Source: Rhodamnia argentea
Taxonomy: Eukaryota > Streptophyta > Magnoliopsida > Myrtales > Myrtaceae
NCBI RefSeq assembly: GCF_020921035.1
Contig: NC_063152.1
Span: forward strand, 27,961,903 to 28,025,902
Reading direction: 5' to 3'
Length of the DNA stretch: 64,000 nucleotides
A model generated the notes under the pieces. That model was not told where the DNA came from. It saw only the letters and a list, made by a program, of their open reading frames with translations, and searched no databases. Positions 1 to 64,000 of the stretch are shown one piece after another. The translations under genes were made by a program, and so were the position numbers. How positions within the stretch are numbered: position 1 is the stretch's first letter; the number at the start of each line of letters is the position of its first letter.

Positions 1-99
1 TTGCCTATTTCCCCATTTTCTTCAGCAAACAAAGAGAATGTATCTATTACTTCCCCCAATGTAGAACTGTCCTCTACAGAAGAATGCTGGAAAAAAATC
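1..99 (-). other. Possible further exon, unidentified
   Basis: On the minus strand a pyrimidine-rich tract ending in an AG acceptor near 100 precedes an open frame reading HSSVEDSSTLGEVIDTF and onward to the window edge. It could be a downstream exon of the KELP-like gene, but it does not look like a PC4 domain. I do not recognise it; it may be chance or an alternative exon. Confidence 0.2.
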
Positions 100-346
100 T
101 CCTTTTGACTGTCCGGTACAAGAGATGCTTGCGCGTGCGCAATCTGAACCTTAGAGAGATACATATAGGCACCTCTTCACAAACCCAGACAACCATGGCT
201 TTCGAACACAATTTATGCAGCTGAATTCAATTTCACCATGAATTAGCAGACAAAAACTAAAGCGAGGACGAAGAAGTTCACTTTCTCTACATGCAGTCGA
301 TGAACGGAATTTATCCAAAACAGAACGATAGGGTTTCACTCTCAAC

Positions 347-688
347 CTCACAAATGATGCGTTCTCCACTTTCGCCGAGCTCCTTCATCACTCCCCTCAC
401 CGGTGCCTCTGCGGCGACGACGTTAACCTCTCCTGGGACATTCGGTTCGCCTTCCTCGCCCCCGTCCTTGTCCGCAGTGTCGGAGAGGAGAAACGACTCC
501 AGGACGCTTCTTACTAGCTTCTTGCTGTCGATGTCGGAGAGATCGAAGCCTAGCTTCTCGGAGGCCTCATTCCGGAGCTTGAACTCGGTCATGGCTTCCA
601 TGTCAGCGTTCCGCAGTATCGCTATGACTGTTTCTTCGATCTTCTTTGTCGTCTCCATGCCTCTGGATGGGCGGGAGGAGCTCCTCAA
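347..688 (-). CDS. KELP-like transcriptional coactivator, first exon only (DEK-C domain)
   Basis: First coding exon of a protein like plant KELP, an RNA polymerase II coactivator of the PC4/p15 family. The exon encodes a DEK C-terminal type helical domain (KKIEETVIAILRNADMEAM, then EFKLRNEASEKLGFDLSD and KKLVRSVLESFLLS), followed by an acidic Gly/Glu-rich linker and a GERIICE end. That end resembles the start of the PC4 DNA-binding fold (family: DGDLIIC). A GT donor lies just below 347. Two starts are possible: MRSS at 688 or METT at 658. METT fits the family better because the DEK-C domain begins there. The PC4 exon is not recognisable in 1-346 and probably lies left of the window. A TATA-like ATATATAA sits near 718-727 on the minus strand. 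Identity is by remembered family pattern, moderately sure. Confidence 0.7.
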
Positions 689-1093
689 TTTGAGCTCTTT
701 GTCCCTTACCAGCCCCGTTATATATCCTGCACTTTTTTAATTTAAAAAGGATGGTTTTCTCATATTTTGTTTATTATTATGTCGGTATGTCTTCGCTATA
801 TGTAACGGGACAGCCGGCCAAGAAACAGTTTCTACCTGGCAAGGAAATAAAAGGTTGGACCTTTAACCAATTCAAAGGCTCATAGACATTGAAAGACTTC
901 GACCACTCGTGCAAAAGCTCTCGACAACCTTTAAGTACGACGTCCAGGTGTGTACCTTCGATAACGTTTGAAGACATGCTTTCCTATTCCCTTTTACTTG
1001 CGTACAACTTTGTTCACCGGTCACGCCCTCCACCTGTTTGTCAAAATGCTCGACTACTATGAAATATGCTTCTGCTTGCCTGGAGACTCGCAT

Positions 1094-1102
1094 TATATAT
1101 AG
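1094..1102 (+). promoter_or_regulatory. TATA box of CNX3
   Basis: TATATATAG lies about 95 bases upstream of the CNX3 start codon, a normal TATA-plus-leader spacing for a plant gene. The 689-1194 interval separates two divergent start codons (KELP-like and CNX3) and so serves as promoter for both; no gene is seen inside it. Confidence 0.5.
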
Positions 1103-1194
1103 TTTCGTTTAGTTCCTCTCACCGGCTTTTGCATTGTTATATTTCTCCAGCCCAGCTTCCCCGGTAGTTTTAGCTCCTGGGGAATCAAGCTAGC

Positions 1195-2118
1195 ATGTTG
1201 CTTCGTCGACTATCCACAAAGTTTGCTGTTTTGGGAAGACCCTTTTGCAGTAACACCAGAAATGATATAGCCACAACCATTGCCGAACTTAATAAGGTAA
1301 GGTAATCTATTCCAGAAAATTGAAAGAAAAATAACAGTAGGAAAAAGGTTCGGAGGCCGACAATAATCACAATGATGGAGATTTGGAGTAGATAGCATGC
1401 ATTTTCCTGCAGCTTAAAATTTAATGTGATCAGCTGCGCTCTTGATTCGTCGTGTTATTTTGTCTGGTGTGACATTTTGTTGGTTGCTAACAGATTTTGG
1501 GATACATAATTGTCAATGTCTCGTCAGGAAATGGAAGTTGTTTTCGGTGAGCCACCATCAAATGGATTCGGCGCTTCTGAAGCGAATGGTGTTGGGACAC
1601 AGGAAACCCAATCTATGTCTCAAGGATCTGAAGAACGTGCAGGCAGCTTGACGCACGTCGGCAATACAGGAGATGCTCAAATGGTTGATGTTTCTCCCAA
1701 AGTAATTACCAACCGAACTGCCACTGCCAGCTGCAAAGTCATGCTGGGGAAGACAGTGTTCAATTTGGTGTCCGCCAACCAGATGGCGAAGGGTGATGTC
1801 CTGAGCGTGGCCAAGATCGCAGGAATAAGTGGGGCGAAGCATACGAGCAGCCTCATTCCGTTGTGCCACAACATCCCGCTGACTCATGTTCGCGTTGATC
1901 TGAAGCTGAACCCTGACGACTTTAGTGTGGAAATAGAAGGGGAGGCCGCGTGTTCCGAGAGAACCGGGGTCGAAATGGAAGCGATGACGGCTGTGACCAT
2001 TGCTGGTCTTACAGTATATGATATGTGCAAGGCCGGTTCGAAGGATATCCAGATTTCAAACGTACGACTTGAGCATAAAACTGGTGGGAAGAGCGGGGAT
2101 TGGTTTAGAGGAAAGTGA
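1195..2118 (+). CDS. CNX3: Cyclic pyranopterin monophosphate synthase accessory protein (MoaC/CNX3), mitochondrial
   Basis: Second step of molybdenum cofactor synthesis: with the MoaA/CNX2 product it forms cyclic pyranopterin monophosphate in mitochondria. Two exons, 1195-1296 and 1528-2118 (GT-AG, phase 0), encode about 230 residues. Exon 1 (MLLRRLSTKFAVLGRPFCSN) is basic, Ser/Arg-rich and lacks acids, a classic mitochondrial presequence. Exon 2 carries the whole MoaC domain: QMVDVSPK, the core KGDVLSVAKIAGISGAKHTS, SLIPLCHNIPLTHVRVD, then GVEMEAMTAVTIAGLTVYDM with the following CKA, whose Asp and Lys match catalytic positions of the family. The domain ends KTGGKSGDW. Length matches plant CNX3. 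A TATA box lies upstream. Identification is secure; only the extreme N-terminus rests on the intron model. Confidence 0.95.
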
Positions 2119-3395
2119 TGGTATTAAGAAGGAGTTTATCAGATATTTCCGGCTAAGGCTTCATTTTGACGCTCATATAATGAACATTGGTAAGATTGCC
2201 ACCGATTCTCTGTTTCATCCAACCTTCTTTTGTATCATAATCTCGTGGACTGCGAGGATGGAATGAATCATCAAAAAAGCGAGGAGCTGCATAGTGGCCT
2301 CATGCTTCTTATGTTTGAAGGGAAGGCAACTCTGTTTTATCCACTCATAGCACATTATAGCTCAGGATCAAGTTTTTGGGTTGTTGGCAATTCAGTCAAT
2401 TTGTTTCTTTAGATACTAATCCTCCGATAAAGCAAGGGACCAGATTAACTCCAGTTTGAGCACAAAGACCTCCTTTTTTTGGCTAGAAATTCCAAATCTT
2501 TTGTAAAAACGTTTGCGTAAATTACATTTCTCGACTTAACACTAATTTTTAGGTGAATCTCTGATTGTGCGACGATTAAACCTATAAGATGTCGAAGTAG
2601 GAAGTTTTCTTATCTTCCTTCTGTTCTTACTTATTCTTATATTCTACCTATACATAGGCTTGTTCTATGTTTGTATTTGTTGAGATTTTTATTATAATTT
2701 AATTAGATCTTAGTGTAAATGAAATGAATCATAAGTATGGAATCTTATTATACAATATGAAATGGTTGACAAACTGAAAAAAATGAGATAATTTGGAGTT
2801 GAATGCTAAGATTATGAATTGAAGTTATGGTAGTAGATCCACAATTTAACAAAAAAAAATGTTTGTGATTGTTCCAAAAGAGATGAAACAAAAGATACGC
2901 CAGAGCGAGGACGGTTTTCGTATGAGGTCTATTGTGTTATAGGAAGCTAGAAACTCATACAATTTTTCTCCTTTCATGTATTTTATCGAACTGTACGGAT
3001 CTAAGCAATATCAATTCACACAAATTTATAGTCAAAATCAACTTGACTCGATCATGCAGGCGAGCATGATTTATCAAGATTGGGCTCAAGTCAACTTAAT
3101 TTAGTTTTCAACGAACGTGAGCTTGACTTGAATCAGCTCAATCAGCAAGTAAAGTTTAAGCTCAAGCTTAGTTTGAACACGCTCTTGAGCTTGGATTCGT
3201 AAAGCACAATACTTTCAATTGAAAGTACTAGTGGTTTATAACATTTACAAATGCATATAGGTGGCTGTAAAAAACAAGTAACCAGATTATTGGATAAAGC
3301 TTAATAACGTGCTTGAACTTGCCTTTGACCGAAGAGTCAAATTTGAGCGACTCTCAAACAGCTTTGACTCCTTAATATGTCTTGTCCCTTATAAC
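2119..3395. other. CNX3 3' flank and degenerate intergenic DNA
   Basis: Starts with the CNX3 3' untranslated region, then AT-rich DNA without coding signal. 3030-3360 is rich in scattered direct and inverted GAGCTTGA/TCAAGCTC words, the signature of an old decayed transposon, but I could not define its ends. Confidence 0.4.
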
Positions 3396-3713
3396 TAGAG
3401 TTGTGCATGGAGATTGACCCTGAAATCGGACCAAACCGTCCGGTTTTGGGCGATTTCCAATTCTGAAACTTTGGAATAAGGAATAATCGGTCCGGTTTCC
3501 AATTCCTGCTGTGGAACCGAACCGCTTAGACCAGACCGGATAGATATATTTTTATTTTTTTTCATTTTCCTTTAAGGAGTAAAAAAAGGAAATTGCCAAA
3601 ATCCTAAATCACACTGGTCTAGTTTTCGGTTCCAAGAACCTGGGAAGTGGCCCTTCCAATCCGGTTCCTGATTTTAGGATGGAATCGACCCAATCCGAAA
3701 ATGATCACCTCTA
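3396..3713. mobile_element. hAT-like non-autonomous element (318 bp)
   Basis: Begins TAGAGTTGTGCA and ends TGATCACCTCTA, so the termini are imperfect inverted repeats of the TAGGGGTGNNCA type seen twice more at 36.8-38.0 kb. The flanks are CTTATAAC (3388-3395) and CGTGTAAC (3714-3721), a 6/8 match consistent with a decayed 8-bp target duplication. The interior is full of CCGGTTCC/GGAACCGG words in both orientations and has no coding capacity. Confidence 0.6.
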
Positions 3714-3721
3714 CGTGTAAC

Positions 3722-4941
3722 CAAGAAAAAGTCAACTAACTTGACTTATTATTATTCCTTATTCTCTCACGTTTATGTTTAGAGCGGAAGACCGAACTCC
3801 AAGGTTACACACTTTATCAATGAGTTCAAGAGAGAAGCTGAACTCAAAACGGGAGAACTTTTCTGATAGCTGTTTTTATGTAATTGCAACCGGATTTGAT
3901 CCCCAACCTAACCTAAACGCTCAAACTCAAGCACTCATTAACCATCGGGTCGGATGCTCGGTGGCAATTTTAATAGCTTTTTGGGAAAACCAAGAACGTG
4001 AACAGACCCGAAAATGTAGAAACTACTGCTACAGAAGTGATGAACAACAGAGCTTGCAAAAGGGTCAGCTATTCGAGTAGCTTTTGGGGGATGATTTGAA
4101 GCTCAAGACAGGGGCGGCCGAAAAGTGAAAAAAAAAAAGGAGTGCGCTCGCGGCACTTGAAGTAACGTTGAACCCAAGTCTTGGATGATGCCAAAGCCAT
4201 TATCTTCGGGCGATGCTCATGACAGGAGGGTTAAGTAAAAGATCAGATGAACACGAATCATTCTTCTTTCATTCCCTTTTTTGAAGGCTCTTCGCAACAC
4301 GAGACCATCAGCAAAATGCAGCAGCTCAACGCCGAGGTGCGATGAATGCACGCACTTTTGCTGCTTTGATGCAGACACTTTCGTAAGACGACCCAATGTC
4401 CGAACTTGCTCGTAGATCGGCAAGAACAAGAATCTACCTGGACAAGAAAGGGATGAGAATATTAGCGTTACCTAATTTTTTCAATAATTTAGTGTTTAAG
4501 TAATCTAATCCCCTTCACGAATCCTCACGATCACCATCCACCCACTGGGGCCCTTTTATCGGAATCGATCTTTCGCAGACACGCGCGCGCACAACGCAAA
4601 CGCATGCGAGAGACACACACATGTGCTGGTCTCTCTGCCGTCGGATTTCCCTTCTCTCTCTCTCTCTCTGCCAAGCTGACGAAGAAAAGAACCTTCTTTT
4701 GCCAGAAAATGTGTTTCATTTCTGTAAAAATGTCACTCCTCCCCGTTCTTTGAGAGATTTATACTCACTGATTCTCTGACAAGGAGAGCCAAACATACCC
4801 ATTGTGTACTCGATTCAAAAATCAAAACTTTCCCTTCTTATATCCTCCACCTCTCTTTCCCAGTTCGGGTCGTACACCTGTAAATCCGACAAATTCGGCA
4901 ACTTTCCCGCATTTCCGAGCTCAGATTTTGTCTGAATTTGG
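3722..4941. other. Intergenic region and SINA gene upstream
   Basis: No credible gene. Open frames here are short and compositionally random. A (TC)n microsatellite lies near 4652-4670. The last few hundred bases, with pyrimidine-rich stretches, are presumably promoter and 5' leader of the SINA-type gene. Confidence 0.4.
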
Positions 4942-7480
4942 ATGGAAACTGATAGTATTGAATGCATAACGTCCCTAGATGGCACGGACGAAGACGAGAT
5001 CCAGCAAAATCCCCACCACCATCTTCACCAGCAATTCCCTTCCAAGTCGTCTCACGGCAATGGCGTCGTTTCCTCTGCGATTCTTCCCAGCACCACCCGC
5101 GTCCACGAATTGCTCGAGTGCCCAGTATGCACCAATTCGATGTACCCTCCAATTTATCAGGTCATTCTCTAATTTTGACACTTTTGGGTCAACGGGTTAC
5201 TGTGATTCGCTGTGCTGCTTCATTCCTCACCTTTGCGACATTGGTAGGTGAGTATGTTCATCAATTTGTTGGATGGCGTTTGAGTTGATTAGCTGGTTGA
5301 TTTCAGCTTCAATTTCGACATTAATAGAGTGTTTTGAGGTAATAATGGAAGTTTCTGGAGAATAACTTTGTGAATCATGTGGGGCTGTGGGATAACCCCT
5401 CTTGGACTATAGAAATGAGCTGGTGCGATTTTGGTGGATTTGGCTTTAGATATAATGGTGCACTCTTGGGGGAATTGGCTGCTGCTGGGTCATAAGTAAC
5501 TTCTTGAAAATAAAAGTAGTCCTTTCATGTCTCTAGTGACTTGTCGAAGTTGCTTCTCTGTGATTTGAACTTGGTTATGTCTAAGGTCGATTTGCTTGTT
5601 ACTCTTGCTGCTCAATATTTTGGTGAGAGAAATGCTTGACTTGAACATCCAGATATGAGTGTCACTCGGTACTATTGTTCACAAAATAGAAAGAATTCCA
5701 GATATATCCGCCACCTTTTCAGCTATAATGTGGGAATTCCATGAACCTTTCTTGTTCGTCAGAAATCAGGATAGTAGATGGGGTACTTTTCTTCTTGTAT
5801 CCCATGCTGAGCAGGAGCATTGTAGGTAATCATCCCTTCTTATGTCTTTCAAGGCAAAGGCATTGAAACGAAACCTTTGTTTTCTTAGTCGTTTATTTTT
5901 CATTTTTGTTGGTCATCTTGATTATATCTAGTTTGCTGCCCTTGATATTCTGCCGTTTAGTTATTTAATTAAAGCAATACTTCAAGAGTATGGAAACATG
6001 TTATGTTTTTTGGAAGATGCCACTTTTCATGCTATCTAAACTTATGAATTGTCGAGGACGGTTGCAATATTACTTTCACTGTGCTTTCTAGTAACATTTC
6101 TGAATATTTCCCCCGGGATGTTGTGAACTTTGAGAAGCAGCTCCTTCATGAATGGAGTTTGTTTGGCTAAACAATCATCACAACTTTCTCCTTGCAGTGC
6201 CACAATGGGCATACACTTTGCTCAACCTGTAAAACCAGGGTTCATAATAGGTGTCCCACATGCAGACAGGAGCTTGGTGATATTAGGTGTCTTGCATTGG
6301 AGAAGGTGGCAGAATCACTTGAGCTGCCTTGCAAGTACTTCTCTCTTGGGTGCCCAGAGATATTTCCTTACTACAGTAAACTCAAACATGAGGCTCTCTG
6401 TAACTTCAGGCCATACAATTGCCCTTACGCCGGTTCAGAGTGCTCTGTCACTGGGGACATTCCCTTCCTAGTTGCTCATCTGAGGGATGACCACAAAGTG
6501 GATATGCATTCTGGATGCACTTTCAACCATCGATATGTGAAGTCTAATCCACGTGAAGTAGAAAATGCGACATGGATGTTAACTGTGAGTATCCACTAAC
6601 CCATGATCTTTGCAAGGAAAAAATTGATAAAAATCATCTTTTCGTAATGAAAAGGTTTCTCAGGGTTGCTATAAGAAGTACAGTTGCTTTATTGGGAATT
6701 GATTTCATTTTGGATATTTAATCATCAAAAAATAATCTGGAATTCTCCTTTCTTTCATTGTTTTTTTTATCGTTTCCTTTTAACACGGGAAAGTAAATTA
6801 TGTGGCCTTGTCAACATCCACAAACTTCAGAATCACTCTGATTTCACCGTGTTTACATTGAGATATGCTTGTCCAGTCAGGTTTTGAACTATTATTGACT
6901 ACTTTTAAGTGCCACCACTATTCATAACGATAGCACTGAGTCTGTAAGCCATATTTACCTTGACTATGTGAAGTTTCAGTATTTAACTGCAAAATAGATA
7001 TTAAGAGAGTTAATATGTCCATGAGTAATTCCTGAACTACCTTCCCCTGCATTCTGTGAATTAAAGATGTGACTGAATGACCATGTCCAAAACCTTTTTC
7101 GCGTGCCATATGTTCAGGTCTTCCACTGCTTTGGACAATACTTCTGCCTCCACTTTGAAGCATTTCAGCTTGGAGCGGCTCCTGTTTACATGGCATTTCT
7201 CCGTTTCATGGGTGATGAGATGGAAGCACGGAACTACAGCTACAGCTTGGAGGTTGGGGGGAATGGTCGGAAACTCATATGGGAGGGCACGCCACGAAGC
7301 ATAAGAGATAGCCATAGGAAGGTTAGGGATAGCCATGACGGTCTAATTATACAGCGCAACATGGCACTTTTCTTTTCTGGAGGAGACAGAAAAGAGCTGA
7401 AACTTCGGGTTACAGGACGGATTTGGAAAGAGCAGCAGAATCCAGAAGGTGGGGCCTGCATACCCAACCTGTGTAGCTAG
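4942..7480 (+). CDS. SINA/SIAH-type E3 ubiquitin-protein ligase
   Basis: Three exons, 4942-5160, 6198-6584 and 7118-7480, all phase 0, encode about 322 residues, normal for plant SINAT proteins. These E3 ligases transfer ubiquitin from an E2 to targets and dimerise through a TRAF-like C-terminal domain. The RING is split by intron 1: ELLECPVCTNSMYPPIYQ in exon 1, then CHNGHTLCSTCKTRVHNRC and PTCRQ in exon 2. The SIAH zinc fingers follow (CKYFSLGCPEIFPYYSKLKH, CPYAGSEC, HLRDDHKVDMHSGCTFNHRY), and the substrate-binding domain ends GGACIPNLCS, a plant SINA hallmark. The N-terminus (residues 1-55) is acidic and His/Gln-rich, as is usual. The family is certain; the orthologue among SINAT1-5 is not resolved. 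Introns are about 1.0 and 0.5 kb and show nothing else. Confidence 0.95.
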
Positions 7481-9883
7481 CATGGTTTGCTCTCTCTCTG
7501 CCTCTGTCTCTCTCTCATGCGTGTTCTAAGGTGGTGGAAATGTAGTCTTGCGACAATTTATTCTCAAGATTTCTCTAACTTTGTACGGATGCTGGATGTA
7601 TCATATCCATGAATTGTTAATAATGTTTTTCGTGATTCTGTGCCATGATGATGCATTAGTCAATGTTGTCATAGCAAGAGATCATAAGGTACATTAAATG
7701 CGAATACCGGAACAAACTAGCCACTGCATGCACTGGTATTCCTCAGGACCTATTGCAATTGCCTTGTACCATGGCGTCTTCTCCCTTGAGCTTGGGTTAA
7801 GAAAGACTATTCCCGGATCGCAGTTGAAAAATGAGCACTCGTGCTCAAAAGTCCTGCTGGAGGAAGAGTCTCATTGGAGAAAAGTTGTTTTCTTTTCTTG
7901 TTTTTTAATCTTTTGGCGAGCCAATCAAACTAGTCCAATACTAGAAGGAGCAGATGAACTGCTTCCACAACCATACAAAAAAGACAGTTGTGATTGCTAG
8001 TTCCAATCTGTTTATTTTCTTTACCTTTGACGTACTGAACAGAGGGTCGAAGAAAGCGACTTTCAGGAGCTTACTAAAAAAGAATGAATGACTTACAGGA
8101 GCTTATTAAAAAGAATGAAGTGACCGAAACTGCTTCACCGCGTGGCTTGTAGTCGAAGCGACAATCATGAATCAGAAGTAAGTTAAGTAAGGTTTGTCTG
8201 TGTGTCCCCAACAGAAATGAAGACAAGCTGTGTCAATTAATGGTTGGGGAGGTTGTTGTACAATGAAAGGCACCTTATCCTTTCTTGAAGTTGCACCCAC
8301 CGCGCTCTGGCCGTTTTCATTGGTTCCTTTTACTCTCTCCCTCAAGTTACGTAGCCATTCAAGCCAAGTCTCAGCTACACAGACTTGTCGATTTCATCAG
8401 GAATCCTTGTCAGATCGTTTCAATCTGGCTCTTCGTCCGAAGGTACGATAATGTGCTTCGAGAGTGGGCAGAGGAGAACAGAGGGAAAGAAAAAACCGTT
8501 TTAGTTGTAAAAATTTGACACTTCTGTTGGAGTCCCAAGCTGGTTCTTTCATCTGTTGTTGAAGGAAAACGTACAGCTATTGTTTCCTCCTTCTCAAGTA
8601 TTGAATTTGTCAATGTGGTAATGATCATGTTAAGGGAATGCATCTTCTTTCCACTATCAATCCCATTCGGTTGCAGGCCGTACTGGGGTGGTGCCCGTAA
8701 GTTGTCTGCATCCATCTGTGATTCGACCTCGACAAGTCCCTAAAAACTCTTTCTTTGAAATATCACATGACGTTGCCTGTTTTGGTGGACAATTATGGTT
8801 TATATCAGGTGTCAGTTTGGAAGTTCTTCACGAGAACCACCATGGGTTCGTCCATTATATAAAGTTCTCTGGTAATATGATTGTATATTGGCAAAACATC
8901 ATATAGATATTGATCCCTGGTTATGGCAGTTAAACCTTTCAAATCAAATGCACAGTTATACCGGTCCTACAAGAATTTGTCTGACCCAGACCAGACGAGG
9001 AGCAGACATAGGAGAATAAGTTTTTGTGCGATCAGATATGTCGACCGGTGGAGCTTTAACCTATATAACTAGCAAAAGGTAGGGAGGAAATGCATAGCTG
9101 TTGCCATTTGGCTCTAATGGGAACCAACCGGACTAGGTGGATGATACAGACAAGGCCTATTGGGGATGTTATTTCGTTTGGTTCGAGAACAAGGCCTAAT
9201 TAAGGTTTTAAATGTTGTGAGAACTAGCTCCTGAATGAAGGGATGAATTCCCTCTCCAGATTTTCAGCATCTTCTGGAAAAAACAGCGAGCTTTTTCTCA
9301 AAAAAAGAGGTGATGCGGTTGGGAGCTACTGCATGCTGTAGCCTACGACTCCTAGTCATGTACTTCACCTTTCAACACAAAGCTGGGAAATGATGCAGTT
9401 ATGTCCCTGGAAAGGCATTGAAAAGCTAACTTAAGTAAGCCAGTTGCAAATAGCATACTTGTGTTTGGCAACACTATGCATGAGTGAGAGAGTTAATTTC
9501 CAACCTCATACCATATATGAGTCCTTCATGACCAGAAGTTAGTGAATTAAGGGCCTTAACAGCAGAAATGGAATTCAACACCTACTAAATCCATTAAAAA
9601 GTAGGCCAATTTCTACAATGCAAAGCATGCCAAGATGCTAGTTTTACTCAAAACATTTTCCCTGAAAGATATGAATGAGATAACATTCCAATGATGCGAT
9701 CAAGCATGTCTAAACCACACAAATGACGTCATAGACATAGATCGGATGAGGAAGGATGCTCCTTCTTATGATAATGGCCAAAAAAAAAACCGGTTCAAGC
9801 TCTGTAGAAAGATGTTACTTCTATACGCAAGTCCATAAGATCGGATGAGCAAACTTTTATTGAAAGCGATGTAATTAACGTAC
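7481..9883. other. Intergenic, no gene recognised
   Basis: The first 200 bases are the SINA 3' region. The rest has only short frames without family resemblance, codon regularity or splice logic. The interval 9300-9883 was searched on the minus strand for the missing last CBL exon (a KD-x-TTTFPSF type ending) and none was found. Confidence 0.4.
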
Positions 9884-12020
9884 ATCAAATATGGAAGAGT
9901 CATGTTCTTCAGCATCAAGGGGTTCTTGGCCACAAATTCTTTCCACTCTTCTTCATCAATTCTTCCGTCGCCTTTTGCATCTGCTTCCACAAATGTCTGT
10001 TTAAAGAGAAGCAATTAAATAAGCATGAAACTAGAAAAGACAGAATACCTGTGATCATACATACTACATAGGGGTCCTTTACCTTGTCCACTATCATTTC
10101 TACAACATCATCTGATAGATTCAGCTCAGATTCACTCAAGAGGGCCAACACCATTTCTTTCAACTGTTAATATGCCGAAATATATGCTTAGTAAAAGAAC
10201 ATGAAGATTTATAGTTCACAGGTAACAAGTAATTAATTTCAATCAACTTCTTTCACTGTCTGCTTTTAAGTTTAGAGGCATGCATCGAGTAAGCCAAATC
10301 GTTGATAGTTCGGAGTGAATACTTTGTTGAAGCAGGAAATCCATGGTTAACAAGATTATAGAAGAGTACTCTCTCTCTCTCTCTCTCTCTCTATTCAAAC
10401 TCACGGAGAATCAATCTAGACCCCCTCGACTAATTTTACTGCAGTACAAGTAGCGAAGCAGCATCATATACCTCAGGTTGAAGCATGTTGTATTAATATG
10501 CTTACCTCCACCCGTTCGATGTAACCAGTCTGCCTTAGATCATGCAATTTAAAAGCATCTGTCACGAAATACAACCTTCGTTTAGTACTAGTAAATGCAT
10601 ATCGTGAATCGGAAATGTAGAACTAAAGAATACAAGCCAAGGTACGCAATCTTACATGAAGCTTTGACTGGATCAGGAGTTTTTGGGTGGAAAACTGACA
10701 ATGATTGAACAAATTCCCCAAAGTCAATGTGTCCATTTCTGTTGACATCAAAGAGATCAAACATCTGCAGAAGTGCCAGGGATATGCTGATTATGGAAGG
10801 CAAATTCCCAGAAAAAGAAAAAGCATATTCCCCATAAAATGATACGAGAGAGGTAAAGAAAGAATGGTTGTCACATAGATAATCCTCATTAAGAGTGACG
10901 TTTGCTCTTTTCTGCATTAGTTGATTAATATACGTACATAACAACTGACACAAAAAGAGGTACCGAGATACTTATTGAGAACACATGCTTAGCTTTTTCA
11001 CCAACAGAATGAGTTGAAGTTTTAACTTTTGGCTATGTCATGCTATCATTTTCCCTTAATAAGATGACCTAGAAATTACACAGTCCTTCTACTTTATTAT
11101 CTCTTGGATGCACGTCAAAACCTTCTATAGACCGCAAGCTTCGTAGCAGGTAATTGGCAGCAGAAAAATATGGATTTTCCCCAACGATGTTAGAAATCAT
11201 ACCCTATCCAGAAAAAGGTTATTCTTCTTGCTATTTTGAAAAAGTGCAAGCTGAAGTTCTTCCTAGCACACAGATAAAAAGAAATATTTGGTCAGACTAG
11301 GATAGGATACACTGTTGTATAGATACCATTTATTTCTATCCCACATGTGGGAGGGAGCAAGATACCTTGTGTATTAGCCCATCCTTGATCACAGAAGTGC
11401 TTAGCTTTTCAAATAGCTCAGACAAAGATTCCACTTCACTAACAGTAACTGCAGGTGACATGGGTTCTGTCAATTACCAGCAGCCTCCAAGAAAAGGCAT
11501 AACAGAGTCTTAACGTGTAAACTTAACAACTCGTCGCAAGCTAAACTTCCAATCAACTACATCCGTAATATATTGATCGACCAAGGTGAAGCATGTCATC
11601 CTCTAAACTAATGCTCATGAATCTACAGTATATTAACAACATCAACTGAAATTTGTTAGCAGGTTTGAAGGAAACTGTCCATGGTCCATGGATTCACCAG
11701 TAAAATGAATTGATGAATGAAAAGTACAACATCCCTTTCATAATTTCTCTCTCTTTTGGGATGGGCAGAGAGGTGGTAGTGAGGAGGAGGAGCTTAACAG
11801 TGTGCTTTCATGCATTATCGAGTCATGAATGTGGTCACTCGACAAAAATGGTCACAAGATTTCGCCTTTGAAACTCCGAATAGGCAAGCACAACAAGTGG
11901 ATGAGCTAGGCACTCACAAGGCGTTTTGGAAGCAAGGGAAATATGTTCGGCCGATGCACTTGATGGATTGGCTTCAGGTGTGGCACTCGTGGTGGCGCTC
12001 TTGGAGGGGCCACAACCCAT
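9884..12020 (-). CDS. Calcineurin B-like calcium sensor, N-myristoylated (CBL4/SOS3-like), C-terminal end unclear
   Basis: Seven exons on the minus strand: 11918-12020, 11366-11448, 11203-11262, 10656-10764, 10506-10558, 10083-10163 and 9884-9996. They join in frame to about 201 residues. CBL proteins bind Ca2+ and recruit CIPK kinases to membranes. MGCGPSK at the N-terminus is a myristoylation site with a palmitoylatable Cys3, so plasma-membrane targeting is expected. The core runs [34 protein letters not shown] (EF1, non-canonical), [17 protein letters not shown] (EF2), [14 protein letters not shown] (EF3), and [18 protein letters not shown] (EF4, canonical), ending KNMTLPYLM. Residues before EF4 ([20 protein letters not shown]) look closest to CBL4/5/8. 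The usual 12-20 residue tail after LPYL was not found. The exon either reads through to a stop near 9766 or the last exon is lost. Family sure; completeness not. Confidence 0.85.
10371..10392. repeat. (CT)n microsatellite in CBL intron
   Basis: An uninterrupted run of CT dinucleotides inside an intron of the CBL gene. Useful only as a likely length polymorphism. Confidence 0.8.
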
Positions 12021-12966
12021 TATTTACCAAATTGAGCTCCACTCCAGCTCAATGATTATTTCCTATGTAAAAATGCTCTCTCAATTAAGGCAAAAGAGCT
12101 ACCTGCAACTACAACAGCAGTCACAGACTGGCCCATTTGGCATTTGCATCAAATGACAAAGTAAAGAGACAACACAGTAGTCAGCTTCACACGGCAAACA
12201 ATAAGCATCCATGGGAACTCCTAGATTTCCCTTCAAGAAAGCACATAACCAATTTCGCATGAAACTAATCCTCAGGTTAACAAGTAAAAGACGATGAAGC
12301 CATAACCGTGGATGAATGGGATCATGGGAATTAACAGCAAGACAGGGAACTTGGGTCCAATCGGTGACAGTCAAGCCATGGTTCCAACTTCATATTCACC
12401 ACGACTGCAACAAAGCTCGCTCTTTTTCATATATGGGGGTGTTTTTCTTCCAGAGTCTTGAGTACAAGAGCGAAACAGAGAAAACCATACCACTCACTCA
12501 GGAACCCGAAAACAATCTCGAACACAAAAACAGCGAAAATCGTTTTTCCGTCGCACGAGCCGACGAGTGATTGCGTTCAACCTGTGTTCATGAAACTCCC
12601 AGCAAACATTTCTTTCGTGGGGGTATTAGAAAAATCTCTTTCCAAGTCAAAGGCTCACGAGAGCCGACAAAGGACGAACAGGTGGCGGTATCACCTGCCC
12701 GGGACGGCGTCCGGGGAAGTACAAAAGTCAGCGGTCCAAACATAGTGGTGTTCTGACCAAACCAAAAAGGAAAAAAGACATGGTGGTCCGTGCGGGAGTG
12801 GTGAGTGAACGTTGATAAGTCGTTCAGATGAAAATCGGTAAATCCGTGTGAGCTATCTTGTGGAAACACGATGATATTTGGTGAATTATAAGAACCGATA
12901 CTATGCTAATACCATATTAATAAGTAATCAGAAAATTTGATGGTCCGCAAATTTTTCTATCAATAG
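12021..12966. other. CBL gene upstream region
   Basis: Upstream of the CBL start codon on the minus strand. Contains scattered short frames but no recognisable gene; presumed promoter and leader. No convincing TATA box was identified. Confidence 0.35.
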
Positions 12967-12975
12967 TTTCTTACC

Positions 12976-13807
12976 AAGAAAATTGTCAAAAATGTCTTAA
13001 ATCTCACACTTTTATCAATTCGGTCCTAAACCTTTTAAGTTTGTCAATTCAGCCCTAAACCTTTTCACTTTGTGCCGATTCGGCCTTATTCGCTGGAAAT
13101 TGCTTACGTGGATGCTAACCGTCATACGTGACACCGGCAGCGATAATATTTAATAATTTTTTAAATTTTTATTTAAAAAAATAGATTTTTTTTTTTGTTT
13201 TTTTGGTTTGCTTGTCTTAAGGCCAGCAACCCTCGCTTGATTAGGGCCGACAAGGGTTGCTGGCCCTTGGGCAAGGACTACTAGGAGTCGTTGGCTCCTG
13301 GGTGATAGCCGATAGGGGCCGACAGCCCTCTCCGTGGCTAGATCTAGACCTACGGGGGTCGCCACGGCGAGGGTGAGCTAGGGTAGGGTCGCAACCCCTC
13401 GCCTTTGGCCGCGAGGAATTCACGACCCATGTCCATGGACTCACAGGGGTCGCCGGCCCCCGCTTGCTCTCACCTAGGGGCCGGCGACCCCCGCCACTCC
13501 TTGCCTAGGGGCCGGCAACCTCTAACGGCTCTAATCCGACCGAGGTCATTGGTCGTGGAGCCAGCAAACCAAAAAAACGGAAAATAACAAAAAAATAGAC
13601 TTTTTCAAATAAAATATTTACAAATTATCCACGTCGGCGTAGACAATGTCACATAGGACGGTCGGCATTCACGTCAACGATTTCCAATGGATAGGATTGA
13701 ATCGGCATAACGTGAAAAGGTTTAGAATTAAATCAGCAAACTTAAAAAGTTTATAACTGAATTGGCAAAAGTGTGAAAGGTTTATCACTTTTTTGACAAT
13801 TTTCCCA
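12976..13807. mobile_element. MULE-like long-TIR foldback element, copy 1 (832 bp)
   Basis: About 190 bases at each end are inverted copies of each other: AAGAAAATTGTCAAAAATG at the left matches the reverse of CATTTTTTGACAATTTTCCC-like sequence at the right with a few mismatches. The arms consist of imperfect repeats of a unit reading roughly tttgtcaattcagtcctaaa. The flanks are TTTCTTACC (12967-12975) and TTTCTTGCC (13808-13816), an 8/9 target duplication of the length typical of Mutator-like elements. The core (13200-13580) is GC-rich with its own inverted GGCCAGCAACCC words and no transposase. Non-autonomous; assignment to MULE rests on duplication length and TIR length. Confidence 0.7.
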
Positions 13808-13816
13808 TTTCTTGCC

Positions 13817-14610
13817 ACTGTGAGCACTTCCAAAAATTTATTGGCATAAGATATTTTTTCTTCTCTAACGAAACAAATAGACTTCCCCTAAATATATCTA
13901 TGAGATGATTGGATATAGATTGCTGTCTCAAATGTTTTGTTTCCTTTCGCCACCCAAAAATTTACTTAGAGAAATCCCAACCTGATATAGTAACTTGATT
14001 TTGACACGAATCAAGTCATTTTCATCCATTTTTAATAACAAATTAACGATGACACCATAAGAATCATCTCATTTTTATCTATATTGACCCAATAAAATGC
14101 CAAGTCAGGCAATAACACCTGTCACCAAAAATGTCAAAGTTACAATGACACTCCAAATCCCCACTAATGTCCTACAAGTACATCTGCATTGCTAAGATTT
14201 GATCTCATTCGCTTTCGGCCATCGCACTATTCATTTTCTTAAGTCTATAATGCCATCAGACTGCAGAGCAACCAACCAGGCTACGTCTTATGAATATTTC
14301 CCTTTGAATTGGCTGAGAGGCTGATATACAGTAATACAGTTCTGTTTATGCTGGAGAGATGGCCAACGGTAGCAACATGTGTCTCGAATGGGAGGAAAAT
14401 ACAATATAGCAAAGGACATATCAAGCAAGTTCAACCCAGTTTAGTCCAAAGCAAAATTGTTTCCCATTCCAATGCTCTTCTGATTTATTACCAGTGACAA
14501 GCCTCCATCAAATAGGAACAGAAAACAATCGATTTCCATTCATCTTTACCATTATCCACCCATGGAAATGTTGCATTATTTGTTTGATACAAAGGCAGCC
14601 TGCAAAACAA
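13817..14610. other. Intergenic, 3' side of the acid-phosphatase-like gene
   Basis: AT-rich intergenic DNA. The last part should be the 3' untranslated region of the minus-strand gene ending at 14611. No other feature seen. Confidence 0.35.
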
Positions 14611-17286
14611 TCAGGTTGTAACTAAGCAACCCGGACAACAAATGCAGGCGACAAGAATCCCAAGCAGAGCTCCTGCAAAGACTTGTGATGGTGTGTGCCC
14701 AAGAAGTTCCTTGAGCTTTCTCTGGCTAATGGGATGCCCTTGAAACAGATCCTCAACGATCATATTCAGAACCTGCAGTGATCAATCCCCATGAGACTTG
14801 GAAGAGAACTTAACCAGTTTATGTTGATGGATGGTATTTCAATCATGGTTCATGACTTCATGTATTTCAAATGATTGCCAACAAACTGAAAAATGTTTCA
14901 TCCAACAGTAGCAGCGTATCGAAAAAATTAACCAAGGACAAAAGGGATAGGCTAATAGCAGGTAAGCGACTAGTGAGAGAAGAGGAAACTTTGAAATGAA
15001 GATGGAAACATTATAACAAAAGCTTCTACTAACACTAAAATCCTCCTGCTCCTTCCTTTTGAGGGCTTATACATTCTCTCGTCTCGACTGGGACCATGCT
15101 TAAGGCATGCAACTTCAAAGGCACTGACCAACAACTAGAACTGACTGGTAGCGAAGCTCAGATCGTGAAGCAAGTGCATGGCCAGAGCAGTAGCCCCCTG
15201 CGGGAGGTGTGATAACTTCTACAGCGAAGGTGAGTTGAACCCCACAGGTCCAAGACCAAAGGTTTGAATGGATAGATGTTCAAAGCAGCAAAGCTTGCAG
15301 TCCTATAATTTGAGGGGTGAAGGTGAAGGAGGGGTTTCTAAGACCACAAGTGGCACTGGCAAGCACATATGGAATTCAAAGTTTGGGTTTTCTCATAAGC
15401 CCAAGGGATCTACCCTGATCTTTCATTCTAGGCAGGAAGAATAGGGTTTTCTCTATGATGAGGTTTCCTGTTCCGCCAAGGAACTTTTGGTGCCTTATTG
15501 ATACGACCATCAGGCTTTGTTTTCTTCCTTCAGCTTAGAGAATTCTCAACCAATAAAGATAAAAAAGGAAGGTGGCATAATAACCAAAGGGACTGCAAAG
15601 GTCAATACTTAGCCAGCCATTGCAGTTTAATCGAATGCAGACTATAAAACACCCAACAAGACTTCCACAGGCAACAAGCAAACTTCCCATCAGCTTGGCC
15701 CCTCAGTAGATCTGTACTGCCTATGGCATCAAATGCAGACTTAAACTCTACTGTCAAAAATGCATCTTCCACTGGCAAATCTTGATAGATGTCAAATCAT
15801 CCATCCATCACCAGCGCAGCAGAAACTGAATATCACTAGCGTCATTCTTCCTAACGTTAATAAACTGAAAACATCACTGAGAACTAAACTTTGTGCTTCT
15901 CTTCATATTAATTTGAACAGCATCAGTTAGGCCAGCTCTACTTACATTTCGAGCACTCCACAAAAAGAAAGGGAACAAATACAAAATTCATAGAAAAACA
16001 TTATCGCAGGGAACAAATTCCGACACTGTAATAAATCTGCCATGCGAACGCATGACGCATAGCAACAATTCATTAGCTTGACCAGTCCAATCTTTCTATA
16101 CTTTCTGAACTGACTCTAATAAAACCCATCTTGATTCCCATTCCTACAAATTAGCTCTACAGGACAGCACGTTGACTTCTACTTTAATTTTGTCTGACAA
16201 CATTAGAGTACACACTTAAGAGACTGCATACTTCTCATATGCCTTCATCAAACACCATCTATCGACCAAATACTAGAACAACCTCTGCATCTATAAGCCT
16301 TCAGAAAGACTAGTCAGCTGTTGCAGCACAGATGCAACCTAATGTTTCCAGAATCATTTACAGGGCACTTAATGACATAACTGACAGAACTATATAGAAC
16401 ACCAAATATCCTACATAAACTGCAATTATGCATATTGTTTCCAGATTAAGTCTCCATCAGCATTACATCAAACAAGCTATATGCATTAACTATTGACATC
16501 GAGAAAAAATTATCTCTGACATAACGATGCAGAAAAAACCTCATCAAATCCAGTAGCCTAATGTACATAAAACAAACACCCCCTCACCTCAGCTTGCATC
16601 CCAGCATGTCGCCGCACACCAATCGCGTCATACATAACAATAGAGCTAAATCCGAGACAAACAGGGAACAATGAATCCGAGATGCCGTGACATAGCGCCA
16701 CCGACGTCGTCAGTGCAGTACAGAGAGCAGAGTGAGACGAAGGCATCCCTCCCGATGCAAACAGTATCCTCAAATCCCACTTCTTCTCCACGAAGAAGTT
16801 CAATATCACCTTAATCGATTGCGCAACAAACCACGAGAACAAACCCGAAACAAACGTGGGATTTGACGCCAATGTCGCCACGAAAGGACTGATCTTGACC
16901 TTCGCATTGGACGTTACGCTAAGCAGAGCTACTCCTATTCCTCCGTTCTGTAAGTAATTATCACTATGACTATCCAAAACCTTCTGGGAATCGCTACAGG
17001 CTTGTGTGCTGGAAGCCCATCTCTGTGTTCGCGAAAAAATCGAACCTTTGATATTCTGCAAGATTTTAACTAAGCCCCAGAAGTTGTTATTCTGGGTCGT
17101 AAGAGAATTTTGGGTCTTTGAAGGTGGTCCGAAAGAAGCTGAAGTGGAAGATCTTCTGAGTTTCCTAAAGTTAGAAAATTTAATGAAGGAACAGCGCGCA
17201 GTAGCATGAAGAAGAGGCCTGCCTGAAGGGATCGCGGGGCTACAGGAAACACAGCTAAAGGTGGACTCGAAGGCGACACAATCCAT
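14611..17286 (-). CDS. Acid phosphatase/vanadium-dependent haloperoxidase-related membrane protein (DUF212)
   Basis: Two exons, 16588-17286 and 14611-14772 (GT-AG, phase 0, intron about 1.8 kb), encode about 286 residues. The N-terminal 90 residues are Ser/Arg-rich with few acids, consistent with a plastid transit peptide. The DUF212 domain follows: a hydrophobic segment FVSGLFSWFVAQSIKVILNF, the signature FASGGMPSSHSALCTALTTS, then VMYDAIGVRRHAGMQAE, and in exon 2 DLFQGHPISQRKLKELLGHT with a C-terminal hydrophobic helix (AGALLGILVACICC). The family is related in fold to PAP2 phosphatases; its substrate is unknown. The GGMPSSH and AGMQA blocks are those expected. It is transcribed divergently from DRP1 with about 890 bases between start codons. 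Confidence 0.88.
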
Positions 17287-18177
17287 CAGAAGGCCACGTC
17301 TTGACTACAGCATGCATTTCAGGACAGTTGAGAGAGACATAGAGAGATGGAGCGCCTACCAGAAACTGATGACAGCCATTTATAGGAGATGAGGACTCCG
17401 GGACTTTGTGGCAACGAATGAGGCATCAACAATCACGGGCCCTTTGATGCGGAATTTTGGATGTCCGAAGTTGATTATTTCCCTTCCCACCCCTGTGGCA
17501 ATTCAAGTCGAGGAACAAAAACACTTGACGTGGTTATATTCATTATATTCCATAGTCAATCATATTGTGATTAACATGATAATTTTGCGGACACTTGTAG
17601 GGAGACCAATCAATATAGACCCTAATTCTTAAAAAGTCAGTATCTTTTCGGTGGACTTACATTATACTAATAATCATGCCGCTTAATTCATATTAAGGAC
17701 GAGAAATCTCAATATGACCAAGATTGTGAGATTATGATAGATGGAGATGGGTTTCTTATGAGCAAAGCTGAATGATCCAAAGTAGAGTTATGATGAGGAT
17801 CAGTAGACCTAATATACTGGCCAGTAATAAAAGCCCAAAATGCAAGTACACGAACGATCCCTCCATCTTTGAAAGCCCAACCCACCTCAGGCTCAGCTGA
17901 GTCGACGGAATGGAAACAGAGTTGCGTTCAACGACGTGTTTGGACCGTCGAAAGTTCAAAAACCAGGGAGAAGGAACGTCGTGATCATACGTGGTGGGAA
18001 GTCTTTTTTGTGCGTTTCGGTTTCTATTCCACACCGACCGACTCAGTTCTCCTCTTCCTTCCTAATTCCTTCGCATATCTTTTTGTCTCTCTCTCTCTCT
18101 AGCCTCACGCGCATTTCCGTAAGCAACAAACATCAGCAGAAAGCTCTGCGATCCGAGTTCTGAGCTGAGCCCCGACG
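17287..18177. promoter_or_regulatory. Shared divergent promoter, DUF212 gene and DRP1
   Basis: An 890-base interval between two divergent start codons. 18090-18106 is a (CT)n stretch of the kind common in plant 5' leaders, just upstream of DRP1. Short open frames here are not credible genes. Confidence 0.4.
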
Positions 18178-21100
18178 ATGGAGAACCTGATCTCGCTGGT
18201 CAACAATATTCAGAGAGCCTGCACGGCCCTCGGTGATCACGGCGAGGAGAGCGCTCTTCCTACTCTCTGGGACTCTTTGCCTTCCATCGCCGTCGTCGGT
18301 GGCCAGGTCTCTCTCTCTCTCTCTCTGCTTTGAATCTCATCGCGTTTGCGTGTGCCCATCATTTACGCGACACCCGTTTACGTATATGCACGTCGCGCGC
18401 GTCAGAGGTGTCAGGTGCTTCATCAGATATTGGCTTTGGGCGAGGATCGGCTCCCCTTTTTTATATGTCCTAGCGGTTTTGAGTCTTCACGAGACAGGAT
18501 CGATGGCTTTGCTGGCTTTTCCCTTGTTCACTCGTTGCTTTTTTTTGGGTTGACCGAGACATTTGCATCAGTCGATCAATTCCGTTGTTGCTGTATTGGA
18601 ACAGTTTGCTGCTCATTCTTTGATGATCAGAGTCTTTGCAAGCATAGATGTTGATTCTAAGCTGCTATTGCAGCTGTTGATTTTTCGGCCTCTCTTATTC
18701 TTCCCCTGCATTTTAAATTTGTACTTTCAAATCACTGTAGTCCTAAAGCTGGCCAATCGGATCGATGGATTAGAATATTTTCATTCATCCTCCATGCAAG
18801 ACGGCAAATCATTATACTGACTCAATGAGATAAGATCTAAGTCGTTCTCCAATGCTTTCTTCACTGCTTGCAGCTTTGAAGTTCAAAGCTTTACACAGTT
18901 TCTCAGGTTGACTGTGCTTGCAAACTTGATGAGTAGAAAAGTTATGATGGTAGCTTAGCACTTAAATTGACATAATTTTGCCAAATCACTTGAAAGTCCC
19001 GAAGTTTTTCATTTTAGGCAGTTACATTGCCTGATTTTTAGAGGGCAACGTTGGTTTTGATCGAGCTAATTTGCAATTGCTTATAAATATATTCATCGCT
19101 GATTATTCATTTCGGAAATTCACTGTCTGCTGATGCTGCATTTCTCAAGTTACCTTTAGTTTCCCTGTTACTGATAAACCTTGAATAAGATTAACATCTC
19201 TGGAATACCTCCTCTGTTCTTTCCCTCTTTCTTGGAGGTAGTTGAGCATACATGATAGCTGAAATGCTAGGATTGATAAATGCGCTTGAACGTTTTGTCT
19301 AATCTTTTCTTATTGTAGAGCTCTGGGAAATCTTCAGTTCTGGAGAGTGTTGTCGGGAAGGATTTTTTGCCTCGTGGATCAGGTATTTTCTCTTGGGGAC
19401 CGTGCACCCTGTCTAATGATAGTTTCCTGGTTTCTGGCATGTTTCCCTTTGGTGGTTGGATCTTGGATGTGATAGGAATCCTTTTTTTGCAGGGATTGTT
19501 ACCCGGCGCCCTCTTGTTCTGCAGCTTCACAAGATTGATGAAGGACGAGAATATGCTGAGTTTATGCACCTCCCAAGGAAGAGGTTCACTGATTTTGGTA
19601 TACCATCTTCACATATGAGTGAATTTATTTGAGTTTTTCGTTTTCAGCTATCCCTTTCTCTTCTCGTTTTCCTTGTGCTAGCTATTCTTATTAAAATCTT
19701 CAAAAGTTGTTCTTCCATTTCTCACTCTTCGTGTATATGACAGAAAACTTGAAGACCAAGTACAACTCTTTCATTTGTTTCCTTTAGCTCATAGATGCTT
19801 ATCAGTTTTGTCTGTAATATAGCTGCTGTCAGAAAGGAGATCGCTGATGAGACTGATCGAGAGACTGGCCGAAGCAAACAAATTTCCAGTGTTCCAATCC
19901 ATCTCAGCATCTACTCTCCTAATGGTAAGACATGAGTGATGGCACAATTTATGGTTCTTTTGTTTCGAGGGTTAGACAAGAAAGTGATGGTGTTTGGTCT
20001 TTGTGCCATTAAATTGGATAATTTTTCTGAACGACCAAAAGAGGAATGTCCGCTAAAATTTTCCCCAGCAAAAAGAAACTTTTTTGTGTTAAAGCCTAAA
20101 GGTCCCAACTTGTGCTTTTTTCCTTTTTGGTTCACAATTACCTCTTCACATGCTCCTTTGCTGGTCAATTTGTCCATTAGATGTTTAAGATTTCCAATGC
20201 TTACATCAATTTTTCAACCTTTGCAGTTGTGAATCTGACTTTGATTGACCTTCCTGGGCTTACAAAAGTTGCAGTTGGTAAGTCGTGGTTTCTTTGTTTT
20301 TTCATTTTTATTAAGCAGTTGTTTCTCTGTGTTATAAGAGTTTAACAGCCAAAGTTCTTTGTTTTTTTTTTTTTTGTATTGAAGAGGGTCAATCCGATAG
20401 CATTGTGCAAGATATTGAGAATATGGTTCGGTCCTATATCGAGAAGGTAAGAATTGTTAATCTCGAAAATTGCTTTTGAAGTTAAATGAGACTGGAAGAA
20501 AATAATCTTTTAATTGGTTCAATAAAGAATGATATGAACTCCATTTTTATGCATGAAGGTAGAATAGACTTCGGGCAGCATGCACCAAAAGTACTTGATA
20601 ATGATCACTGCATACATTTGCCGTCACTTTGCATTTGGTAAATTATACAGTAGAGAATTTTGTCATAACATATTTAGCCATCACGGTGTCTCTAACCACT
20701 AATTTGGTGAATCTTTCCATGGACAAACTTAGTTCTTCTTTTTATTTTTTGTTTTCTTGGGTTAAATGTGCATGGATAAACATTATTAAGCTATTTACTT
20801 TTCCTGCTTCAGCCCAATTGCATCATTTTGGCAGTATCCCCTGCCAACCAAGATCTTGCTACCTCGGATGCGATTAAGATCTCCCGTGAAGTAGATCCTA
20901 GAGGTAAGTTTGCGAGAACTAATAGTGAAATGTGTCACCAATCTTTTCTATAGTGTGTGGATGGATGGACTAACATCTAAGATTACGGAAATAAATGAGC
21001 TAAAGGAAAAGGAAGGAAAGAGTAGAGCGGATTTGGTGAATTGAAGTTATCAGTGTTTGCCTTGCAATTTTACTTTGCAACGTGGAATTGGAAGTGTAAG

Positions 21101-24100
21101 TAGGATGGAAGTTCGATTTGTCAACTGGATTGCGACAATGTCTGATTTATTCAGCTAAGTTATTTAAACATCCTTTTTTATATAACATGTAGAGTTGAAC
21201 AGATGCAATTGAAGAATGTTATCATAGCTCAAATTTAGTATGGATCTCTTGTCTTAATTCATGGCTGCCTGGGATGCTTGACCAATTGTTACCTTTACCA
21301 CCTTGAGGCAATTTATCAAATTTGTAGAGGGTGCCTACTGTAGGTTCTACGTTTCTCTTGATGTCAAGAGGCTTCATGTATGCCATTTCTTTTTTACTAG
21401 TGGCATGGTATATCTGGTTGGGACTCGGGGTTGTTAAAAACAAGAAATTAAACATCGGGACTTTCATCTAAACTTATTATTCCTGCATATGATTATTTTC
21501 TGTTGGAAGATGATCACGTGAATGGTATGTCCTTTTTCTGTTAATGCTCTTAATACATATGGGGCTTGACTTTATCTTTGTTTGCACATTGATTTTAAGG
21601 TGAAAGAACTATTGGAGTTTTGACAAAGATTGATCTGATGGACAAGGGCACTGATGCAGTTGATGTAAGCTAGTTCTTCTCAACTTGTTATGATGTTAAC
21701 ATGAGATGAGTGTATGTTAAGTATTCATTGGTGAAGTGGCATATCTCTCCTCTTGTTGGATAGGCGGTGTACTTCATGTTTGAAATCACTTCAATTGATG
21801 CATTCAGTTCTAAAAACTTAGTGTACAGTCTTGTTGATTTCCTTTTGACACTTTCTGAATTTTCCTTTCTGACGGAACACAGAAATCAAACACTTGCTGA
21901 TACCAACAATGACTCAATTCTCTATCTCCTTTTATCAAATAAAGAAGAAGGGATTAGTCAATTCAAGTTTCTACTGTCGAGGAGTTGGAAACATTTTTCT
22001 TCTTCTCTTAAGCAAAGTGCTAGCAAAGACATAGGCTAAGTATTTGCTTTGGTATCAGTGAAGGATTTGGTTTTAGACATGGCAAACATTGGGATTTTCC
22101 AGAAATAGGCCAAGCTTCATAAGTAACTTCCCCTCTATGTTCTACTTTCGCTTTCCTGAATCCAATGTGACAATTGGAGTGCCGCTGTATTAGGTTAAGA
22201 TCAGGGATGATATCCAAAAGTTCTGCTGCACTGCACCCGAGTCTTTTGCTTTTGAATTATTTAGCACTCTTGGCCACATGAATGTCTTTTACCAAAGCTC
22301 TGCATTTCTCTAGATCCTTGAAGGAAAAGCATACAAGCTCCAGTATCCCTGGATTGGTGTTGTTAATCGCTCTCAAGCTGATATCAACAAAAGCGTAGAC
22401 ATGATCGCTGCGCGACGTAGGGAGAAAGAATATTTTGCTAGTACCCCAGAATACCGGCATCTTGCTAACAGGATGGGTTCTGAGCATCTAGGGAAGGTGC
22501 TTTCTAAGGTATGTGAAAACACCGAGCATCAGTTTTATAGTTCCCCCTCCTTGAAAGAATAGTTTGTCTTTTAATTTTTTTACTTCCACAAACAATAATC
22601 TTGTGTTTTTTAGCATTTGGAAGGTGTCATCAGGTCAAAAATTCCAGCCCTTCAATCACTTATCAGCAAGACAATAATTGAACTAGAAACAGAACTGACC
22701 CGACTCGGGAAGCCTATTGCGACTGATGCTGGAGTAAGTATGCTAAGTTTGTTTACATACCTGTTACTTCTAGAGTTATGCTTTACTGTTCTGATCCTGC
22801 TGTCATGTCCTTTTCACTTCTATGGATTTGAACTTCAGAGTTTAAGTCAGCATTCTTTATGTTTAAATTAGATTGTGCCAGCATTAAAGTAATGCGATCT
22901 ATGGAACGTACTTGTGTTAATGCAGGGAAAACTATACATGATCATGGAAATATGCCGTGCCTTTGATCAGATATTTAAAGAACATCTCGATGGCGTGTAT
23001 GTACTCTACTTATATATTTTTTTGTAATATGGTCAGTGATCTGCTAAAATTTGTGTTGCTTCCATATTTCTTATGATCTATTGACAACTGATCCCTACAG
23101 CCGCTCTGGTGGTGATAAAATATACTTTGTGTTTGATAACCAACTTCCCGCTGCAATGAAGAGACTCCAATTCGACAAAAATCTCTCAATGGATCATGTG
23201 CGAAAGCTTATAACAGAAGCTGATGGTTATCAACCACATCTGATAGCGCCGGAACAGGGATATCGTCGCCTTATTGAGTCTTCCTTAGGTACTATCAAAG
23301 GTCCTGCTGAGGCTGCTGTCGATGCGGTATGTAATATCATCTAATTTTGTATCACCCAATCATGACACTTCTTTTTCAAAGTGATAATCATTCAAGTCCT
23401 AAGGTGTAACCTTTCGGTAAACAAATATGTAAGTGGTTTGTCCAATATATCCTATATGGAACTGCACTCTGCTGCTCAGTCACACATGCCAACAGTCCAC
23501 TAGTGTTGACACACGCACTTCTAAATACAATTGCGGGGCACAGGTGTGTGCCACCTTAATTGCTCGAGAATTACTGACTAGCATGGTTGCCTTGGCCTTC
23601 TTGATAATAATGGCTTCTTTTCTGATTGCTGATTTAGGTTCATGCAATACTGAAGGAGTTGGTTCACAAGGCTATCAGCGAGACAGTGGCAAGTCCCATC
23701 ACGTTGCAAAACTGTCTTTTATTTTTATTTTTCTGCATGAGAATTGCCCAGAATAAGGCATTGACACCAAGTTGTTATCATTGGTTTTATGTTCAGGGAG
23801 CCCAAATATGATTACTAATATATTTGCATTCTATTTTCTGTTTAAACTATATGCTGAAATATTGGTAGAAATGCTCAACATTCTTTTTGTTTGGTGTAGG
23901 AATTAAAGCAGTATCCCTCTTTGAAGGTGGAAGTTAGCGCTGCAGCTTGTGAATCTTTAGACAGAATGAAAGAAGAAAGCAGAAAAGCAACACTTCAGCT
24001 AGTGGACATGGAGTGTGGTTATCTGACAGTTGAATTCTTCCGCAAGCTTCCCCAAGATAGTGAGAAGGGTGGAAATCCGTCGCACTCGATTTTCGATAGA

Positions 24101-24844
24101 TATAACGATGCATATCTCCGACGAATCGGTAAGTCATATGTTATGCATATATATAGTGGTAGGTCCCACTAGTACAAGGAATTGTGGAGAAAATTTTTAG
24201 TTTGTTTGCATTAGAGTTCTGGGTCTAGGCTTTATTTGGCCTCTCACACGTCATGGAGTGAGTGTTTATCTTTGTCGCCGAGTTTTTTTAAGGTTTTAGT
24301 TTTGCCATTTTTCTTGGATTCATCCCGAGAGAAAAGCTAGATTCATCTGTTATTTCTGGAGACTGACAGGTTTAGATCCATTGTAAATTTTAAATTAGGG
24401 AAGGTTATGGTAGCTTTTTCAATTTATATTGGTAACATCCCTCTGAACAACACAGGGTCGACCGTGCTATCGTACATCAACATGGTTTGCGCAACTTTGA
24501 GGAACTCCATTCCAAAGTCCATTGTCTACTGTCAAGTACGAGAGGCCAAACGTAGCTTAATGGATTATTTTTTTGCTGAACTGGGTAAAAAGGAGGTAAA
24601 GATGATTGGATCTCCCTCTTTTTCTTCATTGTCCGTCTTTTATCCCCCCACCATTGTCCTCACCCATTTTGTGAATTTTGACTCCCATCCTCGTTTTGGG
24701 TTCTCCAATTCGCAGACAAAGCAGTTAGCCTCTTTGCTGAACGAAGATCCAGCTGTCATGCAGCGGCGTACCTCCCTTGCTAAGAGGTTGGAGTTATACA
24801 GAAGCGCACAGGCAGAGATTGATGCAGTTTCATGGTCCAAGTAG
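18178..24844 (+). CDS. Dynamin-related GTPase of the DRP1 family
   Basis: Sixteen exons: 18178-18306, 19319-19382, 19493-19597, 19823-19924, 20227-20277, 20385-20446, 20813-20903, 21600-21664, 22314-22508, 22614-22733, 22926-22996, 23101-23326, 23638-23688, 23900-24128, 24456-24595, 24716-24844. They total 1830 bases, 609 residues, the normal DRP1 length. DRP1 acts in clathrin-mediated endocytosis and cell-plate membrane remodelling. It begins [20 protein letters not shown]. The GTPase motifs are all present: GGQSSGKSS (P-loop, across intron 1), [25 protein letters not shown] and [10 protein letters not shown]. The middle/stalk and GED regions end [20 protein letters not shown]. There is no PH or proline-rich domain, as expected for DRP1. 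The tail and [16 protein letters not shown] block look most like DRP1E/DRP1C. Intron 13 appears to use a GC donor (23689). Confidence 0.96.
18304..18328. repeat. (TC)n microsatellite at start of DRP1 intron 1
   Basis: TC dinucleotide run overlapping the donor of intron 1 (GTCTCTCTC), so the 5' splice site is embedded in the repeat. Confidence 0.7.
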
Positions 24845-26237
24845 AGGGGTGCCGATTACGCATTGGAGTTTTGCAAAAGCTGCGATTCAGTTCTTGGGTT
24901 TTGGAGATTCCGATTCTTTGCACGCAGATTTTAGTGTAGCGGCAGAGGGCCTATTTGCCACCTGTTTCTTGGTCATTCATTTGAGGGATGTTGGCATATT
25001 TGGTTTGCCTGTATCGTGTCCATTCTTTTGTAGGAGACTTCACATTTACTTCATTCTAAATCCTAAAGGACATTTTCCCCCCTCTAGGGGGAACGACCCA
25101 GACGCCTACACATGGATCTATAGGACACAAACATTGGCAAGCACTCCTACAGACAAAATGCGGTAATGTGTTTACAAGGTTGATGAGGTTAACAAAGCAT
25201 AATTCGTATCCTTTCCAACTGAAAATCGAATTTTTGTCGCGGGTTGTCTAGGAATGTCTTCGATGGCAACACATGATTATGTTACCTATACGCTTCAAGA
25301 TTAAAAGTAGCAGCTGAGCTTCAGCTGGACGTATTCCAGCTTCCACCTAACTATGAATAAAGATATTTTGCAGGAAATGTGTACTTGAAGTGAATGAACT
25401 GATCTATTTTGGTGACCCAGCTTCCCTTTTGCGGGGGTTTGGAGGTGAACCCTTTATGCTGTATCGTACATTGCAAGACGAGTGGAGTTGTAAATTTGCA
25501 ATGGAATGACTAGGCACCTATTCTTCATGTGGCCGGTGGGCCTCAAAAAGGCAGAGTGTTAGGTGACCAAAAAACTTCGCCATAAAAATTCACAGAGAAA
25601 TGGCCTCTTGCATGCTCTCTTTCTAGAATTAGCATATTTGATTGATCAGTTGTCACAGTATCTGCCTTAACAATAAGAACACACTTTAATACACATACCA
25701 CAAAGAAGGGAATATATATACATACATACATGCTCGATTCTTGTAGAGTAGTTATGTTCTACAGTTGAGAAGTAATCGCGGTTAACAAACAAAAGATTAG
25801 TTTATTGGCTAAATCTATAGGATAGAAAACGTTAATATTCAACACAAAACCCCATAAGATCATTTTCCAAAACTGAACTAGTAGAGCATAAAATCGATAA
25901 TAAAATTGTTAAAGAGAGTCGCATTTATTTAAATTATGTACCTTGTGGGAAAAGTTTGATCTATCCTCGAGTTGTGAAAAAGATGATGCACAGAAGGAAA
26001 GATTAAGCAAGCCCATTCCCGTTGGGTAGTTAGTAGCCCTCAAAAATTTGGAGGGAAACATGATTACTAACCACCATCTTTGCTACCCACCCCTCTCCCT
26101 AAGCTTCGCATACAAGAGACTGATACCTCTCAACCGCCAATAGTTCCTTCACATTCCCCAATCACACTTCTTGATCTTGATCTGGTTTCTCTCTTTTCTA
26201 GAAACCTTTGATCTAGTTTCAGCTGCACAGTGCTTTC
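24845..26237. other. DRP1 3' region and b561 upstream
   Basis: 24845 to roughly 25400 is probably the DRP1 3' untranslated region (an AATAAAGATA near 25356). The rest is AT-rich intergenic DNA and the promoter of the next gene. No coding signal. Confidence 0.4.
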
Positions 26238-28501
26238 ATGGCAGGTTTTGGATCTTGGGTCTCACTTGCAAGGTTCATTTTCGGGCTATGCGTCCTCATT
26301 TTTGTGCTGGAACATGAAATGTTTGCAGCAGCTGATGATGCTGGATCAAACGAGAAAGGGCCAGAAGAGTGCAGGACCGATCTCGCAAGCTTGCTTCCTC
26401 CACCGTACAGTAACATTTCCCAATCCAAACTGTCCTGCATGACCGTTTGGAATACTTTTGTTCTGAGAGTGAGTAAACTTCAACCACATCGGTGAAATGG
26501 AACTTTACATTTGTCAATCATGTTTGGCCGGAAATGACGCACTGCCCGGAAGTTCTGTGTGTTTATTGGTGGTAGAGTAGATAACTGCCGTCATTCTCTT
26601 TTTCTATTTATGGTAACCGAGCCAAATAAACTCATACGAAGGCATGAACTTGCACTTGATAGTGGCAGCTAATAGATAGCAGAATTAATCGAAAGGCACC
26701 TAAGCATGACCAAAGGAAAACAATTATGTTTGCAGAGATACCTTAGAGCTAGATCCATTTTCACCAAAGCATAGACCTACTCTTTGCTGACTGAAATTCT
26801 CATTTGCCACAGCATTACCAGAGTGAAGACGGCACTTTGACCATTATGTTATCTGCTGTATACACCACGGGATGGGTTGGAATCGGTTTCTCAAAGGACG
26901 GGTTGATGGTTGGATCCAGTGCAATGGTTGGATGGTTCAACAAAAAGGGCCAACCAAAGATCATGCAATACTACCTGCAAGGTACTGCTGCCTCCAAAGT
27001 TATACCAGGCAAAGGCGAATTGCCACTCAGCGGAGTTCCAGCGGCTGTTGCACTTCACTCCTCTAGAATTTACGTGGCTTTCCAGCTGAAGTTGAGCAAA
27101 CCTCTTGCCAGACAACCAGTCATTTTGGCTTTTGGAACTGCATATCCGAAGCACCACCGACTCACCCATCATGTCGATAAAACAACAATCTATGTCGACT
27201 TTGTAGCAGGTTCCTTGCACTCTACTAGAACTTTATCCTCCCTCGATTGTGCTCTTTCCATTTTGAATATCGCAACACCATTTTCAGCTCAAGAGCGACC
27301 CGGGGTGGTGAAGGAGTAAACCTGTTTGACTGACGCAATCAATATATATAATCTGAACTAGCTAATGTTGTCTTTCCAAACATATAATGTTAATCTTAAG
27401 TTAATTACAATTCATTTTAAAATTACCATCTGTTGCTTTGTTCTGTATCATCTGGCTACAGCACGGATGCTATTATTGTGTTTTTCTTTCAGCCAGATGA
27501 GTGACTGAATTTTTACTCTCTGCAGGTTCAACGTCACCAGGGGCAAAATACGTGAGTGAGAGAAAGAGAACCCACGGGGCATTAGCCCTTATTGGATGGG
27601 GTCTAATCCTTCCTATTGGGGCGATAGTTGCCAGATACTTTAGGCACAAGGATCCCCAGTGGTACTACATTCATGCAATTACACAGTTCATCGGGTTTAT
27701 AATCGGGTTAGCTGCTGTAGTAGTCGGAGTGCAACTCTACAATGAAGTTCATCCCGACATACCAAACCACAGAGGAATTGGCATTTTTGTTCTTGTGCTA
27801 ACTATTCTTCAGGTTCGCTTTAACTTGATCACATTCTATTCTGAAATCGCGTCAAGTATGCTATCATGCAAAATCTGATACCTCATCACTTGGCAAATTT
27901 GCCAGTGAATGTGGCTTCTAAAACCAAGTACTCGCTTGACATTTGGTTACCTATCGTGAAAGCTAAGCGATTGAAAGAAAGGTTTCTCTATCCAGCCGAT
28001 CGTGATCAATCTGACAAGTCATGCGCGGCAATGAAAGGACCCAATATATCTAAGGAGTTGATATGAAGAGTCTCCTTGGATTGGAAAGATTGCTTTATGG
28101 TGCTCGCTAATCTGAATGTGTCATTTTATTTTCAGATATTGGCGTTCTTTCTGCGGCCGGACAAGGATGCCAAGATTCGAAGGTACTGGAATTGGTACCA
28201 CAGCTGGGTAGGAAGACTTACCCTCTTCTTTGGAGCAATAAACATAGTGTTGGGGACAGAAGCAGGGCATGCAGGGAATGAATGGAAGATAGGATATGGG
28301 TTTCTAGTCAGCTTGGTTATAGCTGCAGTTATCATTCTGGAAGTGTTATTTCGGATGAAAAGAAGAAATTCAACAAGACTTGAGGTGCCTTCTGCCTTCC
28401 AGATGAATCCCATTGAAGAAGCATTGCCAAATAAAGGTCCGTTCTCAGCTTCTATTCACATTACTAATGCATTGTTCTTAAATAGTATATTGACTGGTTG
28501 A
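26238..28501 (+). CDS. Cytochrome b561 and DOMON domain-containing protein
   Basis: Four exons, 26238-26468, 26813-27209, 27526-27812 and 28136-28501, encode about 426 residues. Such proteins are ascorbate-linked transmembrane electron-transfer proteins of the plasma membrane. Residues 1-33 form a signal peptide (FGSWVSLARFIFGLCVLIFV). A DOMON/DUF568 domain follows in exon 2, with GWVGIGFSKDGLMVGSSAMV and the PVILAFGTAYPK end block. The b561 core of five to six membrane helices has the four expected haem histidines in RTHGALALIGWG, YYIHAITQF, PNHRGIGIF and NWYHSWVGRLTLFFGAIN. The last 25 residues (after EEALPNK) have no family look. A possible donor AAAG|GTCCGT at 28435 suggests the true C-terminus may be spliced further on. 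Family secure. Confidence 0.92.
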
Positions 28502-31190
28502 GATAAAGGTGACTCTGACCAAACTCAAATTTTGCATTGATAAATCATGAGAAAGCACAGAAGTGAGGCTGCCATCACACAGATAGGAACTTTAGACCTA
28601 CCCACAAGCCGATGTTGATTTTCTCCTGCAAGGATGTCCCAACATGGTACTGAGCCTGCAGGGGTTGTTTCTCAAAGCATACCATTTCGGCTTCAGCTTC
28701 CTCATGCAAGCTCTTCACTGTGTTCAATCTCCTTCTCATCTTCAGTGACTTCTTTCAGTATCAGAATATGTAAGTAAAGTTTTGCTGCATTTTTTTCTCA
28801 TGATGCGGAGTGGCAGGTACTACTTTCATTTTCTTGCCCCTTTGACTTTCGAATGTGTTTGAGAACAGATGCATTGTTGTAAAAACAAGAAAGAACAAAA
28901 AAAAAGAACAGAGAATGAGCGTGTCAGGTTTTCTGAGTTTCATTTTCATTTAAATGGTAAATGATTGGAGGAAGCTTTCAAAAGGCAGAATGGTACAAAG
29001 TTCATACACTAGTCACATAAGCTGACTTCTACTTCATGAACAAAGAGGATAAACAATATGACCAATTAGAACAGAATGGAATGCGCTCACTGTATTAAAA
29101 TGTAAATAAGAACGTGTATTTTTCAATCCTCAAACTTCACTTTGCAAAGGCATGACAAGAATGATCCTCGTTTCATTGCTTATGCCCATTTTTCAATACC
29201 GGGCTTACATCAATTGTGTTGCTTTCGTTATTCTAGCAATGTAGCTTCATCTTTTTTAGACATTCAAAAGAAATAATAAAAGACATGCGATCATACAAGA
29301 GAAACCCACAAGACAAGATAGAAATAAATGAAACTCGCTCTCAAACTGAAAACATAAATTATGCTCCTTCAGTAACAACTTACAAGATGGACTTAGTTTA
29401 CAATTGCTGTATACATAGACTTACATCAACTAGATAATCAGGATCCACAGGTGCGTAATGCTCTGATACAGTGTCGATCGACATGATTGTAAAAGAAAAC
29501 AACAGATCTGCTGTGCTGTGGCAACCTGAAGGGACATTCAACTCATTATGCAGCGATGCAACAAATAAAGCCGCGACTGCCACTTAATAGGAATCAATTG
29601 AATCACAAAGGTACCTTTCTACTTTGACCTGCACATCAAATACATTAGGGAGATGAGCGTCATTAGAAAAATTCATGATCAACACAACAGGTTAATGACC
29701 ACCCTGCAAACCTCATAGGCTGAATTATCTGTAAGAAGACACTCTGTCAGACATTTTGTTCGGACTCGCAGAAACATGGCCTATTAACTAGTCACCCCCA
29801 TTTCTCCTTTAAGCTACATTCAATGCACCAGACTTGAAAAACGCCATAACAGACAGAATGGGCGTAACAGGGGAACGAAGGATCAGTACAAGGATTCTGA
29901 TCAATGCAGGACGATGTCAGGTGTCGATGAATGTGCCATCGTGTTGGGAGAAGTCTAGGTGAGCATTCCATATTAGAATGCAACCCACGCCTTTTAATCC
30001 AACCCACGACCATAATCAACAAGAGGATGTCGAGCATGGCCAGATCAATGTACAAGAGGTTGCGAAAGTCGCTATGCCACAACTTAAGCAAGGACTGGGG
30101 CCCTCTTAGTTTTTGATTAAGCTCGACACAATCGTCCTGCTCAGACCTTTTACTTTCAAACATCACATCCAAGTCCCAACATCGAACAATCAACAGAAAA
30201 CCATAATTCAGGCATCACTAACGACTGATCACTAATTACCAGACACAGCATAAGCAGCATTTTCCTCCACAAACAAGTGACCTTTTAAGCAAATGCAAAA
30301 GACCGATTTTTATGAGGAATCTTGAAACCGTGCAAATTGTACCCTATGCGCAAAAAATCAGCTAAAATGAACCAACTGTTACAAGCCCAGAACCATGAAA
30401 GTGAGATTGACGATTAAGAAATACTTTCATCAGTTTCCCCGGCTGAATTCCATGAAACAGAGAGCCGCTCCGGAGGATAGTTTGATCCATTAAGCCGCAA
30501 TCCGACAAACCATCATGCACCAAAACGGCCAAAAATAGCCCAAAAGACAACCCTTTTTTGCAATTGGAGGAAGAACTGGAAGGAAAAAGGGGAGAAATTT
30601 CGCCATTTTCCTCTAGGCAAGCCACCATGGCCAGCCCCAGCCCTGTGAAGAATGAAAGTCAACTAGGGTTTTCAAGAGGGTTCATCCGGGACGGGTTTGT
30701 CAGCCTTTCTTTTCTAGACCATGATCGTCGGGTCGGGCCGTTTGGGCCCAAGACTGGACCTATGTTTTTTTTTTTTCTTTTCTTGACGAGAAAACCACCT
30801 AATTTTGTTTATTTTTTTTCACATGGTAAGCTCTCTCTCTCTCTCTCTCTATATATATAGTCGACATGGTGAGATATTGAATAGTGTAAGAATCGACCAA
30901 TTGTTTGAATGTACCAGAAACTTGTACATACCCTTTGCACGGGCATTCTCAGTTATACAAAAAAAAAAAAAAACATTTCGCATTCTGATGAAAAAGAAAT
31001 GTTTGCTTGCAAAGCTTTGGCTGGTTTTAAGCTCTGGCTTCTCGGTAAACATCAACTCCTTGGGGGCTCAGATCCTATGGAATAGTTTATGGAGGCTTGC
31101 TTTGATGCAAGACCAAGACAACTCGCCATGAAGTTTGACTTTGGTAATGGTAATATATTAATAGGGACTTGAACTTGATACGAGCAACTT
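28502..31190. other. 2.7-kb interval without a recognised gene
   Basis: Minus-strand frames at 29398-29583, 29792-30193 and 30362-30628 are longer than average but match no family I know. The minus strand at 30870-30600 passes from a CT/AT microsatellite (30830-30860 on plus) into a leader-like stretch, so a non-coding transcript on the minus strand is possible. This is a guess without direct support. Confidence 0.3.
30831..30860. repeat. (CT)n(AT)n compound microsatellite
   Basis: CTCTCT run continuing into ATATATATA, intergenic. Confidence 0.8.
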
Positions 31191-31193
31191 ATT

Positions 31194-31204
31194 TTGTATA
31201 TATG
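31194..31204 (+). promoter_or_regulatory. TATA box of the ATL-like gene
   Basis: TTTTGTATATATG ends about 35 bases before the start codon at 31240. This leaves little room for a leader, so either the 5' UTR is very short or transcription uses another site. Confidence 0.4.
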
Positions 31205-31239
31205 CCCGTTTCATTCTCAAGGCAAGTCCCTTCAGAATC

Positions 31240-32853
31240 ATGTATATCTTAGCTAATCTCTTTGTTCTCTTCCTCTTCCAGAGCAGAACTGCCGCGCAGA
31301 ATTGCTCCGTTATGGCTTGCAGCAGCAGCAGCATCCCGGTTCGCTTTCCCTTTCGTTTGGAAGACCGTTGGCAACCCGAGAGCTGTGGGTACCCCGGCTT
31401 CAACTTAAGTTGCGATGACCTAGGAAGGACAATCATGAGACTTCCTTATTCTGGTGAATTCTTCGTCCGCGAGATAAATTTTCCTGTGCAACAGATACAG
31501 CTCTATGATCCAGGGGATTGCCTCCCTAAACGACTTCTTCAGCTGAATCTCTCAGATTCTCCGTTTTCCACCACTTATTATGAGAACTTCACCTTCCTCG
31601 ACTGTCCAGTGAATCTCACATCTCGCTATTCCGCCATCGGCTGCCTCAGTAACAGTACTCGCACGGTCCTTGCATCTTCGGATGAGAGCTTCGTGAAGAG
31701 TATGGCCACGGTCTGCAGCATAATCGTCAGTCGACCGATCCCAATATCTTGGCCCATTCAATACGATCAGGGCCCTCCAGATTTCCTGAATCAGGATCTT
31801 CAGCTCTCCTGGTTTACGCCTGACTGCATAGATTGTGAAATGGAGGGTGGCGTATGTGGTTTTGCAAGTAACAGCAGTCAAAACATCGGTTGTTTCAGAA
31901 TTCCTGCTAAAGGTAACTCTTTTCTTTTAGATCCTTGAATTCATGACCTGTTAACTTCATCAATCTTAACCATATCTGCGACGAAGCTTTGTTAAAAGTT
32001 TCATCAGACGGGGTCAAGATATTCGTGGTGGCTCCAGGGTCCTAGCCCTGGTGAACACCTGTATAGTTTTCTGCAACTCCATTTGGTATTGATAAGGACA
32101 CCACACAATAATCAGTCTCATATCTATGTGGCGGCACTAGGCTTCAAACTCCGATCGCTATTTTAAGCTTTCGAAGAATTTTCCTACTTCCCATAGAATA
32201 TAAGTGGCGATGGCTATTGCACGCATTGTCAACCATATTAGAGAATTAAAGAACGAGCGCAGAGATGTCATTTCCTTGCTGTACACGATTCCACAGCTAT
32301 CAAACCGATTGTATTATTATTGAGTTCTTGTCCATGAGGCCCATAGTCAACGCTCCTCTCTGGGGTTCACCAACAAGTATCATTCAGATCTTATTTCCTT
32401 ATTATTTATGCCTTCCGTCTTTGATGGTTTCTCCTTTCAGGTCGAATGAGGAAGGGTCTATTGGTTTTCGGGATCGTATGCCTCACAATTACTCTACCAG
32501 CAATCTTTAGCTCCCTCGGGATTGGCGTCTTCATATGCTGCACGGACCGAAGACGGAGCACTGATCCAGCCGCCGTGATCCCACAGCCGAGCATCGTAGC
32601 AGTTGGCCTGGACGACTCCACCATCGAATCTTTCACAAAGATAGTACTTGGCGAGAGTCTTCGCCTTACAGGACCCAATGACAATATTTGCCCGATATGC
32701 TTGGCTGAGTACCGGCCCAAAGAGATCCTGAGGTGCATACCCGCGTGTGGACACTGCTTCCACGCAGAGTGCATCGATGAGTGGCTCAAGATGAGCAGTA
32801 AGTGTCCGGTTTGCAGGAACTCTGCGTCGCCAGTCCCTCCTAATGATACTTGA
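31240..32853 (+). CDS. RING-H2 finger protein, ATL20/21/22 type (GUB_WAK ectodomain)
   Basis: Two exons, 31240-31912 and 32441-32853, joined inside a Lys-Gly pair, encode about 361 residues. This subgroup of ATL E3 ligases combines a wall-facing, galacturonan-binding-like ectodomain with a cytosolic RING. Residues 1-20 are a signal peptide (MYILANLFVLFLFQSRTAAQ). The cysteine-rich GUB_WAK domain follows (NCSVMACSSSSIPVRFPFRL, then QPESCGYPGFNLSC), with several N-glycosylation sequons. CIDCEMEGGVCGFASN precedes the intron, as in WAK-associated domains. Exon 2 opens with a membrane helix (LLVFGIVCLTITLPAIFSS) and ends with the RING-H2: CPICLAEYRPKEILRC, ACGHCFHAECIDEWL, CPVCRNSAS. All eight ligands (C-C-C-H-H-C-C-C) are present. 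Intact and confidently assigned. Confidence 0.94.
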
Positions 32854-34600
32854 TGAAAATTTCTAACTTTTTTCTCGCTGTAATAGTGTCAAACCTCCAT
32901 GACTGACGGCCATTTTTTTTCCTTTCAAGTTCTCTGCACTTAGTGTCAATCCCCTTAACCACACAAATTGTTTCTCACTAACATAAACGTGCATCTGCAT
33001 AGAGAATGCATTGAGTCCATAGTTACTTCCGAGAATAGATTTGTTAAGATACTCCTGCTCTTTGATTGGTCGTGATACCGATATCAGGACTCAGGAGAAA
33101 TGCAACAGCTGAATAATTCCTAAGCAACTCGACGTTACTGTCTCCCTTACAAATGATAATACTTAGTCTATCCTTAAGGCTGAATATAGCTCGATGCACG
33201 CCGTATTTTTCTCGAAATTCTGTAAGAGATGTGTGGACAATTGGACATACCTTTTGCTGACTGCTCACATCTTCTTCAGATGAGGCGTGAAGCTGAAGGG
33301 ATTTTAGGAACCATGAAATGTGCATGACCTAAAACACGAACACCAAAATAGATTACAACCATCCCAGAAGAAATATAATATGAAATCAGCACAAGTAGTG
33401 TTTCATCCTCAGGTCATAAGCATCAAACCTGCCTCGAATCAAGAGATCATACTCTCGTATTGCCGGTCTGTTTCAATCAAACCAGGACATGAGATCAGGC
33501 AATGCAGACTCGCTTACTCAGCTTCCTCAAATTAACAACAGTACTCGTATTCTCAAAGTCAGCGTTCGGTCATGAATTATCTCCACCACCAAATCCACCA
33601 CCACCGCTATTATTATTATTGGGGTGTGGTTCATATTCCCCTTCGATAGGACGTGGGTCCTGCGTCACGTTGAGCAAGGTCCGGGAGAGCCGCCTTAGAG
33701 GTGTCTCAAGGGGGCAGTATTCCATGGACACTAAGGCTTTTACAAATTTAAGCCCATACTTTTTTATTAGTAGATTCAAGTTTGGGCTTGAACTCATGAA
33801 TAACCAGTACTACTATATATGCTCCTTTTTTTTTATTGTAATTGAGTGATGTAACAAAAAGTGTAAGGTGCTAATTATAGCGAAATTCTCTACTAGACTT
33901 AACACTAGTTTAAGGGCGAACCAAGATATAATCTCGTGCATCGATTTTTTTTCTCGCTGTTTTACGCTTTACTTCGTTGTAATTGTATGCCGAAACCTAA
34001 TAACCGGTATCGAGCTCAAGGTTACTAACAAGTTTGGACTTAACTATCATATGGGAAAGATACAAGGGTGGTCGGTTTATATGTGTGAGGAAAGCCTCAT
34101 CCTTTGAGCTAGTTTTTGCGGTGAGAAAGGACCAACATCATCCAAGAGGAATCATAATGGGAGACACTAAAGAAAAAGAAAAAGAAAATAAAAAAAACTC
34201 CCAAATTGGCCTCACATTTGACTCTTTACTAGTATAGCATCCTAAATGAGGAAAAAACGAGAGGTAATAGGGTCAATACATTGTGAATGAAGTGTCTAAG
34301 ACAAATTAGGAGTGGAAGAAGGGCAACCCAATCGGAGTTTAGATAAAGAGAACTATATATGAAATTCTATTAATTTCTATAAATATAGCACATTTTTAAT
34401 TCCAACATTGATTCATAGTAATATTCTGAATTTTTTATACAATTCGAGATTCCTTGATGGTTTAATTTCAAATTGAATATCACGAAAAATAGCAGAAGAA
34501 TACCACAAGTGCCAAAGTTTGTGTACGATACTTTCTTTGGTATCAAAATTTTTAGCCAACTCACTTTAATGTAAAATCAGGAAAAAGACGATTAATTAAG
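32854..34600. other. Intergenic, no gene assigned
   Basis: One minus-strand frame (33570-33797) encodes a basic core PLETPLRRLSRTLLNVTQDP followed by an Asn/Gly-rich tail. I do not recognise it and see no neighbouring exons. 33044-33325 on the minus strand is another orphan frame. The remainder is AT-rich. Confidence 0.3.
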
Positions 34601-34619
34601 TGCTAATAGCGAGAGACTC

Positions 34620-34935
34620 CGATAAAAAAATATACGTGGCATTTTTATTTAAATCAATTTAGTGCCACGTCATTTATAATTAATAAATAAGTCTACATGG
34701 CAATTTTTTAATAAAAAAATTAATCCACAAGGACTCTAGGTGGAAATTTATTTAAAAAAATTTAGTACTAATTTTTAAAAATAAGCTAACTACATTTAAA
34801 AAAAATTAAATTAAATTTGAAAAATAAGATAAAAAACTAAAAAAAAAAGGTCAAAAAGTTGAAAGAAAAAGGGGATTGCTTGGAACAAAGGTGCCGGCCG
34901 CACCCCACCATCATCGGGAATGGCTGGCAAGGGAG
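34620..34935. repeat. Dispersed repeat family B, copy 1
   Basis: AT-rich block with the words CATTTATAATTAATAAAT and AAATAAGCTAAC, followed by CCCCACCATC and a GGGAATGGC word. The same words occur in the same order at 43196-43510, so the two are copies of one dispersed, non-coding element. Ends not defined. Confidence 0.55.
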
Positions 34936-34942
34936 AGGTGGT

Positions 34943-35200
34943 GCTTTTTTCACTCCTCTTTTGGCTAATACACTCCCCTTTTCTTGTGTTTTGACCATAA
35001 TATTCATTGTGTGGCCCACCACTCTACAAAATTAATCCTTTTTTCTTTAGTTAACTCTTCTTCTTTTTTACCAAAAAGAAAAATCTCTTCCTTTTTTGTT
35101 TATTTTCTTTTTTTGTCCTTGCGGATCCCTCTTCATTCTTCTTGTTTCTTTACATGCCTTTGACGTCTCAATTCTAAGCTTCTTGCAAATGTATCTCCGT
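34943..35200. repeat. Left arm of a 4-kb inverted repeat pair
   Basis: Sequence from GCTTTTTTCACTCCTCTTTT to the TTTGACGTCT region (about 35160) matches, inverted and with mismatches, the stretch 38690-38938. The arms lie outside the hAT cluster at 35216-38006, so they may be the TIRs of an older element into which the hATs jumped, or two solo copies in opposite orientation. Confidence 0.6.
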
Positions 35201-35284
35201 TTTCTCTCTTGCAAGTGGACCTGTCAAAATGGGTCTTAAACTCATATATGACCTATTTAAGAAATAAATGGGTCATATATGGGT

Positions 35285-35690
35285 CACTCTTTCCCCTCCC
35301 CTCGCTCGCGAGTCGCCATATTCTCATCCTCTAAGTTCCAACCTAGCTCTGCACGGTCGCGCCTCAGCGTCTCGTTCGACTCTTCGAGCTTTTCGATCCG
35401 CCTCATCAAGTTGGCAACGGGGTTCTTGGAGCTAATCATGCCCTTGAGCACCTACCTGGACAGGGGACGCCGTCTCTCGTATGAGCTTGTGCTTGAGAAG
35501 CAGCTCGCGCTTGCGGAGTTCCCCAACCAAGCGGAGGAGCTCAGAGATGTCCGACGGGCAGGGCTGGACCTGGGCGAAGGAGTGCGGGAAGTAGGCGCTG
35601 AAGGAGTGGCGGAATGCCGCCTTCGGGGAGGAGCACTTGGCGGAGTTAGGCGACGACGACGGCTTCAGAGGATCATTGATGACCAGTCTA
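35285..35690 (-). pseudogene. Fragment of a CHUP1/IPGA1-like coiled-coil protein gene
   Basis: The minus strand reads SAKCSSPKAAFRHSFSAYFP, then SDISELLRLVGELRKRELLL and KHKLIRETASPVQ. After a frameshift near 35440 it continues in another frame with GMISSKNPVANLMRRIEKLE and ESNETLRRDRAEL. The SELLRLVGELRKRE block followed by a leucine-heptad coiled coil is typical of the N-terminal part of CHUP1-like and IPGA1-like proteins (chloroplast-positioning and microtubule-associated). Only this part is present: no start codon in context, the frame is broken, and there is no actin-binding or C-terminal domain. It lies wholly within the hAT-like element, so capture is the simplest explanation. The plus-strand frame over the same stretch is a shadow. 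Confidence 0.6.
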
Positions 35691-36770
35691 ACTGTTGTTT
35701 GTGGCCATCTTCTCCCTCAATCCATTTTTTAAAAATTATTTTCCATTCGAGCCCAACCACCCCTTATTCAACCCAGAAAAGCAAGAGCTTCGCAAAAATC
35801 CCTACAGAGAGAGAGAGAGTGCCATAGAGAGGAGTAGGCCTTTGCACATTGTGTTTCGAGATCACAGAATTCAACGCTTCCTCTTAAAGGTTTGCATCGC
35901 TTTTGTTTAACAACAAAGGTGTCCCATTTGAGATTCCAAGTCGAATCTGTTTCTGTTTCTAATTTTGTCCAATTCCCTGAAAATCAACTCTTCTTTAGCA
36001 TCACACATTCTGGACGCTTTGCTTGCTTCCTGCGGTTGAAGAGGGTGGTGCCGGCAGTGGAGGAAAGGGCAGAGTCGCATGAGGCGAAGGGGAGGGTCGA
36101 GCATGAAAATCTGTTGAAATGTTTTTTTTTTTAAATTATATCTTATATTTGCTAAATACTGAGTTTGTATAGTTAAAAAAATAAGTTCGTACTAATTTTT
36201 ATATGACTCTTTACAATTTATCGAAGCATTGAGTCATCACTTTAATCTCAATTAATTTTACTGGGAAGATTATAGAGTGACCGGGAAGAGAATAGGTAGA
36301 ATCGTATAAGGAAAAATCAATATGCGTGGCAGGCCGGCTGTGGCGGGGCGGAAGGTGGTGGCGGCCGAGTGGGCGACGGTGGGGGTGGGGGCTCGTCCGT
36401 GACGTCGAACCTCGCCTGTGGTCGGTTAGGGTTGGGCAGCCGTTGCTAATTGTAGAAAGGAAAAAAAAGAAAAAATAAATCATATTTTATAAAAGGAAAA
36501 AAATCACATTTCTAAAAGAAATAAAAATAAGAAAATTCAAATTTTTTAAAATTATAAAAAAAATATAAAAATTGTCCACTATTACTAAATATAGAAGTAT
36601 TTTAGTAATATGAGTCGAGTCGGGTATGAATTGGGCATGGGTTCGAGTCGGGTATGGATCAATAAATTTGTACTACACATAAATGAGTTATAAATAGGTT
36701 AATAGGTCAATTTGGATCGGACCATTTATGACCCAATTCAAACCCAATCCAATCCACCCCGTTTAACAGG

Positions 36771-37310
36771 TAGGGGTATGCAACTGGACCGGATTTACCC
36801 CGAACCCGGATCGGCCCACCCAAAAAACAAGGTCGGGAATCGGTTCTCGCTTAAACCGATTCGGGAATCGGTTCTAGGTGAAGACCCACCCGGACCGATT
36901 TTAGAACCGATTTTTAGTTTTTTTTTAAAAAGAAATCCTAGGTGAAGACCCACCAGTTAGGTCTATCGTCGCTTGCTCTTTAGTTGCCTCACGTCCCTCA
37001 CCTCCTCTCGGTCCTCTGTTTCTTCCCATCTTGTCGTATTATCTATTATATTTTAGACTGTTGCTTTTGGTGGATTATAATTTTTATTGGTTATTTCATT
37101 GATACTCATATTATTTTGATTAAAAAAAAAAGAAAAAATAGGTTTTCGGGTAGACCCTGGAACCGGACCGAAAAACAGGATCGGTTCCAAAACAGGTTTC
37201 AAAATAAACGGGGTCGGTTCTCGGTTCTAAAAGCTGAGAACCGGTTATAACAGGGTCGGTTTCGGGGTCTAGATTTAGACCCGGCCCACCCGGCCCATGC
37301 TCACCCCCTA
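36771..37310. mobile_element. Nested hAT-like element (540 bp)
   Basis: Starts TAGGGGTATGCA, ends GCTCACCCCCTA. Flanks are TTAACAGG (36763-36770) and TTGACAGG (37311-37318), a 7/8 target duplication lying in the right terminus of the larger element at 35216-37322, so it inserted second. The interior is made of GGTTCC/GAACCGG words arranged as degenerate inverted repeats around an AT-rich centre. Non-coding. Confidence 0.72.
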
Positions 37311-37371
37311 TTGACAGGTCTACTTGCAAGCCATTCTCTTCTTACACACCCCTAACGGTGACGCCTTTTTG

Positions 37372-38006
37372 TAGGGGTGAGCATGGTTCCAGGGTAGAAG
37401 CGAGAACCTAAACCCGAAACCCGTAGGATCCTGTCTGGTTCCGGGTTCCAAGGAATGCGGGGTAGGTTCCAGGTTCCAAAAATTGAAGAACCTGTCATAA
37501 CGGGTAGGTTCCGGGTTCCAAGTAGTGGAACCTGGAACCTGGATCTTGAACCCTAGATCCCGAAATAAATTTATCTATTTTTCTTGGTATATATTTTTGC
37601 ACGATCCTATAATGTTCTATGGCATCCGATGATGAGTGTATAATCTTTTGGTCTCTCACGGTAAGTTTCGGGTTCCAAAAAATTATAAACATGCTCCAAT
37701 GGATTGGTTTCAGTAACTAAATATAACATGTACGAAATCTAAAATAACTCACCTCTACTTTCTCTTAGATGTTATAGCGTTCACTTTCATTTTGCTTAAC
37801 TAAAAATGAAAAAAGAAAATAAAATAAAAGAAATTGATAGGTTCTTGGGTACCCTGGAACCGACCCTAGAACTTGTGATAGGGTAGGTTCCAAGTTCTAA
37901 AGTATGACGGGTAGGTTTTAGGTTCCAAAAATAAGGAACCTGTTCCGACGGGTAGATTCCGGGTTCCAAGTGGAACCTGTAAGGAACCTGTAACCGCTCA
38001 CCCCTA
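37372..38006. mobile_element. hAT-like element with perfect target duplication (635 bp)
   Basis: Starts TAGGGGTGAGCA and ends GCTCACCCCTA, a good inverted pair. Perfect 8-bp direct repeats CCTTTTTG flank it (37364-37371 and 38007-38014). The ends are full of GGTTCC/GGAACC words. It is the same family as 36771-37310 and 3396-3713, only 50 bases from the former, and has no coding capacity. Confidence 0.78.
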
Positions 38007-38689
38007 CCTTTTTGGCTAGAGGAGAGAGAGAGATGCAACTCTTTTATTTAGCCTCTCTCCTTCTGTCGAAAGAATTCTTATTTTCTAGAAAAATAAAAAT
38101 AATTTTCTTTTAAGAGCAAAAATCGAAAAACACAATTTAAACCATTTAAGTCTTGCAAAGAGGATGGGAATGGAGGATAAATATGTTTCATGTGATTCAG
38201 CCACAAGTCGATACAAATCTATATATAAAAAATAAAAAAAATAAAAAAAAAGAGAAGAAGCTCCAAGTGTTTTCGCAGTTGCAATATTACTTAATCTACT
38301 CCATTCTAAAATCTATATTTTGTTGCATTGAGGAAATTCAAGCAACTAAAAACTTCATAATTCGCTCTTATTAAAGCATAAGGGACCTCGTTAAGGGCGG
38401 TTACTCCATTAAGCTCTGCTCCAAAACCCAAATCCCGAGAAAAAATAACATGAATAGACTACTACTTCGACTAAGACAATTGCTTGGCTGCAGCAACGAT
38501 AGCCTCGGCAGTAGTGCCAAATTCCAATAGCCTTAACTTTGCTTCCAACGATCTTCTCCCAACCAAAAGTCATTCCGACTTCAATACTAACTACACTTGA
38601 TCCAATAGTAAGGAAACATACTCTCTTTATACTCGGGAGATTGTTTGTCAAAAAGTTTCCAATAAACCAAGGACACGACCCTCACGGAC

Positions 38690-38938
38690 TTACCTTCCCT
38701 CTGAGCTTATTCGCCACTTTCACAGCGAGAACTAAGATGTCAAAAGGTGGAAAGGAAAGGAGAAAAAAAAAAAAGGAAAGTGAGATCCGTAAGGAAAAAA
38801 TAAATGAAGAAACAAAATAAAAAGAGTTAGAATAAACAAAAAAATATGATCACTTTTTAAAGTGATGGGCCATACGAGAGATAATATGGTAAAAAAAAAA
38901 AAAGAGGAGTGTTTTAGCTAAAAGAGAAGTGGAAAAAG
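38690..38938. repeat. Right arm of the 4-kb inverted repeat pair
   Basis: Reverse complement matches 34943-35200: GCTTTTTCCACTTCTCTTTT at the outer side, then CATTATC- and GGCCCATCAC-like words, a pyrimidine-rich middle, and TTTGACATCTTAGTTCTC at the inner side. Confidence 0.6.
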
Positions 38939-39294
38939 CGCGATCCTTACACAAAATATGATTGAAGTATTATATTGGAAAAATTATAATTTTTTTTAAA
39001 ATTTGGTAAGTTCAAAAGTGTCGATGATATTTAGTCAGATTAGAAAATTTTGCAATACTCATAGTTTAATCGTTTAAAAGTGAGTTGATATTTTTTAGCT
39101 TTACTTAGAGAAGATGATTGAAAATTTTGCGATATCCAAAATCAAGGTGCAAAATTATATCTGATTTGAAATGGCTGATATGGGAGATTGTGTGGGACCC
39201 GGATCGAAGTTTCCGAATCCCAGTAAAGCTCGTAGAACGCTTACATAATTCCAATCTAAAAATATCACTGGACTCTATTGCTCCTAGGGTTTAT

Positions 39295-39310
39295 GTGTAT
39301 ATATATCTAT
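39295..39310 (+). promoter_or_regulatory. TATA box of the eIF4A-III-like gene
   Basis: TGTATATATATCTATA lies about 65 bases before the start codon at 39371. The same stretch is altered in the broken duplicate near 42625. Confidence 0.5.
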
Positions 39311-39370
39311 AGCTCGCTCCAGACGGACAGATTGTCCTCTTGCCCTTTCTTCATCTCTTTCGATTCGGCA

Positions 39371-42209
39371 ATGGCGACGGGGCCAGAAGTGGAGGCCGTG
39401 GCGACCTTCGACTGCATGGGCCTGAGCGATGATATCCTCCACGGCATCTATGGCCACGGGTTCGACAAGCCTTCCGCGATTCAACAGCGAGCAGTGGTGC
39501 CGATTGTCCAAGGCCGAGACGTTATTGCTCAGGCGCAATCTGGCACTGGCAAAACTTCCACCATTGCCCTCGCGTCTTGCCATATCGTGGACACCTCCAC
39601 AAGAGAGTACGTGACGTCGTGACCCTCCATTCCAAACCCTTCTGTTGCTTTGTTTCTTTTTTTTTTTGTTTTTACTGGAATTAGGTTAAGGCATGTTATG
39701 CGTTTTGCTTTGGAAGGTAAGATGAGTCATTATAGAGCTCAACCTATGACACCAAGGATAAATAAATAAAAAAATTCGCAAACCTTCTCTCTCGAATTTC
39801 TAGTGTAACAAAATTTAATCTTTTTGGTTTTCAACTTCGTTAACCGAAGAATTTGAGATGTTCTGATGTTGAGGCATGTTAGTTTTTGGGGAAGCGTAAA
39901 TTGATATTTGGTGAGGGTGTATTGTTTTGGCTATTTACGACAAGGAGGCAAGATCGGTAGTCAAGGAAACACCTTTTATGAAGTGGAAAATAATTACAAG
40001 GCTATTGGGTGTTTGACTAGTTTTTTTTTCTTTTTCTTCTATACTTACAAGAGCACTATCAAGCCTATTTATAGGCAGATTCCACCGACACTACAATCAA
40101 CATACGGTGAATACATGGCCCACGTGTCTTTATTGCTAACCATGTACACTTTGACTTGTCAACCAAGATTTTTCTACACACTCTAGATTATTCTATACTA
40201 CTCCTTTGCCGTATGAGGACTAGATATTTTAGGATTTTTCTGGATTTTTCTAGTAAATGGATCAATTCTTAACAAGGCAGAAGTTTGTTTTGAGAAGCTT
40301 TCTTTGGAATGTTTAAGTGGGTGCTCTTAACTGAATATGTTGGGCACTTGCTAGGCATAAAAGATTTTCTTCATTATCCCCTGACTCCTTTGCTTGTATT
40401 TTGTTGATTTTCAGCCTACCCTTTTTTATTTGGCTCTCTGAAAGTTGCAATTTGTTTTTTTGGTTGCCGCCTTTTGGCCGTCAATTTTGTCCTTCTTCAT
40501 GTTCCGTGCAGTGTGCAAGTGCTGATTTTGTCACCTACGAGGGATTTGGCGAGTCAGACGGAGAGAGTTGTGCTGGCTATTGGTTATTACAAGAACATAC
40601 TAGCCCATGCCTGTGTTGGAGGGAAGAGCATGGGCGAAGATACCCGGAAATTGGAGCTCGGAGTTCATGTCGTGTCTGGAACTCCCGGCAGGGTTCTCGA
40701 CATGATAAAGAGGAGAACTCTTCGTACTAGAGCTATCAAACTCCTAGTCCTTGTGAGTGCACTGCATCACCTCCTTCTCCTTCGACTCCGGATCATTTCA
40801 GGTTTCTTTTTTGCTTTCTGCGCAAACAAGTTCTCACTTTTCGCCCACCTTCATTCTTTTTCCAGGACGAAGCTGATGAGATGCTGAGCAGAGGATTTAA
40901 GGATCACATCTTTGACGTTTACAGATACCTACCGCCGGAGCTTCAGGTTCCCTGTCCTTTATGTTGAGTTCATGTGTAGTAGTAGTAGTAAAGACGACTT
41001 CTTTTGCCCGATAACCGAAGTAATAGTCCCTAGTTTTCTCACCCCTTGGCTTAATTCCATTGCAGGTTGTCTTAGTTTCAGCAACACTCCCCACTGAGAT
41101 TCTGGAGATGACAGGAAGATTCATGACCGATCCGATACGGATTGTTGTGAAGCGTGATGAGTTGATGCTGGAGGTGAGCTATAGTGGGTTTGTTGCATTC
41201 GATGGCGGCTAGGGATTATGATAATTTTTTGACACCCACGTACCTTTTATTCGTATGGTTACAGCGCGTCAAACAGTACTTTGTGTCAGTGGAAAGAGAA
41301 GAGTGGAAATTCGACACTCTGTGCGATATATACGACGTCTGCACTATAAGCCAAGGAGTCATATTCTGCAACACCAAGCGGAAGGTACGATCCCAGTCAG
41401 GTTCCATTTTGAGGATGACTCAGAGATTGTGAAGAACTCCACTGCTTTATTTCCCTTTGATCTATGTACTTTGTGCTGTGGCTCATCATGTAGTCCATAT
41501 ATTTGTCCTCATCATGCATTCCTTATATTTGTCGAGCAGGTGGAGTGGCTTGCTGAAAAGATGCGTGATTGTAACTTCACTGTGTCTTTCATGCACGGTG
41601 ACATGCCTCAAAGGGAGAGAGATGCAGTAATGGCTGCATTTCGATGTGGGGCGACTCGGTTGATGATCACTACCGATGTGTGGGCTCGAGGGATTGATGT
41701 TGAGCAGGTTAGTCCTAAAAATTTCCATCACTGCTGCATCCTACTGTTTTTTTTTTTTTTTTTTCCGCATTGTGCATTGGCTCATTGGTATGTTGGATGC
41801 TTGTTCTTATGGAAGGACAAATTTCTTGTTTTCCCTGTTGGACCACGACCGTTTAATTGGGCGAGTGGACGACTGAATCACTCTCAATACACACTGTAGG
41901 TTTGTCTTGTCGTCAACTATGACCTTCCTAACAACAGAGAGCTGTACATCCATCGGGTTGGTCGAGCAGGCCGTTTTGGGCGGAAGGTGACTATTTTGAA
42001 TATTGTAGTGGAGGCAATCGCATTCCTATTTGCATTTTCTTCAATAGGTGTAACGATAAATGTTTACAAATGCCAATCGCTGTCTGCTTTTGCAGGGCGC
42101 TGTGGTAAATCTGGTCAAGGACAAGGAAATCCAGATTCTTAGAGACATAGAACAGTACTATGGCACCACTATAGCTCAATGTCTGGAGGACCTTCCTGAT
42201 ATAATTTGA
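39371..42209 (+). CDS. eIF4A-III-like DEAD-box RNA helicase, complete
   Basis: Eight exons: 39371-39606, 40512-40752, 40866-40946, 41066-41173, 41265-41384, 41540-41707, 41900-41986 and 42096-42209, together 1155 bases and 384 residues. This is the family of the exon-junction-complex helicase eIF4A-III. Motifs in order: [20 protein letters not shown] (Q region), AQSGTGKT (I), [11 protein letters not shown] (Ia), GG, TPGR, LDEADEML (II), VSATLP (III), VIFCNTKRK (IV), [13 protein letters not shown] (V) and [13 protein letters not shown] (VI). It is shorter at the N-terminus than canonical eIF4A-III (about 405). It differs at conserved places: DEAD where plant eIF4A-III usually has DESD, PTRDL for PTREL, and VCLVVNYD. 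All introns are GT-AG and in frame, so it looks functional, but it is a diverged paralogue rather than the housekeeping copy. Confidence 0.9.
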
Positions 42210-42529
42210 CAAGATAAGAACATTTAGAAAGGCCGTGAAAGGCTTCCTGTTAATAGCCTAAAGCAAAGCGTTACGTTACTCCTCACCCATAAATTATCGC
42301 ATTCTTTGTTCTTTTCAAAACTTGGGAGGCGGTTGGGTTGTGTTTCGAATGTTTAATTCAAGGATTTTATCTTATGTATTTTGAGTTTCGATCTTTGAAC
42401 ACGGGCTCATACACGAATGGTGTCTTACCACAAAAAATATGGAAACCATTCGACAATTTGGGTAATAACTTATTGACTTATTCCTGACCTTGTCAACTCT
42501 TGTGTGCAATTACATGCTCAATTTGACCG

Positions 42530-43068
42530 GGATCGGAGTTTCCGAATCTCAGTAAAGCTCGTAGAACGCTTACATAATTCCAATCTAAAAATATCTATGA
42601 ACCCTATTGTTCCTAGGGTTTGCGTGTATATTTCTATTGCTGGCTCCCTCATCTATGCCAAGAGACAGGCAGATTGTTCTCTTGCCCTTTCCTCATCTGT
42701 TTCGATTTAGCCAGAGGCGATGGCGGAATTCAAGACGGGGCCCGGCGTGGCGGCTGTGGCGAGCTTCAACTGCATGAGCCTGAGCGAGGATGTCCTCCGC
42801 GGCATCTATGGCCACGGGGTTCGACAAGCCTTCGGCGATTCAACAGCGAGCGGTGGTGCCCGATTGTCCAAGCCAAGGCCGAGACGTGATTGCTCCGGTG
42901 CAATCCGGCACCGGCAAAGACTTCCACCATTGCCCTCGCGTCTTGCCATACCGTGGACACCTCCACAAGAGTGTACGTGACCCTGCAAACCCTTCTATTA
43001 CTGTCTGTTTTCTACTCCTTAATTTGCTTGTATTTTGTTGATTTTCAACCTACCCTTTTTTGTTAACA
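42530..43068 (+). pseudogene. Broken duplicate of the eIF4A-III-like gene 5' end
   Basis: 42530-42980 repeats the leader and exon 1 of the gene at 39371, including the shared upstream words GTAAAGCTCGTAGAACGCTT and CCTAGGGTTT. The copy starts MAEFKTGPGVAAVASFNCMS at 42720 but slips frame in the [12 protein letters not shown] region (42820) and again near the P-loop, destroying GTGKT context. 43020-43068 repeats the 3' part of parent intron 1 (TTGCTTGTATTTTGTTGATT), so roughly 750 bases of the intron are deleted. Because intron sequence is present, the copy arose by DNA duplication and not by retroposition. No further exons follow; family B and LINE sequence begin instead. Confidence 0.85.
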
Positions 43069-43159
43069 GGAAATCCTTACGCTAAAAACTTTCTGATTAA
43101 TAAACAATTGTCTTCCATCTACTCTAAACACCGTGAAATAATACTTATTAGAGAAATTT

Positions 43160-43545
43160 CTTTTTTAATAATTTTTTTCTTGTTATTTCTATCTTTTAAA
43201 TTAATTTAGTTGCGCCTCATTTATAATTAATAAATTAGTCCAGGTGTCCACATGGACTACACATGGCAATTTATCTAAAAAATTCAGTACAGATTTTAGA
43301 AATAAGCTAACAAAAAGTAAAAAAGCTATAAATAAAAATAAATTAATTAATTAATTAAAAAAAAAAAAAAAGGGATGGCTCCGCACAATGGAGAGGGCCT
43401 GCATAGCCCTCTTTGCTGGCGATGACCTGCCGCCCGGTCTACTGAGCGGCTTTTTGCAAAAAGATGAGGGGGAAACCATTGTAGCCCCACCATCGCCGGG
43501 AATGGCCAGCTAGGGTCCGACGGGGGTGGGGGAGCAGCACCAAAG
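43160..43545. repeat. Dispersed repeat family B, copy 2
   Basis: Shares with 34620-34935 the ordered words CATTTATAATTAATAAAT, ACATGGCAATTT, AAATAAGCTAAC and a GGGAATGGCC word followed by GC-rich sequence. Lies between the eIF4A pseudogene and the LINE. Confidence 0.5.
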
Positions 43546-43559
43546 GATATGCAAAACCA

Positions 43560-46148
43560 CCCCCCCCAGGGCCTGGACCTACCCTTTGTGCAAGAGGTGC
43601 TCCACCAACTTCGGGTACGTCATAGGATTAAAAAAATTCCAAGCTATACTAAAACTCGATATGTCTAAGGCCTATGACCATGTTGAATGGGTTTTCTAGA
43701 GGACTGTATGCTTAATATGGGCTTCTCCTCGTGATGAGTTTCTTGGATCATGGAATGCATTCGCACAGCTACTTTCAGTATTAAAGTAAATGGCACTCTG
43801 CTTCCTTACTTCCAACCAACAAGAGTCTTGCGCCAAGGAGAACCGCTCTCACCATATCCCTTCATCTTGGTATCCAACATCCTTTCTTTTATGTTAACTC
43901 AAGCAGTACATGATGGTAGTTTCACAGGTATTACCGTTAATCATCATTGTCAGACTCTTTCGCATCTCCTCTTTGCGGATGATGCTATGTTCTTCCTAAA
44001 TGGGGTGCCAGAGTTTGGCTTATATCTTGAATCAATACTGATATGCGTCGGGCCAGGAGATCAACCTCAATAAATCAGGCATTTTCGTCAGCTTGGGCTG
44101 CCCTCCATCCTTACGTTCTACATTGGCTGCTGAATTACGGGTTCCAGAGATTACTCAAACAGGGAAGTATTTGGGCTTGCCTTCAGATTAGGGCTAGACT
44201 AAAAAATAGCTTTTCTCTTGGATACTAGCCAGAGTCCATGGCAAGCTCGAAGGGTGGAAAGAAAATTTGTTCTCAATGGATGGAAAGGAAATATTAATCA
44301 AAGCAGTCATTCAGGCCATTCCTCAGTATGCCCTGACAGTGTTCAAAATTCCGCTTTCAGTGTGCCGAGCCATTCATAGACAGATTGGCCTTTTTCGGTG
44401 GAAAAATAGCAACGCCAAATCTAGCCTACATTGGGAAAGCTGGGACGTCCTTACTCGTAGTAAGAAAGAGGGAGGCTTGGGGTTTCGAGACCTTATTCAC
44501 TTTAACAAGGCAATGTTAGGTAAAATCGCATGGCGGCTGCACTCAGCTTCTTCCAACTTATGGGCAACTTTATTTAAAAGTTTATACTTTTCTTGGACAT
44601 CCTTTTGGGAGGCAGGCAAGGGTAGCCTCCCTTCGTGGGGTTGGCAAAGCATCCTTGCAGGTCGGGACCAAATAGCCCCATAAGTCCATTGGCAAGTCGG
44701 TAATGGCCATCATATCCGTATCTATTATGATCGATGGTTACCTTCGGGTCTCATTCAGGGGCAGCCGCACTCAGGAAACCCTTCCTTGGTTATAGCTGCA
44801 GCCCTTATAACTTCATCGGTGCAGTGGGATACTACCCTAATTTCATCTATATTCCCTCTTGAAACCGTAGCTGAGATCCTTGCCATTCCCCTAAATCCAC
44901 TACTGCCCGAAGATAAAATAATTTGGACGCTACATCACACGGGCCTCTATATAGTTAAGTCCTCCTACTAGCGGTCATATCTGGCCTCCCCGTGTCAACC
45001 ATCGACTGCACCATCTTCCTCCTATCATCGACCCCCCACTTTATGGTCTACTCTTTGGAAACTACCTATCCCCCCAAAAATCAAGCAATTTCTATGGCGA
45101 GTTTCCCAGGATGCTTTGCCTACTACTGTGACCTTAATGAAGAGGAAAATCTTACCAAATTCTTCTTGTGCCATATGCCGTCAAGCTCCTGAAACCCTCG
45201 AGCATCTTCTGCTCCTATGTCCCTGGATAAAAAAAGGTTTGGCAGGATCAGCAACTTAATCTAAAAATTATCCCACGAACAGTCACAAGAATTGAAGACT
45301 GGCTTTCACAGGTGTTGTCTAGCCGCTCTCAATCACCTCGTCCTTCTAACGCTCTCATTGCCCACACCCTTTGGCAAATTTGGAAGGCACGGAACCACTT
45401 AATCTTCCGACAGTAGCCTCCCAATCAATGGCATGTTCTTCAAGTAGCAAATGCGAATAATCTCAGCTTCTTGCGATGGAATCCTCAAGCTACTCGGGTC
45501 AATGACAGACAAAGTAATCCAACGAATAATGGACAGAGGTGTGTTGATTTACTTGTTTCGTGGAATCCCCCTCCATCGGGAACAAGGAAATTGAATGTGG
45601 ACTGATCACTCATTCCAGGCAAGAAAACTGGCGCCATGGCTGGCCTCCTACGAGATTCACAAGGCCATTGTTTGGATGGATTCACCCTAACAGTAGCTGC
45701 TTCAGATCCAGAGCAAATTGAGACTATTGCCTGCTGCAAGGCCCTTCGTCTTTACGTTGACCACAAACTTCGTGATCCCATTGTTGTAGAATCTGATAGT
45801 GGTAATGTGGTTGCTGCTCTTCGACATCTTCAACAATCGCCTTCCTCCTTCGATGACGCCCTCTCTCTTCAGACCTCGTGCACGTCGTCTCCTCTTCTAT
45901 AGGAATGCATTCTTCTATTGGATCGGGTTATGGCCTCAGTATCTTTTGGCCAATGCCTACGAACTGCAAACTAGGCCGCACACTGGTTGGGCCAGGCCCA
46001 GCGGCACGGCGTTCTACCTTGTAACTGGCTTTTGTACCTACCTCCTCTACTTAAGGTCCTCCTATGCTCGGAGGCCCACTCCTCTTGCAACTTGACTTAA
46101 TGTTTGTTTCTAATAAAATGTGTCTTTCATAAAAAATTAAAAATAAAA
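43560..46148 (+). pseudogene. 5'-truncated LINE (non-LTR retrotransposon) remnant with RT and RNase H parts
   Basis: Several frames in one orientation give the reverse transcriptase and downstream parts of a plant L1-type LINE. They run from a KLDMSKAYDHVEW block and VLRQGEPLSPYPFILVSNI, through the LFADDAMFF catalytic box, to a zinc-binding RT-associated region (GGLGFRDLIHFNKAMLGKIA, then CAICRQAPETLEHLLLLCPW). An RNase-H-like segment (CCKALRLYVDHKLRDP, VVESDSGNVVAAL) follows. Stops and frameshifts break it at many points (for example near 43700 and 44070). ORF1, the endonuclease and the start of RT are missing. The end near 46130 is A-rich with AATAAAATG. The 5' boundary is approximate, and no target duplication was found. 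Confidence 0.85.
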
Positions 46149-48605
46149 GCTATACAAGTATTCTCTGCACTTGGTTAATCTCCTTAGCATCCAGATGACC
46201 ATCAACACGACCAGACAGAAGAAAATGTAGAGACTCCAACACAAAATTGTGAAGCCATTTTCGAACCGCGGAATGTCTCCATTTGACTGTGCAATATGCA
46301 ATGTGACGCTTACAAGCATGAAGAGAAGAGCCCGTGATGTAGCACGGATTTCCTTTCGGCACAAGGGGCACTTGAACACTTGGCTTCTGATATGGCAAAC
46401 TATGAATGAACAGCGATGAGACTTTCAATTGGGAGACGTAGCTACACACTAGCATTTAACATCTCATATTGCTGTTGTGAAGTACTCTGTGTAGATGGAA
46501 AGCTTCGCCCCTTGATCTCCATCCAACGACCTTCTCCAAGAAACAAGAAGTCAATTACCTCAGTAACCTCATCCAACCTGGATGATGATATATACATCAT
46601 GCAAAAAGGATATAAAAAAAACCACATAATATTATAAAAAATGTCACGAAGAAAAAGACTTGCAATTGTATATGAATCGATATCACACAGATATAAAACC
46701 ACCCGAAGACCCCGGTGTCATAATTCGGACTCGACATGATACAACTATCATTTGGGATGCTAATTCATCCTCACAGCTTCAATCACATTGTGCCAAGCCA
46801 GTAGGTCCATATATAGCCATCTCAATCAATAGATATCTTTAATCTTAAGCGCTAATCACAATCAGCTCTAAAAATATATAACAAGACAATCTATTTCACA
46901 TGAAAACTCTATGAGACAATATTTCAGTATAATCACTCTTCATGAATAGAGTGTTCAATAGACTATTCACATGTATTCTAGTAACTTATAGATTCACCAT
47001 TAACACAACTTACTAGCATATTGGAACAGAGCGCAAGGCCTTCGCAGAAATTTTTAATTGAATTTCATTCAAAAATGTCAATTCTTAGTTCAATAACAAT
47101 CATAATCTACAATCAAATGCAACAGAACAATCAATTAAACTGGTCAAGATATAGTAACATTCACTTACATTAAACAAAGCCATAAAATGAGTATTAATTA
47201 ACAACTAGTATAGAGGAACTGTATTCACGTTCATATTTTCAAAGGATGAATCCCCTGCACAACTCCTTTATTAAGGACATGACTTGAGTAGACATGATTC
47301 TAACATGACATGACAAAGAAATGAATTCACTGTTTTAGGAGCATGTTCAAGTTGTCCTGGTGTTTGGTCCAAGCACGACCATCAACCAGAAGCATAAAAC
47401 CAAAAAACGATGATCAGTGCGGGGTTATCAAAGATGCGTGCAAGATCGGTGGGATTTAATCAGCATGGTTATTGAAGATGCGTACAAGATCGGTGGGATT
47501 TAATCAACATTTTTGACTCATGAAAACTCTAAAATCGAATTCAAGATAAATCCAATACAAACGCGAGGGAGAAAGCTCTAACCTCCAGCGTGCGCCAAAG
47601 ATTGAGGTCGAGCTTCGCAATTGGGAGATTCAGATCAAGGATCGAGCATCGCAAAGAGCTTCGCGGTTAGGACATTCAGATCAAGGGATCGAGCTTTGTA
47701 GAAAGCATCACGATAGGGAGATTCAGGTTTAGATTTGCGGCGAGGGCAAGCGAAGAGAGAGAAATAAAAAGTTATTTCTTTCGATAAAAAAAATAAAAAA
47801 GTTGTTTCATAACTAAAAATATAAAATTACGAACCAAACGAATTTTTACTTTAGAAATTATGTTACTAAATGAATTTTTATTCCAAAAGTACTTCTAATG
47901 CAAAAATTTAACTTCAGAAATGTTACTATACAATCTCTAAATGACTAAAAAGATAGTTAAAATTTAGTGTCAACCTTCTCGCCCGAAAAAGGAAACAAAA
48001 ATGAAAAAGGAAAAAGAGATCAAGCGCAACCCATTTGCGTTTCAAGATTTCCTCTTCTTTCTCTCTCTCCTTTTTTTTTGTTTTTGGCATATCGTTTCAG
48101 GACTTCACTGCTTAGTTCTTTTTTCCTTTTTTGTTTTTTTTTGGGTCAGATGGCATGAACGAAGCTTGACCTCACCTTGGCCATCCGCGAGCTGTTCAAA
48201 GGTATCGACTTTCATGAGCACTCTCGCCGTCGCCGTCGCCGTCGCCGACCAGTGTCGATTCTTCAAATTTGCTTGTGCCGCTTTGTTTGCTTTTCCCAGT
48301 GTTCGGCCGCCGATGCAATCAAGAATTGCAGGGTCGAAGTTCATCTTTTCCTCTGGAATCGTAACTTGAGCCGAACTGGCGCGCCGTTTGAGTTATCTTT
48401 CAGCTGTTATCTTAACGAAGTCAAGTACGAATGCCTCCTTTTTAGTAGTCTGATGAGACCAATTAGCTCGCTTTACTTTGAGTACAACTTCGTGAACGAG
48501 ACGTGAGTGCACCCAAAATCCGTTCTTTCATCTGTCCAGCGATTTGCAATGACTAAACATTACTGAAAAGGAGGGAAATTTCTTGTTTTTCTGAAGTAGG
48601 AGGAG
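46149..48605. other. Intergenic with unassigned minus-strand frames and a 44-bp tandem pair
   Basis: Two overlapping minus-strand frames at 46137-46455 look weakly gene-like (one contains CPLCRKEIR, a chance RING-like word without the remaining ligands). 47423-47466 and 47467-47510 are a tandem duplication (44 bases, few differences) with the shared core AAGATCGGTGGGATTTAATC. 47600-47760 has repeated GGAGATTCAGAT/GGATCGAGC words. 48225-48245 is a GCC-GTC type microsatellite upstream of the OXA1-like gene. Confidence 0.4.
47423..47510. repeat. Tandem duplication, 2 x 44 bp
   Basis: Two adjacent 44-base units sharing GCAAGATCGGTGGGATTTAA with a few substitutions (GTGCAAG versus GTACAAG, CAGCAT versus CAACAT). 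Confidence 0.75.
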
Positions 48606-51600
48606 ATGGCTTGTAGGCGCAGTTTGTCCACCACCGGAACCTTAATTGCCAGAAGGCTCCGCCTGTCATTCTTTCACATTCACCGTGACAACCGTGATGA
48701 AGCAATTTGTTGTTCTCCTGAAAGGGTTTGTTCGTCTCAATCCACTTTAATCAACTCATTGCCCCGAGCTTCTTCTGGGTCAAGGAATCTTCTCGGCCCT
48801 CAATCAAAGGCGAGACGGGGTTTGTTGTTCATGCTGCCTCCTGGGATCAGCTCCTCTCTGTGTAGATTTATGTCCAATGCAAGCGGAGATGAAGGCTCGT
48901 TTAAGATTGATGATTTTGTTAGGGAAGTAACCACCGAGAAGGTGATGGATGTGGTCACTCCCCAATCTTCTGTTATGAGTGAGGTGGCACTTGCTGCGGC
49001 AGACTCTTCTTACCCTGTTGCCGCAATTGAGTACTTGATTGGTGCAGCACATTCATTTACCGGCTTGAATTGGTATGGCATCTTGAGCTGTCATGACAAT
49101 ATTGCTTTCTCATTGTTTGATGCCTAGTGTGGTGCTTTGCTGCTGATCAATGACTGATTGACTCAAGTGTTATCTAAGGTAGACCATGCACGGGAGTTTA
49201 TGAGACATGCAGTTTCATGTGCTTTGCTTAAGTAATTAGCATAAGACATGTTCTAATTTGGTGTGTAAATGGATCAAAGAAGTGAATGTTGATGCATGAT
49301 AGGCAAAAGCCCGTTTAAGTTACCACCTACCTATCAGGAAAATGAAAATGTTGCCTCAAGAATATCTTCTAACTTTTTTCCCTTGAATCAGGTGGGCATC
49401 TATAGCCTTGACAACTGTATTAATCAGAGGAGCAACAGTTCCACTTCAAATAAATCAAATGCGTTCTACTGCAAAACTCAGTGTAATCTTCTAGCCTCAT
49501 TGTGTTAGGCATTTGACATATTTAAGTAATTCAGGTATTCCATCCAGGTCTAATAGCCAATAGAAAGATAATTATAATTCTTGTTATGAATTTTTTGGCT
49601 TCAAAATCGATTAGTGACTACTTGTATTGGAGTACCCTTGCCAATGAAGCCATTATTCCTACCATTTTAGATTAGCAGCTTTTTTTGTTGTTTTACTAGA
49701 CCACATGATGCTTCAATTTACTTGATGTCAGAAGATGCAGTACAAGGATCATGTGCCTCTCCATAATTGTTTTTGCCATCTCATGTCATGGTGCATCATA
49801 CTTAACTTACTGTTGGACGATTCTTGCAACCTAAAGATGTTGCATTGTAAGACCTAAAGATATTGAAATATGACTTCAATGTGGAATAGTTGAATTAACA
49901 TTGTGCGAATTTCATCAAATCAACTTTTATGTAATTTTAATGTGGAAAACGTGAACCGTACAATCTCTATGCGATGCAATTGGATATTAACATACAGAAA
50001 GAGTGGAACATGAAGGTTTAAGCCTTCAAACTTATAACAATTAGGGCAGGACTCTACTTGGACTGAATCATGACATGCAAAGTTAGTAGAAAATTTCATA
50101 TTTAGCTCTTCTTTAATTTTCCTATGTTCAACATGTCAAACTTTCTAGTCGATGATATAATTTCCAGTCTAGTATATAAGGGGCATGATTGCTTGCTTCT
50201 GAAAGTGATAAAAAAGGAGGATCTTCTCTTTGCTGAACCAAGCACAAGGAATTCTGGCTTTTAAGAAGTCATGGGAAGCCTAAAAAAATTTCCAATAGCA
50301 GGTTGATTGTTGCGCCATTCCTTGACTGGCTTAAGAATGTGATAACCACCTTGAATAAATAAAAGAAGAAAGAGAAGAGAAGTAGAAAAACGGATAGGAC
50401 TGATTTTAGAGGTTCTTACTACCATTACTTCATCCACTCCTGTCAATTTCTTCTAGTGTTCAAGGGATAATCGTTATCTGCTTCTCTATGAGCATTTGAG
50501 TTGGATAGTTTGGTAGGTCTGTACTTCTGTTTCTAGATGTTCTCAACTTACATTTGGCTTTAGCATCTTGAGCTTCTCGATGGCCCATCTATTTGTATGA
50601 ATGATGGGTAATCAGTGTTATGCAGTTAATGAGACCGCACGTGGAAGAGTTGAATCGAACAGTGAGAGAGACGGTAAGTTGTTGTCTATATTGGAGTTTA
50701 TTATACTATTTTGGTAGAAATTGGGGCATCAGAAGCTATCCTGGTAAATGATTGTGAATTCGTGCTTGATGCTTATCGGGAAATGGTCTGCTATGCTGTT
50801 GACTGCTAGTCACTGAGATGCTCCAACAATAGCAATTGCTTGATTGTGCTTGATTATATTCGCTGGCACAAAGACAATCTCTTCAAGTAAAAATGCCTTT
50901 CTAATCTATAATTTCTAATCCACCATTTTGAGTAGCAGAACTCTCTCATTGAGCACATCTTCCAATGTCTGGTTGTCTTAATAATTAACTTTGAAGACTC
51001 ATTACTTTTTGGTGCGTGATAATATTTAATATTCTATGAGTGAATGACCTTGGTCACCTTACGCCTGTATTTTGGCTCAGGCAAATGCTCCTGATGCTGC
51101 GTCCAAGTACCTGCAAAGATTCACGTCATTATTCAAAGAGTAAGTGTTTCCTATTTCTGTTGAGACAATATGTAAGTCAATTTATCTTCCTCTAGTAAAT
51201 TTTGGGTTTTGATGATAAAAGGTGTGGAATTCATTTGGGTGTCATATAAGTAATACATACATTAGTTAAAACGGTAGTTGAACAGAGTAGACAAGCACAA
51301 GCTTTTGATTCTCATTGTCATCACTTGCAAAAGCGAAGTTGAGCGATCGAACTTTGTTATGGCTTTAATTTGAGGCATTATGAAGCTGATTGCTATGGGC
51401 ACGAGAAAGAGATGAGGACACAAGCAGTGAAAAATAACTAAGTCAATTAGCCCCAGGAAAGAGCATGAGCTCAGTCTTTTATGTACTAAATAAGCTGAGG
51501 GACAAAGAGGTGGAACTTAGAGAGAGAGAGAGAGTGTGTGGTGCTGATGAATTTATCTATAACTTCTGGTTCTAAGGGTATTTGCTGGTATGTCCTCACA

Positions 51601-53799
51601 AAAGGCTTTTTTCTGTCATGAATTTGCATTAGAATTTTTGGATTGTGACCTTGGTCTCTGCAGATATGGAGTCAGTCCATTCACTCCTCTGAAAGGAATC
51701 CTGATTCGAGGTCCCATCTTCATTAGTTTTTTGTTTGCTGTAAGATTCAAGCCTCAGTCCATGCCGTATGTGCAAGATATTAGATTTGCAATTGACATTT
51801 ACAAGGCTCCTGCACTGACTTGATCTATGTAGATAAGAAACATGGCGGAAAAAATTCCGTCTTTTCAAACTGGTGGAAATCTCTGGTTTGTCAATCTGGC
51901 CACTCCAGATAGCCTTTACATCCTACCAATCCTGACAGCTCTGACCTTCTGGATTGCTGTGGAGGTTAGCATTTCAATGTTGTTTAATTAAGTTCTGTAA
52001 AGCTAAGGATCTTGGATCATATTATGACGAGGTAGTATAAAGTCTTTAGCATTATGGCTATTCACTTAGCTTGTAGGTTTATCCAATGTGCGTTGACTCC
52101 ACGTCTCAGCTAGCACCTGGAATTTCACTTGACGATTATTCTTTCATTCGTTCTTTTGCTTGCATGCATAGATGTCCGTCTGATAGACTGACTGAACTGA
52201 GATTTTCTTTTATCAGTTCCATTTGGAAGAAGGACTCGAGGGAACTGCTGTGGCTGGTAACCTCAAAAATTTCTTTAGGATCCTCACTGTTCTCTCAGTT
52301 CCAGTTATGATGTGTTTCCCAAAGGTATTATTCCTAAGACTGAGTTTTCATGGTTCTTCCCATATATCACTAGTCTTTTGTTCATCTGAATGCAAATCTG
52401 AGACAGATCAAGCATATAGCAGCTGAGTTGGTGGTAACCGTTTATTTTTTTATTTTTTTTTATTTTTTTTTTTATTTTTTTTTTTTTTTTTTTTTTGGGG
52501 GGGGGGGGGTGGGTGGTGGGGTTTAATCAAGTAAGGGGTTCACGATGCAAGGGAAGACTTCATGTTTAGCTTCAATACTAGGGATACGATGACCTATATG
52601 GCTTGAATAATGAATACCTACTTGCCATGGAGTGTCGAATTATGGTCTGCATCTATCACATGAATCATGATTCTCTTTCTGATAGTTCTGACTGGTAGCT
52701 TGTATTTCGAGCTGCTCGTTCTTACTGATCAATATATTGATAGTCAATTTTCCTTTCTTCTGGTCACAGATTTTGACTTTATTGATAAATTCTCCTTTTC
52801 CTAACTCAATTGCAGGCGATGTTTGGCTATTGGCTTACCTCCAATCTTTTCTCCCTCGCATTTGGGTTAGGTCAGTCTTTCTGACTGTAGCATACACTTT
52901 TATACCCTCACCCTAAAAAAGAAGAGACATGAGAATGCAAGAGGTCCAACGGTACTTCACTTTCAGAATTGCCTTTAGAGAATAAGTTGCAAACTTGGTG
53001 AAAATATTCATATGTAGGTGCTGCTTTCCAAAGCCTCTGGGAATACAGTTGATATGTTTCTTTCATGTTCCCTAAAAAAGAAGAGACATGAGAATGCAAG
53101 AGGTCCAACGGTACTTCACTTTCAGAATTGCCTTTAGAGAATAAGTTGCAAACTTGGTGAAAATATTCATATGTAGGTGCTGCTTTCCAAAGCCTCTGGG
53201 AATACAGTTGATATGTTTCTTTCATGTTCCCTATCCTTGTGAAATTAGTCACCAGTTATTCTTGAAATGCTGCGATCAGAACGTTATGTTGGATGCAAGG
53301 TAGGGAGCCTTTAGGACAAGTAAATGTGATGGGATTGTCTTCTGGCTTCGCATATGGATTACTGTTCCTGTTCCACTATTGTGCTAAGCTTCTACACGGT
53401 GAAGGGCTCGAATCATGTTTGGCGAGTGTTGACCTTCTGATTGCAGTAAATTGGCATTGATCATGCCATAACCACAAAAGTGATGGTGGATATTCATCTA
53501 AACATTATTGAATATGCTGACTGAAAAGATATAACACGTTAGACAAGATTGGTCACCTTGCAGCGCTTTAGTACGCACTTCGGTCTTGAGGACAGGAGTT
53601 GTCCAATTATGGGATCTCATTCTTTGTTGCAATGACATTGTGTCTATCTCCACCAATTGCAGTGGTAAAACAGCCAGGAGTCAAGAAATTCCTGAAAGTT
53701 CCTGAGGCACCGGTTTCACCTGTGTCTGCATCGCAGCAATTCTCTCAAGCCCCTAGCTCAAGAGAAAAAGATGATGGCAATGAAACAAAACTAAGATAG
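48606..53799 (+). CDS. OXA1-like mitochondrial inner-membrane insertase (YidC/Oxa1 family)
   Basis: Nine exons: 48606-49072, 49392-49482, 50626-50673, 51081-51139, 51664-51739, 51833-51964, 52217-52324, 52816-52870 and 53663-53799, together 1173 bases, 390 residues. OXA1 inserts mitochondrially and nuclear-encoded proteins into the inner membrane. The first 100 residues are a basic presequence (MACRRSLSTTGTLIARRLRL). The YidC core follows: PVAAIEYLIGAAHSFTGLNW, WASIALTTVLIRGATVPLQI (first helix after the intermembrane part, containing the catalytic-region Arg), LMRPHVEELNRTVRETANAP, FKEYGVSPFTPLKGILIRGP, NLATPDSLYILPILTALTFW, then MFGYWLTSNLFSLAFGL and KQPGVKKFLKVP. Several short exons are missed by simple frame scanning but are clear by splice logic. 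The tail is Ser/Lys-rich. Family secure. Confidence 0.93.
52437..52511. repeat. T-tract running into a G-tract in OXA1-like intron
   Basis: About 55 bases that are almost all T (interrupted by single A) followed directly by about a dozen G. Within intron 7 of the OXA1-like gene. A sharp pyrimidine-to-G switch is prone to polymerase slippage, so its length in the assembly is doubtful. Confidence 0.85.
52911..53233. repeat. Perfect tandem duplication, 2 x 159 bp, in OXA1-like intron
   Basis: 52911-53069 is repeated without a difference that I can see at 53070-53228, both starting CCCTAAAAAAGAAGAGACAT. The unit length is divisible by three, and the minus strand is open across both units. This is why a repeated 53-residue reading appears; I see no sign that it is a gene. 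Either very recent or an assembly artefact. Confidence 0.9.
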
Positions 53800-54270
53800 A
53801 TGAGAGTGAAAGCATTTATTTGCTATGGTGTAACTTTGTCCTTTAGCCCTTTACTGAACGACAGGAGCTCTAATTTTGTTGTAGTCCCCACCCCAAGCCA
53901 ATTTGTTTTCTGACAAATTTTTAGTGAGGAAAAAGGAAATTGTTAAATAATTTGAGTTTGCTTTGTAGTGTGTACCGTCAACTGAGTCAAGTAAAGTTGT
54001 TGCGACTCTTATCTGGAACAATGATGAGCCATTTTGACCCGAGTATTATTGGAAAAAAGATTTTGGAAGGAGAACTTGATAAGAAATACCCTTGGTCATT
54101 TATGTGATTTGGTTCGAGCTGTTCTTCTATGTCAATGTGGATTACCTTCAAATAGTCTAAAGTTCATTCTCTATGCGTGTAGAGAAATCTATTGAACTTT
54201 TCGCAATCTCTACGGAGCTTATAATCATTCATTTATGAGGTTAATTAATTGAACTTGGGATCAATCTTCT
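53800..54270. other. OXA1-like 3' flank
   Basis: 3' untranslated region and AT-rich intergenic DNA up to the foldback element. Nothing else seen. Confidence 0.4.
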
Positions 54271-54279
54271 CTTAGATTA

Positions 54280-54955
54280 GGGAAAAGTGTAAAAAAAAAA
54301 AAAGTTCTAAACCTATTACATTGGTGTCAATTCAGTATTAAATTTTTTGCATTGGTGTCAATTTAGTCCTAAACATTTTGCATCGATGCCAATTAAGCCC
54401 TAAAACTTTTTGCATCCATGTCAATTAAGTCAATCCGGCTAATTTTAGCCGAAAATCGCTGATGTGGACGTCGGTGGTCTCACGTGACACGACTGGCGTT
54501 GACATAGATATTTTTTTAACATTTTAAAATATTTTTAATATTAAAGTTTTTTAATACTATTTATTAAAATTTTGATTATTTTTTTTCTTTTTTTTTTGCA
54601 TTTCTTTTTTTTTTAATTGGGGGCATGCCCCAATCGTGGGTCGACAACCCTCACAGGCTGCTGGGCTCGGGTTCTTTGAGGGCCAAAAAAGAAGGAAAAA
54701 AGAAAAAACCAAAAAAATTATTAAAACAATATCCACGTCGAGCACGACAGTGCTATGTAGAATGATCAACGTCCATGCCAGCTATTTCTGTCCAAAATTG
54801 GCCGGATTAGCTCAATTGGCACGAATGTAAAAGGTTTGAATCTCAATTAGCACAAATGCAAAAAGTTTGGGATTGAATTGGCATCAATACAATAGGTTTA
54901 AGACTGAATTGGTACAAATGCAATATGATTTTTTATTTTTTTTTACACTTTTCCC
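54280..54955. mobile_element. MULE-like long-TIR foldback element, copy 2 (676 bp)
   Basis: Starts GGGAAAAGTGTAAAAAA and ends with its inverted partner (TTTTTTTTACACTTTTCCC). Flanks CTTAGATTA (54271-54279) and CCTAGATTC (54956-54964) match 7/9, as expected for an old 9-bp Mutator-type duplication. Each arm of about 200 bases is built of roughly four imperfect copies of a 31-base unit (ttggtgtcaatttagtccta). The inner arm has AATCCGGCTAATTTTAGCCG as in copy 3. The centre is a short GC-rich stretch between T- and A-runs. Non-coding. Confidence 0.7.
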
Positions 54956-54964
54956 CCTAGATTC

Positions 54965-55672
54965 TTGTGACCCGAGCACGAGTGAGCTAAGAAGCAAAGT
55001 CGAAAGCTTTATGTTACGAAAATATTGCTTCAGCAGAATCTTGCACTCCTGAGGTGTATACTTTATTGAGCTACCATTGTTTCAGATGTCATAAGCGCAG
55101 AAAGTGCGTGCATTATTCTTTTTGGGGGATAAAAGAAACATCATCTTCATTAAATTGAGACGCACTTTGCTTGGAGATGGTACAATGGGTTCTTGTCTGT
55201 TTAAATTGCTGCCTTCGGATTCTTCAATAACTTGTCCTCTCTAATGCTCCCAATTGTGTGATATGCTTGATAAGGTGGTGAACCCGATCATTTCACTGCC
55301 TTGTAACATCATGTTGATATTTGAATGGAAGTCAGAGAACATTATGGATACTTCCACAGCAAAGACTCTATAGGGAGGAGACTACTGCGCTCCACTGTTG
55401 GTACGATGAGTCTGCGATGATTCGGTATGCGACTCGGTTAAGCTTCTTCGACATGACAAAAGAGAACTCAGCTAAACATCGCGGTAACAGAGGGGCGTGC
55501 AAGAAAATTCCTCTTTTTCCGCGGCAGAGGTATGGCGTTTTGCAGCAGAGTCTGAATCACTTACCGAGATCAAGATACTACATCATATTGCTAAGTTATC
55601 TATGCGCATATCATATCTGAGTAGAAACGTCTCCAACTATGCCATAATGGAGCAAATGAGTTGAAAGAATCT
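54965..55672. other. Intergenic between foldback element and CNGC 3' end
   Basis: Presumed to include the 3' untranslated region of the minus-strand channel gene. A plus-strand frame at 55321-55620 has no family resemblance and is disregarded. Confidence 0.35.
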
Positions 55673-58600
55673 TTAGTAACAGCCATCGGCTGTGAAATCA
55701 GGTTCAGCTGGCTTTTGAGGCATGAGTGGAGGTAACCTCTGCGGCGTCTTTCGGCTACCATTTTTCCTTATATTCCCCAATGCTTTGGCTGCGAATCTCG
55801 ATGCATATAAAGTAGAAGCAAGGCTCGGCGAAGCGCCTCCATCCTTTGCTAAAGCATTGTGTAATCTGTCTTCTGCTTCTCGCAAGGCCCTATCCTGTTT
55901 CCTCTTGCAGTGTCGGTGCCAAGCGGCTTGTATAAAGCAAGCTGCCCATGTTCTCCATTGCTGCGAGTAGAACCTGAATGCAAATATATCCGAAGAATAA
56001 GACCAAACGCTTTCTCCTTTATATAATTACGTATGTACCATATGATGGAAAGGAAAGTTCCGTGAGCTTTGCCTGAAAGAATGTTGGAGCTGCTTGCTGT
56101 GAAGTCGCCGGAATTGAGAGGCCACAATCTTCAGGTCATAGGCGGTGAGCGCAAAGGCTTCTACCTCCGTGATAGCTTCTACTGTTCTCGTCGAGGTGGG
56201 AAGATTGGAGGAGGAATTTGGATCCAAGGCCCAAGTAAGCAACTCCTCTCCACAGAAATCACCTGGCTCTAAATACACTGAGTTGAAGAATCCTGTTCTT
56301 CCACCATTTGTGGTCATGGTCACCAACCTGCCTCGTATGATGAAGAGCATCTCATCGACCGGGTCCCCCTCGCGCACGATGGAGCTCTTCTCTGTGTACA
56401 GGACTGGCTTGAGGCGATCGCACATTGCGTCCAGCAATTGTTCATCCATTTTCTCAAACAAGGGCACCTGAAAGAAACCACAAGTCAGGCAATGCATCTG
56501 AAACTTTTGATCAATATTTCATGTTCAGTATCAAAGAGGTCCATTTGTGTCAGCAGACGAAGAGAAAGTCGAAACGATACTCACTCGCATTAGAAGGTCC
56601 AGGCAAAGATGACGCTTTATGTCTCTACGGAGATCTTTCGGGAGGTTCCTGATCAAAGATTCTTCCTCGACACCTCTCGTCTCTTGCCATTTGTACTGTT
56701 CGTACCGCCTAATTCGGTCCTTCAAACCCTGAGGAAGCATACGGTGCGACATCCATCGCTCTGCATCTCGCCTCTTCACTCTCATCTCCTCTACTCTGAC
56801 TGTAGTGGACTGCAGATATTTCTGTGACAGCAACATGGTTTTTCTGGGAACTTTAGCTCAACACACACAAACTAAGGTTCTCAAGTTCATTTCCTGCTTA
56901 AGTTCTCGTTCTTATGTATTGAGTTCTCGAATTCAATCATATTGCAGAAGTGGGCTCTAGAATCATTGCAGTAGAGGGCAATAACTGAACCGGAGCAGGA
57001 TCGTAGAATACCTGCATATTGCCGATGAGCAATGAAAACAAGACCAAGCCAGCGATAGCTATGCTGACAGCAAAGACAATCTCCCCCTCATAGGTGCTTG
57101 TTTTCAGGTTTTGACCCAAAGAGCTGCACAAACAGTGGCTTTAGAAGCTAATCCTCTTAACCAAGAAGGAAAGCCGCAGTGAAGTTAAACGTACCTAAGA
57201 TTGCGCAATCCCCACCAAAAGCAGTAGGATAACTTCTTTGGAAAGTCTTTCGACTCCACCACGCCGGACTGGAGGGCATCGATGAATATGCCAAAGTTGA
57301 ACACTGTCGAATTTGTAATGTCATCTGGTTCAACCAGAGGACAAGCATCATCAATAAACGTATTATTCTGTTGATTAACTGGTTTGCAGTATAAAGATGA
57401 AGAGTCCCAGCCATGTCTTCGGCACTGCCGGTTCCAGCAACTGACTTTTCGATCGATCGAGAATAGGTACCAAAAAGCTCCAAATACCTGGTAATTCAAC
57501 AAATGACACGACAGTTCCAGCACAAGTTGCACTGGTTGAATAAAAAAAAAGTTTCAGAAAAACTAAAGACAAAAACTTGAAATAGAAACTTACGTGACTG
57601 GCTAACATGTAAAGCAGAAGATTGTAGGCAGCCCCAGCCCAGGCTGTTTCATGAAGTATACCAGATGTTCTCGTCACTTCCTTGCGCAGTGGATAGATCC
57701 TGATAATTCTGGGCACATACTGGATATAAACGATGAACTTCAGCGACTCCTTTGTCATTAAAGCAACTGGCCCGTGGAGTTTGGGGATGATACCGAATAC
57801 TACGACCTGCCGATCGAATAGAGGGGCTGTAAAGTGAAGGACTAATAACAACTTCAAGAATGCTCCAAACAAAGTTTCACTAGAGAAATTAAATGGAATC
57901 AGAGTATGGTTTTATACCTGCGGGATCGGGAGAATCGCTAGGACATCAAGGAAGAAGTACGATGACAAGTATCTCCGTGATACAGCTGATGGATCATCGA
58001 TTAACTCCCCTCTTCCAAACACTCTCGAAGAAGGGGCTATGAACCCGGTACGGAATTGGAGGATTATGTGGAAAATGTAAAACGCATCGATTACAGTTCG
58101 AAGGATGGATGCAATGATCTCCATTCTTTTGTCTGAATCAAGGCACTTTTTAGCGTCAATCACAGGGATGTAGAAGAACAGCGGGTCCAAAGCCAGTGCG
58201 AAAACACACGAGATCAAGAATATCCTGTTCCACTTTTGAAGAAATGGCCCTTGCGGATCAAGAATTTTTTTCTCTAGGTGATGCTTTTTAGCTTTAGCCG
58301 TTCTATCGGATACAAGCGAGGAGCTCGATGGCATTCTCAAGCTTTTGATCTTGTCGCAAGAACTCTCGTATCCTCTCTGAACTCCATCCAAAAGTTTGTT
58401 CGCAATGGTTCTAAATTTGGTTGGTTGATCCCCATGTGTAGCGGCATATTGCTGCTCCGAGTTCGAGGATGTGTCTGACTTGCAATCGTCGAACCTGACC
58501 AAATGATATACACAACAAGGAGATGAAATCAACTTCTGGTGGAGCTTGTTAGAATCTGAAACAACAAAGGCATCTAAACCGCTAGCAGGTTGGTAACTGT

Positions 58601-58885
58601 AACATCACAAAGTGTAAGTGCAGACAACTAACCATCCGTGAGTATGTTTCTTTACAATAGCAACCCAAAGAACAACAAGCAACTCAGAATCATAGATAGT
58701 TCTCGTGATTGTTCACCTTTCATGAGCACAAGTTTTATGTTCTGACAGAACTCGCAGAGAACGACAAGAGTGAAATGCAAGCAAGCGACAAAGACAAGAG
58801 TATAATGTTGGGATTATAAAATCACCACTCAGCAGATCATCCGCAGTTCGACTAACCTCACGAACTTGGCTTTCCCGAAACTCAT
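55673..58885 (-). CDS. Cyclic nucleotide-gated ion channel (CNGC1-like)
   Basis: Eight exons on the minus strand: 58857-58885, 57918-58494, 57594-57806, 57195-57487, 57012-57123, 56585-56821, 56073-56467 and 55673-55973, together 2157 bases, 718 residues, matching plant group I CNGCs. These are plasma-membrane Ca2+/cation channels gated by cyclic nucleotides and calmodulin. The tiny first exon gives MSFGKAKFVR, joined to FDDCKSD. S1 to S6 follow (for example RIFLISCVFALALDPLFFYI for S1, VYIQYVPRIIRIYPL for S4). The pore has FWWGLRNLSSLGQNLKTST, a plant-type GQN filter. The C-linker is RVKRRDAERWMSHRMLP and QYKWQETRGVEEESLIRNLP. The cyclic-nucleotide-binding fold includes EKSSIVREGDPVDEM and the PGDFCGEELLTWALDP phosphate cassette. 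An IQ-like CFIQAAWHRHCKRK lies near the end. The last intron appears to use a GC donor. Confidence 0.96.
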
Positions 58886-60366
58886 GTTCTTCCAATGAGA
58901 CAGTGCGCAGTCTCTCCTCAAACTCGAAGAATTCTGTTAACAACTATCGGTCGTCGAAGACTAATAAGCCCTGCAGTCAATATTACCACATGAGTCTCTC
59001 TGAAGTCTGATTATTGAATAACTAAAACCTCCACGTACAAGCAAACCATAAAGACTAAAATAAGCAAAATTCACCAATTTAGTATAGTTCATCTGAAGCA
59101 CACGTGAAACGATTATCGTTAGCGTGCTTCGAACGTTGTAAAGAGCTTTTAAAGACAATTTTGTTTAGCCTCACAGACAGAGAGACCCAGCTACACAAAC
59201 TCTGGAGAATATGGAGGGAATCCATCCTGTGACATGACTTCACCAAAATCCAAACCGGTGATGTGATGAACAGGTTCAAACACAAGGCCGGGAAGACAAC
59301 AAAAAAAAGCATGGCCTTTCAATTCTTGTCTGTGAAGAAGAAGGACCAAACAAAAACCCACCTTCCTTCCCAGTTTCAAAGACTCTGGCGACACCTACCA
59401 CTCTCTGTTCCTTCTTATGAGCTTTCTGCTTCCATCAATGGCGGGAAAACAGAAGGCTGGAGATAGGGAAGAAAAGCGCGACTGCAGGCCTACATGAAAC
59501 CGCGGAGAATTGTCCGCTCATGCATGTGGGTGAAAAGTCTTTGAGTATGAATCCTCGGCTCCGCTCTATCGGAAGACGAGTCCGAAACCATGAAATTCAG
59601 CAGAGTCTACCCATGACCATAAGAAGCGAGAAAAACGAAAAGGAGGAAGCTTTATGCAAAGAGAGAAAGTTCATGGAGCAGAGACTTCAAAATGGCAGCT
59701 TCAGGAGAAAGTTCGTGGAAGTCATTGAGTGCGTCTTTGCGTTTAAAAAAAACAGAGATGTTTTAATTATCGGCCCCCATTGATGACGACTCGATACAGC
59801 GACCACGAAAGGAGCGTGAAGAAAAGTCGCCCCTTGGGAATTCGTTGCCGTGAACCCGTTTTGTGACCCAAGAAATGGATCAAAGCTCTCGGGGAAATTT
59901 ACACAAAATGACTTGGTCAAATCGTAATGTTTGATTTTTCTCGAATGACCCCAGTAATTTAATTTAGCGCGATTCTACAGCAATCCATCGGCTCTCGAGA
60001 GAGCCGGGAAAAAAATCGGGGGATCGAAGTATTTCTATTAAGCTACCGAATAGGTCATATGATGAAATCTTGAGTGGATCGAAGCATTCGAATTCTAGTA
60101 AAGTAAGCTTTGATCTATCACTCGGATACTATCCGTGGCAATTTTGGAGCTCTATATGACCCTAGAAAGGAATGGATGGAGACTCCACTTGCATTGCATG
60201 GTTGTTCTACTATGAGTATCTTTTATCAGAGGATTTACTAATCGATGGCGAAAGGGGAATAGGAAAATGTCGCGGTCCTAGAGTTGCGTGTTGTTTAATG
60301 CATGAAGCAGCAATTTAATACCATCTTAATGCCGCGAGGTCCATAACTTGCCAGGAGTGTATTGAG

Positions 60367-60411
<45 letters not shown>

Positions 60412-60637
60412 ACGTTTGTCGCCATTGACTTCAGTCAACTCTTTCTCTCTCTCTCTCTCTTTTAAAAAAGGATCATTAGCCATAGAATATTGCTTGCGTA
60501 GTTAGTAGCCAAAAGTTAGGACGACGTGTCGGAAAATATCCACGGAAAATTGGAAACCACTCGTGTAGGATCCATTCTCGTGTGGGCGAGTATAGCGTCG
60601 GATTTTTACGGAACCGTACTTTTTTCGTACTCAGGTC
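58886..60637. other. CNGC upstream region and intergenic DNA
   Basis: Upstream of the channel start codon on the minus strand, probably leader and promoter. Short frames at 59079-59783 lack any family look. 60371-60408 is a (GA)n run and 60442-60462 a (CT)n run, an inverted pair of microsatellites about 35 bases apart. Confidence 0.4.
60371..60462. repeat. Inverted (GA)n / (CT)n microsatellite pair
   Basis: About 36 bases of GA repeat, a spacer, then about 20 bases of CT repeat. The two can pair into a hairpin; both are also common length polymorphisms. Confidence 0.8.
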
Positions 60638-61228
60638 GAGAAAAAAAAATATCAAAAAAATCTGGACCAGAGCTCATCGCATGCACATTTATCAATTCGA
60701 TCATAAAACCTTCAATTGTGACAATTTAATCATAAATATTTTGAAGATTTGTCAATATAGTCCATCCGGCTGATTTTGGCCGGAAATCGCCGAAGTCCAC
60801 TCTGGTCATCCTACGTGACATAACCGACACCGAGGTGGACGATCTTAATTATATTATAATAACTTTTTTTTCGAATTCTTTTCGTTATTTAAACTTTTCT
60901 TTGTTATTTTTATTATTTTTTCTCCTTTTTATTTCCTTTCGTTTTGGCTCTCGTCTAGATCCGGCGAGGCCGTGATGGCCCCGGGTGATGGCAACCTCGC
61001 CCCGGTGGCCTTCGACGGCCGACGGCCAAAACAAAAGGACAAAAAACTAATAAAAAGAAACTGTAAAAATTATCTATGCCAGCACATGTATGACGGTCGG
61101 CATCTATGTCAACAATTTTCATCCATAATTGGACGGAATGACTTGATTGGCGAACCGTGAAAGTGTCTAGGATTTAATTGGTATGGCTAGATTATGCGGG
61201 TAGGTTTAGAACTGGGGTAATTTTTCCC
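60638..61228. mobile_element. MULE-like long-TIR foldback element, copy 3 (about 590 bp)
   Basis: Same layout as the elements at 12976 and 54280. The left arm has TTATCAATTCGATCATAAAA and CCATCCGGCTGATTTTGGCC; the right arm has the inverted CATAATTGGACGGAATGACT and ends GGTAATTTTTCCC. The core contains GGCGAGGCCGTGATGGCC and its partner GGCAACCTCGCC, with no transposase. Unlike the other two copies, no clear 9-bp target duplication is visible, so the ends are approximate. Confidence 0.6.
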
Positions 61229-61756
61229 GACTCGATCCGTACAGAATCTAAACAAATTCAAAGACGAAAGAGATCATTGTTTCCAATTTGGATTAGTTAG
61301 CAAATTGCAATCGAATGAAACGTTACCGATCGAATTCAAGATGAGGGCCTGCCGATGAGTTGGTGGTTGACTCCTTGAGCGTGACTCTAATGTCAACCCA
61401 GTGGGAGCCAAGCAGAACATTTCAAAACAAAAAACAAAAAACATTGGCAGGCGAAGTCAATTGAATATGATCTTTCCTGTTCCTATAAATATCGAGAAAA
61501 TCCATGGGGCCCTGTGCAAGACTCTATTAAACCAAGTCGCGCGGGGGGAATGCACATTCTTAAATTTGACGAAGTCAAAGAAAGGATGCTGGACTTTCTC
61601 GCAGGTCACCAGCCACCGATGCTCCACGGAAAGTCTCCCACGTCTTTCATTTTCCCTTGTCTTCTGGTAATTTAATTAGGAGCCAAATCCTAAATTATGT
61701 GAGAATTGCTAATGGAGTATAAAGCAGAGCATTGTCTATGGCAAAGTTCACTCGCT
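61229..61756. other. Intergenic; no further terpene synthase exons
   Basis: Searched on the minus strand for a WW-KDLD exon continuing the terpene synthase fragment; nothing found. No other gene seen. Confidence 0.4.
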
Positions 61757-62625
61757 TCATGTGAAGTTAGATGACCTTGTAATCTTGCCGAGTTCCTTCT
61801 GGCGTTGCTCTTGCAGTAAGTTGAAATCGAGTTTAGCCAAGGCGAGCAAGACCTTGTCATGTGAAGGCTCTTCTTGGTAAAGTGAAATATAATGCCTTGC
61901 CTCGAGTCTTGGTAAACCCTTGTGAAGCGGCTGCTTTAGGGCATGACTCGCTTGTTTTCGCAAGATTAGTGCTCGCTTTCGTTGCAACGATCGATTCAAG
62001 GCTAGTTATGGCGAAAGGAAGTGCTTCTTCCAAAATAGCGTCGCCATGGCAACTTAAATGGCAAGCGTCATATAAGCCCAGCAATCCGTGCACATCTGTA
62101 GCGAGCGATTCCTTGAAGTTGCCTTCACTGTCCTTGAATTTGTTAAAGACCTCTGTTCAACCAACCAACATGGGAAAAAAGACATAAATCAATCAGAAAT
62201 TAGGAAGATGATACACCTAGTTAATGTTCTATATTTTCTTTCACTAGTTTATCCTGAAATTCGAATGAGTCAATAGTTAATTTTGCGGCATTAATTTTCT
62301 GAAGAAGCAATTCTTAATGGTTTTCTTGTCGGATGGTTCATTAAGTTCAAGACTTACCTGATGAAATATTGTGTGACCTTGTTGTCGCAGTAGTCGAAAC
62401 ATAAGAGCAACCACAGGAAGGTCATCTCCCCTGAAATCTCCACGATCAAGTTTAGAACAACTTTTGTGGATTTGTTCCAATTGCTCATCTATTTCTCGTT
62501 CGAAATGGTAGTCAATTCCCAAGCGTTGGATTTGATCAATCAAGTGAAGCATTTGTGAAGACTTATTATCCGCGGCATCAGTCACCATCTTCCTCACCTC
62601 TCCCTTCAATTCCTCGACTTAGTCT
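61757..62625 (-). pseudogene. Terpene synthase (TPS-a type) fragment, two broken exons
   Basis: On the minus strand 62359-62625 encodes the second-exon part of a sesquiterpene synthase N-terminal domain: ELKGEVRKMVTDAADNKSSQ, HLIDQIQRLGIDYHFEREID, ALMFRLLRQQGHT, ending at a GTAAGT donor (62353-62358). 61785-62152 gives the next exon: [40 protein letters not shown] frameshift near 61970 switches to [20 protein letters not shown] and [20 protein letters not shown], ending before the expected Trp-Trp. The RR(x)8W exon, the metal-binding DDxxD and NSE/DTE motifs and all later exons are absent. The exon phases also do not join cleanly. Non-functional remnant; product type (sesquiterpene) is inferred from sequence flavour only. 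Confidence 0.82.
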
Positions 62626-63690
62626 TAACTTATTTTGTTTCACGTGATTGCTTGTTCTATCTTGATTTCACATTGCTACTATCTTTTCAAACCGGTCACA
62701 ATATTACGAGTCTTTGAGTTTCACGTGGGATCGACATGAATCCTGTAACTTTGAGATCTATTTATAAAAAAAAAAATCACCAAAAAATTGAAAATTGAAA
62801 ATGGATTGTTTGTTAATTCTGGAGGGGGAAAGTGAATGGCTTAGAAAGTAAAAACTTAAAATACAGGCTCTTAAATACAAGTCTCAAAGGCGCTCTTGTT
62901 TTCAGTTCTGTACTAATTACAGGTTCTCAAATAAAAAGAGAATTTTCAGCCAACACTTCCTTCCCTCGATCTAGAATCAGAAATCATGGTAACCACTTTT
63001 CCGAAACATGAAAAGCAAAAAGTTTCTACTTCCAAAATAATCCAAGTTAACTGATTTTTTCGATAGTAATTACATTAGTGATTTTGAAAGATAATTTTCT
63101 TGCTTTCGAAAGCTAAAAAAAAAAAAAATCACATGGGTTCATTTATTTCGCAAAACTTAAATGATTTGAAAAATGTTATCATGATTGCTCGTGTCGCTTA
63201 AAATAATTAGTCAATAAAAAAATATTCTTTTTATCGATTTCAGGATAATATTTTTTAAATTAGTCATTTTTCGATAATGAATTTATTTTATTGAATAATT
63301 ATTTCAAGCAATAAAAAAGATCAATTTCAGGATAATATTTTAAAAATATTTTATTTTTGGTGAAATAAACGAAACTTAATTCTTAAAATGGGAAAAAAAA
63401 AAAAAATCGTAAGCTGACATGCTTCTTTCATGCTGAAAGTAGAAGGCCCAAGCCCTTCTCAATACGAATCTGTTCAAATGCCGAAAGAGAATTAGCGCGC
63501 CAAGCCCACTACCCATCCGATTAAACCGAAAAACGGTGCGTAGAATTCGCCTCCTCATTTCATGTCCTTAAGGCTTAAACCCTGGCAGTCTCATCTCTCT
63601 CAGTTACACTCCTTATCCTTAAACCCTAAAAATCGCCATATCCGTCCTCCCTTCAAGCTTCCTCCTTTATCCTCATTCGTCGCGATCTGC
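62626..63690. other. AT-rich intergenic DNA
   Basis: Low-complexity A/T stretches with scattered direct repeats of GATAATATTTT and no coding signal. The last 150 bases (TCTC-rich) are likely leader of the gene starting at 63691. Confidence 0.4.
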
Positions 63691-64000
63691 ATGACGCCGG
63701 CGAGGCTCCTCACCCACCTCCGTCTCCTCCAGCCTTCTCTTCCTCTCCACTCATCCATGAAGCTCTCTCGGTCCCTCCACTCTTCTCGGTCCGTACCCGT
63801 TCCTTTCCGAGCCTTCGCTTTCAGGCCCAGGCACGCCGGCTTGTTAGCCTTCCGAGCCAACAGCCAACTGGATGTGCGGGGGCTCTCGTCCCGGTCTTCT
63901 TCCGGTTCGCGGGCATCTCCGAAGAGTTTAATCGACGATGAGGCCGAGCTCAGCGACTGGGTCAGCGGCCTGGGGAAAGACGACTCAGTTGGGGAGGTGA
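63691..64000 (+). CDS. N-terminus of a predicted organelle-targeted protein (runs off the window)
   Basis: Open from the start codon MTPARLLTHLRLLQPSLPL to the window edge (103 codons). The first 80 residues are rich in Arg, Ser and Leu and have no acidic residue before an Asp in QLDVRG, a strong mitochondrial or plastid presequence. A more polar, acidic stretch follows (LIDDEAELSDWVSGL). GAG|GTGA at the last bases could be a splice donor. I do not recognise the family from this part. Strong third-position G/C bias and the lack of stops support real coding. The minus-strand frame over the same bases is a shadow. Confidence 0.6.
   Translation, partial: MTPARLLTHLRLLQPSLPLHSSMKLSRSLHSSRSVPVPFRAFAFRPRHAGLLAFRANSQLDVRGLSSRSSSGSRASPKSLIDDEAELSDWVSGLGKDDSVGEV

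What the first reader, a model, noticed from the sequence alone, without database searches (positions are those of the whole stretch)
35208..37330. hAT-like transposon that appears to have captured a CHUP1/IPGA1-like gene fragment
Seen: 8-bp direct repeats CTTGCAAG, inverted termini TGGACCTGTCAA / TTGACAGGTCTA, and inside them a minus-strand fragment with a recognisable SELLRLVGELRKRE coiled-coil block broken by a frameshift, next to leader-like sequence and a GC-rich patch. Known: Pack-type elements carrying host gene pieces are well described for MULEs and less often for hATs. Inferred: capture, and possible small-RNA silencing of the parent gene by the antisense or sense fragment.
Basis: partly seen in the sequence, partly recalled or inferred. 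Interest (0 to 1): 0.75.

Follow-up and report, generated by a model that had tools for sequence, protein, structure and literature searches.

The report
Old gene-carrying jumping element, multi-gene mosaic
A plant jumping gene of the hAT type carries broken pieces of at least two host genes picked up long ago, and relatives of it with subsets of that cargo sit elsewhere in the genome; it is a well-anatomised example of a known phenomenon, with no sign of function in the sequence.

Summary
At 35216-37322 lies an element with 11/12 terminal inverted repeats and an 8/8 target duplication; the window has two such candidates, 8 shuffles none. (2) The cargo is a mosaic: part of exon 1 of a CHUP1-like gene (intact at C3:11.52 Mb), an abutting piece of the probable 5' leader and intron start of a bZIP gene (C11), and 138 bp also on C10. 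CHUP1-like homology stops inside the termini. Relatives carry the CHUP1 piece without the bZIP piece (C2, C5), or the reverse (C4). Three copies, this one included, share a 15-bp deletion, so the capture is old and was propagated. Other exon copies found are partial; this one is frameshifted. No 21-mer of the element matches the CHUP1-like locus exactly, so silencing it is unlikely today; one matches the bZIP leader. No empty site or RNA data were available. Pack-hATs are in print for maize, and hAT transduplication for grapevine.

The parts
35208..35215 (.). Target-site duplication, left copy CTTGCAAG
35216..35286 (+). Left terminus and subterminal region of the outer hAT-type element; relatives at L018 5267-5336 (80%, window 35218-35288) and L047 237-291 (82%, window 35218-35268)
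35287..35672 (-). Cargo 1: piece of the first coding exon of a CHUP1-like gene (intact copy C3:11521855-11522352), 73-76% DNA identity, frameshifted
35673..35720 (-). Extension of cargo 1 shared with L017 (to 35717) and L018 (to 35720) but not aligned by BLAST to the intact gene
35721..36029 (+). Cargo 2: matches the probable 5' leader and first-intron start of a bZIP gene (C11:17815498-17815816), 74%
36030..36117 (+). Segment shared with the C4 copy (L047 to window 36049; L050 from window 36047), origin unknown
36118..36184 (+). Element backbone: also in L050, and beside the distal subterminal region in L018 (36118-36181, 73%) and L016 (36112-36173, 70%)
36184..36321 (+). Cargo 3: 138 bp, 85% to C10:22226766-22226903; no match in the C4 copy; origin not identified
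36322..36449 (.). GC-rich patch; partial matches only (C9 81% over 36285-36364, C8 71% over 36360-36554); origin unresolved
36450..36580 (.). A-rich sequence with matches at many genome places
36581..36770 (-). Right subterminal region of the outer element (relatives in L018, L038, L050); its last 8 bp TTAACAGG are the left TSD copy of MITE A
36771..37310 (.). MITE A, nested hAT-type element; 39 further genome places among the scored candidates, 74-83%
37311..37322 (-). Right terminus TTGACAGGTCTA; its first 8 bp are the right TSD copy of MITE A
37323..37330 (.). Target-site duplication, right copy CTTGCAAG
37372..38006 (.). MITE B, separate neighbouring hAT-type element, TSD CCTTTTTG on both sides; ends resemble those of MITE A

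Best explanation
A degenerate non-autonomous Pack-hAT. An ancestral hAT-type element acquired, at the DNA level, part of exon 1 of a CHUP1-like gene. This copy also holds part of the leader region of a bZIP gene and probably a third piece. Cut-and-paste transposition by a transposase encoded elsewhere spread relatives with different subsets of cargo. This copy inserted here, making the CTTGCAAG duplication, and a high-copy MITE landed in its right terminus. Shown: termini, TSD, nesting, source loci, relatives with shared cargo next to shared termini. Inferred: the trans-acting transposase, the way cargo was gained (fusion of neighbouring insertions or template-switching repair) and the order of events. 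It most likely has no function now.
For: TSD and TIR above chance. Nested MITE is an independent repeat: 33 of 39 other scored places begin at query 1569-1576 (window 36768-36775); 7/8 TSD here. The intact C3 gene aligns only to window 35287-35672 and is CHUP1-like by PDB match, E 7.6e-91. L018 holds cargo 1 and the same terminus in the same order and strand; L017 and L040 end in TTTGACAAGTCTA and TTTGACAGGTTTA after cargo 1; L040 is a 516-bp element with 7/8 TSD and 9/13 TIR. Homology to the gene begins at 4821-4830 and ends at 5154-5159 in W, L016, L017, L018. A 15-bp deletion is shared by W, L016, L017 and not by the gene, L019, L037, L039. Cargo 2 lies at a bZIP gene where BLAST found no element terminus in the 1.5 kb compared; in C4 copy L047 it abuts the element terminus without cargo 1; W and L047 agree against that gene at 49 columns, other pairings 37 and 16. 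Cargo 2 has no match in the 10-kb stretches of L016, L017, L018, L040.
Against: No TSD partner for L017 or L018; L016 ends are decayed (by eye). L037, L038 and L039 carry the exon piece, yet no terminus was found beside it. L037 and L039 lack the 15-bp deletion, and L038 seems to keep part of that sequence, so more than one capture or an early split is possible. The common right breakpoint holds under strict BLAST only; laxer scoring takes W to 5229 and L017 to 5198. Shared base differences may partly reflect change in the gene. Leader and intron of the bZIP gene are inferred from sequence without transcripts. No transposase was linked to these termini: the terminus search and the PF05699 search did not complete. 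The TGGACCTG end departs from the usual hAT end motif (recalled).
Confidence: 0.87

Rival explanations
1. Chance termini: the inverted repeat and 8-bp repeat flank ordinary degenerate intergenic sequence with a pseudogene fragment.
For: TIRs are short; no other whole copy appeared among the scored candidates.
Against: No 8/8 TSD with 11/12 TIR in 8 shuffles; the same kind of terminus next to the same cargo at L018, L017, L040 and next to cargo 2 at L047.
Confidence: 0.03
2. Several independent captures of the same CHUP1-like exon by different mobile elements, the exon being a recurrent source, with W one of them.
For: 17 places besides the intact gene hold pieces of this exon, the window included, among them a C1 cluster of six and a C5 cluster of three with other breakpoints; L037 and L039 lack the 15-bp deletion.
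Against: W, L016, L017, L018 share breakpoints under strict BLAST; W, L016, L017 share a 15-bp deletion. No matching terminus pair was seen at the C1 and C5 clusters in the stretches scanned, so a carrier is not shown there.
Confidence: 0.22
3. A functional Pack-hAT that regulates a parent gene through small RNAs or makes a chimeric product.
For: A 182-aa plus-strand ORF crosses cargo 1 and 2. Cargo 2 has 1 exact, 7 one-mismatch and 45 two-mismatch 21-mers of 320 against the bZIP leader stretch.
Against: Against the CHUP1-like exon 0 of 530 21-mers exact, 4 with one mismatch, 17 with two. The ORF has no Pfam match and runs antisense to the exon. Cargo 1 is frameshifted.
Confidence: 0.06
4. The CHUP1-like piece is an ordinary processed or tandem pseudogene beside which hAT ends happened to insert.
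For: Cargo 1 lies within one exon, so it alone cannot tell DNA from RNA capture.
Against: Same terminus-cargo arrangement on other chromosomes; abutting cargo 2 appears to include intron sequence.
Confidence: 0.04

Closest known systems
Pack-hAT elements, named for maize; rice also surveyed (Pack-TYPE, Gisby and Catoni 2022, PMC8903248; passages and section 9 seen)
   Same: Non-autonomous, TIRs, 8-bp TSD, internal host gene pieces; families whose members carry different cargo, with two genes in one Pack-PIF subgroup
   Different: Cargo here is more diverged (about 74% against 93-98% in the paper's Pack-PIF and Pack-Mariner examples); right end split by a nested MITE
Hatvine-6 transduplications of grapevine (PMC2528002; passages seen)
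   Same: hAT elements with variable internal host exons and introns
   Different: Hatvine-6 members share a transposase coding sequence; none was recognised here, where only the longest ORF of the element was scanned
Pack-MULEs of rice (known here from passages of the papers above)
   Same: Host gene pieces inside TIRs
   Different: MULEs have long TIRs and 9-bp TSDs (recalled); here short TIRs and 8 bp
hAT-type MITEs (MITE A and B here)
   Same: 8-bp TSD, short TIRs starting TAGGGGT
   Different: No host gene cargo recognised; MITE A is high-copy (MITE B's copy number was not tested)

Membership tests
hAT superfamily (non-autonomous) | 8-bp target-site duplication | tested here: met
   CTTGCAAG 8/8; relative L040 7/8; none found for L017 and L018
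hAT superfamily (non-autonomous) | Short terminal inverted repeats | tested here: met
   11 of 12 at the outer ends
hAT superfamily (non-autonomous) | Terminal motif of plant Ac-like hATs (YARNGNTG, recalled) | tested here: inconclusive
   Window ends TGGACCTG/TAGACCTG fit poorly; TAGAGGTG ends of L018 and L040, and of a related element without this cargo in L038, fit; compared by eye
hAT superfamily (non-autonomous) | Mobilised by a hAT transposase | not tested
   The PF05699 search of the genome did not complete
Pack-TYPE element | Host gene piece inside the TIRs, homology ending inside them | tested here: met
   CHUP1-like exon 35287-35672 and bZIP leader region 35721-36029
Pack-TYPE element | Parent gene present elsewhere, intact | tested here: met
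   C3:11521855, 435-codon open frame; C11 gene with bZIP exons, whose intactness was not tested
Pack-TYPE element | No transposase of its own | tested here: inconclusive
   Only the 182-aa ORF inside the element was scanned and had no Pfam match
Pack-TYPE element | More than one copy with related ends | tested here: met
   L017, L018, L040, L047/L050
Mutator-like (Pack-MULE) | 9-bp TSD and long TIRs (recalled) | tested here: not met
   8-bp TSD; the best end-to-end TIR alignment spans 16 columns

The most novel reading that the evidence does not exclude
One small exon of a CHUP1-like gene, intact at one place in this assembly, has been picked up repeatedly: by a Pack-hAT family and in at least two other multiplied contexts (C1 and C5 clusters), leaving at least 17 pieces in one genome, so that this exon is a capture hotspot and not a one-off cargo.
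Probability: 0.25. Interest if true: 0.5.

Novelty: new member of a known kind. Interest (0 to 1): 0.32.

Why it matters
It is a worked case of stepwise cargo gain by hAT-type elements: in one genome there are copies with cargo 1 and no cargo 2, with cargo 2 and no cargo 1, and with both, which fits fusion or template-switch models. It also shows how a nested MITE can hide a Pack element's true end. It does not change what is known about gene capture.

Tried and rejected
Protein database search with the cargo peptide found nothing (45 candidates, none at E<=10); that says little, and I suspect plant proteins are sparse there. Pfam found nothing in the cargo peptides beyond a sub-cutoff TSC22 hit. 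Rfam: no match in the window at gathering scores. The plus-strand 182-aa ORF at 35279-35827 was considered as a product and set aside: it runs antisense to the exon. An 'intron' seen by eye in window cargo 2 (acceptor near 35999) was set aside: in the C11 gene the intron appears to run on. The 6-bp gap shared by W, L016, L017, L018 and L037 was dropped as a marker because it may be an expansion in the gene. Silencing in trans was tested by 21-mer match: against the CHUP1-like exon unlikely, against the bZIP leader not excluded; copy L037 shares 14 exact 21-mers with the exon stretch, its longest shared run being a GA repeat. Paper searches listed nothing closer than the two papers cited, by title and abstract start; one search looked for IPGA1 and was not followed.

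Full report
WHAT IS THERE. The window lies at C3:27961903-28025902 of a 346.7-Mb assembly of 74 contigs. Between a gene stretch with GUB_WAK_bind, WAK_assoc and RING domains (31.2-32.9 kb) and a DEAD-box helicase stretch (39.3-41.9 kb) sits the element described. Its ends are TGGACCTGTCAA and TTGACAGGTCTA, flanked by CTTGCAAG on both sides. A scan of the window for TSD plus TIR found four candidates, two with 8/8 TSDs, this one and 37372-38006; eight shuffles gave six candidates in all and none with an 8/8 TSD. W below means the window's copy.

NESTING. The right end is interrupted. A 540-bp MITE (A, 36771-37310) with ends TAGGGGTATGCA / TGCTCACCCCCTA sits between TTAACAGG and TTGACAGG, a 7/8 duplication, 12 bases from the outer end as it stands. 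In the own genome the 2141-base query gave 42 non-self rows at 39 places (74-83%; three rows are second pieces), each within query 1562-2117, which is MITE A give or take ten bases; 33 of 39 begin at query 1569-1576. Only 40 of 778 candidates were scored, so this is a lower bound and says nothing about the other parts. Seven copies were read; three show perfect 8-bp duplications by eye. Without MITE A and one duplication copy the outer element is 1559 bp. A second MITE (B, 37372-38006, TSD CCTTTTTG) starts after 49 further bases beyond the outer end.

CARGO 1. window:35285-35745 on the minus strand matched six places in the genome: itself, C3:11521920, C4:27237438, C2:9065530, C5:15537062 and C1:19746364 (6 of 6 candidates scored). 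The C3 place holds a 435-codon open frame. Further open stretches downstream, joined by eye, match PDB chains named Protein CHUP1, chloroplastic (8wag, E 7.6e-91). Homology with that gene covers window 35357-35672 at 75.5%, or 35287-35672 at 72.7% with laxer scoring. A protein search gave 17 rows: the gene itself over 166 of 166 residues, and 16 partial rows at 15 places, some with stops and some open (41 of 41 candidates scored). With the two DNA-only places (C5:15537062, C1:19746364) there are 17 partial places, the window included.

SAME CARGO, OTHER COPIES. L018 (C5) matches cargo 1 and the window's left terminus in the same order and strand. L017 (C2) ends in TTTGACAAGTCTA after cargo 1, L040 (C2) in TTTGACAGGTTTA. 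L040 has a partner end TAGAGGTGGCAAATGAG 516 bp away with 9/13 TIR and 7/8 TSD. L017 and L018 gave no TSD partner. L016 (C4) shares sequence with L018 on both sides of cargo 1, but its ends have decayed. In the intact gene's coordinates homology begins at 4821, 4827, 4830, 4826 and ends at 5159, 5154, 5154, 5156 in W, L016, L017, L018; under laxer scoring W reaches 5229 and L017 5198. A 15-bp deletion is shared by W, L016 and L017 and is not in the gene, L019, L037 or L039. L018 and L040 have no sequence at that spot, and L038's homology begins inside it. Of 28 pairs among eight copies, identities run 61-83% and 25 are 71% or lower, against 71-78% to the gene, so the capture is old. Shared differences from the gene exceed the independent expectation in all 21 pairs counted (L038 not counted; for example W-L016 25 against 7.7), but changes in the gene lineage would give the same signal. 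L037, L038 and L039 carry the exon piece with no terminus found beside it.

CARGO 2 AND 3. window:35746-36580 matched C4:30913487 (77%), C11:17815498 (75%), C10:22226766 (85%), C4:30924524 (79%) and, for its last 130 bases, many places (40 of 48 candidates scored). The C11 place matches window 35721-36029, starting where the cargo 1 match of L018 ends at 35720. It lies about 1 kb upstream of exons that encode a bZIP (PF00170, 34.6 bits, cut-off 27.6, on two exons joined by eye; the first alone 24.7 bits, below the cut-off). I read it as 5' leader plus first-intron start, so the cargo would hold unspliced genomic DNA; no transcript was available. The C4 place (L047) begins with the window's terminus (window 35218-35268, 82%) and passes directly to cargo 2 with no CHUP1 piece. 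It is then interrupted by about 10.7 kb, of which only the edges were read, and resumes at L050 with window 36047-36184, followed directly by right-subterminal-like sequence (window 36604-36735, 64%), without cargo 3. No TSD was found for the C4 copy by eye. In L018 and L016, too, window 36112-36181 sits beside the distal subterminal region, so 36185-36603, with cargo 3 and the GC-rich patch, looks like an insertion peculiar to this copy among those read. Cargo 2 proper (35721-36111) has no match in the 10-kb stretches of L016, L017, L018, L037, L038, L039 and L040. W and L047 agree against the C11 gene at 49 columns, W with the gene at 37, L047 with the gene at 16. Cargo 3 (36184-36321, C10) has an unidentified source.

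HOW IT WORKS. The best model is a non-autonomous hAT-type element that gained host DNA more than once and was moved by a transposase in trans. The published model for Pack-TYPE elements is re-mobilisation of neighbouring insertions as one unit (PMC8903248, section 9). Copies with cargo 1 and no cargo 2, with cargo 2 and no cargo 1, and with both fit that model or template-switch repair. I saw no internal terminus remnant at 35720/35721 by eye, so the choice is open. The transposase is unidentified: the searches for it and for further termini did not complete.

FUNCTION. Cargo 1 is frameshifted. Of 530 21-mers of 35211-35760 none matches the intact exon stretch (L015 4601-5400) exactly, 4 match with one mismatch and 17 with two; the longest exact match is 16 nt. 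None of 1535 21-mers of the outer element left of MITE A matches the 9.9-kb locus exactly on either strand. Against the C11 leader stretch 1 of 320 cargo 2 21-mers is exact, 7 have one mismatch and 45 two. Silencing of the CHUP1-like gene is therefore unlikely today; for the bZIP gene match alone does not exclude it. No expression or small-RNA data were available.

NOVELTY. Pack-hATs are described in maize (PMC8903248, passages and section 9) and hAT transduplication in grapevine (PMC2528002, passages). A 2026 review (PMC13317346, passages) has no word beginning with 'hat' in its main text. I rate this a new member of a known kind.

Noticed in passing
window 37372-38006: Second hAT-type MITE with 8/8 TSD CCTTTTTG and ends resembling MITE A, 49 bases from the outer element.
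   Followed up: partly
C1:19740371-19810618 (L019, L044, L045, L046): Six pieces of the same CHUP1-like exon (about L015 4921-5072) within about 70 kb; no matching terminus pair seen in the four stretches scanned.
   Followed up: partly
L041, L042, L043 (C5:22706538, 22777615, 22864540): Three copies of a shorter piece of that exon (about L015 4863-4986) inside open frames of 154-188 codons; the window's cargo matches one of them at 84% over 100 bp, the gene matches it at 80% over 124 bp.
   Followed up: partly
C4:30913779-30924486, between L047 592 and L050 288: Insertion of about 10.7 kb in the element relative, starting near TGTCACGACCC; possibly an LTR retrotransposon; only its edges were read.
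   Followed up: no
L038 5776-6812: Another hAT-type element of related ends (AAGAGGTGTCAAATG ... CATTTTGCCACCTCTA) without the CHUP1-like cargo, near a piece of the exon.
   Followed up: no
window 39196-39615 and 42525-42981: Direct repeat at 82% around the helicase region, with a sub-cutoff reverse transcriptase match at 43750-44073.
   Followed up: no
window 52911-53233: Identical 164-bp direct repeat, the two copies overlapping by 5 bp.
   Followed up: no
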